DNA of 64,000 bases from Gemmatimonadota bacterium (GTDB taxonomy: Bacteria; Gemmatimonadota; Gemmatimonadetes; Longimicrobiales; Gaopeijiaceae), in assembly GCA_022826005.1 (NCBI GenBank), contig JAJDVT010000070.1:1-64000 (forward strand), in the 5' to 3' direction. How positions within the stretch are numbered: the stretch's first letter is position 1; each line of letters begins with the position of its first letter. Below the pieces are notes generated by a model, which saw nothing but the letters and a program-made list of their open reading frames with translations, was not told the DNA's origin and made no database searches. A program made the translations under genes and the position numbers. Positions 1-64,000 of this stretch are shown one piece after another.

Positions 1-82
1 CCGGACTACGCCCGGCCCTCACCAGCTCGACCATTCGATCCTTGTACTCGGGCGGATACCGCCCCTTCCCGCTTCCCGCCAT
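1..82 (-). CDS. IS3-family transposase OrfA, N-terminal fragment
   Basis: Translation from the ATG at 82 begins MAGSGKGRYPPEYKDRM and continues VELVRAGRSP to the window edge. This matches the start of IS3-family OrfA proteins, whose helix-turn-helix binds the element's ends. The ribosome binding site AAGGAGG lies 6 bases before the ATG. Only 27 codons are visible, so it cannot be judged whether the transposase is intact. In IS3 elements OrfA and OrfB are normally joined by a -1 frameshift; that part is outside the window. Confidence 0.72.
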   Translation of the reverse strand, partial: MAGSGKGRYPPEYKDRMVELVRAGRSP

Positions 83-124
83 GGCTCACCTCCTTGGTTG
101 GCACCAATGGAAAAGTGTCCGTCA
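1..124 (-). mobile_element. IS3-family insertion sequence, one end only
   Basis: The reverse strand reads from a terminus-like sequence (TGACGGACACTTTTCC) through a strong ribosome binding site (AAGGAGGTGAGCC) into the start of an IS3-type OrfA. This gives the left end of an IS3-family element whose body lies beyond the window edge. The exact outer boundary is inferred from the terminal TGACGGACAC at about 115-124, because the other inverted repeat is not visible. The boundary coincides with the stop codon of the neighbouring membrane-protein gene. Confidence 0.7.
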
Positions 125-784
125 TAGCGGGGCAACTCCAGCTTCGTGGACCGCGCCCCAGGCGGACAGCGACGAGATGGCGTCAGAGCCGGGTCCGGTG
201 AACGCCTGGTAGCCCTCCCAGGCAGCCCCAAGCGCCCCGAGAGCCACGGCGGCGACGATCAGGCCACCCTGTCGGGCCCAGAGGAGACGCCGCCCGGCAG
301 GCCGCAGATCCCCGTGGATCCATAGCCGGGCCGCGGTCCAGGTCAGGTTGGCGGCCAACAGGGCGGCAAGGAGCACCTGCGACCACACCAGCACGGCCGT
401 CAGGCCCGTTCCGGCCGCGCCCCCGTTAGCGGTACTCACGCCCGATGACCCTGACGCGGCAAGCGTGAACGCGGCCGCCCCAGCAAGCGTCGCGGCCGCG
501 CCCACTCCCACCCTGACGGCGTGGTCCAGCCAGTCGGCCGCGCGCACCCATCGCCGGGGGCGTGGAGCGTGCCGGGCCTCGAGCCGGTCGAGCGCCTCCC
601 CGCCGGGCACGAGTTGTTGCAGGGCGACCCGCCGCGCCTGCGCGGGACTGTGTCCACGCCGCTCCAGCACCGCCTGTAGTCCCCGCACGTCACCTTCGAC
701 CTCCTCGATCAAATCGAGCCGGCGGCGCGGCGGCACCTTCAGTTCGCGTTCGACGCCCGCCAGCGGGTGCTCACGCGGCGGCAT
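122..784 (-). CDS. membrane protein partnered with PadR regulator, possibly 3'-truncated
   Basis: A 220-residue protein starting at MPPREHPL. The first 75 residues are charged and helical and resemble the 'permease prefix' region found beside PadR genes. Three hydrophobic segments follow (about residues 95-117, 127-150 and 172-194). Its start overlaps the end of the upstream padR gene by 14 bases, so the two are co-transcribed; such partners are often the regulator's target. The stop codon TGA falls exactly on the end of the IS3 element, so the natural C-terminus may have been cut off by insertion. The specific function is unknown. Confidence 0.6.
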   Translation of the reverse strand: MPPREHPLAGVERELKVPPRRRLDLIEEVEGDVRGLQAVLERRGHSPAQARRVALQQLVPGGEALDRLEARHAPRPRRWVRAADWLDHAVRVGVGAAATLAGAAAFTLAASGSSGVSTANGGAAGTGLTAVLVWSQVLLAALLAANLTWTAARLWIHGDLRPAGRRLLWARQGGLIVAAVALGALGAAWEGYQAFTGPGSDAISSLSAWGAVHEAGVAPL

Positions 785-1103
785 GGTTGCCTCGCAGCAG
801 CCCCAGCAGCGCCCGAAACTGCCGCTCCAGTTCGTCCGCCCCGGCTTCGAGCTCCGCCCGCCCCGCACAGGTGATCCGGTACGTCTTGCGTCGGCGGCCC
901 TCGCCGTGCCAGGCGCCGCGCACACGCCCCTCGTCCTCAAGCCGGTGCAGGATGGGGTACAGCGTGCCGTGCTGGAAGGAAAACGTCCCCCCCGTCCGCT
1001 CCTCGACCGACAGTGCGATCTGGTAGCCGTGCGCGGGCCCGTGCTCCAGCACAGCGAGCACCATCAGTTCATTGATTCGCTTGGAAAGTGTGATCTGTTG
1101 CAT
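771..1103 (-). CDS. PadR family transcriptional regulator
   Basis: A 110-residue PadR-type winged-helix repressor. The chosen start gives MQQITLSKRINELMVLAVLE. The hallmark region follows with HGYQIA and then GTLYPILHRLEDEGRV, which forms the recognition helix and wing, and a C-terminal dimerisation helix. An ATG 33 bases upstream is also possible. PadR proteins bind ATGT/ACAT-type palindromes and often repress their own operon. A perfect palindrome at 1132-1147 lies just upstream. The gene overlaps the membrane-protein gene downstream. The inducer is unknown. Confidence 0.9.
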   Translation of the reverse strand: MQQITLSKRINELMVLAVLEHGPAHGYQIALSVEERTGGTFSFQHGTLYPILHRLEDEGRVRGAWHGEGRRRKTYRITCAGRAELEAGADELERQFRALLGLLRGNHAAA

Positions 1104-1117
1104 CGCTCGGTGTAGAT

Positions 1118-1147
1118 TGTATGGTTTACATGACATTATGTAATGTC
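1118..1147 (-). promoter_or_regulatory. putative PadR operator/promoter
   Basis: The sequence holds the perfect palindrome GACATTA-TG-TAATGTC (1132-1147), placed 29-44 bases before the padR start, in an AT-rich island of otherwise high-GC DNA. The 14-mer ACATGACATTATGT (1128-1141) recurs exactly at 13776-13789. A 17-mer here (1118-1134) recurs with one mismatch at 45510-45526. Autoregulation by the adjacent PadR is an inference. Confidence 0.5.
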
Positions 1148-1151
1148 TGCA

Positions 1152-2332
1152 TTACAGTTGTGAGCTCCGAACCAGCCGGTGAAGCTGGATGTGGGGGACC
1201 CCCAGTTCATCCAGCCGGGCTCCAAGCAGGTAGTCGTCCCCTACCTCGTAGAGCCAGAAGTAGCCTTCGAACCGGAATTCCCCGCGGAACCGGCCTTCGC
1301 GGTCGAATGCGTCGAACACGGTTTCGTCCTGCATCCCGTGGGCCGGCGCTCGCCGCACCCAGACATCTCCGCGGATGCCGACAGTCAGGCCGAAGGCGGT
1401 CGGCACCAGATCGGGTATCTCGGGCCTGGCCGGGGCCGGTCCCATCGGCGGGGGCCGCATCGCCATCTCCATGGCCGCCTCGACCTCCTGCTCCGTGGGC
1501 GGGCGTCGGCCGTCCAGCCGACGGATGATGCGCATCAACCGTCCCTCGGGACTCCACACTTCAACCGAATACTCGGGATTGTTGACGACCGCGACAATCA
1601 TTGGCAACCCGCCGGAGGCGACCCAGGTGCCGCTGGAGAACAGAACACCCTGGTCAGCGCCCACGTAGAACCCCAGAGGCAGTTCCGTCCCATCGGGAGT
1701 GACGCGCAGCTGCCGTGCGACCTGCCGCGATCCCCAGCGGCCGCCGACCTCGGGCCGGCCAACCGAGCAATAGAGCAGGGAGCCATCCGCAAGCAGTGCG
1801 CCGGGACCGCAGGCGGCACGTTCCCTTGCGACGAGGTCCGACGAGTCGATCCTCCACTCGCCCACGTAGTCTCCGTTGGGGGCGAACGAGATGTAGCGGT
1901 CTATCGCTTCGACGAGCAGCGTGTCTCCCGGCAGACGCGCGAAGGTCGTGGCGTACTGGGATTCGCCCGGTCCCTCGCCCCTGCCCCCGGCCGTGCGCAG
2001 ATGCCGGCCCTCCGCGTCGAAGAACGCAGTTCGGACGTCTCTGTCTCCAGGATGACCAGGCGCCCGTCGGCGAAACGAGCGGCCTGCGCGACGACGGTGG
2101 ACTGGGCCGGTGAGGCCGCCGAGACACCGCCGATCGACAGGAACGGCTCCGCTTCGACGACCCAGCTATCCTCCGGGGACGGGAAGCCGGTGTTCTCGGC
2201 GATCCGGGTACCGGCGGAATCCCGGGTTGCGTAGGTGATGTCCGGCACGGGTGCCGCCTCCGTCTGACACGCGAGGGCGGAAAGAAGGCATCCGGTGGCG
2301 GCGATCAGTCTCCCGACAAGGACGGGCTTCAT
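1152..2332 (-). pseudogene. 6-bladed beta-propeller lipoprotein, frameshifted
   Basis: The start at 2332 has a good ribosome binding site (GGGAGGA) and a lipoprotein signal ending LLSALAC. The reading frame runs through residues like RFADGRLVILETETSELR and is then lost near 2022-2026. The continuation FDAEGRHLR...GEGPGES sits in the next frame and leads into the open stretch that ends at 1152. Restoring one T in the GTTCTTC run would rejoin both parts into about 390 residues with the usual propeller motifs (DGRLVI, GEGPGE, DDYLLG). This is either a recent pseudogene or an assembly error. The role would be as an exported propeller anchored in the membrane. Confidence 0.7.
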
Positions 2333-2666
2333 GAGATTCCTCCCCCAACGCACACTTCGCTACCCGGATACCGGCGCCAAAAACAGCGTTTTCCTCTGAG
2401 GCTCCGGGCATGGGAATGATATATAGACAGTATTTATATCGCAAGTCTGAGTATCCAGGGACGATAGTGGCAACGGCTCGCGACCGAACGCGTCAGCTCT
2501 ACGATGTGCAGGCGGCCGTTTTCCGACGAGCCGGACCTGACCATCGGGGGACCGTCCGCCCGGTGTCATTCCATCGAAACCCCGGGCAACGCTACCGCCG
2601 TGATGGATAGTCCAAACATGCACCACCCCACTCCGTCCCCGACAGCCAGAACAGAGGCGCCGAATC
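2333..2666. promoter_or_regulatory. divergent intergenic region with AT-rich promoter island
   Basis: No gene is seen here. The region separates two divergently transcribed propeller genes. An AT-rich stretch at about 2415-2450 contains GATATA and TATATC arms flanking an 11-base spacer, the likely site of promoters and perhaps a regulator. The rest is ordinary high-GC sequence without a convincing open frame. Confidence 0.35.
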
Positions 2667-4094
2667 ATGATGTCCGCAACCCGCACTCCATTCGTCCTCA
2701 TCCCCCTTGTCGCCGCCCTGGTCGCGGCTCCACGTGCCGGCGCACAGGAGGTAGTCGAACTGACCGACCGGGACGAACGCCTGGAGCCCGCCTTCGAGGA
2801 GGTCTTCCGGGTCGGAGTCCTCGACGGCGAGGATTGGGAGATGTTCGCGATGGTCCGAAAGGTGGCGTTCGACGCGGAAGGCAACCTCTACGTGTTCGAT
2901 GCCGGGACCGATAATGTTCTGCGCATCGTGGTCTTCGACCGGTCGGGAGCGTTCCTTCGCGAGTTCGGCACCTCGGGTGAGGGGCCCGGGGAGTTCAAGT
3001 ATCCGACCAGCTACGGCGTCATGCGCGACGGCACCACCGTCGTTCGCGATCTCGGACACCAGAGCTACCACATCTTCGGCCCCTCCGGAGCGTTCGAGCG
3101 CCTGGTTCGCAATCGAGTCGGAATCACGCAGGACAGCGGGGGCGGGGTTGGAGTGACCACAATCGCGACATCGACGCCCATACAGGTGGACCCACGCGGC
3201 GGGGCCGTGTACACCTGGGACGCTGTGAGCCTGAATGCGCCGGCGGGGACATCGCCCCACCGGGCGATTTCCCGGCACAGCCTCGATGGGGAGGACGTGC
3301 AGACAGAGACCGTGGTCGAGGCGTGGCAACCTCCCCGTGAGACCGCGGAGGACCTGATCACGGTCTCCGGCAATGCTCCGGTCGTCGAGGGGCCGGGCGG
3401 CCAGCAGGCCAGCCTGGGGGACCTGTTCAAGGGCCTGACCAGGGGCCTTACCCGCCCCCCTCACTTCGAACCCCCGCTCCTGATGGGTTTGTTGCCGGAC
3501 GGCGGCATCGTCTATTCCGACTCGTCCGCCTACGCACTCAAGGTGGCCGCGCCGGACGACGGGAGTCTGAGCAGGACCATCACCCGGCCGATCCACCCGC
3601 AACCGGTGACGCCCAGGATCGAGGAACTGGCCCGGCAGCGGCAGGAAGAGGCGCAGGCACAGGTGACGCAGGAGTTTCAGTCCGCCCTGGGTGGCTTGGC
3701 CGGGTTGACCGGCATCGACTTCAACACCAGCACATCGGGCGCGGGAGGGGCTGGCGGCATTGTGAGCGGTGGTGCATTGCCGGGCGGTGGCTCCCTGGAT
3801 GGTCTCTCCTTGTCTCTCGGTGAAGAGACCTTGTATCCCGTAGTCCCGGTCATTCGGGAACTGCTGACCAGCTGGGAGGGGCGCATCTGGGTCATGCGCC
3901 GGGGAGACGAAGTCTTCGAAGACGGTCCGATCGACGTGGTCACCGCCGATGGCGAATACGTCGGCACCTACCGGCCCGGCGCGACGGAGATGCCCCACGC
4001 CTTCGGCCCGGACGGACTGGCGGCGTTCATCGAACTGGACGAGTTCGACGTGGCCAGCGTGGTGGTGCGGAGGCTGCCGACCGAGGTGCGCTAG
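2667..4094 (+). CDS. secreted 6-bladed beta-propeller protein
   Basis: A 475-residue protein starting [15 protein letters not shown] with a Sec signal peptide cleaved near RAGAQ. Repeated propeller blades follow: [13 protein letters not shown] (about residue 71), [13 protein letters not shown] (about 105), later blades with [18 protein letters not shown], and a final GRIWVMRRG...[13 protein letters not shown]. Between blades 4 and 5 is a long low-complexity insert of about 70 residues rich in Gln/Ala and then Gly. Family proteins of this type are exported and mostly of unknown function, and ligand binding is assumed. It converges with the next gene across 30 bases. Confidence 0.8.
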
Positions 4095-4124
4095 AACGCC
4101 GGTGTGCCTCGGGGTCTTGCGCCC

Positions 4125-5222
4125 CTACCCGATGTCCAGGGACGGCAACATCCCGGGGCACGGCTCGCCGCTGACCCGACGCAGCGGGTGCATCGAGGCC
4201 TTGTTGGTGCTCCCCATGAACAGGTGGAATGCCGATCCGCCCTCCGGCTCCCCCTGGTCCTGCTGAAACACCAGGACGCTGTCCCCTCTCACCCGTACGG
4301 GAATCCGGGCGATGTCGGTCTCCAGGTTCTTCTGAACGATCGCGTAGCATCCCGTTTCGGGGTTGATGATCGCGCCTCCGGTACGGAAGTCGCTGCTGAA
4401 CAGCACGAGGTTGCCCCGGTCGTCGAACGATGGATGCACATCGTGGGACCATGGCGCGCAGGGTTTCCCGGCGATCTGGCAGCCCCAGTCCTCGGTGAAC
4501 TCGGTCGGAATGGTTACCCGTTCCATCTCGCCGTTCACGTGGTAGACGAACACGGAGTCAGGGCCTTCCTCGTAGGTCCTGACGACGAACGCCCGGTCCT
4601 CTGTGCACACGATCCGTGCCCGGTTGTTCAACGCAGCGTGGGTGACCATCTCCTGAGTGCGGGCGCGAGCCTCGTCCTCCGAGCTGGCCACGATCGTGCC
4701 GAAATCGTAGAGCGACCTGTCAACCACCACGTTGGGTCCTATGGCCTCAGTCTCGTGCCGGAGGACACCGTTCTCGATAGGTATGGCGGGCTTGCCACCC
4801 AGATCGCAGACCGACTTTCCAATGAGTGCGGGTGCTCCCGGAGTCCATGAGCTCACTGGATCATGGTTCGAATCGAACGTGAGGACTCGAAGGACGCCGG
4901 CAACGTACAAACCGCCGTCATCGGCAAGCGCTATCGAAACCTTGCCCCCCGAGAGTTCGAACGGGCCGTCACCACGTGGCGTCGCGATCGTTCGGACCCA
5001 TTCGCCCGTCTCGAGCGAGAAGACCATGATCCCGTCCGGCTCCTCGACATCGTGGACAAAGAGAAGGTTGCGGTCCCAGTCAGCTCCCAGATTGTGGTGC
5101 CGCATGGCTCGCCACTCGTCGTGGATGATGGTTCGGCCGACCGAGTAGTCGATCTCCAGGATCTGCTGGGCGCTGCCCAACGCGGGGGTAGCGAGGATGG
5201 CCAGGAGGACGCGTGCGCGCAT
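4125..5222 (-). CDS. secreted propeller-like protein
   Basis: A 365-residue protein with a signal peptide (MRARVLLAILATPALGSAQQ). Blade-like motifs include WDRNLLFVHDVEEPDGIMVF, ADDGGLYVAGVLRVLTFD, CTEDRAFVVRTYEEGPDSVFVYH and FDDRGNLVLFSSDFRTGG. It carries several cysteines in pairs (CDLGG, CTEDR, CQIAGKPC, CYAI, CPGM), unusual among its neighbours and perhaps forming disulfides after export. It is more divergent than the other propellers here, so the family call is less certain. It is divergent from blaI at 5456. Confidence 0.65.
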   Translation of the reverse strand: MRARVLLAILATPALGSAQQILEIDYSVGRTIIHDEWRAMRHHNLGADWDRNLLFVHDVEEPDGIMVFSLETGEWVRTIATPRGDGPFELSGGKVSIALADDGGLYVAGVLRVLTFDSNHDPVSSWTPGAPALIGKSVCDLGGKPAIPIENGVLRHETEAIGPNVVVDRSLYDFGTIVASSEDEARARTQEMVTHAALNNRARIVCTEDRAFVVRTYEEGPDSVFVYHVNGEMERVTIPTEFTEDWGCQIAGKPCAPWSHDVHPSFDDRGNLVLFSSDFRTGGAIINPETGCYAIVQKNLETDIARIPVRVRGDSVLVFQQDQGEPEGGSAFHLFMGSTNKASMHPLRRVSGEPCPGMLPSLDIG

Positions 5223-5372
5223 GGAAGGTTCCTCAGTTGGGTTGTTCAGGAGGTTGGTTATATGGGACTTCCGCAGCTAAACCGGGGGTTGCCTTGGAAC
5301 AACCTGGTGACGGACGAGGTGGACATGACCTCCGGGCGGATAGGATCCGTGACGGCTCCACCTGAACCGTCT

Positions 5373-5393
5373 GGTTGACACCGTACGTCAGCC
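5373..5393 (+). promoter_or_regulatory. putative promoter/operator upstream of blaI
   Basis: An imperfect palindrome GGTTGAC-n7-GTCAGCC (arms match at 6 of 7 positions) overlaps a -35-like TTGACA 63-83 bases upstream of the blaI start. BlaI repressors bind palindromes in their own promoters, so this is a candidate autoregulatory site. No matching copy of this exact sequence was found upstream of the second blaI. Confidence 0.3.
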
Positions 5394-5455
5394 TGTAGTA
5401 CCGTTAAGGCAAATTGCAGTATCCACGGATTCATGGACCGAGGGAGAACACCGCG

Positions 5456-5827
5456 ATGGGCTTGCCGAGAATACCGAACTCCGAACTGGCCGTGATGGAA
5501 CTGCTCTGGCGGAAGGGCCGGCTGTCCGCACGCCAGATCCTCGAGAACCTGTACCCCGACTCGGCCCGGTCCCAGCACGGGGCGGTTCAGAGCCTGCTGC
5601 AGCGCCTCATGCAGAAGGGCTTCGTGGTCCGCGACCGCGACGTGGGCGTCTACCTCTTCTCCGCCGTCCCGAGCCGGGAGGAGTACGCCAGCGACCGGCT
5701 GGATGCGCTCGCCGGTCGCCTGACCGGGGGATCGGTGGTTCCGATCATCACGCAGCTGCTCGAGGCGGACAGGCTGCCGAAGGACGAGATCGATAGGCTC
5801 CGAAGGATTCTGGAGGAGTGGAAATGA
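5456..5827 (+). CDS. blaI: BlaI/MecI/CopY family repressor
   Basis: A 123-residue winged-helix repressor. The start ATG has GAGGGAG upstream and gives MGLPRIPNSELAVMELLWRK, the classic BlaI N-terminus. The recognition region SARQILENL...GAVQSLLQRLMQKGFV follows, and then a C-terminal dimerisation part that BlaR1-type proteases cleave in known systems. Its last codons overlap the start of the downstream blaR1-like gene (ATGA), so the two are translationally coupled. The last 25 codons recur as a stub at 9297-9374, evidence of tandem duplication. Confidence 0.9.
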   Translation: MGLPRIPNSELAVMELLWRKGRLSARQILENLYPDSARSQHGAVQSLLQRLMQKGFVVRDRDVGVYLFSAVPSREEYASDRLDALAGRLTGGSVVPIITQLLEADRLPKDEIDRLRRILEEWK

Positions 5828-8085
5828 CCGACATCCTGTTGCAGATCGGCGCTACGAAGCTGGTCCTCGCGGTCGCTCTGGCCGGGATGGTCTGGCTGGT
5901 GACGCGGCGCGTGGCGCGACCCGCCATCGCGCATCCCCTTTGGCTCCTGGTCCTCGGCGCCATGCTGGTTCCCGCGGTCGTGCCGGTTCGCATTCTGCCG
6001 GAGGAGGCGGCGGTGGAGGTTGTGGCGCAGCCCGAGTTGGGGACGCAGCCCGGGGTCGTGGCGCAGCCCGACCACGTGCCGCTTCGCGTCCCACCGGAGG
6101 AGGAGGCGGTGGCGGCGGCGGCCCCGTCCGAGGTCAGCGCGCCGGTGGTAGTCGCCGACGACGGCGTGAGCAGGGATGGCATGGCCCCCGGAGGTTGGCT
6201 CCCGCTGAGCGGAAAGCCGCTGGCCGTGCTCTTGTGGCTTCTGGGCTCCGCCGGATTCTTCGGGTGGACGGTGGTGCGGACGGTGCGTTTTCAGCGCACG
6301 CTGACCAGGGCTGCCCGGCCGGCCCCACAGCTGCAACGGCTCGCGGCCGAGATCGGTGCCACGCTGGGCCTGCCGCGAGTGCCCCCAGTCTACACCACGG
6401 GTGCGCGGGTGCGCCCGCTGGTGTGGTGGGCGGGTGGCCACGTCCGGATCCTGATACCGTCGGTGCTCGTTTCCGAACTCGACGAGACGGAGCTTCGCGC
6501 GGTGCTTGCGCATGAACTGGCCCACGTGCGGCGCCGGGACTACCTGGTGCGAGTGGTGGAATTGCTGGCGTGCTCGGCCTACTGGTGGAATCCGGTCGTC
6601 TGGTGGGCCAAGCGCAGGATGAGGTCGGCGGAGGAGTCGAGCTGCGATGTGCTCGCCGTCTCCGCGTCGAGGTTGACGCGAGACCGGTACGCCAGGTCCC
6701 TGCTGCGCGTGGTCGAGGTCATGTCGGCTGCGCCGATCCCTCGGGCCCCGGCTCTGGCGAGCGCGGCTGACGCTTGCCGGGACTCGAAGCTGCTGGAGAA
6801 GAGGCTGAGGGCTGTCCTGACAACCGCTCTTCCGGCGTTGCCCGCGGCCGGGAGATTCCGCGTGGCGGGCGCGGCCGCGTTGGCGTTCGGGTTGTCCCTC
6901 GGGCTGGTGTATTGCACCCCCGGCGAGCGGGTGGCTTTCGACCAGCCGCGGTTGCCGACTCCCGCGATGTCCGAGGACAGTGCCGGCATTCGCATCGTCG
7001 AGTACGCCGGCGCGCCGGACATGCAGGCGCCGTTCCGACTTTCCGCCGAACCGCGTTACCGCCACGGCGGGAACCCGGGTGATTACCGGTTTCGCTATAT
7101 CTACGCGGGCGCCCTGCTGGCGGACGGCAGAGTCGTTGTTAGCGATGCGATCAACAACGAGTTGATCGTGCTGAGCTCGGACGGAACGACGCATGAGGTG
7201 CTGGCGAACGGTGGAGATGAGTGGCGCCCCTATTACTTCAGCGACGTTTTCGCGCTGGGTCGGGACAGCGTCCTGGTGACCCACCACACCCTGAGCCGCG
7301 TGACTATCTTCGCCGGCGATTCGGTCGCGCGGACCGTCGATACTCGGAGCGCGGACGGCCTTGCTCTGCAGGGAATCGGCGCTTCCGGTCAGCTGCTCCT
7401 GGCCACTGGAGGGTTTCGTTCCGGTTTCGAGGAGCAGTGGCTCCCCGGGCACCTGGCCCGGATGGATCTGCAAACCGGCATCGTGGACACTGTCGCGTCC
7501 TACGACTACATGCCGTACACGCCGCGTAAGCATTACAACCCGTTTGTTGGCTTCGGACATGTCACCGTCGCCGGAGGACAGTTCGTCTACACAAGGTCGG
7601 ACCGACCCGAAATCACATGGCGTCGACCCGATGGCGCCATCAGGCAGATTGTGCGCTGGCAGCCCGATTGGGCCTACGCCACGGAGGAGCACCTGCGGCC
7701 GCACCAGGCACGACTCCGGGACCACCACCGCCGGGCCGATCCCGGTGCCTCCCGCGCCACGATTGAAGAGAGGGTGAAAGAGGATATGGCGGCAACCGAC
7801 GTCCGCGTGGGGTATCCGTTGCCCTTGTTCAGATTCCCGGTCGGCGATTCGCAGGGTCGGGTGTGGCTGCCGAGGGATGTGACGGACGGTCCGGCCCATG
7901 GCTCGCCTCCCTTTACCGTCGTGGCACGGGATGGGGAGTGGCTGGGCACGGTGGATGCCCCGCTGGGGTTTTATGTACTCGATGCGACGGAAGGTCTCGT
8001 CCTCGGTGTGCAGAGCGGCGAGACACGGGTAGGGAGCCTCTCGCAGGTAGGGAGCCTCGTGGTCTACGAGCTGATTGAGCGATAG
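5824..8085 (+). CDS. BlaR1-like M56 metalloprotease fused to a 6-bladed beta-propeller
   Basis: A 753-residue membrane protein starting MTDILLQIG, with GGAGGAG 5 bases upstream and a 4-base overlap with blaI. Transmembrane segments lie at about residues 4-27, 38-58 and 134-156. The zinc protease motif HELAH is at residues 230-234 (followed by VRRRD), with the later SAEESSCD motif supplying further ligands as in MecR1/BlaR1. A fourth membrane segment lies at about 350-364 and ends LGLVYC. The outside part (about 385-753) is not the penicillin-binding sensor of BlaR1. It is a complete propeller with blades such as LLADGRVVVSDAINNELIVL and DSQGRVWLPRD. Inference: an extracellular signal sensed by the propeller triggers cleavage of BlaI. 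It closely resembles the free lipoprotein that follows it. Confidence 0.85.
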   Translation: MTDILLQIGATKLVLAVALAGMVWLVTRRVARPAIAHPLWLLVLGAMLVPAVVPVRILPEEAAVEVVAQPELGTQPGVVAQPDHVPLRVPPEEEAVAAAAPSEVSAPVVVADDGVSRDGMAPGGWLPLSGKPLAVLLWLLGSAGFFGWTVVRTVRFQRTLTRAARPAPQLQRLAAEIGATLGLPRVPPVYTTGARVRPLVWWAGGHVRILIPSVLVSELDETELRAVLAHELAHVRRRDYLVRVVELLACSAYWWNPVVWWAKRRMRSAEESSCDVLAVSASRLTRDRYARSLLRVVEVMSAAPIPRAPALASAADACRDSKLLEKRLRAVLTTALPALPAAGRFRVAGAAALAFGLSLGLVYCTPGERVAFDQPRLPTPAMSEDSAGIRIVEYAGAPDMQAPFRLSAEPRYRHGGNPGDYRFRYIYAGALLADGRVVVSDAINNELIVLSSDGTTHEVLANGGDEWRPYYFSDVFALGRDSVLVTHHTLSRVTIFAGDSVARTVDTRSADGLALQGIGASGQLLLATGGFRSGFEEQWLPGHLARMDLQTGIVDTVASYDYMPYTPRKHYNPFVGFGHVTVAGGQFVYTRSDRPEITWRRPDGAIRQIVRWQPDWAYATEEHLRPHQARLRDHHRRADPGASRATIEERVKEDMAATDVRVGYPLPLFRFPVGDSQGRVWLPRDVTDGPAHGSPPFTVVARDGEWLGTVDAPLGFYVLDATEGLVLGVQSGETRVGSLSQVGSLVVYELIER

Positions 8086-8097
8086 GAGATCCCGAGC

Positions 8098-9297
8098 GTG
8101 CCAAACGGAAACCAGGTCCTGTTGCTGACGCTGATCGCAGGATTCGCGGCGTGCCAGGGGGACACCCGACCCACTCCCGACATCGCCGGCCAGATCGAGG
8201 ACAGCGCTGGCGTGCGGATCGTCGAGTATGCAGGAAAACCCGAGATGGCGGCCCCCTTCCAGTTCCCCGCGCAGCCACGTTACAGACACGGCGCCAACCC
8301 CGGTGACTACGCCTTCCAGGGGATCATCCCGGGACGTCTCTTCCCGGACGGAAGCGCCGTTGTCTACGATGCACTCAACGGCGAGCTGGTTGTGTTGAGC
8401 TACGACGGGACGACGCATGACGTGCTGGCCAGACGGGGAGAAGGACCGGGGGATGTCGGCTACCTCAGCGCCCTGTTCACGCTGGGTCAGGACAGTGTCA
8501 TGGTTGCCGACAGCGATCTGGCCCGCGTGACCCACTTCGTCGCTGGCTCGGTTGCCCGCACCCTGGATATACGGATCGCGGACGGCCTTGCCGTGCGTGG
8601 AATCGATTCTTCCGGCCACCTGCTGCTGATCACAGGGGTGTTGTCGACCGGTTTCGAGGAGGAGTGGCTCCTTGGACACATGGCCCGTTACGATCTGGAC
8701 ACCGGCACGCTGGACACGATTGCATCCTTCGATCACATGTCTCGCGCTCCGCAGGGGCTGCGGTGGAACCCGATCGGAGCGGCCGGCCGGGTGACGGTTA
8801 CGACAGGTCAGTTCGTCTACGCCCGGTCCGACAGGCCCGAGATCATCTGGCGGCGGCCGGACGGCTCGGTAACGCAGATCGTCCGATGGCAGGCCGAGCC
8901 CCCGGCTCCACTGACGGAGGACTTGCTGGCAGGTTTCGAGGCCGGATTCCGAGAAGGCAATCAGAGGGCCAACCCCGGCGCGTCGGATGCCGACATCGAA
9001 CGGATGACCGCAGCCGACATGGCCCGTTATCACGCCGTCCTCGGGCACCCGATGCCCCTCTTCAACACCCCCATCGGCGACGCCGAGGGGCGGATTTGGC
9101 TACCTGCCTACCTGCCCGGAGGAAGACGCGTAACCGCGCCGGAATACACCGTCATTTCCGCCGATGGCGAGTGGTTGGGCACGGTCGAGGCCCCGCCGAG
9201 GCTTCGCATCCTCGATGTGGCCGGCGGACTCGTCCTCGGGTTGCTGAGAGACGAAATGGATGTGGAGAGTGTCGTGGTGTACGAGCTGGTGCCGTGA
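8098..9297 (+). CDS. 6-bladed beta-propeller lipoprotein, paralogue of the adjacent sensor domain
   Basis: A 399-residue protein from a GTG start (AGGAGA 8 bases upstream). The N-terminus forms a lipoprotein signal ending GFAAC. From about residue 35 it tracks the propeller half of the preceding protease closely: DSAGVRIVEYAGKPEM, RYRHGANPGDY, DGTTHDVLA and GEWLGTVEAP. It keeps the GEGPGD motif (about residue 117) that is altered in the fused copy. It sits 12 bases after the protease gene, hence in one operon, and its stop overlaps the ATG of a blaI stub. A paired role with the sensor, as competitor or co-receptor, is an inference. Confidence 0.82.
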   Translation: MPNGNQVLLLTLIAGFAACQGDTRPTPDIAGQIEDSAGVRIVEYAGKPEMAAPFQFPAQPRYRHGANPGDYAFQGIIPGRLFPDGSAVVYDALNGELVVLSYDGTTHDVLARRGEGPGDVGYLSALFTLGQDSVMVADSDLARVTHFVAGSVARTLDIRIADGLAVRGIDSSGHLLLITGVLSTGFEEEWLLGHMARYDLDTGTLDTIASFDHMSRAPQGLRWNPIGAAGRVTVTTGQFVYARSDRPEIIWRRPDGSVTQIVRWQAEPPAPLTEDLLAGFEAGFREGNQRANPGASDADIERMTAADMARYHAVLGHPMPLFNTPIGDAEGRIWLPAYLPGGRRVTAPEYTVISADGEWLGTVEAPPRLRILDVAGGLVLGLLRDEMDVESVVVYELVP

Positions 9298-9374
9298 TGG
9301 AGCTGCTTGAGGCGGACAGACTGCCGAAGGCGGAGGCCGAGAGGCTCCGACGGACTCTGGAGGAGTGGAAATGA
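9297..9374 (+). pseudogene. blaI C-terminal stub (25 codons)
   Basis: An open frame from the ATG at 9297 encodes MELLEADRLPKAEAERL followed by RRTLEEWK. This matches the last residues of the BlaI at 5456-5827 (LLEADRLPKDEIDRLRRILEEWK) and nothing else of it. Its end overlaps the next blaR1-like start by ATGA exactly as in the intact pair. It is the scar of a tandem duplication in which most of the second blaI was lost. Because it overlaps the preceding stop (TGATG) and keeps GGAGGAG, it may still serve to couple translation of the downstream protease. Confidence 0.85.
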
Positions 9375-11263
9375 CCGACATCCTGTTGCAGATCGGCGCT
9401 ACGAAGCTGGTCCTTGGCGTCGGGCTGGCCGGTGTGGTCTGGATGGTGACGCGGCGCGTGGTGCGACCCGCCATCGCGCATCCCCTTTGGCTCCTGGTCC
9501 TCGGCGCCATGCTGGTTCCCGCGGTCGTGCCGCTTCGCATTCTGCCGGAGGGGGCGGCGGTGGAGGCTGCGGCGCAACCCGCAGTCGTGGTGCAGCCCGC
9601 GGTCGTGCCGCTTCGAGTTCAGCCGGAGGAGGTGGCCGTAGAGGCGGCGGCCCAATCCGAGGTCAGCCCACCGGTGGTAGTCGCCGACGACGGCGTGAGC
9701 GGCGATGGCATGGCCCCCCGAGGTTGGCTCCCGCTGAGCGGAAAGCCGCTGGCCGTGCTCCTGTGGCTTCTGGGCTCCGCCGGGTTCTTCGGGTGGACGG
9801 TGGTGCGGACGGTGCGTTTTCAGCGAACACTTACCAGGGCCGCCAGTCCGGCCCCACAGTTGCAACGCCTCGCCGCCCAGATCGGCGAGACGCTGGGCCT
9901 GCCGCGAGTGCCGCGAGTCTACACCACGGGTGCCCGGTTGCGCCCTCTGGTGTGGTGGGCGGGTGGGCGTGTCCGGATCTTGATGCCCTCGGTGCTAGTC
10001 GCCGATCTCGATGAGACCGAGCTTCGTGCGGTGCTTGCGCATGAACTGGCCCATGTGCGGCGCCGGGACTACCTGGTGCGAGTGGTGGAATTGCTGGCGT
10101 GCTCGGCCTACTGGTGGAATCCGGTCGTCTGGTGGGCCAAGCGCAAGATGAGGTCGGCGGAGGAGTCGAGCTGTGACATCCTCGCCGTCTCCGCGACGAG
10201 GTTGACGCGAGATCGGTACGCCAAATCACTGCTCCGCGTGGTCGAGGTCATGTCGGCTGCGCCGATCCCCCGGGCACCGGCTCTGGCGAGCGCGGCTGAC
10301 GCCTGCCGGGATTCGAAGCTGCTGGAGAAGAGGCTGAGGGCTGTCCTGACAACCGCCCTTCCGGCTTCGCCCACGGCCGGAAGGCTCCGCGTGGCAGGTG
10401 CGGTCGCCCTGGCGTTCGGGTTGTCCCTCGGGCTGGTGTATTGTGCCCCCGGCGAGCGCCAAGCTATCGACCAGCCCCAGTTGTCGACTCCCGCGATGTC
10501 AGAGGACGGCGCCGGCATTCGCTTCAGCGAGTATTTCGGCTTGCCGGACACAACAGCGCCCTTCGCCCTGGCCACCGATCCGCGTTTCCGACATGGCAAC
10601 AGCCCGGGTGATTTCCGGTTCCGCCAAATCTACGCGGGTGGGCTGCTCGCGGATGGCCGTGCCGTTGTCGCCGATGCACACAACAACGAACTGATCGTGT
10701 TGAGCCCGGACGGCACGATGCTGGGGAGCAAGGGAGGAAGACTGGTCGACTTGAGCCCGAACGGCACGATGCCGGGGAACAAGGGAGGAAATCCGGTCGA
10801 CTTCAGCAACTCGATCACCGCGTTCCGGCTGGGTCAGGACAGCGCCCTGGTGGTCGATCCCAGCCGGGGCTACGTGAGACTCTTCGTCGATGGTTCGGTT
10901 GTCCCCAGTGCGGATGCATGGTTCCAGAATCGCCCTGGTTTGCCGCGACTGGGGTCCCGCGGCTTCCTGATGCTGGCCACCGCAGTGTATTGGTCCGGTT
11001 TTGAGGAGGGGCGGCTTCCCGGCCACCAATACCCGGTCGGCGATTCGGAGGGTCGGATATGGCTGTCGACCAGCATGCCCGGCGGTCCACAAGAAGGGTC
11101 GCCTTCCTATGCCGTTATTTCAATGGATGGGGAGTGGCTGGGCACGGTGGAGGCACCGGTCGGGTTTCGCATTCTCGATGTGGCGGGAGGGCTGGTCCTT
11201 GGGGTGCAGACCGACGAAACGCGGCGAGAGAGCGTCGTGGTCTACGACCTGATTGAGCAATAG
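9371..11263 (+). CDS. second BlaR1-like M56 protease with shortened beta-propeller
   Basis: A 630-residue paralogue of the 5824-8085 protein. The protease half is nearly the same, with HELAH at residues 224-228 followed by VRRRD, and the same membrane segments. The propeller half is altered in two ways. A 51-base tandem duplication (10700-10802) repeats LSPDGTM...KGG. About 115 residues between LPGH and PVGDS are missing compared with the first copy, removing roughly two blades. The end (GEWLGTVEAPVGFRILDVAGG) is intact and in frame. It has no complete blaI of its own, only the stub. Whether the shortened propeller folds is uncertain. Confidence 0.82.
   Translation: MTDILLQIGATKLVLGVGLAGVVWMVTRRVVRPAIAHPLWLLVLGAMLVPAVVPLRILPEGAAVEAAAQPAVVVQPAVVPLRVQPEEVAVEAAAQSEVSPPVVVADDGVSGDGMAPRGWLPLSGKPLAVLLWLLGSAGFFGWTVVRTVRFQRTLTRAASPAPQLQRLAAQIGETLGLPRVPRVYTTGARLRPLVWWAGGRVRILMPSVLVADLDETELRAVLAHELAHVRRRDYLVRVVELLACSAYWWNPVVWWAKRKMRSAEESSCDILAVSATRLTRDRYAKSLLRVVEVMSAAPIPRAPALASAADACRDSKLLEKRLRAVLTTALPASPTAGRLRVAGAVALAFGLSLGLVYCAPGERQAIDQPQLSTPAMSEDGAGIRFSEYFGLPDTTAPFALATDPRFRHGNSPGDFRFRQIYAGGLLADGRAVVADAHNNELIVLSPDGTMLGSKGGRLVDLSPNGTMPGNKGGNPVDFSNSITAFRLGQDSALVVDPSRGYVRLFVDGSVVPSADAWFQNRPGLPRLGSRGFLMLATAVYWSGFEEGRLPGHQYPVGDSEGRIWLSTSMPGGPQEGSPSYAVISMDGEWLGTVEAPVGFRILDVAGGLVLGVQTDETRRESVVVYDLIEQ
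10700..10802 (+). repeat. 51-base tandem duplication inside the propeller domain
   Basis: Two adjacent copies beginning at 10700 and 10751 (TTGAGCCCG-ACGGCACGATG...) differ at a few bases and keep the reading frame. They add 17 residues to a blade of the second BlaR1-like protein. The first BlaR1-like protein has one copy at this place. Confidence 0.8.
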
Positions 11264-11325
11264 GCGTCGTTGTGGTGCGGAGAGCCAAGTTCATTCGATG
11301 GTATTCAGGGCAAGGAGGTCGGGAA

Positions 11326-12474
11326 TTGAGAGTTCACAAGATCGCAACTGTGGCCACGCCGGTGGTCGCTTTCGTTCTGGCGTTGCCGACCATCCTGAAC
11401 GGAAGGTTGATTGATGTTTCACAGGAATGCGAGTTCTCGGGCGAACTCTCCCTGACCGAGGAGTGGCGTTACGCACCGCTCGAAACCAGTCCCGACGATC
11501 ATCTGATAGGGTTGCCGTCGTCGGTCGCCCGGCACCCCGAGTCCGGAGTCTACGTGGTTGATGTGCTGGGCGCGGGCGTGCTGCACCTCAGTCTTGACGG
11601 ACAGTTCATCCGGCGGGTCGGAAGATCGGGTGAAGGACCCGGCGAGTTCCGATGGCCCCAGATCGTGCGCGCGACCGAGCAAGGCTTCGCCGTCTTCGAT
11701 GCATACGCGGGCATCAGCTTTTTTGACACCGTCGGCAACTTCCAGCGTATCGTGCGGTTGCAACCGTTCCCTTCAGGGATCCCTTCGGGGGCGCGGGATT
11801 TCCGCATTCTCGAGAACGGCGATATTGTGTTTGCCGGGACTGCATCGTCCTCCGACCACGCCATACACGTATACAGCCCGGATGGCGAATACCAAGGAGG
11901 GATGGGACAGATCCGGATGGACCTCGAGGAACCCATTCTTCGGTCACGCTACAACAACGGATTCATCGCTGAGACCGGTGTCGGACGCCTTGCCTACGCC
12001 CGCCCGGTACCATTCGAATTCCTGCTCTTCGAAGATTCGGAACTCACCGCAGAGGTCACGCACACGGACATCCTCTACGACTACGTTCATGACGTTGCGA
12101 CTCCGCTCGAAGGCGGTGGGTGGAAGTTCGAATGGCGCCATCCAAGGCTTACTTCCTTTACGCGGCTTCCGGACGGCTGCTTTCTTGCAGCGGTTGCACG
12201 ACTGCCTGAATCCGTGGAGGGTGAACCCCCGGAGGCTACGGATTTCTACACGGAACTCTTGTTCCTGAGTGATCAAGGGAGGGTTCTTGGCCGGCAGACG
12301 CTTTCGTTCTACTTCCGGCCGCTGGAGGCCTGGGGCGATCGAGGGGGCCGCACGCATCTTCTGGGGACCACCCGCGACAAGGCGACGGGGCTTGATCTGC
12401 CCGTCCAGTATCTTGCGGGGGGTGCGCCACGCGAGGGCCCGGAGCCTACCATGCCCTATGCTGAGCCGAAGTAG
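11326..12474 (+). CDS. secreted 6-bladed beta-propeller protein
   Basis: About 382 residues if started at the TTG at 11326, which has AAGGAGG 7 bases upstream and gives a clean signal peptide (LRVHKIATVATPVVAFVLALP). A GTG at 11272 would add 18 residues but has no good ribosome binding site. Propeller motifs include [43 protein letters not shown] and DGCFLAAVARLPES. It lies just after the second protease gene and before another propeller gene, probably in the same transcript. Function unknown. Confidence 0.75.
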   Translation: MRVHKIATVATPVVAFVLALPTILNGRLIDVSQECEFSGELSLTEEWRYAPLETSPDDHLIGLPSSVARHPESGVYVVDVLGAGVLHLSLDGQFIRRVGRSGEGPGEFRWPQIVRATEQGFAVFDAYAGISFFDTVGNFQRIVRLQPFPSGIPSGARDFRILENGDIVFAGTASSSDHAIHVYSPDGEYQGGMGQIRMDLEEPILRSRYNNGFIAETGVGRLAYARPVPFEFLLFEDSELTAEVTHTDILYDYVHDVATPLEGGGWKFEWRHPRLTSFTRLPDGCFLAAVARLPESVEGEPPEATDFYTELLFLSDQGRVLGRQTLSFYFRPLEAWGDRGGRTHLLGTTRDKATGLDLPVQYLAGGAPREGPEPTMPYAEPK

Positions 12475-12480
12475 GTTGCC

Positions 12481-13737
12481 ATGAAACACCATCTCCCCAT
12501 CGGGATCGTCGCCACCCTCGCCGCCCTCGCCTGCTCCCCGGACCGCGACCCCGACGCCGCCGGAGCCCGCAACAACTCCGAGGCCGTCCAGGGCTCCCCA
12601 CCGACCGACACCATCTGGCAAATCGAACCGGAACCGGCGCCGGTCCTCGGCCAGTTCGAGGAGCAGGAGGAGCAACAGTTCTACCAGATTCGGAGCGCAG
12701 TTCGCCTCTCAACCGGGGTGGTCGTCGTGCTGGACGGTGCGTCCCGGGAACTGCGCGCGTTCTCACCCGATGGAACGCATCTCTGGACCACCGCCGGCCC
12801 CGGCGATGGCCCCGGTGAGTTGCGTAACCCTGTGCACCTCGAGAAGCTTCCCGGCGACATTCTGCAGGTGCAGGACGGGGTCGCCAGGATTCGCTACGGT
12901 CCCGACGGCAGCGTCGTTTCCCACGAGCAGCTGGCGGCAGCCAACCTGTTGGAATTCGGCCAGTATCATGCTTGGGACTGCCCCCTCCCCTCTTTCGTCG
13001 GCGACCGCGTGCTCGCGTGCGCAGGCAGTGGTTTTGACGCCGCGAATTCCCCCCGCGAGGCCGGACCGTGGCGAGGCGAGACCGAACTGGCTCTGCTGCC
13101 GTGGAATCTGGACTCGATCGCCGCTCTGGGGACGTTCCTGGTGGAGGAGGCCTGGGCGCTTCGTTCCGAGCAACCTCTGGTCCTGCCCGAGGAAATCACC
13201 GTGGTGGGCAGGGTGTCGGGTTTGGGACTTGCTTTCCCACCCATGTCCCGCAAGGGGTTTTTCGCAATGGGAGGATGGCCGCGGAAGCTGGCGGTGGCGG
13301 ACAGCCGGGGGGATTTTGTGCACGTTTTCGGATTGGCGCCGGATGGTGCGCTCCCCGGGGAGACCATCCCCATCCGGAATGTCCGGCGACCTCCCACAGC
13401 GGACGAACTTGCGGCCGCCTGGGAAACCGCATCCGCTCGGAGCCGGGATTCGCCCGAATACCTCAGGGAGCACCTGCCGGCCCCCGACTCGATCCCCAAC
13501 GTCGACGACCTCCTGCTCGATGACGAGGGCATGGTTTGGGTCGGGTCGTACCGGGGCGATCCTTCAGCGCCACGATTGTATCACGTGTACGACTCCGAGG
13601 GGCCGTTCCTGGCCCGGGTCACGATGCCGGCGGGCATCGAGGTGCTGGAAATCGGGGCCGGGCATGTGCTCGGGATCACCCGTGACGAGTTGGATGTCGA
13701 GCGGGTCGTGCTGCTGGAGCTGAATCGAGGTCGGTGA
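12481..13737 (+). CDS. 6-bladed beta-propeller lipoprotein
   Basis: A 418-residue protein with a lipoprotein signal (MKHHLPIGIVATLAALAC). Blades are visible at about residues 79-91 (TGVVVVLDGASRELRAF), 100-108 (GPGDGPGEL), 338-352 (DDEGMVWVGSYRGD) and near the end (MPAGIEVLEIGAGHVLGITRDE). The ending 'VLGITRDELDVERVVLLEL' is the common C-terminal signature of the propellers here. It follows the previous propeller gene by 6 bases and is the last gene of this + strand run. Confidence 0.8.
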   Translation: MKHHLPIGIVATLAALACSPDRDPDAAGARNNSEAVQGSPPTDTIWQIEPEPAPVLGQFEEQEEQQFYQIRSAVRLSTGVVVVLDGASRELRAFSPDGTHLWTTAGPGDGPGELRNPVHLEKLPGDILQVQDGVARIRYGPDGSVVSHEQLAAANLLEFGQYHAWDCPLPSFVGDRVLACAGSGFDAANSPREAGPWRGETELALLPWNLDSIAALGTFLVEEAWALRSEQPLVLPEEITVVGRVSGLGLAFPPMSRKGFFAMGGWPRKLAVADSRGDFVHVFGLAPDGALPGETIPIRNVRRPPTADELAAAWETASARSRDSPEYLREHLPAPDSIPNVDDLLLDDEGMVWVGSYRGDPSAPRLYHVYDSEGPFLARVTMPAGIEVLEIGAGHVLGITRDELDVERVVLLELNRGR

Positions 13738-13765
13738 TCGGCCCCGGCTAGGAACCGGGAGAAGA

Positions 13766-13800
13766 TGTAAACGCCACATGACATTATGTCGTGTCCGCTT
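13766..13800 (+). promoter_or_regulatory. palindromic site sharing a 14-mer with the padR operator
   Basis: The sequence contains GACAT-T-ATGTC inside a longer near-palindrome and the exact 14-mer ACATGACATTATGT (13776-13789) that also lies upstream of padR (1128-1141). It is flanked by GTAAA and TTTAC. It lies downstream of a propeller operon and about 100 bases before the EVE-domain gene. It could be a second binding site of the PadR repressor. Confidence 0.4.
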
Positions 13801-13899
13801 TACATTCGGCTCACCGCGTGGATTGGTACCATGTTGCGAACACAGGGTGATTCCTGTCGCTTATCTTCGTAAGACCCCCACCACCCTCCGGAGATCCCC

Positions 13900-14376
13900 A
13901 TGGCCCGCCAGTACTGGCTCATGAAGAGCGAGCCCCACGTCTACTCGATCGACGACCTGCGGCGCGACGGCACGACCTACTGGGACGGCGTCCGCAACTA
14001 CGCCGCCCGCAACCTCATGCGCGACCGAATGAGGATCGGCGACCGCGTCCTCTACTACCACTCGAACGCGAAGCCGCCGGGTGTCGCCGGGATCGCCGAG
14101 GTGTGCCGCGAGTCCTACCCCGACCACACGCAGTTCGACCCGTCCAGCAAGTACCACGACCCCAAGGCCACAGAGGAGAACCCCCGCTGGTTCATGGTGG
14201 ACGTCCGCTTCGTGGAGAAGTTCGAGCGGGAGGTGTCGCTGCCGGAGATCCGGTCGACGCCGGAGCTGTCGAAGATGGTGCTTGTGAACCGTAGCCGGCT
14301 TTCGGTACAGCCGGTGACGCAGGGGGAGTACGAACACATCCTGGGGATGGCGGGGAGCGAGGAGGCGGGCCGATGA
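13900..14376 (+). CDS. EVE domain-containing protein
   Basis: A 158-residue single-domain protein. The N-terminus MARQYWLMKSEPHVYSIDDL, then WDGVRNYAARNLMRDRM, RIGDRVLYYHSNAKPPGV and a C-terminal LSVQPVTQGEYEHIL are the full signature of the EVE fold (a PUA/YTH-related pocket that binds modified bases, as in thymocyte nuclear protein 1). It fills nearly the whole protein, as in bacterial homologues. GGAG lies 8 bases before the ATG. It is likely a small cytosolic nucleic-acid-binding protein; the substrate cannot be told. Confidence 0.93.
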   Translation: MARQYWLMKSEPHVYSIDDLRRDGTTYWDGVRNYAARNLMRDRMRIGDRVLYYHSNAKPPGVAGIAEVCRESYPDHTQFDPSSKYHDPKATEENPRWFMVDVRFVEKFEREVSLPEIRSTPELSKMVLVNRSRLSVQPVTQGEYEHILGMAGSEEAGR

Positions 14377-14446
14377 GCCGGGGGATGGAACCGGGGCGGA
14401 GCGAGCCAATGCCCGGGCGCGGCCCGATGACGCCGGGAGCGGTAGA

Positions 14447-15907
14447 ATGACTGCAGGCCGAAGTCCCGTGGCGGCCAACTACGTGGCCGGTGAGTGGGTG
14501 AAGGCCGGGGCTGGCGAGCGGCTCCCGGTAGAGGATCCGGCGACGCGCGAGGTGCTGGGTTCGGTGCCGCTGTCCGGCCAGCGCGACGTCGACCGCGCCG
14601 TCGCCGCCGCCCACGCCGCCTTCCCCGCCTGGCGCCGCACCCCCGTCCCCGAGCGCGCCCGCGTCCTCTTCCGCCTCAAGGCGCTCCTCGACGAGCACCA
14701 CGACGACCTCGCGGCGAGCCTCTCGCGCGAACACGGCAAGAACGTCGCGGAGACGTGGGGCGAGGTGCAGCGCGGCATCGAGAACGTGGAGCACGCGGCC
14801 GGGATGCCCACCCTGATGATGGGCGACACCCTGGAGGACATCGCGCGCGGCGTGGACTGCGAGACGGTGCGGCAGCCCGTCGGGGTCTTCGCGGTCGTCA
14901 CCCCGTACAACTTCCCCGTGATGATCCCGCTCTGGTTCTGGCCGTATGCGGTGGCCGCGGGCAACACGGTGGTGCTCAAGCCGAGCGAGCAGGACCCGCT
15001 CACGCACCAGCGCGTGGTCGAGCTGGCCGTGCGTGCGGGGCTCCCGCCGGGCGTGCTGAACGTGGTGCACGGCCGCCGTGAGGCGGTGGAGGCGCTGATC
15101 GACCACCCGGATGTGGCGGGCGTGTCCTTCGTGGGGTCGAGCGCCGTGGCGAAGAGCCTGTATGCGCGAGCGGGGGCGGCGGGGAAGCGGGTGCAGGCGC
15201 TCGGCGGCGCCAAGAACCACATGATCGTGCTGCCGGACGCCGATCCCGAGATGGTGGCCGATGCGGTGGTGGGGTCCGTGTTCGGGTCCGCGGGGCAGCG
15301 CTGCCTGGCGGGGTCGGTGGTGGTGGGGGTGGGGGACGTGTACGAGCCGGTGCGCGACGGGATCCTCGACGGGGCGGCGTCGCTCACGATCGGGCGGGGA
15401 CTCGACGACGGCGTGGACATGGGACCCGTGATCTCCGGGGCCCACAGGGACCGGGTGAACGCGTTCATCGACGAGGGGGAGCGCTACGGAGCGCGGCTGG
15501 TGATGGACGGGCGACGGTTGCGCGTGCCCGGGTATCCGCGCGGTCATTGGGTCGGCCCCACCGTCTTCGAGGACGTGACGCCGGAGATGCCGATCGGTCG
15601 TGAAGAGGTGTTCGGTCCGGTGGCCGGGCTGGCCAGGGCACCGAGCCTGGAGGCCGCACTCGACGTGCTGGCGAAGAGCCCCTACGGCAACGCCGCGTCG
15701 ATCTTCACGAACTCGGGCCGCGCCGCGCGTGAGTTCCGCTACCGCGCGGAGATCTCGATGATCGGAGTCAACATCGGGGTAGCCGCGCCGATGGCCTTCT
15801 TCCCCTTCGGGGGAGCGCGGAATTCGTTCTATGGAGACCTGAAGGCGCAGGGGAGGGACGCGGTGTCGTTCTTTACCGACCAGAGGGTGGTGATTTCGAG
15901 GTGGTAG
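14447..15907 (+). CDS. mmsA: methylmalonate-semialdehyde dehydrogenase (CoA-acylating)
   Basis: A 486-residue aldehyde dehydrogenase of the MMSDH branch, which turns methylmalonate or malonate semialdehyde plus CoA into propionyl- or acetyl-CoA in valine, myo-inositol and pyrimidine breakdown. Branch features are visible: NYVAGEW at the start, VVTPYNFPVMIPLWFWPYA, the catalytic cysteine in GSAGQRCLAGS, and the end FPFGGARNSFYGDL...KAQGRDAVSFFTDQRVV. Length is typical. GGGAG precedes the ATG. The gene stands alone, although an aminotransferase able to feed it lies at 20 kb. A decayed piece of a second copy lies at 18561-18705. Confidence 0.93.
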   Translation: MTAGRSPVAANYVAGEWVKAGAGERLPVEDPATREVLGSVPLSGQRDVDRAVAAAHAAFPAWRRTPVPERARVLFRLKALLDEHHDDLAASLSREHGKNVAETWGEVQRGIENVEHAAGMPTLMMGDTLEDIARGVDCETVRQPVGVFAVVTPYNFPVMIPLWFWPYAVAAGNTVVLKPSEQDPLTHQRVVELAVRAGLPPGVLNVVHGRREAVEALIDHPDVAGVSFVGSSAVAKSLYARAGAAGKRVQALGGAKNHMIVLPDADPEMVADAVVGSVFGSAGQRCLAGSVVVGVGDVYEPVRDGILDGAASLTIGRGLDDGVDMGPVISGAHRDRVNAFIDEGERYGARLVMDGRRLRVPGYPRGHWVGPTVFEDVTPEMPIGREEVFGPVAGLARAPSLEAALDVLAKSPYGNAASIFTNSGRAAREFRYRAEISMIGVNIGVAAPMAFFPFGGARNSFYGDLKAQGRDAVSFFTDQRVVISRW

Positions 15908-16181
15908 CCCGTACCGAGGGGGATCAGCCCGTTCCGGCGCAACCACGGCCGAGCGCCGGGGAGTGGGTGCAGCTGCACGAGCGGCTGAACCGGATCGCGC
16001 GGAAGTGCCGAAGCCTCCCCAGCGCGGAGGTGCGGGGGTTCATCGCGACATGCGCACCGGAAGTGTGCGGCCTTGTAGTTAAGGTTAGGGGTAACCCGAA
16101 AAGCCGGCGCACTTGCGACGACGGGCAATGCTGGTTAACGCCCAGCGTCAGAAGCGTTTGGGAACCGGAAAGGTGGGAGTC

Positions 16182-16553
16182 ATGAAGACTTGGACGGAAA
16201 AGCTGATTTTGGCCGCGCTGGCCGCCGTGCTCGCGCTGGCTGGCTGCACATCGGGTGACAGCGGCGTTGATCTGGAGGTTGACGAAGAAGCCGTTGCGAA
16301 AGTGCTTGCGCAACTCAATGAAGTTCGGGTGGCGCGTCTTTCGCTCGTTCGGCCCGGACTTCCACAGCCGCCTCCAAGCGAATCCCGAAAGCTCGACCCT
16401 AACCGGGACGAAAATTGGATCCGGGAATATGCCACGCGAACGAAGGCGTGGCAGTCCGGCAGTCCCATCATCCTGAATGAGGCCGAGACCGACCTTCTGT
16501 TGGATTTGATGAAAGCGTCAAGGGACAGTACGCCAAAGGGGGCACCGAAATGA
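16182..16553 (+). CDS. small lipoprotein of unknown function
   Basis: A 123-residue protein starting MKTWTEKLILAALAAVLA with the lipobox LALAGC. It has no recognised domain. The mature part is short and charged, with a proline-rich piece (GLPQPPPSESRKL) and a conserved-looking NEAETDLLLDLMKASRD helix at the end. Its stop overlaps the ATG of the next gene (ATGA), so the two are coupled. Codon use is less GC-rich than the neighbours, suggesting a foreign or fast-evolving cassette. Confidence 0.6.
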   Translation: MKTWTEKLILAALAAVLALAGCTSGDSGVDLEVDEEAVAKVLAQLNEVRVARLSLVRPGLPQPPPSESRKLDPNRDENWIREYATRTKAWQSGSPIILNEAETDLLLDLMKASRDSTPKGAPK

Positions 16554-17097
16554 GGTGCGTCGGGAGATTCTGCTCGGCCGCCCTAGCCTTAGCCTTGCTG
16601 TGTGCAGTATTGCCAAACCGCTTGGGATCGGTTCAAGAAGGCCCGATCACGGCCGGGCAACTGGATGATTTGGATGCGGCTGATCTAAGAGCGCTACGGC
16701 GCGGGGCGGAAGGCTGCCCCGAGCTCATCGGAAAGTCCGAGACGCGATTGACGGAATCAGAGGCGTAGCTGCCGCAACGGGGGGAGATACTGGATGGGAT
16801 TGGGTGGACGAAATCGTCAATGAGAACGGCAGACCGACGGGAGAGGCGGGTGAGACGTTCGTTATGTACAACGGACGCACGGGAAGAGTATATGGGGCCC
16901 AAGGAACCAATCTCAGCAGAAGCGAAATCGGCGGTTCCGACTTCAGGGAAAAGACCGATGACTTTCTCTGGGGAGTTGCCCACGAAGCGTTGCATTGGGT
17001 AACCGATGTCGAGGTCGATGCAAATGGCGATATCTCAAACGAACACATCGGCGAAGTCTGGTCCGACTTACTGACTTGTATTCATGGTGCGTTCTGA
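16550..17097 (+). pseudogene. secreted HExxH-motif protein, apparently frameshifted
   Basis: The first frame (16550-16768) gives a signal peptide (MRCVGRFCSAALALALLCAV) and about 50 further residues, then stops. From about 16741 the next frame is open without a break to 17097 and encodes AIDGIRGVAAATGGDTGWDW, VDEIVNENG and, near the end, GVAHEALHWV with a downstream EHIGEVWSDLL. HEALH fits a zinc metallopeptidase motif. A single-base shift near 16735-16745 would give one exported protein of about 180 residues coupled to the lipoprotein upstream. The alternative is two separate small genes, the second starting at the GTG at 16804. The peptidase call rests on the motif only. Confidence 0.5.
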
Positions 17098-17339
17098 TAT
17101 GAAATTGAGGATCTTGAGCGGGGAGGCTCATTCGAGTGGTGAAGTCTGCCGGGGATGTTTGCCTTCGTTGCGAATGCCCCTGGAGGGCGGTTAGACCGAG
17201 CCGCGCGAGGCCATCGCGCTGGAACCGGTCCATGCGGCCGGTGTACTGACGTGATGGGAATCTGGGTCGTGGACGGATGAGACGATGACAAGGGTCGCAG
17301 CGGGCAGCCCGTGAGTGACTCGATCGGGGGAGGCACGCC

Positions 17340-18551
17340 GTGAGGTGTTCGCGCTTCGCATCATCACTGATTCCGGCTCTGGTATGCCTGGGCGTCGGTT
17401 GCCGAGATCAGCAGCCAGGTACCGCGAGCCAGGTGCTGTCCACTTGGGTTGCCGAACCTGAGTTTCGATTTGGGAACACTCCAGAGGGGCTGTTCCTTGT
17501 CCGGCCGTACGCTCGCGTCGATCCTCTGCGCAATCGCGTGCTGGTGCTTGACGGGGTGGACGTGAGCGCGTGGACGCCCACCGGTGATCTTCTCTTCGTG
17601 GTCGGCGGAAGGGGCGACGGACCTGGCGAATTCCGTAGGCCCGGGTCCCTGTTCATACACGACGACGGCAGCTTTTCCGTGCCCGACCAGTTCGGTTCGC
17701 GGATGACCCGTTTTACGGCCAATGGGGAGCTGCTCGAAGCTGAACTGGGGCCTGGCGGGCGAGTCAGCTACCAGGGCTTTCCTCTGGTACTGGCATCCTC
17801 CATGAACGGCATCTTCCTGGGTCATCCTTCGATACCGGCGGACCTCGAGGTGGGCATGGCGGGTGCCGAGCCTATGAATCAGCGTCCGGTGCTGAGAGTC
17901 CGGGAATCTGAACCGGGGACCTGGCAGCCTCCGGAGCCACTGCTATGGATGGATGTTGGCAGCAGAACGCTGGAGGTGAGCTTGGCGGACGGTTCCGGGG
18001 TGTTCATGGCACAGCCGTTCGGGGACTGGGACGAAGTCGCGTTCGAACCGGGTGCAGCGGTGGTCGTCCGGCGCAACAGGGGGCCCGGAGTGGTCGATCT
18101 CATCGAAGTGAGCGTGACCGGGGATACGGTCTGGCATCGGCGCCTTCAGTTCGAACCCCGCCAGCTGACTGCCGAAGTCATCGAGCAATCGGGCGCCGAG
18201 ACTATTCGACAGCTTTCTGCGAGGCCGGGCGTTTCCGTCGCGAGGGTCCGAGCCGCCTACTACGAGGCCCTCTACCGTCCCGACTACATAGCAGCCGTCA
18301 GCGGCAAGCCGGTCCTTGCAGCGTCTGGCGACGTGTGGCTTGCGAGCACCGAGGCTGCCGACACGCTGACCGTCTACCACGTGGTCGGCAGGGGCACGAC
18401 AAATCAACCGCTACGTCGCGTACTCCTCCCTCAAGAGATGTTCGTCACCGACGCCACTTCCACCCATGTGTGGGGGGTAATGCGCGACGAAATGGATACG
18501 CCCTACATAGTTGGAAGACGACTCGTGGAGTGGAATCGACCGGAGTCCTGA
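17340..18551 (+). CDS. 6-bladed beta-propeller lipoprotein
   Basis: A 403-residue protein from a GTG start with GGGGGAGG 7 bases upstream. The N-terminus gives a lipoprotein signal ending CLGVGC. Blades include DPLRNRVLVLDGVDVSAW, GGRGDGPGEFRRPGSLF (about residue 95), LADGSGVFMAQPFGDW and ASGDVWLASTEAADTLTVYH. The end TSTHVWGVMRDEMDTPYIVG matches the shared C-terminal pattern. It is preceded by a 242-base gap without a gene and followed by a decayed mmsA fragment. Confidence 0.8.
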   Translation: MRCSRFASSLIPALVCLGVGCRDQQPGTASQVLSTWVAEPEFRFGNTPEGLFLVRPYARVDPLRNRVLVLDGVDVSAWTPTGDLLFVVGGRGDGPGEFRRPGSLFIHDDGSFSVPDQFGSRMTRFTANGELLEAELGPGGRVSYQGFPLVLASSMNGIFLGHPSIPADLEVGMAGAEPMNQRPVLRVRESEPGTWQPPEPLLWMDVGSRTLEVSLADGSGVFMAQPFGDWDEVAFEPGAAVVVRRNRGPGVVDLIEVSVTGDTVWHRRLQFEPRQLTAEVIEQSGAETIRQLSARPGVSVARVRAAYYEALYRPDYIAAVSGKPVLAASGDVWLASTEAADTLTVYHVVGRGTTNQPLRRVLLPQEMFVTDATSTHVWGVMRDEMDTPYIVGRRLVEWNRPES

Positions 18552-18560
18552 GCGTTCGAA

Positions 18561-18705
18561 TGTGCCGTGACTCCCGAGATGCCGATCGGCCGTGAAGAGG
18601 TGTGTTCGGTCCGGTGGCCGGGCAGGCGAGTTTCGCTACCGCGCCGAGATCTCTATGATTGGTGTCAACATCGGCGTAAGCGGCGCCGATGGACGGACGA
18701 GGCTT
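18561..18705 (+). pseudogene. decayed fragment of mmsA
   Basis: The sequence GAGATGCCGATCGGCCGTGA and the following GGTGTTCGGTCCGGTGGCCGG match the 3' part of the intact mmsA (15578-15630). After a jump it resumes with GAGTTTCGCTACCGCGCCGA and AACATCGG, matching 15731-15780. In translation the pieces EMPIGREEV and EFRYRAEISMIGVNIGV lie in different frames. About 90 bases between them are missing. It is a short duplicate that has lost function; its first codons run into the frame of the next propeller gene. Confidence 0.85.
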
Positions 18706-18767
18706 GTGCGCCAACGCGATATCGCTGTACAGACTGGAGATTCCCAATCTTTCACGGTAAGGAGAGG

Positions 18768-19796
18768 TTGCCTGCGTGGTTGATCGCTGTCGCTGCCCCC
18801 TTGCTGGCTGTGTGCGACCTGACGGCAGCTCAAGTCACGCCATCGGTCGACACTCTCGAGGCGGAACTCCTGTCCCGGCCTCCTGCGGTCGGTCAACCGG
18901 GCTTCATACAACCATGGGGCGAGCACCTTGTGGTGTCCGACTGGCTGGGAGACCCCAATCTTCATGTCCTCGACCGAGAAACGGGGGAATTGATCGCCTC
19001 GTTCGGTCGCATTGGCCGCGGCCCGGGTGAATTCCCCAATGTGTTGGCAGGCATTCAGCGGCCGTCGCACGATACAACTGCCATATGGGTGTTCGACGGG
19101 AGGAAGCTAACGCGAGTCGAAAGACCAGGGGGCATAGGACGGGAGGCTACAACGGTAGACTTGACGGCAATTCCACTTGTGTTGAGGGCGGTCTGGATGG
19201 ATTCCACGACAATTCTGGGTGTCACCTGGGAACCCCCGGAAAGGCGTTTCGTGTATTTTGACGAGGCCGGTAGCGTCGTCCGCACGGTCCCGGGAGTTTT
19301 TTTGGGGCATGAGGATATTCCCGTGTCACAGCGTGCGGAGGCCAGCGCCCTGTTTTCGCTTTGCCTGCACCCGCGAGGGACCCGATTTGCGCTGCTCTAC
19401 AAGCGAGCGGCACAAGTCGAAATCTACGACCGCGGGGCGAACCACGTGACTGATGCGCAGGTGCCGTATGCAATCGACGCCACCTTTGAACAGGTGGGCG
19501 ATGAGTTCAGGTTTGTTCAGGAATGGATTACCTACCAATCGTGCTGGGCGAGCAGTGGTTTCCTGTATGCGCTCTACTCGGGTGATGACTTCAGGACCGC
19601 CTCGCGCGGTACACTTGGTGGAGAGGAAATCCACGTTTTCGATTGGGCCAGCGGTCGGCTGGTAAGAAAGCTCCATCTCGATACACGCATCTTTGGCTTT
19701 AGCGTTGACGAGGATTCGGGTTGGCTATACGGCGGCTCTCTGCAGGACGCCGGCATCTATCGGTTTCGCCTTCCCGGTGGAGGGCGCGAGTGGTGA
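18768..19796 (+). CDS. secreted 6-bladed propeller, TolB-like (BF3164-type)
   Basis: About 342 residues from a TTG at 18768 that directly follows AAGGAGAGG, giving LPAWLIAVAAPLLAVCDLTA as a signal peptide. A GTG at 18567 is in frame but would place 67 residues of mmsA debris in front. Motifs: WGEHLVVSDWLGDPNLHVLD, FGRIGRGPGEFPNVLAG, PRGTRFALLYKRAAQVEIYD, FLYALYSGDD and VDEDSGWLYGG. These fit the TolB-like six-blade family rather than the other propellers here. The spacing between ribosome binding site and start is short, so the exact start is uncertain. Confidence 0.7.
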   Translation: MPAWLIAVAAPLLAVCDLTAAQVTPSVDTLEAELLSRPPAVGQPGFIQPWGEHLVVSDWLGDPNLHVLDRETGELIASFGRIGRGPGEFPNVLAGIQRPSHDTTAIWVFDGRKLTRVERPGGIGREATTVDLTAIPLVLRAVWMDSTTILGVTWEPPERRFVYFDEAGSVVRTVPGVFLGHEDIPVSQRAEASALFSLCLHPRGTRFALLYKRAAQVEIYDRGANHVTDAQVPYAIDATFEQVGDEFRFVQEWITYQSCWASSGFLYALYSGDDFRTASRGTLGGEEIHVFDWASGRLVRKLHLDTRIFGFSVDEDSGWLYGGSLQDAGIYRFRLPGGGREW

Positions 19797-20037
19797 CGCA
19801 ACGCTGTGCACCGTGAGGATGCGGTCCCCTGAACATCTGGCGGTGGTTGTCGAGTCGCTTGTTCCCCTGAATACCGCCGTGTAGTCCATCACGCGCAGGG
19901 CCATCCCGCGGTCGACGGTGGACTGGAACTCCCACAGGATCAGGATGGGACTGCGTTGCGCCGGGCTGTTTCTTGCCAGACATTGTCGGCACCATCCACG
20001 CCGGATGGTTGCCGACATCCGACAAGGAACGAACAAC
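19725..20037 (-). pseudogene. remnant of an Rpn/YhgA-type PD-(D/E)XK nuclease
   Basis: On the reverse strand the stretch at about 19860-19960 reads ILILWEFQSTVDRGMALRV and MDYTAVF. This is the core of Rpn (recombination-promoting nuclease / 'putative transposase') proteins, where the E.QS motif holds catalytic residues. The frames before and after it do not continue the family, and no start is evident. It overlaps the end of the propeller gene and the space before the aminotransferase gene. It is a decayed mobile-type nuclease gene. Confidence 0.55.
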
Positions 20038-21351
20038 ATGGAAGCAATCGCGAGCCTCGGCACCGAGGTCTTCGCCGAGCAACAGAAACACATCTTCCAG
20101 TGCGTCAAACCCCTTTACGACGAGCCGGTGGCGATCGCGGAGGGGTCGGGGTGCTGGGTCAGGGACTACGACGGGCGCGACTACCTGGACGCCTTCGCAG
20201 GCATCCTCACGACCTCGCTGGGCCACTGCCACCCGGCGGTGGTCTCGGCCGTGCAGGAGCAGGCGGCCCGGGTGGGCCACCTTTCCACCCTCTACGTCAA
20301 CGACCGCCAAGTCGAAGCGGCGCGCGCCCTGGCCACCATCTCACCCGGCGACCTTTCCCGCACCTTCTTCCTGAACAGCGGCACGGAGGCGATCGAGACC
20401 GCCCTCGCGGCGGCGCGCCTCCACACGGGGCGCACCGAGATCATCGCGCTGCGGCAGGCGTACCACGGCCGCACCAGCATGGCCGCCGCCATCACCGCGC
20501 ACGCCGAGTGGCGGGTGCTCCCCGCGACGGCGAGCGGCATCACGCACGCGCTCTCGCCCTACCCCTACCGCGCCCCGTTCGGCGCCGTCTCCGACGAGGA
20601 GCTGGTCGAGATCTACGCCCGCGACCTGACCGAGGTCATCGAGACCACCACCAACGGCCGCCCCGCCGCCTTCATCGCCGAGACGATCCAGGGGGTGGGC
20701 GGATACATCGTGCCGCCGCGCGGGTACTTCCAGCGGATGGCCGAGATCATCCGGTCGTACGGCGGCGTCTTCATCGCCGACGAGGTGCAGTCCGGCTTCG
20801 GGCGCACGGGCGGCCGGTGGTTCGGGATCGAGCACTGGGACGTGGTGCCGGACATCATGGTGATGGCGAAGGGGATCGCGGGCGGGATGCCGGTGGGCGC
20901 GACGATCGCCACCGGCGAGATCGCGGGGAACTGGCGCGGCAAGACCATCTCGACCTTCGGCGGCAACCCGGTGTGCATGGCGGCGATGATCGCGACCCTC
21001 GACACCATGCGGGCCGAAGACGTGCCCGCGCGGGCCCTCGAACGCGGCGCCCAGCTCAGGCGCGGGCTGGCGGCGCTCCAGCGGGCGCACCCATGGATCG
21101 GCGATGTGCGCGGGATGGGCCTCATGCAGGCGCTCGAGCTGGTGGAGGACCCGGCGACGAAGGAACCGGCGCCGCGCCTGGCGGGCGCACTGCTCAACGC
21201 CGCGAAGGATGAGGGCCTGCTGATCGGAATCGGCGGGCTGCACGGACACGTGATCCGGATCGGGCCGTCGCTTCTGATCTCGGAGGGTGAGGTGGCGGAG
21301 GCGCTGGCGCGGCTGGGCCGGGCGTGCGCCGCGGTGGAGGTGGCGAGGTGA
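20038..21351 (+). CDS. class III PLP-dependent aminotransferase (AGXT2-like)
   Basis: A 437-residue aminotransferase starting MEAIASLGTEVFAEQQKHIF (AAGGAACG upstream). Fold-type I class III features: FLNSGTEAIETALAAAR (phosphate-binding loop), QAYHGRTSMA, FIADEVQSGFGRTG (the aspartate contacting the pyridine nitrogen) and MVMAKGIAGGMPVGA with the PLP lysine, then STFGGNPVCMAA. The length and order match AGXT2/beta-alanine-pyruvate aminotransferases rather than ornithine or GABA enzymes. A symporter and an amidohydrolase follow. Inference: it transaminates an imported beta-amino acid, whose semialdehyde product could pass to the MmsA encoded 4 kb upstream. Confidence 0.87.
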   Translation: MEAIASLGTEVFAEQQKHIFQCVKPLYDEPVAIAEGSGCWVRDYDGRDYLDAFAGILTTSLGHCHPAVVSAVQEQAARVGHLSTLYVNDRQVEAARALATISPGDLSRTFFLNSGTEAIETALAAARLHTGRTEIIALRQAYHGRTSMAAAITAHAEWRVLPATASGITHALSPYPYRAPFGAVSDEELVEIYARDLTEVIETTTNGRPAAFIAETIQGVGGYIVPPRGYFQRMAEIIRSYGGVFIADEVQSGFGRTGGRWFGIEHWDVVPDIMVMAKGIAGGMPVGATIATGEIAGNWRGKTISTFGGNPVCMAAMIATLDTMRAEDVPARALERGAQLRRGLAALQRAHPWIGDVRGMGLMQALELVEDPATKEPAPRLAGALLNAAKDEGLLIGIGGLHGHVIRIGPSLLISEGEVAEALARLGRACAAVEVAR

Positions 21352-21409
21352 CCGGGCGCGCTTCGGGACGCGGCCGGCCTGGACGGTGGTGGCCGGTCGG
21401 GAGGCCCGC

Positions 21410-21541
21410 ATGATCGCCGGACTCCCCCTGGATACCTGGGTGCTGATGGTGGTGTCCGTCGCGCCGGGTCTGGTGCTGGTGGCGATGGCCTATCGCGCGC
21501 ACCGGGGGGACCACCACTCGCGGAGCTCCGACGATGCCTGA
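21410..21541 (+). CDS. small membrane protein, candidate symporter small subunit
   Basis: A 43-residue protein with GGGAGG 6 bases before its ATG and one strong membrane helix (LDTWVLMVVSVAPGLVLVAMAY), then a charged tail. It overlaps the symporter start by 8 bases. Several sodium:solute symporter families are accompanied by short one- or two-helix proteins in this position (DUF3311/DUF4212-type). Position and shape support such a role here, but the sequence is too short to prove the family. Confidence 0.55.
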   Translation: MIAGLPLDTWVLMVVSVAPGLVLVAMAYRAHRGDHHSRSSDDA

Positions 21542-23060
21542 GGCCGCCAGCCCGAACGCCGCCATCATCGCCGTCGTCGTAGGCTACTTCGCGGTCCTCG
21601 TCGCGATCGGCTGGTGGGCGAGCCGTGAGAGCCGCTCGGTCAAGGGATTCTACGTCGCGGGCAAGAAGCTCCCGTCGTGGGTGATCGCATTCTCGTCCAA
21701 CACCACCGGCGAGAGCGGCTGGCTGCTCCTGGGACTCACCGGAATGGGCTACCTGGTCGGCTTCCACGCGCTCTGGGTCGTCCTCGGCGAAGTGCTCGGC
21801 GTGGCGCTCGCGTGGGCGGTCGTCGCGCGGCCCTTCAAGGAGTTCACCGACCGCTACGACGCGATCACGGTCCCCGACTACCTCACCGACCGCTTCGCCG
21901 ACCGGCTCCACATCATCCGCATCGTCAGCGCCATCATCATCTTCGCGATGGTCGGCGCGTACACGGCCGCACAGCTCACCGCGACCGGCAAGGCCTTCTC
22001 GTCCTTCATCGGGACCAGCTACGAGGCCGGGGTCTACATCGGCCTCGCCGTCATCCTCCTGTATACCAGCATCGGCGGCTTCAAGGCGGTCGCGTACAGC
22101 GACGTGCTCCAGGGCGTCCTCATGTTCCTGTGCCTGCTGATCCTGCCGATCGTGGGGATCTGGCACGCGGGCGGCTGGGGCGAGATGCTGGCGGGCGTCG
22201 GCGAGGCGGACCCCGCACTGCTGCGGCCGATGGGCGAACACGGGCTCACGGTGCCGGGGGTGATGAGCGCGATCAGCTACGTGGGGATCGGGCTGGCCTT
22301 CCTGGGCGCGCCGCAGCTCCTGACCCGCTTCATGTCCGCCCGCAACCGGGGCCAGATCTCGCAGGGCGGGGTGCTCGCGGTGTTCTGCATCGTGGTCTTC
22401 GACATCGGCGCGGTGCTGACCGGCGTGGCCGGCCGCTACCTCTTCCCCGGACTCGCCGACCACGAGACGATCCTCCCGGTCATGTCCACCGAGCTCTTCC
22501 CGGCGGTGATCGCCGGAGTGATCCTGGTCGTCGTCCTGGCCGCGATCATGTCGACCGTGGACTCGCTGCTGATCCTCGCCTCCTCGTCGATCGTGCGGGA
22601 CATCTTCCAGAAGATCCTGTGGCCGAAAGCGCCTGACCGCAGCCTGTCGCTGGTCGGCCGGCTCCTCACGATCGTTCTCGGCTTGGCCGGACTCGGAGTC
22701 GCACTCAGCGAACCCCGCATGATCTTCTGGTTCGTCCTCTTCGCTTGGTCGGGCCTGGCGTCGGCCTTCACGCCGGTCGTCCTCTGCTCGCTCTTCTGGC
22801 GGCGGACGACGCTCGCGGGCGCGGTCGCGGGGATGATCGCCGGCTTCGCGGCCGCGATGCTCTGGGTGGTCTTCGTCAAGGACCACTTCTACGATCTCTA
22901 CGAGATGATCCCCGGTTTCGCGGCGGGCTTTGCCGTGACGATCGGGGTCAGCCTGTACACGAAGCCGCCCCCGGACGGCGGCTCGATTGTCGACGATGTG
23001 AAACGCGTGGTGGGCGGGCCGTTCTCGCCCGGCGAAGGCGACCACGGAAGCGGCGGGTAA
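21534..23060 (+). CDS. sodium:solute symporter (SSS/PutP-type)
   Basis: A 508-residue integral membrane protein with about 13 hydrophobic segments. SSS motifs are clear: KGFYVAGKKLPSWVIAFSSNTTGESGW near residues 38-65 (sodium site in TM1/2), ITVPDYLTDRF, YTSIGGFKAVAYSDVLQGV (the family signature, residues ~178-196), and AAIMSTVDSLLILASSSIVRDI in the TM8 sodium-binding region. This fits the proline/amino-acid branch of the family. It lies in an operon with an aminotransferase before and an amidohydrolase after, so an amino-acid-like substrate is likely but not provable from sequence. Confidence 0.9.
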   Translation: MPEAASPNAAIIAVVVGYFAVLVAIGWWASRESRSVKGFYVAGKKLPSWVIAFSSNTTGESGWLLLGLTGMGYLVGFHALWVVLGEVLGVALAWAVVARPFKEFTDRYDAITVPDYLTDRFADRLHIIRIVSAIIIFAMVGAYTAAQLTATGKAFSSFIGTSYEAGVYIGLAVILLYTSIGGFKAVAYSDVLQGVLMFLCLLILPIVGIWHAGGWGEMLAGVGEADPALLRPMGEHGLTVPGVMSAISYVGIGLAFLGAPQLLTRFMSARNRGQISQGGVLAVFCIVVFDIGAVLTGVAGRYLFPGLADHETILPVMSTELFPAVIAGVILVVVLAAIMSTVDSLLILASSSIVRDIFQKILWPKAPDRSLSLVGRLLTIVLGLAGLGVALSEPRMIFWFVLFAWSGLASAFTPVVLCSLFWRRTTLAGAVAGMIAGFAAAMLWVVFVKDHFYDLYEMIPGFAAGFAVTIGVSLYTKPPPDGGSIVDDVKRVVGGPFSPGEGDHGSGG

Positions 23061-23118
23061 ACCGCCTGCCAGGAGTGACAACCCCGCCCGTGCGGGGAAC
23101 AGCGATCAGGAGGACACG

Positions 23119-24816
23119 ATGAAATCACTGACAAGAGGCCAGTTCCTGGGAGCCGCCGCGGGCACGGTCGGCGCCGGAATGCTCGCCGGCTGCGATGGCG
23201 GCCCCGGGGTCGTTCTGCGTACCGACGGGTCGGACGCCACCACCCCCGACCTGATCGTGCACGGCCGCACCGTCCATACCATGGACGACGCCAACCCCAC
23301 CGCCGAGTCGCTCGCCGTGAAGGACGGCCGCTTCGTCGCTGTCGGTGCACGCGGCGAAATCGAATCGCTCCGCGGCAGGGGAACCCGGGTCCTCGACCAC
23401 GGCGACGCCGTCATCACCCCCGGCTTCATCGACGCGCACACCCACCCGGCCGGCGCCGGAGTCCGCGAACTCAAGGACGTGAACGTGGACGTGCGGAGCA
23501 TCGCCGAGATCAAGGAGCGCATGGCCGCGCGCGCCCGCGAGACGCCGCCCGGCGAGTGGATCCGCGGCTTCAAGTACGACGACACCAAGCTGGCGGAGGG
23601 CCGGCCGCTGAACCGGCTCGACCTGGACGAAGCCCTCCCGGACCACCCCGCGGTCGTCGGCCACCGGGGCGGCCACACCAGCGTTTACAACTCCCGCGCT
23701 TTCGCGCTGGCGGGCGTGACCGTGGAGACTCCCGATCCGCAGGGCGGCAGGTTCTACCGGGAGGACGGCGAACTCACCGGCCTGGTCGCGGAGCGCGCCA
23801 ACTACGTCTTCTCCGGCCTGATCCCCAGCACCCACACCGACGACGACCGCCGCGCCGGGGTCAAGCTCATCACCGAGTTGATGGCCCAGGCCGGACTGAC
23901 CTCCTTCCACGACGCCGGCACCTCGTCCAGCAGCGTGAGGGCCTACAGCGCCGCCTACCGCAACGGCGAGCTGAGCTGCCGCGTGTACATGATGATGCGC
24001 GGCGCCTACGGGGACCTGCGCCAGGCTGGCGTCTCCACCGGATTCGGCGACGAGTGGCTGCGCGTCGGCGGGGTGAAGTACGGGGCGGACGGCTCGGCGT
24101 CGGAGCGCACCATGCGCATGAGCACCCCGTACGTCGGCCGCCCCGACGACTACGGCATCCTCACCATGACGCGGGAGGCCATCCACGACGTCGTCGAGGT
24201 CGCGCACCGCTCGGGCTGGCAGGTCGGCATCCACGCCAATGGCGACGTCACCATCGGCATGGTGCTCGACGCCTACGAGCGCGTGCAGGAGCTGTGGCCG
24301 CGGCCCGACGCCAGGCATCGCATCGAGCACTGCTCCCTGGTCAACCCGGATCTCCTCGCGCGCATCAAGGCGGCCGGCGTCGTCCCCACCCCCTTCTACA
24401 CCTACGCCCACTACCACGGCAACAAGTGGGTCGAGTACGGCCCCGAGAAGATGGAGTGGATGTTCGCCCACCGTTCGTTCCTCGACTACGAGATCCCGGT
24501 CGCACCGGCGTCCGACTACACCCCCGGCCCCTACGAGCCGCTGATGGCCATCCAGAGCATGGTCACCCGCAAGGACTTCGAGGGCCGCGTCTGGGGCCCC
24601 AGCCAGCGGATCACCGTGCCGGAGGCGATGCGGATCTGCACCATGGGCGGCGCCTACGCCTCCTTCGAGGAGGACATCAAGGGCTCGGTCACGGCCGGCA
24701 AGCTGGCCGACTTCGTGGTGCTGGAGTCCGACCCGCACGACGCCGACCCGGACGCGATCAAGGAGATCCCGGTGCTGAGGACGGTGGCGGGCGGGAGGGT
24801 GACGTGGGAGGCGTGA
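23119..24816 (+). CDS. exported amidohydrolase, YtcJ-like
   Basis: A 565-residue protein with a Tat-like and lipoprotein N-terminus (MKSLTRGQFLGAAAGTVGAG, then MLAGC). The amidohydrolase barrel shows FIDAHTHPAG (two metal histidines, about residue 110), GIHANGDVTI, HRIEHCSLVNPDLL and PASDYTPGPYEPLMA, and ends in the usual small beta domain (AGKLADFVVLESDP). This is the YtcJ/N-substituted formamide deformylase branch, which hydrolyses C-N bonds outside the rings of small amides. The operon suggests a degradation route for an amide or cyclic amide feeding the aminotransferase. Confidence 0.87.
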   Translation: MKSLTRGQFLGAAAGTVGAGMLAGCDGGPGVVLRTDGSDATTPDLIVHGRTVHTMDDANPTAESLAVKDGRFVAVGARGEIESLRGRGTRVLDHGDAVITPGFIDAHTHPAGAGVRELKDVNVDVRSIAEIKERMAARARETPPGEWIRGFKYDDTKLAEGRPLNRLDLDEALPDHPAVVGHRGGHTSVYNSRAFALAGVTVETPDPQGGRFYREDGELTGLVAERANYVFSGLIPSTHTDDDRRAGVKLITELMAQAGLTSFHDAGTSSSSVRAYSAAYRNGELSCRVYMMMRGAYGDLRQAGVSTGFGDEWLRVGGVKYGADGSASERTMRMSTPYVGRPDDYGILTMTREAIHDVVEVAHRSGWQVGIHANGDVTIGMVLDAYERVQELWPRPDARHRIEHCSLVNPDLLARIKAAGVVPTPFYTYAHYHGNKWVEYGPEKMEWMFAHRSFLDYEIPVAPASDYTPGPYEPLMAIQSMVTRKDFEGRVWGPSQRITVPEAMRICTMGGAYASFEEDIKGSVTAGKLADFVVLESDPHDADPDAIKEIPVLRTVAGGRVTWEA

Positions 24817-24850
24817 GGGGGGTGGTTGCGGTTGCCGGAGGGCCAGTACC

Positions 24851-25345
24851 CTTGATGAGATCGCACGGATAGATCGGAATATCTTCCACTTCCTTCGCCC
24901 TGACGGCGATTGCAACGCTCGCGCACGGGTTGAGTCGGCGCTGGAGAGCGGGGAAGCCTGCTGGTGCCCGGTCATCCAGCTCGAACTCTGGAACGGTGCC
25001 TGCGGGTCGCACGAACGGAGCGTATTGCGGGAATTCGCTCGCGTTCTGCCGGAGTTGGCGATCGACGAAGAAGTCTGGAAAACGGCGTACGAACTGGCCA
25101 TGCGTGCGCGTGCCCGGGGACTGACCGTCCCAGCGACGGATGTCGTCATCGCGGCCTGCGCAAAACGCCACGACGCGGACCTGGAAGCTGCCGATTCGGA
25201 CTTCGACCGCCTGGTGACCGTCGGAGGGCCGGTGCGGAGAGCGGCGCGGAGAACCGGGTTCTCGCGCGGTGAGCTCTCGGTGCCCGACGACTTCGACGTC
25301 ATGGGATGCACGGAGATCGAGACGATGTTTGGGGAAGAACGGTGA
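24851..25345 (+). pseudogene. VapC-like PIN domain fused to an antitoxin tail, no start codon
   Basis: The open frame encodes RIDRNIFHFLRPDGD, CPVIQLELWNG, PATDVVIAACA and LEAADSDFDRL. These are the four acidic clusters of a PIN ribonuclease (VapC toxin). No ATG, GTG or TTG precedes the first acidic residue in this frame; an ATG at 24855 lies in another frame. After the PIN part the frame runs into GFSRGELSVPDDFDVMGCTEI, which looks like the C-terminus of a PhD/VapB-type antitoxin. The order toxin-then-antitoxin tail in one frame is the reverse of normal. It is most likely a recombined, dead toxin-antitoxin remnant; a shorter TTG start at 25025 exists. Confidence 0.6.
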
Positions 25346-25527
25346 CACTGCGTGAATCGGCCCTTGAAGCTGCCTTTCGGGACTGCTCTGAGCCTGACTG
25401 GGATGGTCACGGGGCGGTGCCCGCGAATGAGTTCTCCAAGGCTTGGGCGAAGAGAGTCCTGGCGGCGTTCCCCGCGGAGCTGGGTGTTCCGGACATCGTG
25501 TTCGAACCGGACGGAGATGCAGGTTAG
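25342..25527 (+). CDS. short hypothetical protein, likely truncated
   Basis: A 61-residue frame from a GTG that overlaps the preceding stop (GTGA). It reads VTLRESALEAAFRDCSEPDW, DGHGAVPANEF and then FPAELGVPDIVFEPDGDAG. It looks like the N-terminal part of a family whose members start with a helical 'DCSEPDWDGHGA' region and continue past 'PDG' for about 60 more residues. Here it stops right after that point, so it is probably a truncated relic within a patch of decayed genes. This family memory is not verified. Confidence 0.4.
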   Translation: MTLRESALEAAFRDCSEPDWDGHGAVPANEFSKAWAKRVLAAFPAELGVPDIVFEPDGDAG

Positions 25528-25853
25528 GGCGAGGCCCGGCTGGATGACCATGTGACCGACATCATGAAGGCGGCGAGAGGCTGAGTCGTCGGCAAGCCCG
25601 GGCGGTTGGAAACCAACATTGAGGGGCCGCGACGGGCGCGGTGAGCCGCACAGCCTCGCACGAGGCCACCAGTGCGGAGGCCGACGTTGCCGCACCATCC
25701 GGGTCGCGGTTGCCCTGAGTCCGTTGACAACCACCGAACCCGTGGCGAGAATTGAAGCGCGGTTGGGAGGGCTGCCCCGGCGGTCCGTTGAGCCGGTCGG
25801 CTCACCCGGCCGCATTTTCTTTTACCATCACTTTCCCGCCTCCTGAGCCCGCC
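25528..25853. other. gene-free stretch upstream of the DUF3800 gene
   Basis: No supported gene. The first part (about 25535-25583) encodes the short tail HVTDIMKAARG before a stop, probably further gene debris. TTGACA at 25724 and an AT-rich CATTTTCTTTTACCATCAC at about 25812 may belong to the promoter of the downstream gene. Confidence 0.3.
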
Positions 25854-26609
25854 ATGCACCTGCTGTACCTCGACGATGCCGGGTCGGCGGCCAACCCCAG
25901 CGAGCAGTATCTCGTCTTGGGCGGGCTGTCCGTGTTCGAGGCGCAGGCGCACTGGATCACCCAGCAACTGGACCGGCTGGCGGAGGACATCAATCCCGGA
26001 GATCCCCATAGCGTGGAGTTTCACGCCTCCGAGGTCTTTTCGCGTCGCACACAACCGTGGAAGCGGCTGAGCCGGGACGAAGCGCGGGGCACGATCAAGT
26101 CCGTCCTTGCCGTGTTGGCGAATGCCCGAGAGACGGCCCGAGCGTTTGCCTGCGTCGTTCACAAGGCCTCGTTTCCGAATCAGGACCCGATGGAGATCGC
26201 GTTCGAGGACCTTTGCAGCAGGTTCGATCGCTACCTACAGCGTCTGAGGGCCAGCGGTGACAAGCAGCGGGGTCTCGTGATACTGGACAAGAGTGCCCAT
26301 GAGACGACGCTTCAGCGGATGGCGGTCGGGTTCCGGACGCTCGGGACCCGATGGGGCGTCATCAGGCTATTGGCGGACACGCCACTGTTCGTGGATTCTC
26401 GCGCCTCGCGTGTCATCCAGCTTGCCGATCATGTCGCCTATGCCGTATTCCGGCGATACGAGTCCGGGGACACCCAGTATCTTGACCGGATAGGGCACAA
26501 GTTCGACTCCGAGGACGGGGTCGTACATGGGCTCGCCCACAAGGAGATCGGCAATCCGCATTGCACCTGCATCGCCTGTCTGAGTCGTCGATCTGGAGAC
26601 AAGCGGTAG
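25854..26609 (+). CDS. DUF3800 domain-containing protein
   Basis: A 251-residue protein starting MHLLYLDDAGSAANPSEQYL. The family hallmarks are all here: YLDDAG at the N-terminus, EFHASEVF (about residue 61), LVILDKSAHETTL near 145, and PLFVDSRASRVIQLADHVAYAVFRRYE near 185-212. The conserved acidic residues and RNase H-like fold suggest a nuclease-type function, commonly found in mobile or defence regions. The in-frame extension upstream lacks coding character, so the ATG at 25854 is preferred. It lies beside decayed toxin-antitoxin genes, in keeping with an accessory patch. Confidence 0.88.
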   Translation: MHLLYLDDAGSAANPSEQYLVLGGLSVFEAQAHWITQQLDRLAEDINPGDPHSVEFHASEVFSRRTQPWKRLSRDEARGTIKSVLAVLANARETARAFACVVHKASFPNQDPMEIAFEDLCSRFDRYLQRLRASGDKQRGLVILDKSAHETTLQRMAVGFRTLGTRWGVIRLLADTPLFVDSRASRVIQLADHVAYAVFRRYESGDTQYLDRIGHKFDSEDGVVHGLAHKEIGNPHCTCIACLSRRSGDKR

Positions 26610-26824
26610 CCACATCCCTCCGCCGTGCGCCCTCGGTGGACACCGCAAATCTTCGTGAACGGTGCGGACGCGAAACTCATTCGGCCTGCAACCGTCACGC
26701 TTCCTGGCTTCTCGGGGGGGCGCTGGGCGGCCTCCTGGAGGAGCGACGACAACCTCCCGCCGAGGAACGCCTCCCGCTCGGCCCTCAGCACGGATCCGGA
26801 CAGTTGCCGTTCCGGTCAGCCCAC

Positions 26825-28078
26825 TCACTTCTCCATCCGGTAGAGCCGCACGTACTCCACGTCCTGCTCGTCACGCCACACGCCGAGGATGTAGTCGTCA
26901 CCGATTTCGCCATCTCCCACCTGCAGCCCGGGCGGAGTGGCCAGGTTGCCCAGCCAGGTCCCGTCGGGCGCGTACACCTCGTAGGGGAGGGCCTCGGCGC
27001 GGGGAAGCGAATACGGTCGCACCCAGAGGTTGCCCGCCCTGTCCAGATGGATGGCGCTCAGGATGGGAAGCGTCGGAGCCATGGGCAGGTCGCGCCAGGC
27101 CGGCCTGCGTGCCTCCGCCTGCGCCTCGCTCATCCCGCCCCACACCTGGTTTCGCCAGACCATCCAGTCCAGGAACGCTTCCACGTGCTCTTCGGTCACG
27201 GGCACGAGCGGCTTGTCGCGCCTGAGGATCCGTGATGTGGATCCGTCGCGCAGCGAGATCGACCGGATCGAAAAGGCCTCAGTGTCCACGACGGCGAGGG
27301 TGCCCGCCTTGACCGAGAACAGCGGTCCCTTGCCGTATTGGTAACCGGTGTAGGCCACTTGACCGCCCGGGTATGAGGTGATCTCCTGTTCGACGCCCGG
27401 GACATCGATCAGGCGGGCCACGGCGCCATCGTCGAGAGAGACGGTCGCGAGCCGGTACCCCGGCCACCGCACCACGCCTTCCGGCATCTCCCCCCGGTAG
27501 TCGGCAAAGGACATGACCAGGTTGCGTCCCCAGATGCCCTGCACCCCGGTCGGGGTGAAATCGGACCAGGGAGCTTCCACGCGCAGCGTTCGGCCGATTG
27601 TACCATCGGGACCGAAGATCTGGAGGCGGCGCAGCACGTTGTCCCAGGTCACGATCGAATCACTCGCGAGCGCGCCCACCCAGACGAGCCGCTCGTGTTC
27701 GCCGGGCCCTTCCCCTTGCCGCGACGCCTCCCACATGAAGACGCCGTTGCGGTTGTAGCGGCGCAGCACGTTGTTCGACCAGTCCCCGAGCACGATGTCG
27801 CCGTTGCCGAGTCGCACGGCGCGCGCGACGGTTCCCAACAGGTACTCGTCGGGCCCGTCGACGGCGCCGATCTGCACCAGAGGCTCCGCCGAAAAGGTCC
27901 ACTCGTCGCCGGGATCCCAGACGGGCTCGAGCGGCGTGGTTATCGGGATGCCGGCCGAGTCGACCCGCAGCGTGGCCGAGGACCCGCCGGACGAATCGCA
28001 GGCCGCGAGTGAGAGGGAGAGGCCGCAGAGCAGCCATGCGGGGGGCGCGAGTTTCGGGCTCGCCTTGAAGTCCATCAT
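26825..28078 (-). CDS. 6-bladed beta-propeller lipoprotein
   Basis: A 417-residue protein starting MMDFKASPKLAPPAWLLCGL (GGAGGT 6 bases upstream) with the lipobox LSLAAC. Blades: RLGNGDIVLGDWSNNVLRRY, SRQGEGPGEHERLVWVGAL, GPDGTIGRTLRVEAPW, LDRAGNLWVRPYSLPR and the end GDDYILGVWRDEQDVEYVRLY. It is transcribed alone, 268 bases downstream of the second blaI. Its promoter region carries two palindromes that resemble those at 32.2 kb, so it is a likely member of the same BlaI regulon. Confidence 0.82.
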   Translation of the reverse strand: MMDFKASPKLAPPAWLLCGLSLSLAACDSSGGSSATLRVDSAGIPITTPLEPVWDPGDEWTFSAEPLVQIGAVDGPDEYLLGTVARAVRLGNGDIVLGDWSNNVLRRYNRNGVFMWEASRQGEGPGEHERLVWVGALASDSIVTWDNVLRRLQIFGPDGTIGRTLRVEAPWSDFTPTGVQGIWGRNLVMSFADYRGEMPEGVVRWPGYRLATVSLDDGAVARLIDVPGVEQEITSYPGGQVAYTGYQYGKGPLFSVKAGTLAVVDTEAFSIRSISLRDGSTSRILRRDKPLVPVTEEHVEAFLDWMVWRNQVWGGMSEAQAEARRPAWRDLPMAPTLPILSAIHLDRAGNLWVRPYSLPRAEALPYEVYAPDGTWLGNLATPPGLQVGDGEIGDDYILGVWRDEQDVEYVRLYRMEK

Positions 28079-28191
28079 CGCCAGACCTCCTCGGGTCATT
28101 GGTGGCGCCGGTCTCGAAGGTCCCCGGCGCGGAACCTGCCGGCCGTCTCGGGGGTCGAGGCGGCCGGGTGACACCACAGTAGGGTGTTGGC

Positions 28192-28224
28192 GTTGAAAAA
28201 TCAACGATACGGTGAAATTTAACC
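28192..28224 (-). promoter_or_regulatory. paired palindromes, candidate BlaI operators
   Basis: GTTGA-AAAA-TCAAC (28192-28205) is followed after 5 bases by GGTGAAATTTAACC (28211-28224), both inverted repeats in an AT-rich pocket about 115-145 bases before the propeller start at 28078. A nearly identical first element (12 of 14 bases) and a second palindrome with the same spacing lie at 32203-32236. The blaI gene ends 120 bases away. Confidence 0.5.
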
Positions 28225-28346
28225 GCACCAAGAGGGAAACCGGGCAGGGCCATGGCCACCTGGGGGACTGGCTGGGCCATTTACGGGGAGGCGTCGGTAC
28301 TGCTACAAGGATCCGGGTCAGGCGCTCGGACCGCTGGCCCGGAGGT

Positions 28347-28730
28347 TCAGCGCCCTTCCCCGGCTGCCCGATCGATCAGCTTCTTCAGGCGGGCGCGCTC
28401 GTCCGAAGTGAGTTGAGTGTCCTCCAGCTCGAGCAGGGTGTTCACTGCGCCCTCCACCGAGCCGTCGAAGAACGTTCTCAGGACATGCCGCATGACCGAG
28501 CGCCGCGCCCGCTGCACCGGAACCGTCGGTGAATAGACGAGGCGAGGCCCGTCGTATTCGGTTGCCAGGTGCCCCTTGTCGACCAGGATCCGCAACACGG
28601 AGCGGACGGCCGAGTAGCTGGGCGGGTCGGTGATTCGCTCCCGGATCCGGGCAGCAGTGGCGCTGCCCAACTCATGCACGATGTCCATCACTTCACGCTC
28701 TCGTCTGCTGAGCGGCGGCATGTCGGTCAT
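28347..28730 (-). CDS. blaI: BlaI/MecI family repressor (second copy)
   Basis: A 127-residue winged-helix repressor: PLSRREREVMDIVHELGSAT, then SYSAVRSVLRILVDKGHL (recognition helix and wing), and a C-terminal segment with LTSDERARLKKLIDRA. It is clearly different in sequence from the BlaI at 5.5 kb. Its ATG overlaps the original stop of the upstream blaR1-like gene (ATGA), so protease comes first and repressor second here, the reverse of the first locus. With the protease gene broken, repression of this regulon might be permanent. Confidence 0.9.
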   Translation of the reverse strand: MTDMPPLSRREREVMDIVHELGSATAARIRERITDPPSYSAVRSVLRILVDKGHLATEYDGPRLVYSPTVPVQRARRSVMRHVLRTFFDGSVEGAVNTLLELEDTQLTSDERARLKKLIDRAAGEGR

Positions 28731-30906
28731 TGGCGCTCACCGTATTGATCCGGCCACGGATGCCGGCTGAGGGTCACACCGTCGGGGACTTGCTTCCTGA
28801 CGACGTACAGGGACGAGGAGCCCGAGCCGACGATGATCTGGTCCTCCGGCAGGTGAATCGTTCCTGCCACGAGCCGGTCCGATCAACCACATCGTAGCGC
28901 CTCCCCGGAGCGTCCGCCATCAGCGTCCGCTGGATCAGCAACATGCCGTTCGGTGCCGGCTGAACCGCAATGCCTCCCGGGGTCGTCCTGTCGTGCCACT
29001 GCATTACAAAGGGTGGAACGTGGTCCGGCGAAGGCAGGTTCACATACCTGGCAAGACCGGGGCGATCGCAAGCGTCACGGTTTCTGTCTCCCGTCGTTGC
29101 GAAGCACTTCTGCCAGTCGGTAGCCGGCACACGCTCGAACGGCAGCGCGGTGCCCGTCACCCATTCACCGTCCGGCCGACGCCAGTCCACACGGTAGGGG
29201 TCGGGATGCGCTACCGCGATCCAGCTGTCCGGGAAAAGCCATGCCTGTCCTTCGGATGACAGCGGACTGGTGTAGTACCGCTGGCCGAACCGCAACTGCC
29301 GGGTCCCGCCAAATCGCCCCTGGCCTCCAACCTCGGCGATCGTCTCCTGGCGTCCCGGCTCCCAGTCCAGGAAGTTGCCGGTTGTGAGGAGGATCCGCAG
29401 CGAGTCTGCCACCACCCGAGACATGGCCAGCCGGTTTCCCGGATAGCTGAACCCCTCAACCGCAAGGACACGGCCGAAGCGATCGGCTCCCCACAAGGGC
29501 TCGGCACCAAGCCGGGCGATCAGCGCGGTGGCTGCGCCCAGGGTCTCGGGGTGGCCATCCCCCACCACGAGAAACGCCCGATGCGTACTCTGATCGGTGA
29601 AGAGTGTGGAATCAGGACCGAGAGGATAGAGGAAGCCCGGATACAGGAACTCGCCGGGCCCGTTGCCGATGCGGCCCAGGCTGCGCACCTCGTCGGAACG
29701 AAGGTCCACTACAAAGAGATGTCGTTCTCGCTCGCCCGCGTCGGACACGAGAATCCTGCCGTCGGAGAGTTCTCTGACGCTCCGGATGCTGCCGAACCGC
29801 TTCCCATCCAGCGTTTGGTCGGCGGGAGGCAGGCCCGTGAACGGGTTGTCCTCCGAAGCGCCGCGCACCGGACGGGTGACGGCCACGGAGACCCCCACAG
29901 CGCCGATCACAATGAGCAGCACAGCGGTGGCAACGGGGCTGCGGCGCGGTCGCCGCGGGTTGAGTACGGACACGATCCTCCGCTCCAACTGTGAGCGTGA
30001 GTGCCGAACCAGTGGCAGCGACAGCACCGACGGACCGGGACGCATGGCGCCGGACACGGAAAGCAGATGCCCGGCGTATTCGGAGGCGCGGGTTCCGCGA
30101 GCGATCACTTCTTCGTCGCAGGCCTCTTCCCGGGCGGATGCCGACAGGCGTGAGGCCAGCCAGGCGAGCGGATGGAACCAGTAAATCGCGACCGCGGCAC
30201 GGACCAGCAGTTGGCGCAGAGTGTCGCGGCGGCGCACGTGAATGATCTCATGCATGAGCACGGCCCGTCGTTGCCCAGGGGACCAGCCGGCCGCGGAAGT
30301 GGGGAGCAGAACGGCTGGACTTCACCACCCGCCGGTCATCGGAGTGTTGGCTCGCTCTGTGAAGTACAGCCTGACCTCGCCGCGGAGACCGACCTGCCCC
30401 CGGATCGCATCGGCCTGCCGAAGCCAGATCGGGTCGCGGACCCGATGCGCCAGGCGAACGAGTGTCCCGAAACGAGCCCTGCCTACCAGCAGCGAGACGA
30501 GCGAGACGGCGCACCCAAGGCCCCAGAGGAAGAGGGGGAAGGAGACCATTCGCCCTGAAGCGGGAGCCTCCGCAAGTGGGGTCGGCGAGGGTGTGGCGCC
30601 GAGCGACGGTGGGTTCGGTGCGGACGGGGAGATGGACTCGGTTGAGGCGCCGAGAACCGGAGCAACGGCGGTTGGCGGCTCAATGGGCGGGCCACCGGTG
30701 GCGGCGGGCAGGAGCGACACCTCCCAGGCGGGCGCAAAGAGACTCAGCGCCGGCAGCGAGACCAGGAGGGCGAAGGTCGTCGTCCACAAGAGGTGACGAG
30801 TCCCTGCAGGCCGGCGCCGGGCGAGCCACGCCAGAACCAGCGCGACCGACAACACGACAGTGGCTCTGGCGGTGACCTCAAGCAGGCTGGCGGATCCAGG
30901 CATCAT
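28727..30906 (-). pseudogene. third BlaR1-like protease-propeller fusion, disrupted
   Basis: Reading from an ATG that overlaps the upstream stop, the frame gives membrane segments (ATVVLSVALVLAWLA, LLWTTTFALLVSLPALSLF, FPLFLWGLGCAVSLVSLLV), then meets an in-frame TGA at 30322-30324 just before SPAVLLP. Beyond it the same frame continues with RRAVLMHEIIHVRRRD (zinc motif HEIIH), a fourth membrane segment (VATAVLLIVIGAVGVSVAV) and a propeller. Near 28870 a one-base loss shifts the frame; the true end (LPEDQIIVGSGSSSLYVV...) is recognisable down to 28727 by comparison with the neighbouring propeller. Two independent lesions argue for a pseudogene rather than readthrough. A shorter product from the ATG at 30261, including the protease motif, could still be made. 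Confidence 0.8.
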
Positions 30907-32147
30907 CGGCATAAGGGTTCACCGTCCTTCCCCTGTTGACCGTCATCTCGCACCGGGAGGTCCGGCCACAGGTGCCGGCTCAGCGTCAACAGGTCGACCT
31001 CGTCCTTCGTCACCACGTACAGCGATGCGGAACCCGAGCCGACGATGGTCTGGTTTTCCGGCATGACAATGGTGCCCCTCAGCGAGCCGGTCCGGTCCAC
31101 CACATCGTAGTGCCTCCCGGGAGCATCGGCCACCGGCGTCCGCTGAATCAGCAGCACCCCGTTCGGGCCGGGCTGAAGCGCAATGCCCCCCGGCGTAGTC
31201 CGGTTCCGCCGCGCCATCACGAAGGGAGGCAGGTGGTCCGGCCATGGCACGGCATCCATGTTGCGGTATCCGTCACAAGCGCCGGGATCGCTGTTTCCGG
31301 TCCATGCGAAGCAGCGGTCACGCGGGGTGACCGGCACGGGGTCGAACGGCAGCGGATCGCCCCTCACCCACTCGCCGTCCGGCTTGCGCCAGTCGACGCG
31401 GTAGGGGTCAGGATGTGCCAGCGCGATCCAGCCATCCCCGAAGAGCCATGCCTGGCCCTCGGTGGACAGCGGGCTGGTGTAGTAGCGGCGCGCTCCGAAC
31501 TGTGTCCGCCCCCAGCCTCCCAACCGCCCCTGTCCTCCGACCTCGGCGATCGTCTCGTACTCTCCCGGCTCCCAGGAGAAGATACTGCCGGTAGTAAGCA
31601 GGATCCTCAGCGAGTCGGCTTCGACGCGGGACATGGCAAGCCTGTCCCCTGAATAGCCGAATCCCTCGACCCCGAGGACCCGGCCAAAGCGATCGATCCC
31701 CCAGGGGGCCTCCGTGCTGAGCCGGGCAATGAGCAGAGTGGCTGCACTCAGGTTCTCCGGGTGGCCGTCACCCACCACAAGGAACGCACGGTGCGTGGTC
31801 TGATCGGTCAAGAGTGTGGAATCGGCACCGATCGGGTAGAGGAATCCCGGAGACCGGAACTCGCCGGGGCCGTCTCCGATGCTCCCGATGCTGCGCACAT
31901 CCCCGGACCGAATGTCTGCAACGTAGAGGGATTGCTCGAGCACGTCGGACACCAGGACCCTGCCGTCGGCCAGTTCGGCCACGCCCCGAATCCGCGAAAA
32001 CTCCTTCCCAAGCAGCGTCTGGTCGGCGGGAGGCAACACCACGGTCGGGTGGTCCTGGGCCCCCAACACGGGTGGTGCCGTGACCATCAACCCGAGGCAG
32101 GACAACAGGGGGGTCGCCAAACCGGCAACCGGGTATCTCGTACTCAT
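30903..32147 (-). CDS. secreted 6-bladed beta-propeller protein, paralogue of the adjacent sensor domain
   Basis: A 414-residue protein starting MSTRYPVAGLATPLLSCLGL with a signal peptide ending PPVLGAQ. From residue ~38 it runs parallel to the propeller half of the downstream BlaR1-like gene: PPADQTLLGKEFSRIRGVAEL, STLLTDQTTHRAFLVVGDGH, AHPDPYRVDWRKPDGEWV, RTTPGGIALQPGPNGVLLIQRT and VDRTGSLRGTI. Its stop overlaps the start of the blaR1-like gene (ATGA), so free propeller, protease and blaI form one operon. Two palindromes precede it. Confidence 0.82.
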   Translation of the reverse strand: MSTRYPVAGLATPLLSCLGLMVTAPPVLGAQDHPTVVLPPADQTLLGKEFSRIRGVAELADGRVLVSDVLEQSLYVADIRSGDVRSIGSIGDGPGEFRSPGFLYPIGADSTLLTDQTTHRAFLVVGDGHPENLSAATLLIARLSTEAPWGIDRFGRVLGVEGFGYSGDRLAMSRVEADSLRILLTTGSIFSWEPGEYETIAEVGGQGRLGGWGRTQFGARRYYTSPLSTEGQAWLFGDGWIALAHPDPYRVDWRKPDGEWVRGDPLPFDPVPVTPRDRCFAWTGNSDPGACDGYRNMDAVPWPDHLPPFVMARRNRTTPGGIALQPGPNGVLLIQRTPVADAPGRHYDVVDRTGSLRGTIVMPENQTIVGSGSASLYVVTKDEVDLLTLSRHLWPDLPVRDDGQQGKDGEPLCR

Positions 32148-32202
32148 GAGGGGCTCCTCTCCTGGGGACCAGTTGACTCCACTGCCACGATAATACCTGT
32201 GT

Positions 32203-32236
32203 GCTGATATTTCAACATACTGCCGAAAATTCGGCA
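32203..32236 (-). promoter_or_regulatory. paired palindromes, candidate BlaI operators
   Basis: GCTGATATTTCAAC (32203-32216; reverse complement GTTGAAATATCAGC) and the perfect palindrome TGCCGAA-AA-TTCGGCA (32221-32236) lie 56-89 bases before the start of the propeller-blaR1-blaI operon. The first element matches the one at 28192 at 12 of 14 positions, and both promoters have a second AT-centred palindrome 4-5 bases away. Confidence 0.5.
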
Positions 32237-32340
32237 TAGAACCGGCAGAGGCGTGGATGGTCCGAGGGGCTCGTCCGGACTATCGTGGTCGCGCTACCTT
32301 GGGGCATTGCGACGAAGCGCCATCCCCGGTCCAGCCAGCC

Positions 32341-32982
32341 ATGCCAACGACCCCGACGCCGTCCTCAACCGCCGGTGCCAACCCCGTGACCGACCCGGAC
32401 GAACTGCTCTTCTTCCCCACCCCCGCCGACCTCCGCGCCTGGTTGGCCGAGCACCACGACAAGCGCGACGAACTCTGGGTCGGCTACTACAAGAAGGCGA
32501 CCGGCCTGCCGAGCATCACGTGGCCGGAGTCCGTGGACGAAGCCCTCTGCTTCGGCTGGATCGATGGAATCCGCAAGTCGGTTGACGAGAGGAGCTACAA
32601 GATCCGCTTCACTCCCCGCCGGCGCGGCAGTCACTGGAGCGCCCGCAACCTGGGCCGCATGAAGCACCTGATCGCCGAGGGGCTGGTCAAGGAGCCCGGG
32701 CTGACCGCCTACCGCAAGCGCAATCCCGCCAGGGAGCAGCAGGCGGCGCACGAGCAGAAGGACATAGCGCTTCCGCGCGAGTATGAACGGCAGCTGCAGG
32801 CCGATGCCGACGCCTGGAACTACTTCCAGCGGGCCCGCCCGTCGTACCGCAAGCAGGTGACCTGGTGGGTGATCAGTGCGAAACGCGAGGAGACGCGGCT
32901 TCGCCGGCTCGGGATCCTGATCGAGTCCTCCGCAAAGGGGAAGGTGATCCCGCCGATGCGGTGGGCGGAGAGGAAGAAGTGA
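32341..32982 (+). CDS. YdeI/OmpD-associated family protein
   Basis: A 213-residue cytosolic protein. The N-terminal half LLFFPTPADLRAWLAEHH, ELWVGYYKKATGLPSITWPE, SVDEALCFGWIDG and RFTPRRRGSHWSARNLGRM is the YdeI-like domain. The C-terminal part with WNYFQRARPSYRKQVTWWVISAKREETRLRRL is the family's helical 'bacteriocin-protection' tail. Both parts are present at normal length. The biochemical role is not established. A second, shorter copy is at 36834. Confidence 0.88.
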   Translation: MPTTPTPSSTAGANPVTDPDELLFFPTPADLRAWLAEHHDKRDELWVGYYKKATGLPSITWPESVDEALCFGWIDGIRKSVDERSYKIRFTPRRRGSHWSARNLGRMKHLIAEGLVKEPGLTAYRKRNPAREQQAAHEQKDIALPREYERQLQADADAWNYFQRARPSYRKQVTWWVISAKREETRLRRLGILIESSAKGKVIPPMRWAERKK

Positions 32983-33090
32983 CCACGATTGATATACAGT
33001 AGTACATTTTCACAAACGACATATATAACATATTATATCTGTGATATACTATTGTATATCGATGGCGCCCGAGACTGAGGAGTTTTCGGA
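32983..33090 (+). promoter_or_regulatory. AT-rich promoter island before the DUF1295 gene
   Basis: About 65 bases (32996-33062) are strongly AT-rich, with overlapping TATATA, CATATTATATC and TATACTATTG words, in a region otherwise near 65-70% GC. It lies directly before the membrane-protein gene at 33091, so it likely holds its promoter and possibly regulator sites. No exact palindrome longer than 8 bases was found by eye. Confidence 0.4.
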
Positions 33091-33933
33091 ATGTTCGGAC
33101 TCGACTTCATCACGCTCCCGCTGGCTGGAACGCCGTTCGGGACCGCGCTCGAGGTCTGCCTAGTCACGGCATTCGTGGCGTGGCTGCTCTCGGTGATCAC
33201 CCGGGAGGTCTCCTGGATCGATCGCCTCTGGTCGATCTGTCCGCCGGTCTATTGCCTGATCGTCGCCTTCGCAACCGACTTCCAGTTCGCACGCGTCAAC
33301 GTCATGACGCTGCTCGTCGTCCTGTGGGGCGCGCGCCTGACCTGGAACTTCGCGCGCAAGGGTGGCTACAGGCCGGGCGGCGAGGACTACCGCTGGGCGA
33401 CCGTCCGTCAAAAGGCGGGCCCGGTGGGATTCCAGGTGCTCAACATCACCTTCGTCCATCCCGGACAGATGGTGCTCATCTGGCTGTTCACTTCCCCGAT
33501 TCACCGGGCGTGGGCGTTCGGCGATCTGCCGCTCAACCGGCTCGACTTCGTGGCCGCCGGGCTCTTCTTCCTGCTACTGGTCGGTCAGACCATCGCCGAC
33601 AATCAGCAGTGGAGCTTCCAGCAGGACAAGAAGCGGCGGATCGCGGCGGGCGAGGATGTCGAACACCCGTTCCTCACCACCGGGCTCTTCCGCTACAGCC
33701 GCCACCCGAACTACTTCTGCGAGATCGCCATGTGGTGCGTCTTCTACCTGTTCGCGGTCGCGGCATCCGGCGAGTGGCTGCATTGGACCGGGCTGGGTTG
33801 CATCGGGCTGATCCTGCTCTTCATCCCGTCCCTGCGCATGACCGAGCAGTTGTCCGCCGCCAGGTACCCCACATACCGAGACTACCAGGCGACGACTTCG
33901 GCGTTGATCCCGCTGCCGCCGAGGGGGGGCTGA
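33091..33933 (+). CDS. DUF1295 membrane protein (steroid 5-alpha-reductase-like)
   Basis: A 280-residue protein with about seven membrane segments. The DUF1295 signature is clear: SWIDRLWSICPPVYCLIVA, WGARLTWNFARKGGY, PGGEDYRWATVR, LFRYSRHPNYFCEIAMWCVFY (the motif shared with isoprenylcysteine methyltransferases and steroid reductases, about residues 203-223) and the end MTEQLSAARYPTYRDYQ. Length is typical. The substrate is unknown; lipid or steroid-like compounds are assumed from the fold. Confidence 0.9.
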   Translation: MFGLDFITLPLAGTPFGTALEVCLVTAFVAWLLSVITREVSWIDRLWSICPPVYCLIVAFATDFQFARVNVMTLLVVLWGARLTWNFARKGGYRPGGEDYRWATVRQKAGPVGFQVLNITFVHPGQMVLIWLFTSPIHRAWAFGDLPLNRLDFVAAGLFFLLLVGQTIADNQQWSFQQDKKRRIAAGEDVEHPFLTTGLFRYSRHPNYFCEIAMWCVFYLFAVAASGEWLHWTGLGCIGLILLFIPSLRMTEQLSAARYPTYRDYQATTSALIPLPPRGG

Positions 33934-33961
33934 AGAAACTTCGTTTCGGACCACGCAGTCG

Positions 33962-34174
33962 CTATTCGCGGAGCCGCTCGTACTCCGGTCGGGCGCAGCC
34001 GGTGACCCGTTCGACCAGGCTTTCCACCGCTGCTTCCTGAAGCTCGGCGGACGTTACACCCTCCTCTGAGGGCTCAGGCTCACCGGCTTCCTGCAGCCGG
34101 TTGGCACGCTCGAGGAGGTGCCTCACCTCGTCGTCACCGTAGCGCCGCGGTCCGCCGGGTTTGTTGCTGGTAAT
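33962..34174 (-). pseudogene. short remnant of a charged helical domain
   Basis: The reverse strand encodes RRYGDDEVRHLLERANRLQ, then SEEGVTSAELQEAAVESLVERV, and ends. This resembles a charged N-terminal region ('YTDEEVRRLLERA... LTLAELEEIA') seen on several membrane proteins, but the expected membrane part is missing. The only near start is an ATT after GGAGG; an ATG upstream would add non-coding-like sequence. Probably a remnant; the family link is from memory. Confidence 0.35.
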
Positions 34175-34302
34175 GGGGCCTCCTCCGACTGGGTGCCGAC
34201 ATGAGGCGATCGAACAGGCCGGGAGTCGTACACTGCAATAATACGCCGTACATTCCCATGGGTTCAAACCCAGCACCTCAAACACCGGAGATCGTCTCGA
34301 AG

Positions 34303-36837
34303 ATGCCGGCACCTCACCGCCCCCGGGCCCTTCTCGCGGTCGCAGCCGCAGTCGCGCTCCTCGCTTCCGCCGCCCTCCCGACTGCGCCATCCCGGCCGAC
34401 CGGGACCACCACCCTCACACTCCCCGGCCTCCGTGCCCCCGTCGAGATCATCCGCGACCGGTGGGGCATCAACCACATCTACGCCGAGACCGAGTACGAC
34501 CTCTTCTTCGCCCAGGGGTACGCGGCCGCCCGTGACCGGCTCTTCCAGTTCGAGGTGTGGCGCGCCCAGGCCACCGGCACCGTCGCCGAGATGCTGGGCC
34601 CGGACGAGCTCGAGCGCGACATCGGCTTCCGGCTCTTCAAGTACCGCGGCGACATGACGGTCGAGATGAACCACTACCACGACCGTGGCTCGCTGATCAT
34701 TCCCGCGTACGTTGACGGGGTTAACGCCTATATCGCGGAAACCGAAACTAATCCGGAGCTACTTCCGATCGAGTTCGACTTACTCGGAATCCGCCCCAAA
34801 CGCTGGACGCCGGAGGTGGTGATCTCCCGCCACCAGGGGCTGCTGGGGAACATCGGTGCGGAGCTGCGCTACGGACGTGCGGTGGCGGCGGTGGGGGCCG
34901 ACGCGGTCAAGCGTGTCGCGAACTTCCATCCCGGTGACCCGGACATCGAGCTGGACCCCGCCATTGACGGGGCGCTCCTGAGCCAGGACATCCTCGGGCT
35001 GTACAACGCCTTCCGCGGTTCGGTGCGCTTCCGGCGCGAACACCTGGTTCCGGAGCACAGGGGTGACGAGGAGGCGCTTGAAAGGTTGGAGATGGCATCG
35101 CGGGACATCCGCGGCGCACCGGCGGACCCGGCCGCGCCGGTTGGAACCACCTGGGCCGACCCGGGACGGCATGCAGACGCCCCGGACTGGCCGGACCCGC
35201 TCGCCTGGCCCGACCAGGAGAGCCTCGGCTCCAACAACTGGGTCGTCAGCGGGCGTCTGAGCGAAAGCGGCTACCCCCTCATGGCCAACGACCCCCACCG
35301 GGCCCAGTCGGCGCCGTCGCTGCGCTACTGGGTGCACCTGGTGGGCCCGGGCTGGAACGTGATCGGGGGCGGCGAGCCGGAGATCCCGGGGGTGAGCATC
35401 GGGCACAACGGGTACGGGGCCTGGGGGCTAACCGTCTTCCGCACCGACGGCGAGGACCTGTACGTCTACGAGACGGATCCGGACAACCCCAACCGGTACC
35501 GCTACCGTGACGGCTGGGAGGAGATGACCGTCATCACCGAGGAGATCCCGGTGAAGGGCCAGGCCCCCCACACGGCGGAGTTCAAGTACACCCGGCACGG
35601 GCCGGTGGTCTTCGAGGACACGCGGAACAACGTCGCGTACGCCGTGCGCGCTGCGTGGCTGGAGCCCGGCGGCGCCCCCTACCTGGCGAGCCTGCGCATG
35701 GACCAGGCCAAGACCTGGGAGGAGTTCGTCGAGGCGTGCAACTACTCGAACATCCCGGGCGAGAACATGATCTGGGCGGACCGGGAGGGGAACATCGGGT
35801 GGCAGGCGGTCGGGATCGCGCCGATCCGCCGCAACTGGTCGGGGCTGGTCCCGGTCCCGGGCGATGGCCGCTACGAGTGGGACGGCTACCTGCCGATCCG
35901 GGCCAAGCCCAGCGTCTACAACCCGCCTGAGGGCTACTTCGCCACCGCCAACAACCACCTCACCCCCGACGGCTACCCGCACATGGACGCGATCGGCTTC
36001 GAGTGGTCCGACCCGTACCGCTGGGCGCGGGCCGCCGAGGTCCTCGGCTCGGGACGGCTCCATTCCATGGCCGACATGATGGCGCTGCAGACCGACTACC
36101 TCTCGATCCCGGCGCGCACCATCGTCCCCATGCTGCGGCACGTCGGCCCTTCCCCCGACCCCGCCACCGAACGGGCGCGCGAGCTGCTCCTGGCCTGGGA
36201 TTTCGTGCTGGACCCGACCTCCGTCGCGGCCGGGATCTACGTCGCCTTCGAGGGCCGCGTGCGCGGCAACGTGCGCAACGCCGTCGTCCCGGCGGCCCAG
36301 CGGAGCGTCCTCGGCGGGCTTGCGATGACGAAGGTGATCGACCACCTCAACGCGCCCGGGGGCGAGTTCGGCGACGATCCCCTTGCCGGACGGGACGCGG
36401 TGCTGCTGGGCAGCCTGGAAGAAGCGGTCGCCGCCCTGCGCGCGAAGCTCGGCGGCGACATGGACGGCTGGCAGTACGGGCAACCCGGCTACAAGCACGC
36501 CCGGATCTTCCACCCCCTCTCCCGCGCCGCCCCGCCCGCCCTCGCGGCCCGCTTCACCGTCGGCCCGCTCTCCCGCGGCGGGAACAGCTACACCCTCAAC
36601 AACACCGGCGGCGGCGACAACCAGACCTCCGGCGCGTCCTTCCGCCTCATCGTCGACACCGGCGACTGGGACCGCGCCGTCGGCAGCAACACGCCGGGCC
36701 AGTCCGGCGACCCGGATTCGCCCTTCTACGACAACCTCTTCGAGCTCTGGGCCAACGACCGCTTCTTCCCCGTCTTCTACTCGCGCGAGCGGGTCGAATC
36801 CGTGGCGGCCGAGCGCTGGGTGCTGTCGCCGGGATGA
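34303..36837 (+). CDS. penicillin acylase family N-terminal nucleophile hydrolase
   Basis: An 844-residue exported protein starting MPAPHRPRALLAVAAAVALL with a signal peptide. The alpha part has WGINHIYAETEYDLFFAQGYAAARDRLFQFE. The beta subunit begins at the catalytic serine in ESLGSNNWVVSG (about residue 310), where self-cleavage is expected. Later motifs: NDPHRAQSAPSLRYWVHL, GHNGYGAWGLTV, NMIWADREGNIGWQ and TANNHLTPDGYP, all standard for the family. Members deacylate beta-lactams, acyl-homoserine lactones or other amides; the natural substrate here is not known. Its stop overlaps the start of a YdeI-like gene (ATGA). Confidence 0.92.
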   Translation: MPAPHRPRALLAVAAAVALLASAALPTAPSRPTGTTTLTLPGLRAPVEIIRDRWGINHIYAETEYDLFFAQGYAAARDRLFQFEVWRAQATGTVAEMLGPDELERDIGFRLFKYRGDMTVEMNHYHDRGSLIIPAYVDGVNAYIAETETNPELLPIEFDLLGIRPKRWTPEVVISRHQGLLGNIGAELRYGRAVAAVGADAVKRVANFHPGDPDIELDPAIDGALLSQDILGLYNAFRGSVRFRREHLVPEHRGDEEALERLEMASRDIRGAPADPAAPVGTTWADPGRHADAPDWPDPLAWPDQESLGSNNWVVSGRLSESGYPLMANDPHRAQSAPSLRYWVHLVGPGWNVIGGGEPEIPGVSIGHNGYGAWGLTVFRTDGEDLYVYETDPDNPNRYRYRDGWEEMTVITEEIPVKGQAPHTAEFKYTRHGPVVFEDTRNNVAYAVRAAWLEPGGAPYLASLRMDQAKTWEEFVEACNYSNIPGENMIWADREGNIGWQAVGIAPIRRNWSGLVPVPGDGRYEWDGYLPIRAKPSVYNPPEGYFATANNHLTPDGYPHMDAIGFEWSDPYRWARAAEVLGSGRLHSMADMMALQTDYLSIPARTIVPMLRHVGPSPDPATERARELLLAWDFVLDPTSVAAGIYVAFEGRVRGNVRNAVVPAAQRSVLGGLAMTKVIDHLNAPGGEFGDDPLAGRDAVLLGSLEEAVAALRAKLGGDMDGWQYGQPGYKHARIFHPLSRAAPPALAARFTVGPLSRGGNSYTLNNTGGGDNQTSGASFRLIVDTGDWDRAVGSNTPGQSGDPDSPFYDNLFELWANDRFFPVFYSRERVESVAAERWVLSPG

Positions 36838-37289
36838 GCGGTCTGCCCGAAGCTCCGCGCGGCCGGACGGGCAGTTCCGCCTACGATGGCCCTCCCCCCT
36901 CCGCGGGCCTGCACTTCTTCCCCACCGCCGCCCACTTGCGCGCCTGGTACGAGGAGAACCACGACCGCTTCGACGAACTGTGGGTCGGCTACTACAAGAA
37001 GGGGACGGGTCTGCCCACCGTCACGATCGGCGAGTCGATCGACCAGGCGCTCTGCTTCGGCTGGATCGACGGGCTGAAGCGTTCCGTCGACGAAAAGAGC
37101 TACAAGGTGCGCTTTACGCCGCGCCGCCGCCGGAGCCGCTGGAGCGAGCGCAACCTGAAACGCATGGAGGCGTTGATTGCGGCTGGACAGGTGGCGGAAG
37201 CGGGTCTCGCGGCCTACCCGGGGCCGGAGGCGCTGAAGGAGATTGCCGGGCGCCTGCCAGGACTCCGCGCGTGCCGGGTCGGGGGTTGA
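36834..37289 (+). CDS. YdeI-like protein, short form
   Basis: A 151-residue protein coupled to the penicillin acylase gene (ATGA). Motifs LHFFPTAAHLRAWYEENHDR, ELWVGYYKKGTGLPTVT, DQALCFGWIDGLKRSVDE and FTPRRRRSRWSERNLKRM match the protein at 32341. It ends after AYPGPEALKEIAGRLPGL and lacks the C-terminal 'WWVISAKREETR' helix region of its paralogue. Either a naturally short member or a truncation. Confidence 0.8.
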   Translation: MSGLPEAPRGRTGSSAYDGPPPSAGLHFFPTAAHLRAWYEENHDRFDELWVGYYKKGTGLPTVTIGESIDQALCFGWIDGLKRSVDEKSYKVRFTPRRRRSRWSERNLKRMEALIAAGQVAEAGLAAYPGPEALKEIAGRLPGLRACRVGG

Positions 37290-37313
37290 CGCAAGTCTCC
37301 ATACTACCAATCA

Positions 37314-37340
37314 TGAATCATGACTACGCATCATGATTCA
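37314..37340 (+). promoter_or_regulatory. 10-base inverted repeat over the antitoxin start codon
   Basis: TGAATCATGA and TCATGATTCA are exact reverse complements separated by 7 bases (CTACGCA). The ATG of the antitoxin gene (37320) lies inside the left arm. Antitoxins of VapBC systems commonly repress their own operon through such palindromes, so this is a strong operator candidate. Confidence 0.65.
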
Positions 37341-37643
37341 GGGTCGAAGATCCAGGTCCACCTTCGTCCCGCCGAACTGCGGCGCCTGGAGCGCCTGCGG
37401 TCTACCCTCGACACCAGCAAGTCCGGCGTCCTCCGACGGGGCCTCGAAGCGCTGGAACGCCAGCTTCTGGATCCCGCCCGGCACCCCGCGCTCGGCATCA
37501 TCGGCCTCGTACCCGCGGGCGCCGCGATCGACCCGGGATCCGGCCCCGATGCCGCCCGCGATCATGACGACTGCATGGTAGACGCCGAGATCGCATCCTG
37601 GTCGGCGCAATCCGCGGACCGGCGACCCGACGATCCCGGGTGA
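37320..37643 (+). CDS. VapB-like ribbon-helix-helix antitoxin
   Basis: A 107-residue protein. The first half (SKIQVHLRPAELRRLERLR, then STLDTSKSGVLRRGLEALERQL) has the beta strand and two helices of a ribbon-helix-helix DNA-binding domain. The acidic C-terminus (DPGSGPDAARDHDDCMVDAE) would wrap the toxin. Its stop overlaps the GTG of the PIN toxin (GTGA). The gene pair and the operator covering its start support an autoregulated type II system. Confidence 0.75.
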   Translation: MTTHHDSGSKIQVHLRPAELRRLERLRSTLDTSKSGVLRRGLEALERQLLDPARHPALGIIGLVPAGAAIDPGSGPDAARDHDDCMVDAEIASWSAQSADRRPDDPG

Positions 37644-38056
37644 CTCCGCTCTTCGTCGACACCAGCGCCTGGTACCCGCTGGCCGACGCGGGTCATCCGG
37701 ACCACGAGCGGGTTGCCGCGGCGCTCCGCACCCGAATCGGCGATGGCGCGGGCGTCGTGACAACCAACCTTGTCGTCGCCGAGACCCAGGTATTGCTGCT
37801 GCGGCGAGCAGGACGGACTGCTGCTATGACCTTCCTGGATGCGATCCGCCAGCCGCCGAACCGGATACAGCATGCCACTCCCGAGCGCGAGGAGGCCGCG
37901 GTCTCCCGGTGGCTGCGCAGGTACACCGATCAGCGCTTCTCGCTCGCCGATGCGGTCAGCTTCGTCGTGATGGAGGAGCTGGGGATCTCGGACGCGCTCA
38001 CTCTGGACCGGCACTTCGCGGCCGCCGGGTTCGTGATGGTGCCGGCGCCGGGTTAG
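37640..38056 (+). CDS. PIN-domain ribonuclease toxin (VapC-like)
   Basis: A 138-residue PIN protein from a GTG start. All four acidic positions are visible: FVDTSAWYPL (residue 6), VVAETQVLLL (about 51), FSLADAVSFVVM (about 101) and TLDRHFAAAGF (about 120). VapC toxins cleave tRNA or rRNA and are held inactive by the antitoxin encoded just upstream. The gene appears complete, unlike the PIN remnant at 24.9 kb. Confidence 0.88.
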   Translation: MTPLFVDTSAWYPLADAGHPDHERVAAALRTRIGDGAGVVTTNLVVAETQVLLLRRAGRTAAMTFLDAIRQPPNRIQHATPEREEAAVSRWLRRYTDQRFSLADAVSFVVMEELGISDALTLDRHFAAAGFVMVPAPG

Positions 38057-38216
38057 GCGCTCCGCATCGACTCGGCGGTTGGCGTCACCGCGAGCCCCCA
38101 GCGAGATAATTCGCGGCCGCCGCCTTTTCCGTTTCGTCACCAGCCAGATCCCGACTCGGGGTAACAGGCACCCTTTACAGGCCTTCCCGGATTCCTGGGC
38201 CGATCGCCCGAGGAGC

Positions 38217-39383
38217 TCAATCCACGGCCTGCCAGGCGCTCCGACTCCCATCCCCCAGCCACCGCTCCGGCGCGACCGCCCGCTTCCGCTCCTTCGGCCG
38301 CCTGTTGAACCACGTCACGGTCAGCAGCACCTCCGCCGCCGCCGCGCCCTCCAGGCTGAATTCCCGGTCCGCCAGCGTCGGGCGAAAAGCCTCCTCCACT
38401 ACTCGGTTCGCCCGCCGCCGCGCCCCGTCGCTCTTCGGCCAGGGCATCTCGCCGTGCAGCCGGCCGCGGCGGATCAGGTAGACCCGGTCCTCCCCCCCGA
38501 ACCCCGACACGGGGTACACCAGGTTCAGCTTCTCGATCTGGCCGCGGAAGCCGGAAAGGTGCTCCCAGAGGCCCTCCAGCGTCGTCATCCGCTCATGGAG
38601 CCGCCCCGCGTATTCGAAGTCGAGCCGCTCGGCGGCCTCCCTGACCGCCTCCGACAGCTCCTTCAGCGGACTGCGGCTGCGTGCCTCCAAAAACGCTCGC
38701 GCCACGCCCACGCGCCGGTCGTACTCCGCCTGCGTGCACCGTCCGGCACACGGCGCAAGGCAGGTTCCCGTCTCCGCGCGGATGCAGTGCGGGGTCCGGC
38801 CGCCGGGGAACATCTCGATCTGGTCGCCGAAGTGCACCGGCGTGTGGGACGCGCAGTCCCGCAATCCCGTCGCCAGCGACAACTCATGCACGGCGCGTGC
38901 CATCCAGCCGGTCCGCGAGAAGGGCCCGTAGTACCTGGCCCCGTCGCTCACCGGCCGCGACACCGGGACCAGGCGCGGCGCCGGCTCACGGGTGACCTTG
39001 ATGAACCCGTACTGGCGGTCCCGCTTGTGCTGCACGTTGTATTCCGGCTGCCAGGCGCGGATCAGGCGCATCTCGCGGAAGAGCGCGGCGAACTCGTTGG
39101 GAATGTGGTCCCACTTCACCTCCTCGGCCTCCGCGACCATCCGCGCGGCCTTCCCCGTCTCCTCCCGGAAGTAGGAGAGGAGCCGCGTGCGCAGCCGCAC
39201 CGACTTGCCCACATACAGGATGCGCCCGCCCGCCCCCAGCCAGCGGTACACCCCGGGCCGGTCCTCCGCACCGGCGCGCACCTCGTCCCGCAGCGCTGAA
39301 GCGGTCCCCGGCGAGGAACCGGGGGCCAGCGACGGTGCGGTCCCTGCGGAGGACCCCGGGGGAATCGACGCAGCCATGGGCAA
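38217..39383 (-). CDS. UvrC-like GIY-YIG nuclease, short form
   Basis: A 388-residue protein. The GIY-YIG domain reads RPGVYRWLGAGGRILYVGKS with arginine-rich helix RLRTRLLSYF and the catalytic glutamate in FREMRLIRAWQPEYN. Next come a cysteine-containing middle (HCIRAETGTCLAPCAGRCT) as in UvrC, and a UVR motif (ELSEAVREAAERLDFEYAGRL). It lacks the RNase H-like second nuclease and HhH domains of full UvrC (about 600 residues), so it resembles Cho-type proteins that cut only 3' to lesions. It has GIY-YIG residues intact. An ATG 6 bases downstream is an equal start. Confidence 0.87.
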   Translation of the reverse strand: MPMAASIPPGSSAGTAPSLAPGSSPGTASALRDEVRAGAEDRPGVYRWLGAGGRILYVGKSVRLRTRLLSYFREETGKAARMVAEAEEVKWDHIPNEFAALFREMRLIRAWQPEYNVQHKRDRQYGFIKVTREPAPRLVPVSRPVSDGARYYGPFSRTGWMARAVHELSLATGLRDCASHTPVHFGDQIEMFPGGRTPHCIRAETGTCLAPCAGRCTQAEYDRRVGVARAFLEARSRSPLKELSEAVREAAERLDFEYAGRLHERMTTLEGLWEHLSGFRGQIEKLNLVYPVSGFGGEDRVYLIRRGRLHGEMPWPKSDGARRRANRVVEEAFRPTLADREFSLEGAAAAEVLLTVTWFNRRPKERKRAVAPERWLGDGSRSAWQAVD

Positions 39384-39449
39384 CCAACTTCGCCATTTCT
39401 TCGGGTCCCGTCAACGGAAGCAGGTGCGTTCACAAACCGCGGGAGACCC

Positions 39450-39475
39450 GTCCACGGGCTGCCCGTCCCATCGCG
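39450..39475 (+). repeat. interspersed repeat copy (core GTCCACGGGCTGC)
   Basis: The core GTCCACGGGCTGC is followed by CGTCCCATCGCGCT, which is also found 5 bases after the core in the copy at 42082-42112. It lies between the divergent UvrC-like and HD-domain genes. Confidence 0.5.
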
Positions 39476-39515
39476 CTATTGCGATGACCCGCAGCGGGCC
39501 CTAATGTCGTGTTCC

Positions 39516-40991
39516 ATGGTCAACCATGGACGGTCGTTCGTCATCCGCGATCCAGTGTGGAATGCTATCCGCCTGGACCCGATCGCCGCGGCGATTGTCG
39601 ACACGCCTGCCTTCCAGCGGCTGCGCTACATCCGGCAACTGGGGCTGGCGCACTTGGTCTACCCCGGCGCGACCCACACTCGATTCGATCATGCCCTCGG
39701 TGTGTACCATCTCACCGAGCGAGCCATCCGCATCCTGAAGGGCGGGCGTCCCGCTCCCCCGGAGGCGTGGGACGGAGCCCGGCTGATTCCCTACGCCGCA
39801 CTGCTGCACGACATCGGCCACTACCCCTTCTCGCACGCCATCGAGGAACTCGACACCGCGACGATCGCCGCCAGCCACGAGGAGGCCGGCGCGCGCTTCT
39901 TCGAGTCACCGGAGATGAGGGCGGCGCTGGCCCCGCTGGGAAGTGGCGCCGAGGAGGAGATCTCCCGGATCATCACGGGCCGGGGCGAGAACGCGCTGAG
40001 CGGACTCGTGAGCGGCAGCCTCGATCTCGACAAGATGGAGTACCTGCGGCGCGACGCGCGCTTTTGCGGCGTCCCCTACGGCGAAGTGGACGTGGAGCGC
40101 CTCCTTCAGGGACTGGTGCTGCTGGAGGACCCCGTCACCGGCCGCTGGGAAGTGGGCATCCGCGCGAAGGCGATCAGCACGCTGGAGTCGCTCCTTTTCT
40201 CCAAGTACCAGATGTTCCGGAACGTGTACTGGCACCATGGCGTGCGAGCCGCCACCTGCCTTTACAAGCGCATTGTGGAAGACGCCCTGGCGGCCGGCCT
40301 GCTGGATCCGCAGGACCTCATCGGCCCGACCGACGAGCAGTTGCTCCATGAGCTCGACCGCGGCGCGCGCGCGCGGTCCGGCGACGAGACGGCGTGCGCC
40401 CGAACCGGCACCGTGGCGGCCAGGCTGGCCAGCCGCTGGCTCCCCGCGCTCAGGAACCGGCGGCTCCCGAAGCGGGCGGTCGAGATTCCCGCGTGGCAGC
40501 TCGAAGGGAGGCCGCTTCCCGCCTGGGTTGGAACCGACACGGAGGAGAAGCGGCGCTGGGAGGACGCGCTTGCGGTGGAGCTGGACCTCGAGCCCGGCGA
40601 GGTGATCCTCGACTTCCCGGTCAAGAGGGCGATGTTCCAGCTCGACGTGCTCGTGGACCGCCCGGGCAGGCCGGTGCGCCGCCTGGGGCGGAGAGGCATC
40701 CCGGGGCTCATCGACCTGCCGAAGCTCGCGGAGGAACTCTACCGTACCGCACGGGTATTGAGACTGTTCACCTTCGAGAGACGGTCGCTGGACCCGAACT
40801 GGGTGCTGGAGCGGCTCGCGGAGGGACCAGGGTCGCGAGGAGGCGGTGGTGGCGGTGGTGGTACTGTCCGCGGCATCGGGCGAGCGGCCGATCCCTCAGT
40901 GCAACCACCCGCCGAAGTGGAAACGTCTGACGTTCGAGTGCGTATAGACCATGGAGGAGGCGAAAGGAGCCGCAGTTGGCGCAACGAATGA
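39516..40991 (+). CDS. HD-domain phosphohydrolase
   Basis: A 491-residue protein (start MVNHGRSFVIRDPVWNAIRL; an ATG 12 bases earlier is possible). The dNTPase/HD pattern is clear: AFQRLRYIRQLGLAHLVYPG, then HTRFDHALGVYHL (first metal histidine) and LLHDIGHYPFSH (the HD doublet), later LDLDKMEYLRRDARFCG. The order matches YdhJ/SAMHD1-like dGTP triphosphohydrolase relatives. The C-terminal 60 residues contain a run of nine glycines encoded by GGT/GGC repeats (about 40842-40863) and have no recognised fold. Confidence 0.88.
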   Translation: MVNHGRSFVIRDPVWNAIRLDPIAAAIVDTPAFQRLRYIRQLGLAHLVYPGATHTRFDHALGVYHLTERAIRILKGGRPAPPEAWDGARLIPYAALLHDIGHYPFSHAIEELDTATIAASHEEAGARFFESPEMRAALAPLGSGAEEEISRIITGRGENALSGLVSGSLDLDKMEYLRRDARFCGVPYGEVDVERLLQGLVLLEDPVTGRWEVGIRAKAISTLESLLFSKYQMFRNVYWHHGVRAATCLYKRIVEDALAAGLLDPQDLIGPTDEQLLHELDRGARARSGDETACARTGTVAARLASRWLPALRNRRLPKRAVEIPAWQLEGRPLPAWVGTDTEEKRRWEDALAVELDLEPGEVILDFPVKRAMFQLDVLVDRPGRPVRRLGRRGIPGLIDLPKLAEELYRTARVLRLFTFERRSLDPNWVLERLAEGPGSRGGGGGGGGTVRGIGRAADPSVQPPAEVETSDVRVRIDHGGGERSRSWRNE

Positions 40992-41032
40992 CGCCCAAAC
41001 GCGCCATTCACCGCAGATGACAAGAAAATGAT

Positions 41033-41061
41033 TGACAAGCGACGCACCCAGCCGTACCGTT
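41033..41061 (+). promoter_or_regulatory. promoter of the sigma factor gene
   Basis: A consensus -35 TTGACA (41033-41038) and, after 17 bases, a weak -10 TACCGT (41056-41061) lie about 70 bases before the coding start. The region is locally AT-richer than its surroundings. Confidence 0.45.
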
Positions 41062-41129
41062 AACGGCTGTATGTATAGCGCGTCCGCCGGATGTTTATCC
41101 GGTCCGTAACGGAGAATCGAGAAGAGAAA

Positions 41130-42023
41130 ATGGCCAGGAAGAAAAGGCGCGGAAGGAAGCGGGTGAACCCGCTCACCGGGTTCGACGCCAGCCTGGACGA
41201 GCAGACCGCGTTGGACCAGTACCTGCGAGATGTCAGCCGCCACGAGCTGATCACCCCCGAGATGGAGAAGATCCTGGGGGCGCGGGCCCAGAAGGGCGAC
41301 GAGGAAGCGATCCAGGCGCTCGCCAAGGCGAACCTGCGCTTCGTGATCAGTGTGGCGAAGAAGTACCAGAACCGTGGTGTATCCCTGACGGACCTGATCC
41401 AGGAGGGCAACGTCGGCCTTGTGACAGCGGCGCGGAAGTTCGATCCCGAGCAGGGGGTGAAGTTCATCTCCTACGCGGTGTGGTGGATCCGGCAGGCCAT
41501 TCTGGCCTCGCTGGCGAACCACGGCCGCCCGGTGCGGGTGCCGCTCAACCGGGCTTCGGACCTCGCGCGCATCTTTCGCGAGAAGGAGCGCCTCAAGCAG
41601 GAGCTCGGACGCGATCCGACCAGCGAGGAGCTGGGCAAGGCTACGTTCCTCACGCCGCAGCTCGTGGAGTCGCTGCAGACGCTCAACGCGGCGGAGATCC
41701 GCCTGGACGCCCCGATCGGCGACAGTGAGGATTCGCAGCTCGTCGAGCGATTCATCACCGAAGAGGCTGCCGAGCCCGAGGTGGAGGTCGAGAACCGGCT
41801 CCTCACCGAGGCCGTGTCGAACGCGCTGGGAACGCTCGAGCCGCGCGACGCGAAGGTGCTGAGGCTGTACTTCGGCCTCCAGGGCCAGCGCGAGCACACC
41901 CTGGAAGAGATCGGCAACCTCCTGGGCGTGACCCGGGAGCGGATTCGCCAGCTCAGGGACCGCGCGCTCCGGCGCCTGCGCGAAGGGGACAAGGGCAAGG
42001 CCCTCAAGTCCTTCGCGGCGTAG
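41130..42023 (+). CDS. RNA polymerase primary-type sigma-70 factor
   Basis: A 297-residue sigma factor starting MARKKRRGRKRVNPLTGFDA. Region 1.2 reads QYLRDVSRHELITPEMEKIL; region 2 contains LRFVISVAKKYQNRGVSLTD, LIQEGNVGL and FISYAVWWIRQAI (the -10 recognition helix); region 3 has RVPLNRASDL; region 4 ends with EHTLEEIGNLLGVTRERIRQLRDRAL (-35 helix-turn-helix). It lacks the acidic region 1.1 and the long insert of large RpoD proteins. It is therefore either the compact housekeeping factor of this lineage or a group 2 factor. Confidence 0.93.
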   Translation: MARKKRRGRKRVNPLTGFDASLDEQTALDQYLRDVSRHELITPEMEKILGARAQKGDEEAIQALAKANLRFVISVAKKYQNRGVSLTDLIQEGNVGLVTAARKFDPEQGVKFISYAVWWIRQAILASLANHGRPVRVPLNRASDLARIFREKERLKQELGRDPTSEELGKATFLTPQLVESLQTLNAAEIRLDAPIGDSEDSQLVERFITEEAAEPEVEVENRLLTEAVSNALGTLEPRDAKVLRLYFGLQGQREHTLEEIGNLLGVTRERIRQLRDRALRRLREGDKGKALKSFAA

Positions 42024-42036
42024 GCTGCCAGGCAGG

Positions 42037-42095
42037 CAGCAGCCCGTGGACGATTGCCGCCCATTTGCAGCGGCGATTCGTTCCACGGGCTGCTG
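42037..42095 (+). repeat. 14-base inverted repeat, interspersed repeat copy / possible terminator
   Basis: CAGCAGCCCGTGGA (42037-42050) and TCCACGGGCTGCTG (42082-42095) are perfect reverse complements, with further partial pairing inside (GCCGC/GCGGC). There is no T run after it. It separates the sigma factor gene from rsgA, and its right arm belongs to the repeat family also seen at 39450, 45558, 51088 and 52574. Confidence 0.6.
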
Positions 42096-42135
42096 AGGAC
42101 GTCCCATCGCGCTCGAAGGCCAGGTCGTCGAGGCG

Positions 42136-43017
42136 GTGGGGGGGGTGTACCGCGTCCGCACAGCCGACGGGATGATAGAGGCCTCTCTGCGCGGCAAACT
42201 CAAGAAGGGGCAGCGGAAACGGGGGCAGCGCAGCGGCGACCAGGTGGTGATCGGCGACCTGGTGACGGTGGGAGCCGGGTCCGGTGGTGCGCGCGTGATC
42301 GAGTCCGTGCGGCCGAGGCGGACGTGGCTGGCTCGGCGGCCGTCGTGGAGCCGCGTGGACCGGGTGGTGGCGGCCAATCTGGACCGCCTGCTGGTGGTGG
42401 TGTCGGTTGGGGACCCGCCGCCGTCGCGGTTCGTCATTGACCGGGTGCTGGTAATGGGAGAGTCGGGGGGCATGGGCTGCCAGGTGGTCCTCAACAAGGT
42501 GGACCTGCCGGGTTGCAGCACGGTGGTGGCCGAGCTGACGCGGGCGTATCGCGCGGCGGGCTACCAGGTGCTGCCGACGTCGGCGGTGACGGGCGCGGGG
42601 ATCGAGGCTCTTCGCGCGGTGATCGCAGCCGGGTCGTCGGCGCTGGCGGGGCCGTCGGGGGCGGGGAAGTCCTCGCTGCTGAACCGGGTCGAAGCGGGGC
42701 TCGACCTGCGCACCCGTCCGGTGGGGCGCCGCTCCCGGGCCGGTCGGCACACCACGGTGTCGAGCCGACTCATCGCGCTCTCCGGCGGTGGCCAGGTGGC
42801 CGACACGCCGGGATTCTCGGATGTCGGGGTGGGCGATGTCGAAGCCGCGGCCCTGGGAGGATGCTTTCCCGAGTTCCGTCCGTTTCTGGGTCTCTGTCAC
42901 TTCAACGACTGCACTCACATCCACGAGCCCGGGTGCGCGGTCGCCGCGGCGGTTGCCTCGGGACACATCCGGCAGGAGCGGCACTCGAGCTACCGGACGA
43001 TCCTGGAAGCGTTGTAA
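42136..43017 (+). CDS. rsgA: ribosome small subunit-dependent GTPase A
   Basis: A circularly permuted GTPase that checks late 30S assembly. An OB-fold comes first (VYRVRTADGMIEASLRGKLK), then G4 (NKVDLPG), G5 (TSAVTGAG), G1 (LAGPSGAGKSSLLNR, about residue 170), G3 (DTPGFSD) and the zinc-binding end CHFNDCTHIHEPGCAV. The GTG at 42136 is the first standard start after a stop at 42094, yet coding similarity extends upstream (LEGQVVEAVGG). A non-standard start such as ATC at 42106 is possible, or the natural start was altered by the repeat just upstream. Confidence 0.92.
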   Translation: MGGVYRVRTADGMIEASLRGKLKKGQRKRGQRSGDQVVIGDLVTVGAGSGGARVIESVRPRRTWLARRPSWSRVDRVVAANLDRLLVVVSVGDPPPSRFVIDRVLVMGESGGMGCQVVLNKVDLPGCSTVVAELTRAYRAAGYQVLPTSAVTGAGIEALRAVIAAGSSALAGPSGAGKSSLLNRVEAGLDLRTRPVGRRSRAGRHTTVSSRLIALSGGGQVADTPGFSDVGVGDVEAAALGGCFPEFRPFLGLCHFNDCTHIHEPGCAVAAAVASGHIRQERHSSYRTILEAL

Positions 43018-43080
43018 CGGAGATGCTCCCTCGTGCGGCGGATGTTGGTGGCGGGGCTCGCGCGGGGATATGATCGATCC

Positions 43081-44382
43081 ATGATGCCGGCCAGGAAGAC
43101 CTTGTGGATCCCGTCCTTTCTGTTGGGGGCGGCAACGTGCACGGCGCTGGCGACGGGGGCCGGACTCCTGCTCTACGACGACCAGGGACTGTTTCGCGCC
43201 GGGCTCGCTCTGGCGGGTGTCAACCTCGGTGCGATCGGCGTCGGCCTGGTCGGCACGGGAGAACGCCAGCCGGATGCCAGCCCGCACGCCGGCGGGTGGT
43301 GGCTCGCCTTCCTGATCGCCCTCATGGGTGCCGCCGGTTTCGCGGTCGCATGGGAAGCGATGCACGGCTTTGCGGCAGCCCCGGCGGCGCAGGGCGTGGG
43401 CCTGGCGCTGACCTCGGCGCTTCCCGCCTACTTCGCGGCCGGGACCTGGGCGCGCCTGACTTCACTGGAGAAGCTGGTGAACACCGGAAAGCGCCGTCAG
43501 ACGACTTTCGGCACGGCTGCCGGAGTGGTCCTGGCGGCCACGCTGGCCAGGGCCTTCCTGGGCAGGCCGGTATGGGCGGTTACCGCCTTTCTGCTGGCGA
43601 TGGTGCTGGCCTCGGCAGGGGCTCGTCTTCACGTCTGGATCCTCGATCGCGTGCCGCGGCTCTTCCGGTCCGCGAGCCGGCCCGAGCGGCCGGCCCTGCG
43701 GTTCGAGGAGTGGCGCACGGCGGTCCCGGAGAGCCGGACGCGGGTGGTGCGCGATGGCGAAGTGACTCGCTTGCTGGACCCGGCCCCGCAGGGAGACTGG
43801 CGCGAAGGGGTGGCCTCTACGCTTCACGATGGCCGGCCGATCCTCTTCGTGGGGGCGGCAAGCTGGTTCGACCCGGCCGACGGCAGGGCATGGCAGGTCT
43901 ACGAGGCGGACAAGGGCGTGCTGAGTCTGGCTGTGGAGGGACTGGACTGGGAGGATGGGGTGGTGGCAGCGACGCCGGTCCCGGAGGACGAGGGCTGGGT
44001 GGTGATAGCCGACGCGGTGGCCGCGTCGTCCGTCTGTCTGGATTCGCTCCGGGAGGCCGGTGTGCAGCGGGTGTGGATCGGAGGAATGGCGGGAGCAGTC
44101 CCGGAAGGACTTCTGGCGGAAGCGCGGGAGGCCGGGATCGGTGTGGGGCGATACCGGAGCGCGGTGGCGGGCGTTCCCGGTCCGCCGCATGTAGCGCCAC
44201 GGGCGGACGGCCTGTGGTGCCTGGAGCCTGGCGGGGAGCCGCCGGAGTCGGTCGTCGGGATGGTGACGGCGCCGCTGCCGTGCGAACCGGCCGGCGAAAG
44301 CGCGGAGGCGCGGCTGGCGGAACCGAGCGCGTCCGAGGACTTGCCGCAGGTTTCGGAGGACGCCGGCGACGAGGCGCCCTGA
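43081..44382 (+). CDS. membrane protein with soluble C-terminal domain
   Basis: A 433-residue protein of unknown function. The first half has five to six hydrophobic segments (IPSFLLGAATCTALATGAGL, GLALAGVNLGAIGVGLV, WWLAFLIALMGAAGFAVAW, LALTSALPAYFAAGTW, TTFGTAAGVVLAATLAR, TAFLLAMVLASAGARL). From residue ~205 it is soluble, with DGRPILFVGAASWFDPADGR and VWIGGMAGAVPEGLLAEARE, and an acidic tail. Its stop overlaps the ATG of the phosphoesterase gene by one base, tying it to the SbcCD-like pair. Nothing in the soluble part was recognised. Confidence 0.65.
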   Translation: MMPARKTLWIPSFLLGAATCTALATGAGLLLYDDQGLFRAGLALAGVNLGAIGVGLVGTGERQPDASPHAGGWWLAFLIALMGAAGFAVAWEAMHGFAAAPAAQGVGLALTSALPAYFAAGTWARLTSLEKLVNTGKRRQTTFGTAAGVVLAATLARAFLGRPVWAVTAFLLAMVLASAGARLHVWILDRVPRLFRSASRPERPALRFEEWRTAVPESRTRVVRDGEVTRLLDPAPQGDWREGVASTLHDGRPILFVGAASWFDPADGRAWQVYEADKGVLSLAVEGLDWEDGVVAATPVPEDEGWVVIADAVAASSVCLDSLREAGVQRVWIGGMAGAVPEGLLAEAREAGIGVGRYRSAVAGVPGPPHVAPRADGLWCLEPGGEPPESVVGMVTAPLPCEPAGESAEARLAEPSASEDLPQVSEDAGDEAP

Positions 44383-45431
44383 TGACTGTGGCCCACCTGT
44401 CCGACCTGCACCTGGGCTATGATGGCGGGTCGGGAGGGCGCGGCCGGTCCGAGGATGTCCTGCGGGTCTTCGACACGGCCATGGCCCGGATCGCGGGGCT
44501 GGAGGTGGGGCTGGTCGTGATCGCGGGGGACGTCTTCGACCACCCGAACGTCACCGCACCCCCGATCGCGGCCTTTTCGAGGGCGGTGCGGCGGTTGCGC
44601 GAGCGGCTGCCGGGGGTGGTGGTGGCGGTGGCGGCCGGGGCGCGCGACACTCCGCTCAACCCGGCGCAACAGGGACCGGTGGCGGTGATCGGTGCGCTTG
44701 AGGGTGTGGAGACGGCGACCACCGCGGTCCGCCGGTTTGGGCTGGCGGGAGGGAGGGTGACGGTCACGCTGGTGCCGCACCTCGCCGCCCGCAGGGGTCG
44801 GGCCCTGAAGGTGAAGCCGGACACGGGCGCTCGCTGGAATGTGCTGGTGCTGCATGGAGCGGTGGCAGGCGATGCCGCGACCAGGGGGTCCGCGGCCGCG
44901 GCCGGAAGGGCGCCCGCCACCGGTTCCGCCGCCGCCATCGCACTGCCCGGCTGGGACTACTTAGCGCTCGGCTCCCGCCACATGCGTGCGAAGGTCTCCG
45001 CGCGCGCCCATTATTCCGGCTCGCTGGAGAGAATCGGCCCCGATCCCTGGGAGGAGGCTGCCGTGGACAAGGGATTCCTGACCGCACGCCTGGACACGGG
45101 CACGGTGCGCTTCCGCCCCGTGGAGGCACGCGCGGCGGTGAGCCTTGCCCCGGTAGACGCGGCGGACGGCGGCACCGCTACCGCCGCCCGGCGCCTGAGC
45201 GAGGCGCTGGCCGGGGTCCCCGGCGGCATCGATGGCAAGCTGCTGCGCGTACCGGTGCGGGGGCTTGGCCCGGAGGATCTGGCCGCCCTCGACCGGGAGC
45301 TTCTGACGCGGGTGCGGGGCCGCGTGGCGGAGCTGCGCGTGGACTCGCTGGCTGCCGGCAGTCCGTGGACAATCCCCGCGTCGCACCGAGGGCGGCGAGG
45401 CGCCGGGCTGACAAGGCGCGACGAAAGGTGA
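44382..45431 (+). CDS. SbcD-like metallophosphoesterase with altered active site
   Basis: A 349-residue calcineurin-like phosphoesterase. The first two metal motifs are normal: HLSDLHLGYD (residues 5-14) and VVIAGDVFDHP (about 47-57). The third motif, GNHD in Mre11/SbcD, reads AGARDTP, and the final GHxH-type motif appears as LGSRHMRAKV, with LHGAV before it. Two catalytic or metal positions are thus changed, so nuclease activity may be weak or lost. It follows the membrane protein without a gap and precedes an SbcC-like gene by 180 bases. Confidence 0.8.
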   Translation: MTVAHLSDLHLGYDGGSGGRGRSEDVLRVFDTAMARIAGLEVGLVVIAGDVFDHPNVTAPPIAAFSRAVRRLRERLPGVVVAVAAGARDTPLNPAQQGPVAVIGALEGVETATTAVRRFGLAGGRVTVTLVPHLAARRGRALKVKPDTGARWNVLVLHGAVAGDAATRGSAAAAGRAPATGSAAAIALPGWDYLALGSRHMRAKVSARAHYSGSLERIGPDPWEEAAVDKGFLTARLDTGTVRFRPVEARAAVSLAPVDAADGGTATAARRLSEALAGVPGGIDGKLLRVPVRGLGPEDLAALDRELLTRVRGRVAELRVDSLAAGSPWTIPASHRGRRGAGLTRRDER

Positions 45432-45494
45432 ATAGCGGAGCTATTTTGCCCGAGGAGCAACGCAGGGCGGTGCTTCAGGTGCCGGAAAGGTAAA

Positions 45495-45530
45495 GAAAAC
45501 GTGACATTTTGTATGGTTTTCATGACGGAG
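45495..45530 (+). promoter_or_regulatory. AT-rich site resembling the padR upstream element
   Basis: TGTATGGTTTTCATGAC (45510-45526) matches 16 of 17 bases of the sequence upstream of padR (1118-1134) and is preceded by GTGACATTT. It lies between the phosphoesterase and SbcC-like genes, a plausible promoter position for the latter. Confidence 0.4.
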
Positions 45531-45557
45531 CAAGAGCGTGAGCGCCGCAGCCAGCCC

Positions 45558-45604
45558 GGATGCATCGGCGGCCGAATGCAGCGGGGACTTGCTCCACGGG
45601 CTGC
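45558..45604 (+). repeat. interspersed repeat copy
   Basis: GGATGCATCGGCGGCCGAAT, then GCAGCGGGGACTTGCTCCACGGGCTGC. It aligns along its whole length with the copy at 52574-52620 and ends 9 bases before the ATG of the SbcC-like gene. Confidence 0.65.
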
Positions 45605-45613
45605 CTGGGTCCG

Positions 45614-47074
45614 ATGAAGCTGGAGGTACTGCGGGCCGCGACCCCCACCGCGGCGATCGACCTGAGGGACGCGCGCGGGCTGGTGGCCTTCGTGTCGGAG
45701 GGCGATGCCGCCTGGGGCGGGTACGTGGCCGCGATCCGGGCGGCCTTCGCCGCGCGGGGGCGTGTGCGCGGGCCGGGATCGGTGGTTCGGGGCAAGGCCG
45801 CGGCCGCCACGGTGGGTACGGCCGCCTTCGAGGCCCAGTTGGGAAAGGTGCTCGCGAGGCACGGGCTGCGGCGCGAGGAGTACGCGGCCGTGTGGCTCGG
45901 TGCGGGGCCGCCCCGGGTCTGGGTGGGGGCGGGGGTGGCGTTGCTGCAGGGCCCGGAGACCGCCCGCGGCGTTCGGGAGGGGGCCGCGTGGGGGGAGCCG
46001 GGCCAGGGAGGGCCGCCGTCCGGCGCGGGGATGGAAGCCGGGTGGGTGGGGGGACTGGCCCGCGAGGCCAGGGAAGATGTGGAGCGGCTGACCCGGGCGC
46101 GCGAGGGGGTGGGGGGGGTGGGGGCCCGCCTGCGGGAGCTGCGTGAGGAGCTTGCGATCGTGCAGGGCGATGCGGAGGCCGCCGCGATGGCCTGGGTGCG
46201 TGAGCGCCAGGACGCCGAGACCCGTCTGCTCCTCTACCGGGACCGGGAAAAGGAGCTGAGGGGCCGGCTGGAGTACATCCGCGAGGCGGGCGCGGAAGCG
46301 GCCTGCGCGAACTGCGAACGGGTCCTGGGCAAGCGCACGGACGCGGTGCGGCGCGCACGCCGGGAGGAGTGGGAAGCAGTGGTTCAGGACGGCAAGTGGT
46401 GGCGTCGGCGGCGGTCCCAGCTGGAGCTCAAGCCCGAGGGGCTGACGGAGTTGGAGACACGCGCGCTGGCACTGAATGCCGAGATCGAGGACGTTGCGCA
46501 GGAGCTGCAGAGGCGCGAGGCAGCGGCGCGGGAGCTCGAAGCGGCCACCGGGCGGGTGGAGCGGCTATTGGAGCTGGAAGCGAGGCTGTCCGGGGATTCG
46601 ACCGTGGCAGAAAGGGGTACGGCGCCCGGAGACGGAGCCCGCCGACGCTACCGGGCAGCGGTTCATGCCCGGCTCGTGGCACTCACCGGCGGGCGGTGCG
46701 CGTCCGGGTTTCCGGAGCTTTACACGGACTGGACTGCGGGAAACCGCAGGGGCGGAGAAGCGGAGGCGGCGCTGGAGCTGGCAGCCCGAATCACCTTGGC
46801 AGAGATGGCCGCGCGGGCGGGGATGCGGCTGGGATCGATCATCCTCCCGTCAGGACTGGAACGCCTGGGTGCTCAGGACCTCCCCCGGGCGCTCACGGAG
46901 CTGGTCCGCCTGGCGAAGCGCGTGCCGCTGGTGCTGGCGAAGGCCACACCGCAGGTCGTGGCCCAGGCCCCGGAGTGCTTCGACCTCGTCTACCGGTTCG
47001 AAGCCACCGGCAAGGGCAGCCGCGTCAGGCGGCAGCGTCTCGGCCTGGCGACAATCTGGTTGCAGGGGGATTGA
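45614..47074 (+). CDS. SbcC/Rad50-like coiled-coil protein with CxxC hook, no P-loop
   Basis: A 486-residue protein starting MKLEVLRAATPTAAIDLRDA. Two long coiled coils (about residues 152-230 and 255-345) flank EAACANCERVLGKR, a CxxC like the zinc hook of Rad50/SbcC, but the arms are far shorter than in Rad50. The N-terminus has no Walker A GxxGxGKS. The C-terminus IILPSGLERLGAQDLPRAL, then VPLVLAKATPQVV and FDLVYRFEAT, follows the layout of the Rad50 Walker B/D-loop/H-loop lobe but lacks the Walker B acidic pair. Next to an SbcD-like gene, this points to a non-ATPase relative of the Mre11-Rad50 complex; that reading is inference. Confidence 0.6.
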   Translation: MKLEVLRAATPTAAIDLRDARGLVAFVSEGDAAWGGYVAAIRAAFAARGRVRGPGSVVRGKAAAATVGTAAFEAQLGKVLARHGLRREEYAAVWLGAGPPRVWVGAGVALLQGPETARGVREGAAWGEPGQGGPPSGAGMEAGWVGGLAREAREDVERLTRAREGVGGVGARLRELREELAIVQGDAEAAAMAWVRERQDAETRLLLYRDREKELRGRLEYIREAGAEAACANCERVLGKRTDAVRRARREEWEAVVQDGKWWRRRRSQLELKPEGLTELETRALALNAEIEDVAQELQRREAAARELEAATGRVERLLELEARLSGDSTVAERGTAPGDGARRRYRAAVHARLVALTGGRCASGFPELYTDWTAGNRRGGEAEAALELAARITLAEMAARAGMRLGSIILPSGLERLGAQDLPRALTELVRLAKRVPLVLAKATPQVVAQAPECFDLVYRFEATGKGSRVRRQRLGLATIWLQGD

Positions 47075-47143
47075 GCAGGGGCGTCCGTTCGGCGAAACAG
47101 GTTCAGCTTCCGCAGTCCTGGCCGTTCCGGCCGCGCTCGGTGC

Positions 47144-49516
47144 TCACCCGGGTTCATCCACAGGGGGCTCTTCCTCGTCCTCTTCGTCCACGTCGTCCCC
47201 CAGGCGGGCCCATGCATCGGCGCGCGCGCGGTATTCCTCGTTTGCCTCCTGGTCGCCGATCTGTTTCGCATGCTCCATCAGCGACCTGTACACCCAGGAG
47301 TAGTAGTTGGGGATGCCGATCGTGGACTTGTCCTTCCACTCCGCCCACTCCGGCAGGCCGCTCCGATGGATGAAGACGTCGTAGGCCAGCGTCCGGGTGC
47401 GCTCCACGTCCACCCACGGTCCGACGACCCCGGTATACATATCGACGGTCTGATTCCGAATCACTCCCGAGTTGGCCAGTACCGCGGGATTCCCCGGCCA
47501 CAGCCGGAACGCAAGCCCCTGGCGAATGAGGTAGGGGCGCACCCCGAGATCGTTGGGCGCGCTTGTGCTGGAGGCAAAGTAGATGGGCCGGTCGCCGATC
47601 GAATTCCTGATCGTCCACAGCGCGAATACCTCCCAGGGAGCAAGTCCGGCCTTTCCGACGATGACTCCCGAGATCGGACCGAGCGAGACGGCCTGAATGC
47701 TGTCGATCGGCGCCGGTGTTCTCGCTATCCGTTCGATGGCTTCGTCGGTGAATTGCGACTCGTCGACGATCGAGCGGGTCGGCATCCGAATCGGTTCGCG
47801 CAGGAGGAGGGGGACCTTGCCGAGCGCCTCCGCCTCCGCCGGATCGTGCGTGTACATGGCGTCGGTGTTTTCGGCCGTGTAGGGACGCTGGCAGATGATG
47901 AGCGTCGGGTCCGCGTCCGGGTCCTCGCCGGGCTCGCAGGGACTCGTGAGGTCCCTGAGCTGCCCGACGTACCAGGGTGTGTTGAAGTATGAAGTCACCG
48001 CGACGGTTACGTCCCGCCGGATCCCCTCGACCTCCTGCAGGTACCAGAGCGGGAAGGTGTCGTTGTCGCCGTTGGTGAAGATCACGCCGTACGGCTCGAC
48101 GCTCATCAGCAGGTTGTAGGCCCAGTCGCGCGCCGAATGGTCGCCGGCCCTGCTGGCCCAGTTGAAGTTGAGGACCAGGGGGATGAAGGCCAGCCCCAGC
48201 ACCGGCGTTCCGAAAGCGAGCGAGCGCCCGGACCTTCGCCTGACCCAGTCCCACAGGCCGGCGATCCCGAGCCCGGCCAGCAGCCCCCAAACGGAGAAAC
48301 CGATCGTGAAGAAGTAGTCCCGCTCCCGGACCTCGCGGAAGTCCCGTGGGATGTCGACGGGAGCCGACGAGTGGCCGGGCTTGAAGTTCAGGTAGAAGAC
48401 GAGGGCCACCGAGAGCACGGCGAAGAGGATCACCATGTAGTACCAGCTCGCCCGATCCCGCCGGTAGTGCTCCACGGCGCCGAAGATGCCCAGCGCGATG
48501 AACAGCGCCGTGAAGGGCGCGCGGAGCCTGCCGAAGAGGACATCGGCCGAAGAGAGACCGCGGGACCACTGCCAGTCGAAGTACTGCATCCAGTTCTTGT
48601 ACTGCTCCGCAAGGGATGCCTGCCGTACGGAGATGGGGAGTGTGGGGTACTGCTGGCGCTTCAGTGCGGCGGAGAGGTCCTGGCATCCGGCGTTCCCGTA
48701 CGTGACGATGCTGGCGAGCGCCTCCCCGACGTTCTCGCAGGTCGGCTCGGCCTCGTTGATCACGGGCCCCAGTTCGGAGCGGATCGGCAGGTAGAGGTGG
48801 ATGCTCAGCCCCAGTACGACCGCCGGAATGCCGAACAGGTAGATGCGGTAGTTCAGCAGCGTGGCGGGGCGCACCAGAAAGATGAAGATGGCCAGCGCCG
48901 GCGCCGCCAGGAAGGCCATCAGGTGGTTGCCGACCGACAGGGCCAGGATGAAGGCCATCAGGATGAGGAGGTTGTCGTCCTTGCCGCGCCCGAGCCGCTC
49001 CCGCCAGCGGAAGGCCAGCCAGGACAGGAGCGCGATGGTGAAGAGGGAGACCGTGTAGACCTTCTCGTTGACGTTCGACTGGTTCCAGACCGTGAAGGCG
49101 GTGGCGCTGACCAGGGCGGCGGCCGCGGCGCCGATGAGGCGGAAGCGCCGGTCGGTGGAGAAGTGCCCCAGGATGTGGTGGACCACCAGGAACCACAGTC
49201 CGTGCGCCAGCGAGCCCATCAGGGCGGAGAAGAGGTTGATGCGCACGCCGGTGGAAAGCCCGAGCGGGGAAAGAAGGATCTCCCAGGTCCGGGCCAGGAC
49301 CACGAAGAGCGGGTTCCCCGGCTGGTGGGGGATGCCCATGATGTGCGCGGTCGCAATGTATTCGCTTGTGTCCCAGAAGGCGGTTTCCGGCGCGAGCGTC
49401 ACGGCGTAGAGTATGCCGATCGCCAGCGCGGTCACACTTGCCCAGAGGTAGGGCGGGCCGTCTTCGGCTCCGTCCGGGTTCGCGTTGCGGCGCTGTAGTA
49501 TAGCTTTCAGGTCCAT
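47144..49516 (-). CDS. DUF2723 family multi-pass membrane protein
   Basis: A 790-residue protein starting MDLKAILQRRNANPDGAEDG. DUF2723 motifs come early: YAVTLAPETAFWDTSEYIAT, AHIMGIPHQPGNPLFVVLAR and WNQSNVNEKVYTVSLFTIAL. About ten membrane segments span residues 25-435. A soluble part follows with FTNGDNDTFPLWYLQEVEGI. The DxSE motif and layout resemble GT-C type glycosyltransferases such as protein O-mannosyltransferases, so transfer of a lipid-linked sugar at the membrane is likely. The end is very acidic (DDVDEEDEEE). It is divergent from trpE. Confidence 0.9.
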   Translation of the reverse strand: MDLKAILQRRNANPDGAEDGPPYLWASVTALAIGILYAVTLAPETAFWDTSEYIATAHIMGIPHQPGNPLFVVLARTWEILLSPLGLSTGVRINLFSALMGSLAHGLWFLVVHHILGHFSTDRRFRLIGAAAAALVSATAFTVWNQSNVNEKVYTVSLFTIALLSWLAFRWRERLGRGKDDNLLILMAFILALSVGNHLMAFLAAPALAIFIFLVRPATLLNYRIYLFGIPAVVLGLSIHLYLPIRSELGPVINEAEPTCENVGEALASIVTYGNAGCQDLSAALKRQQYPTLPISVRQASLAEQYKNWMQYFDWQWSRGLSSADVLFGRLRAPFTALFIALGIFGAVEHYRRDRASWYYMVILFAVLSVALVFYLNFKPGHSSAPVDIPRDFREVRERDYFFTIGFSVWGLLAGLGIAGLWDWVRRRSGRSLAFGTPVLGLAFIPLVLNFNWASRAGDHSARDWAYNLLMSVEPYGVIFTNGDNDTFPLWYLQEVEGIRRDVTVAVTSYFNTPWYVGQLRDLTSPCEPGEDPDADPTLIICQRPYTAENTDAMYTHDPAEAEALGKVPLLLREPIRMPTRSIVDESQFTDEAIERIARTPAPIDSIQAVSLGPISGVIVGKAGLAPWEVFALWTIRNSIGDRPIYFASSTSAPNDLGVRPYLIRQGLAFRLWPGNPAVLANSGVIRNQTVDMYTGVVGPWVDVERTRTLAYDVFIHRSGLPEWAEWKDKSTIGIPNYYSWVYRSLMEHAKQIGDQEANEEYRARADAWARLGDDVDEEDEEEPPVDEPG

Positions 49517-49562
49517 TTGTTCCCCAGAGTCCTCGATTCCCGGCAGGCCCCCTTGGGCCCGC

Positions 49563-51092
49563 GTGCCTTCAGCGACAGACTTCAGATTGGACGTCAAACC
49601 CTCATTCGAATCGTTGCTTCGCGACGCCGCGCCGGAACAGCGGATCCCGGTGTGGTGCGAATTCCTCTTCGATTCCGACACGGCCGTCACGGCCTACCAC
49701 AAGCTCCGGGAAGGGCCCTTCGGCTTTCTCCTGGAGAGTGTGGTCGGTGGTGAACAATGGGCCCGTTACAGCTTCTTGGGAAGCCGTCCGCGGGAAGTGT
49801 GGCTCCTCGAAGGGAACGACGTGTCTCTGTGGAGCCCCCGCCGCGGGTGGCGTCCGGTCACCGTCAAGGAACCGCTGGCGGACCTGCGGGAACGCCTCAA
49901 GCGGGGCGAACCGCGCCCCGATCCCCGTCTCCCGCGCTTCTGGGGGGGCGCCGTCGGCTACTTCGGATACGATCTGGTGCGCCGTATCGAGCGCCTCGGG
50001 ACGGGGCCGCCGGACGACCAGGGACTGCCCGGGGCGGTCTTCATGTTCTCCGACGTGGTGGTCGCGATCGACAACCTGCACGGCCGGGCCAAGGCCATCA
50101 CCACAATCGAGACCGGCGCCGGTGCGTCCCCGGACGCGCTGCGGCACGGCTACGATTCGGCGGTCGCCCGGCTGGCGGAGACGGTCGGCCGGCTGCGGTC
50201 CGGCGCTGATCCCGAGCCGCTGGACCTGGCGCCCCCGAGCACGCTCGATCCCATGGTCACCACCAACTTCGAGCGGGATGCCTTCATCGATGGCGTGGGC
50301 CGCATCAAGGAGTACATCGCAGCCGGCGACGCGTTTCAGGTGGTCCTCAGCCAGCGCCTGACGACCCCCTTCGAGGAACACCCGTTCCAGCTCTACCGCG
50401 CCATCCGCACCATCAATCCGTCTCCCTACCTCTTCAACCTGGACCTGGGGGATTTCCATCTGGTCGGGTCTTCGCCCGAGGTGCTGGTCCGTCTGGAAGA
50501 CGGGGTCGTTACGGTGCGGCCGATCGCGGGGACGCGGCGGCGGGGGCACACCCGGGCCGAGGACCGCGCACTCGCCGAGGAGCTCGCCGCCGACGAGAAG
50601 GAGTTGGCGGAGCACCGGATGCTGGTGGACCTGGGCCGCAACGATGTGGGCCGGGTCTCGGAGTACGGCACCGTCACCGTCCCGGAGCTGATGAAGGTGG
50701 AGCGCTACTCGCACGTGATGCATCTGTGCAGCCAGGTCGAGGGGCGCGCCCGCGGGGGACTTTCGGCGCTGGACGTTCTGGCCGCCTGCTTCCCCGCCGG
50801 CACCGTCTCCGGGGCGCCCAAGATCCGCGCGATGGAGATCATCGACGAGCTGGAGCCCACTGCACGGGGCCCCTACGCCGGCGCGGTGGGGTACATCGGC
50901 TGGGGCGGTGCCCAGATGGACACCGCGATCGCCATCCGCACGATGGTCGTGAGGGACGGCCACGCCCAAGTACAGGCCGGCGCCGGGATCGTCGCGGATT
51001 CGAACCCGGAATCGGAGTATGAGGAGACGGTCAACAAGGCTAAGGCTCTGCTGGGCGCGGTTGCGATGGTGACGTCGGCGGGCCGCGGATGA
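49563..51092 (+). CDS. trpE: anthranilate synthase component I
   Basis: About 509 residues; makes anthranilate from chorismate with TrpG. The N-terminal part has the tryptophan-binding motif FGFLLESVVGGEQWARYSFL. The chorismate-binding domain has GDAFQVVLSQRL, NPSPYLFNLDLGDFHLVGSSPE, RPIAGTRRRG, DEKELAEHRMLVDLGRNDVG, FPAGTVSGAPKIRAMEII and the end GAGIVADSNPESEYEET. All catalytic motifs are present. No ATG is available: GTG at 49563 or TTG at 49587 are both possible. No other trp gene lies in the window. Confidence 0.92.
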   Translation: MPSATDFRLDVKPSFESLLRDAAPEQRIPVWCEFLFDSDTAVTAYHKLREGPFGFLLESVVGGEQWARYSFLGSRPREVWLLEGNDVSLWSPRRGWRPVTVKEPLADLRERLKRGEPRPDPRLPRFWGGAVGYFGYDLVRRIERLGTGPPDDQGLPGAVFMFSDVVVAIDNLHGRAKAITTIETGAGASPDALRHGYDSAVARLAETVGRLRSGADPEPLDLAPPSTLDPMVTTNFERDAFIDGVGRIKEYIAAGDAFQVVLSQRLTTPFEEHPFQLYRAIRTINPSPYLFNLDLGDFHLVGSSPEVLVRLEDGVVTVRPIAGTRRRGHTRAEDRALAEELAADEKELAEHRMLVDLGRNDVGRVSEYGTVTVPELMKVERYSHVMHLCSQVEGRARGGLSALDVLAACFPAGTVSGAPKIRAMEIIDELEPTARGPYAGAVGYIGWGGAQMDTAIAIRTMVVRDGHAQVQAGAGIVADSNPESEYEETVNKAKALLGAVAMVTSAGRG

Positions 51093-51136
51093 AGCATCGC
51101 TCGAACGCCGGGGGGAGCTTGTCCGCGGTCCGCCAG
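51088..51136 (+). repeat. interspersed repeat copy, divergent
   Basis: GGATGAAGCATCGCTCGAACGC, then GGGGGGAGCTTGTCCGCGGTCC. It follows the layout of the repeats at 45558 and 52574 with several differences. It fills the gap between the convergent trpE and peptidase genes. Confidence 0.4.
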
Positions 51137-51138
51137 CG

Positions 51139-52506
51139 CTAAAGCCCCGCCAGCTCGTCGTACAGGCGGATCAGAGTGTCGATGCCCCGCTCGAAGCAGT
51201 CCGTGGCGAACCACTCGTTGGGGGCGTGCATGTTGGCGCCGGGGAGCGCGAAGCCGATGAGGAGCGAGTTGGCGCCGAGGATCTCCTCAAGTTCCACCAC
51301 GATCGGGATGGTGCCGCCTTCGCCGGCCAGGACGGGGCGGGACCCGAACGACTGTTCGAGTGCGCGGGACGCCGCCTCGAAGAGCGGACCCTCGAGGCTG
51401 GCAAGCCAGGGGCGGCCGCCATGCAGTTCGACGAGGGTCAGCTCCACGCCGGGGGGTGCCGCGCGCTCGAGGTGCGCCTCCAGAAGCTCCTTCACCCGCT
51501 CCGGGGACTGGCCGGGGACCAGGCGGAAGCTGAGCTTGGCCATCGCCTTTGCCGGGAGGACGGTCTTGGCGCCTTCGCCGGTGTAGCCGGAGAGGAGGCC
51601 GTTGACGTCGCAGGTGGGGCGCGTCCACATACGTTCCAGCGGGGAATAGGCGGACTCGCCGCCCTCGGGGGGAGCGCCCACTTCGCCGGTGTAGGCGACG
51701 GCGTCGAAGGGCAGCCGGGCAAAGCCTTCCAGGGTCTCCGGGGACGGGTCGATGATGTCGTCGTAGAATCCCGGGATGGTGATACTGCCGTCTTCGTCGT
51801 GCAGGTCGCCGAGGACCCTGGCGAGCGCGTTGGCGGGGTTGCGGATCGCGCCCCCGTACGCGCCCGAATGGAGGTCGGTCGAAGGGCCGGAGGCGTGGAG
51901 CTCGAAGTAGGCCAGGCCGCGCAGCGAGAAGAGCAGGGAGGGTAGGCCGGGTGCGAACATGGCCGAGTCGGAGATGACCACGGTGTCGGCCGCCAGGCGG
52001 TCGCGGTGTTTCTTGACGAAGGGGACCAGATTGGGCGATCCCACTTCCTCCTCGCCCTCGGCGAGTACGACGACGTTCACCGGCAGCGTCCCGCGGGTGC
52101 CGAGGTGGGACTCCAGCGCCTTGACGTGCAGGAAGAGCTGTCCCTTGTCATCGGCGGAGCCGCGGGCGTAGATCCGCCCGTCGCGGATCTCGGGTTCGAA
52201 GGGGGGCGAGTGCCAGAGGTCCAGCGGCTCCGGGGGCTGCACGTCGTAGTGCCCGTAGATGAGGATGGTGGGTGCGTCCGGCCCGGCCCCACGCCACTCG
52301 CCCACTACCACCGGGTGCCCCGGCGTGGGGAAGGTCAGCGCCTCCAGCCCAGCGGCCTCCAGCTGCCCGCGCACCCACTCGGCCGCCCGCTCGGTGTCGG
52401 CGTCGTGCTCAGACTTGGCCGAGACGGAAGGGATGCGCAGGAAGTCCCAGAGTTCCGCGTAAAACCTGTCACGCTGCCCGCGCGCGAAGTCGATGGGGTC
52501 GCTCAT
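51139..52506 (-). CDS. M20 family metallopeptidase (dipeptidase)
   Basis: A 455-residue cytosolic di-zinc peptidase starting MSDPIDFARGQRDRFYAELW. Motifs in order: TILIYGHYDVQPPEP (first histidine and aspartate), IYARGSADDKGQ (bridging aspartate), LAEGEEEVGSPN (catalytic and metal glutamates), VISDSAMFAPGLPSL, and ALPGANMHAPNEW with the last histidine. The lid domain insertion lies at about residues 205-320. The whole matches PepV/CNDP-like dipeptidases. The substrate is probably a dipeptide. Confidence 0.91.
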   Translation of the reverse strand: MSDPIDFARGQRDRFYAELWDFLRIPSVSAKSEHDADTERAAEWVRGQLEAAGLEALTFPTPGHPVVVGEWRGAGPDAPTILIYGHYDVQPPEPLDLWHSPPFEPEIRDGRIYARGSADDKGQLFLHVKALESHLGTRGTLPVNVVVLAEGEEEVGSPNLVPFVKKHRDRLAADTVVISDSAMFAPGLPSLLFSLRGLAYFELHASGPSTDLHSGAYGGAIRNPANALARVLGDLHDEDGSITIPGFYDDIIDPSPETLEGFARLPFDAVAYTGEVGAPPEGGESAYSPLERMWTRPTCDVNGLLSGYTGEGAKTVLPAKAMAKLSFRLVPGQSPERVKELLEAHLERAAPPGVELTLVELHGGRPWLASLEGPLFEAASRALEQSFGSRPVLAGEGGTIPIVVELEEILGANSLLIGFALPGANMHAPNEWFATDCFERGIDTLIRLYDELAGL

Positions 52507-52573
52507 TGCGTGAGAGGGGACGGGGTTGGCGCGCTCTCTACTCCTCGAAAGGGTGCGCCGAAGCGTCCAGGCC

Positions 52574-52620
52574 GGATGCATCGCCGGTCGAATGCCGGGG
52601 GGATTCTGTCCACGGGCCGC
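52574..52620 (+). repeat. interspersed repeat copy
   Basis: GGATGCATCGCCGGTCGAAT, then GCCGGGGGGATTCTGTCCACGGGCCGC. It aligns with 45558-45604 over about 47 bases. It lies between two - strand genes, upstream of the peptidase start. Confidence 0.65.
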
Positions 52621-52898
52621 TAGGTGAGCCCCTTGATCCCCCAGCGGTAGATCCCCGTCATCAGCGCGGCGAAGATGACCGCGCCCGCCATCCCGCCCAG
52701 GCTCAGGGCCACCGGGTTGTCGAACTCGGCGATCCCGACGCCCAGCATCCCGCCGATGCATGCGGCGAAAGCCCCCAGCGTGAAGAGCAGGCGCGAGTGT
52801 CCGGGCGTCGTCTTGGGGAGCTTGATGACCGCCTTCATCGCCAGGCCGATGCATCCGCCCAGCACGATCCAGATAGCTACACCGATCCAGTTTTCCAT
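52620..52898 (-). CDS. small three-helix membrane protein
   Basis: A 92-residue protein with three hydrophobic segments (WIGVAIWIVLGGCIGLAMKA, LLFTLGAFAACIGGMLGVGI, ALSLGGMAGAVIFAALMTGI). Glycine-rich helices resemble the GlsB/YeaQ/YmgE (transglycosylase-associated) fold. The function is unknown. It ends against a repeat copy and starts 9 bases after the end of the coiled-coil gene, so the two probably share a transcript. Confidence 0.75.
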   Translation of the reverse strand: MENWIGVAIWIVLGGCIGLAMKAVIKLPKTTPGHSRLLFTLGAFAACIGGMLGVGIAEFDNPVALSLGGMAGAVIFAALMTGIYRWGIKGLT

Positions 52899-52907
52899 GA
52901 CCGCAAT

Positions 52908-53558
52908 CTACTTCCTTCCCATGCGCCGCTTCAACTCCTCGAGCCGGGCGTCGGCGACCTCCTCCCGCCGCGCCCGCCGCAGCGTCTCGTCGAATTCGGG
53001 ACCGTCATCGAAGAGGTCTTCCGCCGCCCCGGCGTGGTCCTCGTTGCCCGTGATCCGGTCGGCCATGCGGTCCAGCTCGCCGAAGAGGTCGTCGGAACGG
53101 TTGATCGAGCCCCGCGCCTGCGTCCGCCCGGCCGTCGCGGCCATCGAGTCGCGGTTGGCGCGCGCCTTCCTGATCTGCTGGATCATCTCTGCGTATTCGG
53201 ATTCGCGCAGGCGGATCTCGGCTTCGATGGCCTTTGCCTTGTCGGAGAGCACGCGCTGCCGATTGTCGTGCTTCCCGGCGAACTGCGCGGCGATGTCGGC
53301 AGTCTCCGTGTCGCCGATCTTGCGCGCCAACTCTTCCCGGCGCCGGCACACCTCGGCTTCCCGGCCCTCGGCGGCCGCCCGCTTGCGCGCGACGTTGAGC
53401 TGTTCCTTCAACGACTCGAGTCCCGCCTTTGCGGCCACTGTCTCCTTTTCCATCCCCTTCAGGAGTCCGTCGACCGTTTCGGTTACCCCTTCGCGCCTGA
53501 GTTCGCGGTTGAAGTTGTCCACCGCTTCCCGGAACGCGTTCTTCAAGTTCTCGAACAT
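52908..53558 (-). CDS. coiled-coil protein, PspA/IM30-like
   Basis: A 216-residue, almost entirely helical protein starting MFENLKNAFREAVDNFNREL. Heptad patterns run from about residue 35 to 150 (GLESLKEQLNVARKRAAAEG; ELARKIGDTETADIAAQFAG; AIEAEIRLRESEYAEMIQQI). A less ordered tail ends DARLEELKRRMGRK. The arrangement recalls PspA/IM30 membrane-guarding proteins, but the amphipathic start helix is weak, so the family is only suggested. Confidence 0.65.
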   Translation of the reverse strand: MFENLKNAFREAVDNFNRELRREGVTETVDGLLKGMEKETVAAKAGLESLKEQLNVARKRAAAEGREAEVCRRREELARKIGDTETADIAAQFAGKHDNRQRVLSDKAKAIEAEIRLRESEYAEMIQQIRKARANRDSMAATAGRTQARGSINRSDDLFGELDRMADRITGNEDHAGAAEDLFDDGPEFDETLRRARREEVADARLEELKRRMGRK

Positions 53559-53568
53559 GGCAATAATC

Positions 53569-54771
53569 CTAATCAGACGGTGGGAAGCCCGCACCGGCAC
53601 CGGGCGGCGGGTGTCCACTGACGGGGCTGGGGGCGTGTTCATGGCCGTCCGTGCGCACAGCGTCCAGGCGCGTCGAGAGCCCGTGCAGCACCCCGCCCTC
53701 CGAGAAACCGGGGAAGAGCGCGCTCTCGGGGCGCGGCAGGTGATCACGCGAGGCCAGCGCCAGATCCGCCGCCGCATCGACCGCTTTCCGCGCCTCCTCC
53801 TCGGCCGCCTCGATTTCCTCCACCGTGATGCCCCGGTCGATCAGGTAGGCCTCGAACAGACCCACCGGGTCGCGACGCCCCCAGTGCTCGAAGAGTTCGG
53901 GTGCGAAGGTCTCGCGCGCTTCACGCTCGTCGTGGGTGGCATGTCCGCCCATGCGGAAGGTCTCGGCGACCATGATCACCGGCCCCTCGCCCCGCAGGCA
54001 CTGCTCCCTTGCGGTCGCAGCCGCCGCGTAGACGTCGATCACGTTGTTGCCGTCGCACTCCAGCCCGGTGAGTCCGTAGACGGCGGGAATGTCGGCCATC
54101 GCACCGGCGCCATGCTGGGCGAGCCGTGTCCCGAGCGCGACCTGGTTGTTCTGGATTACGACAATCAGCGGCACTCCGGCCCGCGCCGCGAAGACCATTC
54201 CCTCGTGGAAGGCGGCGGTGCGGGTGGCCCCGTCGCCGGTCCATGTGAGCGCCACGCGCCCCTCGCCCAGGTTCCTGAAGGCGAGGGCGGCGCCCGCCGC
54301 GACCGGAACGCTGGTACCCATGTGGCTTACCGGCTGGATCACTCCCCTGGCGATGTCTCCGTAGTGGAAGTCCCGCCCCCCGCTCGGGCTGTCCGCGGTG
54401 GCGAGGTAGCAGGTGAAGCCGTCCTCCAGCGGCAGGCCCATCATGTGACAGGCACCGGCGTTGCGGATCATCGGGATTACGACATCCTGCGCCCGCTCGA
54501 GAGCGGCTACGCAGCCGACGGTGACGGCCTCCTCTCCGACGCCCAGCCACGCCTTGCTGATCACGCCCTGCCGAACCCACCGCTTCAGCCCGATATCCTG
54601 CAGACGGGTGACGACGAGGTCGCGGTAGATCCGCAGGAGATCGGTGTGCGCAAGCCTCGAGGCGTGCTCGGCGCTGCCGCGCTTGATCCGGTCGCGATAT
54701 GCCCGCACGAGCACTGGATCTGCTGTCCAGTTCCGGTATTCCGGGGGATCGAAGACGGGGTGACGCTTCAA
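53569..54771 (-). CDS. 2-oxo-acid dehydrogenase E1 component, alpha subunit
   Basis: A 400-residue thiamine-diphosphate enzyme. Features: RQGVISKAWLGVGEEAVTVG, MIRNAGACHMMGLPLEDGF, SHMGTSVPVAAGAALAFRNL, and the cofactor motif TGDGATRTAAFHEG...VVIQNN (GDG to NN). It decarboxylates pyruvate or branched-chain 2-oxo acids as part of the E1 alpha2beta2 core. The expected beta subunit and E2 genes are not adjacent, which is unusual; they must lie elsewhere. The C-terminal 40 residues are proline-rich and unique. Confidence 0.88.
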   Translation of the reverse strand: MKRHPVFDPPEYRNWTADPVLVRAYRDRIKRGSAEHASRLAHTDLLRIYRDLVVTRLQDIGLKRWVRQGVISKAWLGVGEEAVTVGCVAALERAQDVVIPMIRNAGACHMMGLPLEDGFTCYLATADSPSGGRDFHYGDIARGVIQPVSHMGTSVPVAAGAALAFRNLGEGRVALTWTGDGATRTAAFHEGMVFAARAGVPLIVVIQNNQVALGTRLAQHGAGAMADIPAVYGLTGLECDGNNVIDVYAAAATAREQCLRGEGPVIMVAETFRMGGHATHDEREARETFAPELFEHWGRRDPVGLFEAYLIDRGITVEEIEAAEEEARKAVDAAADLALASRDHLPRPESALFPGFSEGGVLHGLSTRLDAVRTDGHEHAPSPVSGHPPPGAGAGFPPSD

Positions 54772-55141
54772 GGTCTGGCGTTTGTAGGTGAATCCGCGCG
54801 GGCACAGGGACCGGGGGGGCGCCGCGCTGGCAGAAGCCCTGTGAGAGACGACGGTAAGCTACCAGCCACCGGACCCGGCGAGCAAACGCCAGACTGGCTG
54901 ACTGCGGATTTGGGCGGATACGACTCCAACGTCGACGCACAGCGTTCCGGCGCAGGCCACCTGGCGCCCAGTGTCCTGGCGCGTAGCGGATAAGTCCCCC
55001 TTGGGGCCAAGTTGCGACGCAGGTGGATCGACCGTAAACTTGGGACGCTTCCTGGCCCTTTTTTTGGGGGCTCCATGGAGGTTCTGCCGGGGCCGTGAGG
55101 CTCCGCGTATTGGCAGGTTTCTCATTACCGGGGACTGAGAG
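54772..55141. other. gene-free stretch with a 12-base inverted repeat
   Basis: No supported gene is seen. GTCTGGCGTTTG (54773-54784) and CAAACGCCAGAC (54883-54894) are exact reverse complements about 98 bases apart. A C/T-rich run (CCCTTTTTTTGGGGG) at about 55057-55071 could act as a weak terminator. The region probably holds the divergent promoters of the E1 alpha and V4R-like genes. Confidence 0.35.
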
Positions 55142-55747
55142 TTGGCGGAAGCGCAGGCGGGGATCGCAGCCGAAGTGACGCTTGCCCTCCTGGAGGCGAT
55201 CAAGACCAGGGACCGGCCCCACGAGTTCCTGGATGACGACGACATCTACCGTACGATGCCGCGCCGGTTCGGGCTGAGCGCCGTAATCGAGCGGCAAATC
55301 GAGCTATATCGGCAGCGTGCCCGAAAGGGAGTCCGCCTCACCAGCGCCGAACTTGCCGAATTCATGGAGCTGGTGATCCGGCGGCCCGATTCGGCTGAGA
55401 TCTTCCGCGAAATGGGGGCTGCCCTGGCGATGCGGCAGATTCCGCGCCGGGCGTGGTTGCTCCCGCGATTCCTGCGCCTCCGCCGGACGAAGAAGAGGGT
55501 TCGCAATTCGCTTCGCCGGCTCTTCGGCCGCCGGATTGGCGGCTTCGCCTCCGGGACGTTCATCTTCGAGGTGTCAGCGTCTCCGTTCGTACAGGTGGAT
55601 CCTTCCGGAGATGCCTGTGAAATCGTCACCGGCTACTGTCGGCAGGCGTTGGAGAAGGCCGTCGATTCCAGGATGAAGGTGACCAAGCGCCGCTGCGAGA
55701 ACCGGGGCGATGGGGTATGCCGTTGGGTGGCGGAATTCGGTCCGTGA
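55142..55747 (+). CDS. V4R-like (4-vinyl reductase type) domain protein
   Basis: A 201-residue protein from a TTG start. The N-terminal half is helical and not recognised (LLEAIKTRDRPHEFLDDDDI; LTSAELAEFMELVIRRPDSA), then a basic stretch RRTKKRVRNSLRRLFGRR. The C-terminal part FEVSASPFVQVDPSGDACEI, VTGYCRQALEKAVD and KRRCENRGDGVCRWVAEF carries the C...GDGVCRW pattern of V4R domains, which bind small molecules or metals in regulators. It stands alone between divergent and convergent neighbours. Confidence 0.6.
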   Translation: MAEAQAGIAAEVTLALLEAIKTRDRPHEFLDDDDIYRTMPRRFGLSAVIERQIELYRQRARKGVRLTSAELAEFMELVIRRPDSAEIFREMGAALAMRQIPRRAWLLPRFLRLRRTKKRVRNSLRRLFGRRIGGFASGTFIFEVSASPFVQVDPSGDACEIVTGYCRQALEKAVDSRMKVTKRRCENRGDGVCRWVAEFGP

Positions 55748-55775
55748 TCCCGGGCAGTTGGCTGGCTTGGCTAAG

Positions 55776-56216
55776 CTAAGTCCTGCCATCCCACAGGTGA
55801 TAGAGCATCAGGTAGACCACGAGACCTGTGAGCGACACGTACAGCCAGACGGGGAAGGTCCAGCGTGCCAGGCGCCTGTGGGCGCCAAAGCGCTGCCGGC
55901 TGGCCAGGAAGAGAAGGCGCAGGACCAGCGGCACGACGACGATGGCCAGCACCATGTGGCTGAAGAGGATGGCCAGGTACCAGGGGCGCACCGGGTCGGG
56001 GCCCGGGAAGGGGTGGCTGCCGGTCAGCGAGAAGCGCGTCACATAGAAGACGAGGAACAGGGCGCCGGAGGTGACTGCGCCCAGCATGCAGAGCCGGTGC
56101 CGCGCGATGTCCCGCCGCAGGATGAAACGGAGACCTGCGAGCAGCAGCACCGCACTCGTGAGGTTCAGGCCCGCGTTTACCGTGGCCAGGGCGCGGGCGA
56201 AGGCTTCGGCGGTCAC
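55776..56216 (-). CDS. DUF420 membrane protein (CtaM-like)
   Basis: A 146-residue protein from a GTG that overlaps the ctaA stop (GTGA). Four membrane segments: ATVNAGLNLTSAVLLLAGLRF, LGAVTSGALFLVFYVTRF, LAILFSHMVLAIVVVPLVL and FPVWLYVSLTGLVVYLMLYH. Histidines in RHRLCML, FSHMVLA, AHRRLAR and LYHLW are the family's conserved positions. DUF420 proteins such as CtaM are needed for heme-copper oxidase maturation, fitting its coupling to heme A synthase. Confidence 0.9.
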   Translation of the reverse strand: MTAEAFARALATVNAGLNLTSAVLLLAGLRFILRRDIARHRLCMLGAVTSGALFLVFYVTRFSLTGSHPFPGPDPVRPWYLAILFSHMVLAIVVVPLVLRLLFLASRQRFGAHRRLARWTFPVWLYVSLTGLVVYLMLYHLWDGRT

Positions 56217-57163
56217 GGAGCGGCGGTCGTGGGGGCGGGACCGCGGTCCCGCGTGGTCATCGCCACCGCGAGAGTGAGGAGGATCGCGGCAAGCAGGGTG
56301 TGCGAGGACACATACGGCGGCTCCAGGCGGAAGGCGACCGAAAGGAAGCCCAGCAGCACCTGCGCCACCACCCCGGCCGCGAGGCCCGCTGCCAGCCGCC
56401 GCTGCACCGCATCGGCCGTACGGGTGAACACCAGCCAGCTCCCCCGCAACACGACGATGGCGACGGCCAGACCGAGGACCCGGTGCAGGAAGTGGAGTTG
56501 CACCATGGGGTGGACAAGGGGCGGGACCACCCGGCCGAGGCACAGGGGCACGTCCGGGCACGCCATCCCGGCGTCGGTGTGTCGCACCAGCGCCCCGACG
56601 ATCGATTGGGCGAAGATCACCGTGGCCGCCCACAGGCCCGCGCGCCGGGCGACGCCGCCGTCTCCCGTCCCGTCGCGGTCTGCACCGACCGCGCCGGCCC
56701 CGCCGTCGTCCGTCTCTCCCCCGGCAGTGCCGACATTGCCCCCGGTTCGCACCAGCATCACGGTGACGAGGCCCAGGAAGAGGAAGGCCAGCGCCAGGTG
56801 GGAGGTGGAGATGGCGTCGGGCAGCCGGTAGATGACGGTCAGGCCGCCCAGGACGGACTGCACGATGAGCAGGCCGAGCCCGAGGTAGCCCATCCGGAGG
56901 AGGGCCGTGCGCCCGGGAAGGGTGGTGGCAGGGGTGAGGCGCAGCGCGATCACCGCAGCCGCGAAGAGGAGCACGAGCGCCCCCGCCCAGAGGCGGTGCA
57001 GGTGCTCCCAGAAGACGCCGCCCTTCATCTCCGGCATCATCGTGCCGAAACAGGTGGGCCAGTCTGGGCATGCGAGGCTGGAGCCGGTCGCGTGCACGAT
57101 GCTTCCGAGGAGGAGCAGCGCCAGGGTCCAGATGAGCACCGCCATGAGCAGAGCGCGTGCCAT
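56213..57163 (-). CDS. ctaA: heme A synthase
   Basis: A 316-residue protein with eight membrane segments in two fourfold halves. Heme-ligand histidines lie in FWEHLHRLWAGALV and STSHLALAF for the first half, and in QLHFLHRVLGLAVAI and SSHTLLAAI for the second half. The cysteine pair CPDWPTC (and CPDVPLC in the second half) is the periplasmic loop signature of CtaA/Cox15. A glycine-rich linker (GGNVGTAGGETDDGGAG) joins the halves. It oxidises heme O to heme A for cytochrome oxidase. Its ATG overlaps the acyl-CoA dehydrogenase stop by one base. Confidence 0.93.
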   Translation of the reverse strand: MARALLMAVLIWTLALLLLGSIVHATGSSLACPDWPTCFGTMMPEMKGGVFWEHLHRLWAGALVLLFAAAVIALRLTPATTLPGRTALLRMGYLGLGLLIVQSVLGGLTVIYRLPDAISTSHLALAFLFLGLVTVMLVRTGGNVGTAGGETDDGGAGAVGADRDGTGDGGVARRAGLWAATVIFAQSIVGALVRHTDAGMACPDVPLCLGRVVPPLVHPMVQLHFLHRVLGLAVAIVVLRGSWLVFTRTADAVQRRLAAGLAAGVVAQVLLGFLSVAFRLEPPYVSSHTLLAAILLTLAVAMTTRDRGPAPTTAAP

Positions 57164-59025
57164 CAGTCGCAGATTCCCTGCTCAAGCCAGCCGTACCGGT
57201 CGGCCATGGCCCGCTGCGCGACGCGGTAGATGCGGGTGTCGTCGTTGCGAAAGACCTGCCGGAAAGCCGCGTCGATCCTGCGCCGGGCCATCCTGCAAGC
57301 CGCGTCGGCCAGCTCGATGGCGGTGCCGTCGCCGGGCTGCTCGGCGGCGATCTTCATGGCGCGCACGCACGCAGCCGTCATCACGAAGAGGTCGCAGCCG
57401 ATGTCGACCAGGCGGCCGAGGACGGCCTGGCGAAGCTCGAGCTTCGGCCCGAAGCGGATCATGGCGTGGAAGATCGTGCGGGCCAGCTTGCGGGACTTGC
57501 GGTTCGCGTAGCGCGTGTGCCCGGCGAGAGGACCGAAATCGCTGTAGCGGGGCCAGCGTCCCCAGCCGAGCCACCTCGACGGGTACCACAGCGCATAGTG
57601 CGCCCCGGCTTTGGCCAGCGCCGCGAGGCGGGTCGGGGTCGAGAGTCGCGGATCGATCACCTTGCCGGCGACGGAAAGATGAGCGTCGACCGCCTCACGG
57701 GCGATGAAGAGCCGCATGATCTCGCTGGACCCCTCGAAGATCAGGTTGATGCGCGCGTCACGCATGCAGCGCTCCACGGGCGCGGGATCCTCGCCCCGGG
57801 CGCGCAGCGAGTCGGCGGTCTCGTAGCCCCGGCCGCCGCGGATCTGCACGGCGTCGTCCACCAGACCCCACATCTTCTCGCTGTGCCAGAGCTTGGCGGT
57901 GGCCGCCTCGAGCCGGATGTCGAGGGTGCCGAGGCCGGACATCGCCGCCGCGAGTTCGACCGAGGCATCCATCGCGTAGGTCTCCGCCGTCATCCGTCCC
58001 AGCATCTGCGCGACCGCGTCGTGCTTGCCGATCGGCGCGCCCCACTGTTCCCGCTTCGCCGCCCATGCGCGGCACAGGCGCAACAGGGCCTTCGCGCCAG
58101 CCGCGCAAAAGGCCGGCAGGGCGAGCCGCCCCGTGTTCAGGGTGATCAGCGCGAGTTTCAGCCCCAGCCCCTCGCCCCAGAGGAGGTTCTCCCGGGGCAC
58201 CTTCACGTCGCGAAAGTGGAGCACCCCGTTCGAGATCCCCTTGAGCCCCATGAAGCTGCAGATGTGGCCGACCTCCACGCCGGGCCAGTCGGTCTCGACG
58301 ATGAAGGCGCTGATGGGGCGCTTCCCCCTGACGCCGGGACGGGCGGGGGTACGGGCCATGACCACGAGAAGTTCGGCACGCGGGCCGTTCGTCGTCCACA
58401 GCTTCTCGCCGTTGAGGATGTAGTGCTCGCCGTCTTCGGAGGGCTCTGCGAAGGTGGACATGTTGGCGGGGTCCGACCCCACTTCAGGCTCGGTAAGGGC
58501 GAAGGCCGAAAGCGCTCCGCCCGCCGCCCGCGGCAGGTATTTCCGCTTCTGCTCCTCGGTGCCGAAGAGGACCAGCGGGGTCGGCACGCCGATGGACTGG
58601 TGCGCCGATAGGAAGGCCGCGGTGGAGGCGCACCGGCAAGCCACCAGCGCGAGCGCCCGGTTGTACGAGGTCTGCGAGAGGCCGAGACCCCCGTATTCCC
58701 GCGGGATCTTGATGCCGAATGCGCCCAGCTCGGCGAGTCCTTGCAGCACCGACTCCGGAACCCAGGCGTCGCGATCCACGGCGTCGCCGTCGATGTTCTC
58801 GACGGTGAATCGCTCCAGGGCCTTCAGGAAGGGAGCCGCCCGCGCGGCCTCCTCGGGGTCCTGGGCGGGGTGGGGGTGGATGAGTTCCAGCGAAAGCCGG
58901 CCACCGAAAAGCTCCTTCATGAAGCTTCGCTTCTCCCAGCGCGCCTCGCGGGCGCTTTCGGCGACTTCGCGCGATTCCCGGGCGTCGCTTCGGACTCCAG
59001 TGGTCCTGCCGGCTTTTGTGCTCAC
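57163..59025 (-). CDS. acyl-CoA dehydrogenase
   Basis: A 620-residue flavoenzyme from a GTG start (VSTKAGRTTGVRSD). The core matches VLCAD/ACAD9-type enzymes: GAFGIKIPREYGGLGLSQTS, SAFALTEPEVGSDPANM, YILNGEKLWTTNG, VKVPRENLLWGEGLG, GKHDAVAQMLGRMTAETYA, QIRGGRGYETAD and the catalytic glutamate region LIFEGSSEIMRLFIAREAV. A C-terminal extension of about 170 residues, as in the long-chain enzymes, ends WLEQGICD. It starts inside the end of the patatin gene (4-base overlap). Confidence 0.93.
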   Translation of the reverse strand: MSTKAGRTTGVRSDARESREVAESAREARWEKRSFMKELFGGRLSLELIHPHPAQDPEEAARAAPFLKALERFTVENIDGDAVDRDAWVPESVLQGLAELGAFGIKIPREYGGLGLSQTSYNRALALVACRCASTAAFLSAHQSIGVPTPLVLFGTEEQKRKYLPRAAGGALSAFALTEPEVGSDPANMSTFAEPSEDGEHYILNGEKLWTTNGPRAELLVVMARTPARPGVRGKRPISAFIVETDWPGVEVGHICSFMGLKGISNGVLHFRDVKVPRENLLWGEGLGLKLALITLNTGRLALPAFCAAGAKALLRLCRAWAAKREQWGAPIGKHDAVAQMLGRMTAETYAMDASVELAAAMSGLGTLDIRLEAATAKLWHSEKMWGLVDDAVQIRGGRGYETADSLRARGEDPAPVERCMRDARINLIFEGSSEIMRLFIAREAVDAHLSVAGKVIDPRLSTPTRLAALAKAGAHYALWYPSRWLGWGRWPRYSDFGPLAGHTRYANRKSRKLARTIFHAMIRFGPKLELRQAVLGRLVDIGCDLFVMTAACVRAMKIAAEQPGDGTAIELADAACRMARRRIDAAFRQVFRNDDTRIYRVAQRAMADRYGWLEQGICD

Positions 59026-60275
59026 GTTGCCTTCCTGCGGTCGGTGGCGATAGGGCTCCCGGTTGTGGCGGTGGAACCGGCCACTCCTCCCGGGGGACCC
59101 CTTGGAATCTCGGTTGTTCCGTCCGGTTCCAGAAGGGCCGCGAGCTCCCCTTCGCGCGCCTCCGCGTCCTCCTCGCCCACCCGGATGAGTTTGGCGAGGT
59201 AGTCGGGCTGGAACATGATCATGCTCAGGAAGTCCGGCGCCTCGATCTGGCGGGTGCCCAGACCGCGAGTCAGGAAGCGGAAGGCCTTCGGCAGCTGGGG
59301 CTCGTAACGGTTGGCGAGCCGGGCCAGGTCTACCGACGGCCGCACCGTCAGAAGGCGAACCGGACGCATGCCGCCGCGCGCTTCCATCGGAAGACCGGCC
59401 AGGAGCCGGTTGATCGTCTCCAGCCGGTGGGCGTCGTCGTCGAGAAGGTCGAGGAAGACCGAGTTCATCATCACCCCGGCAACCTGTGCCGGCGGCGGGT
59501 AGCCGGTGACTGTGGGCCGGTTCGCCTGACGTGCGGTCGGGGAGTGGCGCGTGCTGATCGCAAGAAGGCGGCCTGCGCCCAGGTGCAGGGCGGGGGACAG
59601 CGGAGCGGCCAGCCGGATGCCGCCGTCCCCGAACCAGTGCGGCCCGATCTGGACGGCGGGGAAGACAAGCGGGAGCGCGGAGGAGGCCATCACGTGCTCT
59701 ACGGTGAGGGTCGTGAGCCGGGAACGGCGGGTGGGGCGCTCCCACTCGGTAACGCCCTGGCCCTGGACCCAGAGGACGGACTGCCCCGTGGAGTAGTTGG
59801 TGGTGCTGAGCGCTACGGCCTTCAGCCTGCCCATGCGGAGGTTGTAGTTGATCCCCGTGAGTTCGCCGTTGATCGCGTGCATTGCGTCGGTGAGGTAGGC
59901 ACGCAGCGGTTCGGTGTCGAGTAGTCCGCGGACTCGCGGTGACGTCCTGGCACCGCCGGAAACGAGCTGGCGCGCCCACCGCAGCACGTGCCAGCCCAGC
60001 GACCCGACATCGGTGCGAAAGACATTGTCCACGTTCAGGTTGGACCACATGTGGTAGAGCTCTTCGGTGGCCTGCTCGAAGGTGCCGTGGTGGGCCGCGA
60101 GGTGGGCGGCGTTGATCGCGCCCGCGCTCACTCCGGTCACAATGGGGATCTCCAGACTCGGGAACCGGCGCGACAGGTAACGCAGAACCCCTGCCTGGTA
60201 GGCGGCCCGCGCTCCCCCGCCTCCCATCACGAACGCGAGGTCGACGTGCCTGCCTTCTCTGGAGTCTCCTGACAT
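59022..60275 (-). CDS. patatin-like phospholipase
   Basis: A 417-residue protein starting MSGDSREGRHVDLAFVMGGG. The oxyanion loop is GGGGARAAYQAG, the nucleophile elbow is GVSAGAINA (GxSxG), and the catalytic dyad aspartate lies in HWFGDGGIRLAAP (DGG). No signal peptide or membrane segment is seen. The C-terminal part is variable and ends in a Gly/Thr-rich tail. Patatin enzymes cut acyl chains from membrane lipids. Its coupling to the acyl-CoA dehydrogenase gene suggests that released fatty acids may be burned. Confidence 0.9.
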   Translation of the reverse strand: MSGDSREGRHVDLAFVMGGGGARAAYQAGVLRYLSRRFPSLEIPIVTGVSAGAINAAHLAAHHGTFEQATEELYHMWSNLNVDNVFRTDVGSLGWHVLRWARQLVSGGARTSPRVRGLLDTEPLRAYLTDAMHAINGELTGINYNLRMGRLKAVALSTTNYSTGQSVLWVQGQGVTEWERPTRRSRLTTLTVEHVMASSALPLVFPAVQIGPHWFGDGGIRLAAPLSPALHLGAGRLLAISTRHSPTARQANRPTVTGYPPPAQVAGVMMNSVFLDLLDDDAHRLETINRLLAGLPMEARGGMRPVRLLTVRPSVDLARLANRYEPQLPKAFRFLTRGLGTRQIEAPDFLSMIMFQPDYLAKLIRVGEEDAEAREGELAALLEPDGTTEIPRGPPGGVAGSTATTGSPIATDRRKAT

Positions 60276-60475
60276 CGGTTCCCGGGAGTGCGTGGACGGC
60301 GCCAGCGGCGTATGCCCGTAGTAATCTTGGGCACCCGCACGCCCCGTCAACCTGGAGAAGAACGCCGTCTCTGGAGCCGCTGCCCGCCCACCGCGAGCGG
60401 TCCGGGCCAGCTGATCGGCGGCTCCGGGGCGGGCGCGAGGCCGGATCGCAGGCTCGCGCGCGCCGCTGCCCCGCT

Positions 60476-60868
60476 CTACATCGTACTCTCCAGGACACCC
60501 CTTCCGATCGCCAGGATCCCGGCGGCCATGAAGACCATGGCCAGGATCGCTCCCACCAGGTGCGGCCCGTAGCTCTTCGCCTCCTGGGGGCGCCGCCTGA
60601 CCACGGACGTGGTGAACTGCGCCGCCGCCGCCGCCAGCAGCATCGTGAAGAGGTGGCCGATGATCGCCGTGTAGAAGGGCCGGGTGAAGAGGACGATGAA
60701 GCCGGTCAGGAGCTGGAGGTGGATGAGCCCGGTGAAGACGGCCGCCAGCCTGGCCATGGCCGACGAGTATTCCCGCTTTCCGAAAAAGCCGACTGCGGCG
60801 TAGAGGACCACGAACAGCCCTCCGGCGAGGACCAGAAAGCGAAGACCGGAATGGGCGGCGAAGAGCAT
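60476..60868 (-). CDS. small four-helix membrane protein
   Basis: A 130-residue protein starting MLFAAHSGLRFLVLAGGLFV. Four hydrophobic segments alternate with short loops (YAAVGFFGKREYSS; LIHLQLLTGFIVLFTRPFYT; LVGAILAMVFMAAGILAIGR). Histidines in the first and second segments (AAHSGLRF, LIHLQLL, IIGHLF) are noteworthy and could bind heme, as in small cytochrome-like membrane proteins, but no family was recognised. Confidence 0.75.
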   Translation of the reverse strand: MLFAAHSGLRFLVLAGGLFVVLYAAVGFFGKREYSSAMARLAAVFTGLIHLQLLTGFIVLFTRPFYTAIIGHLFTMLLAAAAAQFTTSVVRRRPQEAKSYGPHLVGAILAMVFMAAGILAIGRGVLESTM

Positions 60869-61068
60869 GGGCTGGGACTCCTTCGGGCTTTTGGGTTTGA
60901 ATGACCGAAGTCTGGCGGATGGACGCCCGGGGGGCAATCGCGGCCGGCCCGGAGCGGCGGCGTGCCGGGCTTCAACGATGCACGGTCCGGGGGTGTCTGT
61001 TTGGGAGTGGAGCAACATGTCGTCTCTCCGCACGGTCCTGAATTCGCACGACAAGGAACTCTCTCTTG

Positions 61069-62400
61069 ATGAAAACGCTTTGGAGGACGCCTCCCGGCGT
61101 CACGGCAGCGCTTCTCGCTGTCATCTCGGCGCTGTCGGCGCCCTCGGGACCCCTGTCCGGCCAGGAGGTGGCCGACGGGGACCGTCCCACCGTCTTCCTT
61201 GATTGCGCCGCCCGCAATTGCAACCAGACCTACTTCCGCACGGAATTGCCGTGGATCAACTGGGCGCGGCAGCCACAGGACGCAAACGTCCACCTGATCA
61301 TGACCAGCCAGGCCACCGGCGCGGGCGGCAGCGAGTACAGGCTGGACTTCATCGGATCCCAGGAATACGAGTACGAGAACCAGCTGGCGTACCAGGCACC
61401 GCCGACCAACACGCAGCGCGAAACTCTCGACGGGATCACCCATGCGATCGGGGTCGGAGTGCTCCACTTCGCGACCATCCACGGGTTCTTCGACGATGTC
61501 AACGCCTTCCGGGAGACCATCGAGCTAGTGGAGAGCGAGGGCGAGGAGTTCGACCCCACGGAGCGCGTGGTCACCGGCGAGGAGGTGGAAGACCCCTGGA
61601 ACTTCTGGGTCTTTCGCCTGGGCGGGAACACCGAGGTGAACGGGGAGCAGACCCGCCGCACCACCCAGGTCAGGGGGAACGCGAGCGCCTCACGGGTGAC
61701 CAGCACCTGGAAGATGAACTTCCGGGGCGACTTCAACATCAACCGGCGGGAAATCGACCTCCCCGACGACGGCACCTTCACCGACGAGCGAACCGACTGG
61801 GGCGTCAGCGAGCTGATCGCTTATGCCCTCGCCGACCACTGGTCGGTCGGCGTCCGGGGAGAAGTCCGCAAGATCACCCGCTTCAACCAGAATTTCCGCT
61901 GGGAGATCACGCCCGCTCTTGAGTACAGCTTCTTTCCCTACGAAGAGGCCACGCGACGGGCGCTCACCCTCCAATACAGGATCGGTCCGGCCTATCGGGA
62001 GTACCTGGAAGAGACCGTGTACGGGTGGCTCTCCGAGACCCGTTGGGAGGAGTCGCTGGAGATCGAGTTCTCTCAGCGCCAGCCGTGGGGCAACGCCTCG
62101 GTCCGGATCAACGGGTCGCACTTCATGTACAACACCGAACTCTACGCGGTATCCCTGAACGGCGACCTGAGTTTCCGCGTCTTCCGGGGCCTGAACCTCA
62201 ATGCCGAGGGAGGAATCGGCTGGGTCCACGACCAGATCTATCTGTCCGCCCAGGGAGCAACCGACGCCGAAGCGCTCCTCAACCTCCGGCAGCGCGCCCA
62301 GGACTTCAACTACGAATTCCAGGTCGGCTTTTCGTTCCAGTTCGGGTCGGTCTACAACAACGTGGTCAACAACCGGTTCAGGGAGAATTGGTGGCGGTAG
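61069..62400 (+). CDS. outer-membrane beta-barrel protein
   Basis: A 443-residue exported protein starting MKTLWRTPPGVTAALLAVIS with a signal peptide ending PLSGQ. The first part (FLDCAARNCNQTYFRTELPW, INWARQPQDANVHL) is a small periplasmic domain with a cysteine pair. From about residue 195 alternating aromatic strands appear (TSTWKMNFRGDFNINRREID; WGVSELIAYALADHWSVGVR; FRVFRGLNLNAEGGIGWVHD; FNYEFQVGFSFQFGSVYNN), typical of DUF481-like barrels. It is in the outer membrane; the cargo or role is unknown. Confidence 0.8.
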   Translation: MKTLWRTPPGVTAALLAVISALSAPSGPLSGQEVADGDRPTVFLDCAARNCNQTYFRTELPWINWARQPQDANVHLIMTSQATGAGGSEYRLDFIGSQEYEYENQLAYQAPPTNTQRETLDGITHAIGVGVLHFATIHGFFDDVNAFRETIELVESEGEEFDPTERVVTGEEVEDPWNFWVFRLGGNTEVNGEQTRRTTQVRGNASASRVTSTWKMNFRGDFNINRREIDLPDDGTFTDERTDWGVSELIAYALADHWSVGVRGEVRKITRFNQNFRWEITPALEYSFFPYEEATRRALTLQYRIGPAYREYLEETVYGWLSETRWEESLEIEFSQRQPWGNASVRINGSHFMYNTELYAVSLNGDLSFRVFRGLNLNAEGGIGWVHDQIYLSAQGATDAEALLNLRQRAQDFNYEFQVGFSFQFGSVYNNVVNNRFRENWWR

Positions 62401-62472
62401 CGGGAAGGATGCCGGGCGGGCGTGGCATGTCGCACACACCAACCCGACCGCTCGAACGCCGCCGCCGGGCCC

Positions 62473-64000
62473 CTACGCCACCAGCCCCATCCGACGCAGC
62501 GCCTGTTTGACGTTCTCCAGTTGCTCCCTTTGCGTCCGCGTCGGGGGGTGCAGGGTGCCCTGGCGCACGCCACCGCCGTTGATGGCGTTGTAGAGCTGCA
62601 TCAGATCGCGGCGGTAGCGCCCGGCCGGGTTCGCGGCGCCCCGTCCGGGAGGTCCGCCCGGTCCCGCCGGCAGCTGGCGGCTCAGTTCCAGGATCTCCAG
62701 CAGGAAGGCTTCCCGCTCGCGGTAGTCCTCGGCCGTGAGGGGGAGATCGGGGTCGCCGCTCACGTCGATGCGGCCGGTGCGCACGACGCCCCGCGCCTCC
62801 AGTTCCACCGTGTAGATGCCGGGGGACACGAAGGGGCCGCGCGTGTCCAGAGTGCGTGCGACTTCCGCTGGGTCGTGAGGGGCCCAGGGGGTAGCGGCGG
62901 GCCCTTGGAAGCCGTGGCGGAGGTCCCAGTTGACGCGGTGGAGACCGGGGCCGGAGGGCACGTTGAGCGCGCGGACGATGTCGCCGTCGGCGTTGCGGAT
63001 GGTGAGCCGGGCGGGGCCGGAACCGGGCCCCAGCCGGTAGGTGACGTGGGCGCCGTCGACCGGATTGTCCCCCATGAAGGTTGCCTGGGCGCGATAGGAG
63101 GTATCCTTCCAGTAGTTCATGATGGTGCCGTCGCCGGTGCCGGCGAGGGCGGCGGCGTCGGCCACCGCCTCGCTGTAACGGGCCAGCGGGCCTATGTCGT
63201 CGATGATGATGATCGAGCGGCCGTGGGTGCCGAGTACCAGATCCTTGTCGCGGGGGTGGATCACCATGTCGTCGTAGGCGGTGGTCGGCAGGTTGGGGAA
63301 GCGGGCCCACGACGCGCCCCGATCCGTGCTGGCGAATACGTGGTGCTCGGTGCCGAGGAAGAGCACCGCGGGGTCGTCGGGGTGCTCGACGATTACGTTG
63401 GCGGAGCCGCTTGGGAGGGTGGCGTGCAGGGCGGTCCAGGCCGCGCCGTAGTCCTCCGCGCGGTAGACGTACGGGGCGAAGTCGCCGTCGCGGTGGGCGT
63501 CGAAGGTGACGTAGGCGGTGCCGGACGCCTCCGCGGACGCGGTGACGCGGCTGACGTAGGTGCCGTCCGGCAGGCCGGGTGCGCCGCCCGAGACTTCGTT
63601 CCAGCTGCGGCCCCCGTCCCGGGAGACCTGGACGTTCCCGTCGTCGGTGCCCACCCAGAGCACCGCCGGGTCCAGGGGGGATTCGGAGATGGTGACGATC
63701 TCGCCGTACGAGGAGGTGCCGTCGTTGCGCGACAGCGTGATGTCGCCGCCGCGCACGCCCATGATCGCGAGCTCGTCGCGGTCCTGCTGGCGGGTGAGGT
63801 CCTCGGTGCGGGTGAAGCTGTCGCCCCGGTCGCGCGAGATGAAGAGGCGGTTGCCGCCCAGGTAGACCACGTTGGGATCGTGGCGCGAGATCAGGCTGGG
63901 CGACACCCAGTCCCACCGGTACGGCTCCTCGCCCTCGGGCGCGCTCAGGCGCAGGCTCATCATGTCGCCCGTGACGTTGTCGAAACGCGTCCAGCCGCCA
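62473..64000 (-). CDS. VPS10/sortilin-type BNR-repeat protein, C-terminal part
   Basis: The frame is open past the window edge (GGWTRFDNVTGDMMSLRL), so the N-terminus is missing. BNR/Asp-box motifs recur: LFISRDRGDSFTR, VQVSRDGGRSWNEV, VFASTDRGASWARF. The end of the propeller shows HPRDKDLVLGTHGRSIIIID. It is followed by a beta-sandwich with TRGPFVSPGIYTVELEARG and a helical tail. This is the 'VPS10 domain-containing glycosyl hydrolase-like' family of large exported proteins, frequent in Gemmatimonadota and Acidobacteria. The enzymatic role is unproven. Confidence 0.88.
   Translation of the reverse strand, partial: GGWTRFDNVTGDMMSLRLSAPEGEEPYRWDWVSPSLISRHDPNVVYLGGNRLFISRDRGDSFTRTEDLTRQQDRDELAIMGVRGGDITLSRNDGTSSYGEIVTISESPLDPAVLWVGTDDGNVQVSRDGGRSWNEVSGGAPGLPDGTYVSRVTASAEASGTAYVTFDAHRDGDFAPYVYRAEDYGAAWTALHATLPSGSANVIVEHPDDPAVLFLGTEHHVFASTDRGASWARFPNLPTTAYDDMVIHPRDKDLVLGTHGRSIIIIDDIGPLARYSEAVADAAALAGTGDGTIMNYWKDTSYRAQATFMGDNPVDGAHVTYRLGPGSGPARLTIRNADGDIVRALNVPSGPGLHRVNWDLRHGFQGPAATPWAPHDPAEVARTLDTRGPFVSPGIYTVELEARGVVRTGRIDVSGDPDLPLTAEDYREREAFLLEILELSRQLPAGPGGPPGRGAANPAGRYRRDLMQLYNAINGGGVRQGTLHPPTRTQREQLENVKQALRRMGLVA

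Follow-up and report, generated by a model that had tools for sequence, protein, structure and literature searches.

Few DNA-repair machines are as conserved as Mre11–Rad50 (SbcCD), in which enzymatic roles are hard to tell apart from structural ones, the latter exerted by way of the hook and tethering. The Gemmatimonadota locus described here encodes a pair that resembles this complex, both as it occurs in sister families (~390 and 814 aa) and in P. furiosus and M. jannaschii, in its phosphoesterase fold, gene order, CxxC hook and a remnant of the ATPase C-lobe; in several sister-family genomes SbcCD also has the same chromosomal position. Unlike intact Mre11–Rad50, the pair lacks the second-metal ligands, the catalytic His, Walker A, the signature, Walker B and the His switch, its coiled-coil arms are about one third as long, and it is often a single fused ORF. 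H85 of Mre11 is essential to nuclease activity (PMC4996933), and PfMre11 H85S is inactive both as exo- and as endonuclease (PMC8824468).

The B-subunits of eukaryotic replicative DNA polymerases are inactivated Mre11-like phosphoesterases that turned into scaffolds (PMC4996933). They share with our phosphoesterase the calcineurin/Mre11-type fold and the loss of catalytic residues, but they have no Rad50-like partner and no hook and belong to another complex; they are thus a functional precedent and otherwise unrelated to the pair. Our literature search, thin on subscription papers, returned no SbcCD study in Gemmatimonadota and no pseudoenzyme form of SbcC or SbcD. We propose that the locus, a positional orthologue of SbcCD, has probably become a pseudoenzyme complex kept by selection: an Mre11–Rad50 scaffold that is dead in catalysis and dimerised through its hook.

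Results

The window, i.e., the whole stretch of 64,000 nucleotides that was analysed, is on contig C38 of a 4.85-Mb Gemmatimonadota assembly of 143 contigs. Reading its ORFs places three genes on one strand between 43081 and 47074. MEM (43081–44382, + strand, start from alignment with relatives) is a half-MFS-like membrane protein of six predicted helices, whose C-terminal domain resembles a degenerate spermidine synthase. SBD (44382–45431, +) is an Mre11/SbcD-like protein of 349 aa, predicted to be nuclease-dead from its motifs, its profile and the fold of a close fused relative. SBC (45614–47074, +) is a shortened Rad50/SbcC-like protein of 486 aa with a recognisable C-lobe remnant, as judged from motif absence, alignment and profile; its start was set at the ATG at 45614 because relatives begin there. 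An earlier note, made on the letters alone, had described an SbcCD-like pair in long, intact frames, joined by a TGATG overlap to an upstream membrane protein gene. Both frames are indeed long and open, and the overlap is real, with the TGA of the upstream ORF at 44382, where the ATG of SBD begins.

SBD and SBC are separated in the window by a copy of a dispersed repeat (45428–45613, unstranded) for which the genome shows at least 40 matches, and in relatives the two genes overlap or are fused. The inserted repeat matched nothing in a plasmid search. The locus is flanked upstream by a putative RsgA-like gene (42136–43017, +), a syntenic anchor that recurs beside the intact SbcCD genes of a sister family, and downstream by a convergent gene for a large membrane protein, DUF2723/PMT-like by eye (47144–49690, −). 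The latter serves as the second syntenic anchor, and proteins of its type also adjoin intact pairs in sister families.

SBD carries the motifs DLHLG, GDVFDH, GARD and GSRH. GARD hence stands in place of GNHD, as the earlier note had read it; its further reading of GHxH as SRH holds for the first His, which is lost to Ser, and fails for the second, which is kept. Across 68 SBDs of the window's family (f1), the Asn of GNHD occurs in none and the catalytic His is invariably Arg (68/68). In GHxH, 62 have lost the first His and 65 keep the second, while motif I retains its Asp in 67 and its His in 66, motif II its Asp in 66 and motif IV its His in 46; at one locus (L135) motif I is lost too. By what is established for PfMre11 (Hopfner 2001), the kept ligands would make up the first metal site, and those that are lost the second.

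Of database models, those for SbcD/Mre11 match the first 90–160 residues of SBD, with TIGR00619 at E 3.5e-9, under the model cut-off. The SBD family profile matches solved MjMre11 at E 2e-18. We modelled a natural fusion from the same genus as the window (L090, 843 aa) from 40 sequences, with a mean pLDDT of 84.4 and a pTM of 0.68. Its SBD half superposes on MjMre11 (4tug) with Z 26.7 and an rmsd of 3.4 over 282 residues and on PfMre11 (1ii7) with Z 26.6, and Foldseek matches it to Mre11 at E 3e-13. A calcineurin-like Mre11 fold with its capping domain is thus present in the model of the fused relative, in agreement with the family profile. On this basis SBD is predicted to have the Mre11/SbcD fold; its catalytic His is gone, as are the ligands of one of the metal sites.

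The half-site that remains (Asp, His, Asp, His) together with the invariant Arg might also be read as a one-metal phosphoesterase with another substrate, which SBC would do no more than dimerise. Retention of first-site-type ligands in 65–67 of the 68 proteins would suit such an enzyme, and a His-to-Arg change fixed in all of them is odd for pure loss. We nevertheless consider a new or residual activity unlikely: the second-site Asn is gone throughout and the first GHxH His nearly so, L135 dispenses with motif I, and the assignment of ligands to metal sites is carried over from the PfMre11 structure.

In SBC, the partner of this predicted dead nuclease, a CxxC (CANC) is found at residues 231–234, and a motif scan of the window protein finds no GxxGxGK[ST], no LSGGE and no Walker B DE. 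The claim that the partner keeps a CxxC hook and has lost Walker A and Walker B is therefore upheld, and the signature is absent as well. Neither Pfam nor NCBIfam yields a significant match for SBC, and AAA_27 is not matched. Throughout the family, GxxGxGK[ST] is absent from every altered ORF, on which we rest the loss of Walker A because the alignment around the P-loop is gappy; the Walker B Asp, the signature and the His switch are not conserved in altered SBCs of f1. By contrast with the intact proteins, in which the apex of the hook has an identity of 0.46 and the ATPase C-lobe of 0.675, f1 reaches 0.58 at the apex and 0.27 in the C-lobe (members thinned to ≤70% SBD identity). The N-lobe has an identity of 0.21, and the head domains are fast-diverging. 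The CxxC and the WW of VVQDGxWW occur in 71/71 family SBCs, and 29 of the 31 invariant SBC columns (alignment A1) fall within residues 194–287. The most conserved part of SBC within the family is the hook apex, approximately residues 194–275 (46193–46438, +; WVRERQDAET...YRDR...CANC...EEWEAVVQDGKWWRRRR). Judged from these alignments, conservation in SBC is inverted, the hook apex having taken over from the ATPase C-lobe as the conserved part, and the CxxC at the apex of the coiled coil marks a putative zinc hook. The L090 model shows paired long helices, the helix running to the hook having ~85 residues, whereas in the 814-aa intact proteins some 235–250 residues lie between head and hook (estimated from the hook position, 406). 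Kinship of the SBC half to Rad50 is based on profile matches and on alignment with intact proteins, the fold comparison covering the SBD half; the family profile of the C-lobe matches PfRad50 at E 9e-5. We rejected an unrelated coiled-coil family for SBC, since its alignment with intact Rad50-like proteins extends across the hook and its profile matches PfRad50.

The altered pair is no product of chance: SBC homologues were found in 43 of 59 related genomes, the family profiles match solved Mre11 and Rad50, and the MEM–SBD–SBC order recurs in f1, as do the altered motifs. A scan of 84,980 species yielded 74 loci, all titled Gemmatimonadota except L114 (Gammaproteobacteria); intact motifs occur in only four of them (L145, L147, L151 and L152), and SBD and SBC form a single ORF in 36. 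In a separate sample of the phylum, the altered pair is present in 61/74 f1 genomes from many genera, a count that leaves out G122 with its weak match only. Local decay in one metagenome-assembled genome can be rejected, since the losses are family-wide. They agree with the view of the note that both centres of an Mre11–Rad50 relative are altered, as do the profile matches to Mre11 and Rad50. The pair is missing in G009, G011, G030, G033, g12, g37 and g49; in the family members that lost it, it is dispensable.

Families f2, f3, f4, f5 and f9 of the same class have an intact pair of the sister type, with GNHD, GHYH, GPNGAGKS, SGGEED and LLILDE. Several of these loci have the gene order RpoD–RsgA–…–PMT–TrpE in common with the altered locus: the intact pairs L172, L145, L151 and L058 share RsgA/RpoD, PMT and/or TrpE neighbours with it, and in the f3 genome G036 the intact pair lies in RpoD–RsgA–MEM-relative–SbcD–SbcC–TrpE. 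The f4 and f5 loci examined are without RpoD, RsgA, PMT or TrpE neighbours, and the position is therefore common within the order and not class-wide. In an SBD tree rooted at midpoint, altered and intact proteins are split on one branch (100/100, 100% of bootstrap trees). This split and the same gene order together argue for one conversion in place. Tree and synteny thus identify the altered locus as the lineage's own SbcCD by position and descent, with a single loss of both catalytic centres at the base of the window's family.

Other SbcCD-like systems are present in the same genomes. Contig C81 of the window genome encodes an SbcCD pair of the E. coli type, backed by domain matches, in which every motif is intact, so a normal sbcCD, for which the note had advised to look, exists elsewhere. 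Outside the window, C38 also carries a YhaO–YhaN-like pair, which is SbcCD-like too but occupies a separate locus, and whose YhaN-like member contains AAA_27 and keeps its Walker A (GPNESGKST). E. coli-type SbcC is found in all members of genus g1, nearly all of which have the altered pair alongside E. coli-type SbcCD. This coexistence, in the window genome as in g1, could point to the altered pair as a regulator or dominant-negative partner of active SbcCD, acting by mixed complexes or blocked substrates. However, among the 40 f1 genomes sampled outside g1 that carry the altered pair, 36 lack an SbcD above the family cut-off, and G144, G215 and G306, among others, have no other SbcD-like match whatsoever. 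A dependence of the altered pair on E. coli-type SbcCD is therefore not supported. Conversely, E. coli-type SbcCD is kept where the pair was lost (g12, G030 and G033), and SbcD lies above cut-off in six of nine f1 genomes outside g1 without the pair, all six in g12. Mixed dimers are moreover unlikely given the sequence divergence, and a regulatory role hence seems improbable to us. A role in anti-phage defence was rejected: the window proteins have no PADLOC match, and a weak LmuB coil match in one relative was read as a chance coiled coil.

For MEM, the model (pLDDT 87.9) predicts six long N-terminal helices, followed by a C-terminal domain that Foldseek matches to spermidine synthases with a low TM-score. 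Relatives of MEM in f3 (L151 and L055) match NF037959, the fused MFS/spermidine synthase, at 1e-32 and 2e-29; the window MEM, with only six helices, has no significant match to it. In most f1 loci the MEM and SBD frames share 1 or 4 bases, and a start/stop overlap is seen nearly everywhere both occur. With its membrane helices, this coupling could speak for a membrane-anchored MEM–SBD–SBC machine that fastens, for example, DNA or some partner molecule to the inner membrane. Yet at least seven loci (L088, L094, L111, L114, L143, L144 and L148) have the pair without a MEM-like ORF, as judged by a membrane-helix count for which known MEMs served as calibration; conversely, MEM occurs without the pair in G009, G011 and G033. 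A MEM relative is, furthermore, already near the intact f3 pair, and the adjacency is possibly inherited. We thus regard such a machine as a rather poor prospect. The membrane link of the note survives as upstream coupling in most family members and falters in that the two are separable in both directions, from which it follows that the pair is the unit. MEM is a frequent neighbour of the SBD–SBC pair, perhaps with a functional role.

Pairwise dN/dS ranges from 0.12 to 0.46 across MEM, SBD and SBC, a simple pairwise estimate on GC-rich DNA with overlapping genes, which places all three under purifying selection. A slowly dying relic, left to relaxed selection after AddAB/RecBCD-type and other systems took over DNA-end processing, would fit the fast-diverging heads, the absence of the locus from several lineages and the PDDEXK_1 (AddB/RecB-type) nuclease domains of g1, but is highly improbable in view of purifying dN/dS in all three genes, frames that are open in those 61 family genomes, an apex better conserved than in active proteins, and retained fusions and coupled starts. 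The suggestion of the note that the pair was repurposed rather than randomly decayed is in agreement with family-wide losses, a single origin, purifying selection and an intact SbcCD elsewhere.

Discussion

A pair that has shed both catalytic centres, is maintained by selection and retains its hook suggests a structural rather than an enzymatic job. For the dead, hook-dimerised scaffold that we favour, the following arrangement may be envisaged. SBD, still Mre11-folded, probably caps the base of the short SBC coiled coil, the pair often being one polypeptide. Two SBD–SBC units would join via a Zn hook (CxxC) at the conserved apex, which might also offer the invariant surface VVQDGxWWKRRR to a partner protein. 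Deprived of ATP, the head would neither open nor close, and with its catalytic His and second metal site gone, SBD would leave DNA uncut. With neither ATP cycling nor DNA cutting, the complex would therefore be a static dimeric tether or docking scaffold, seated either on DNA or on a partner protein that binds the apex. A single structural metal, or a phosphate, may be held by the half metal site with its invariant Arg.

More tentatively, the family as a whole may possess an enzyme-free Mre11–Rad50 whose working parts are the zinc-hook apex and the Arg-substituted half metal site, with a function outside DNA-end processing, and which is the sole SbcD/Mre11-type protein detected in some genomes; we hold this for possible, though with less conviction than the scaffold.

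Both catalytic centres were lost once and in place, and the rest has been kept family-deep beside intact sisters, which makes these loci a natural separation-of-function set. With the altered pair, the role of the hook apex can be addressed directly, apart from ATP and nuclease activity.

Beside the membrane protein, the altered pair of the window consists of SBD, the Mre11/SbcD-like protein with a predicted dead nuclease centre, and SBC, a shortened Rad50/SbcC-like protein. In relatives, SBD and SBC overlap or are fused, whereas in the window they are separated by a copy of a dispersed repeat (45428-45613). At least 40 sequences across the genome match this repeat, with identities of 72-94%. 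The C-terminal tail of the window SBD is also unlike that of relatives. The upstream membrane protein, MEM (43081-44382), combines a half-MFS membrane part with a degenerate spermidine-synthase-like domain; its relatives in G025, G026 and G028 retain only the membrane part. The genome of the window also encodes a YhaO-YhaN-like pair on the minus strand, outside the window (858-5287 of locus L178; about 84.9-89.3 kb of contig C38), and its YhaN-like protein features hydrophobic stretches mid-protein.

Motif loss has gone further in the SBD of L135 (genome G023, 3738-4994), on the longest branch in the tree, where motif I is gone too and NPRLG replaces DLHLG. In the sister family f3, the minus-strand pair of L073 (genome G054, 6915-8075 and 4502-6907) has changed SbcD motifs (AGDRDT, GHHP) and intact Rad50 motifs. 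Judged from these motifs, the nuclease centre alone would have been lost here, as an independent event. A second SbcC-like ORF lies on contig C23 of G054.

An altered pair of the Gemmatimonadota type also occurs in a record titled Gammaproteobacteria (L114, JAHEKL010000015.1), which probably is mislabelled or a mixed bin. In G009, G011 and G033 (L185, L186 and L187, respectively), RsgA and MEM are present and SBD-SBC is missing; in G009, the PMT-like gene follows MEM. These three genomes have thus lost the pair while preserving its neighbourhood.
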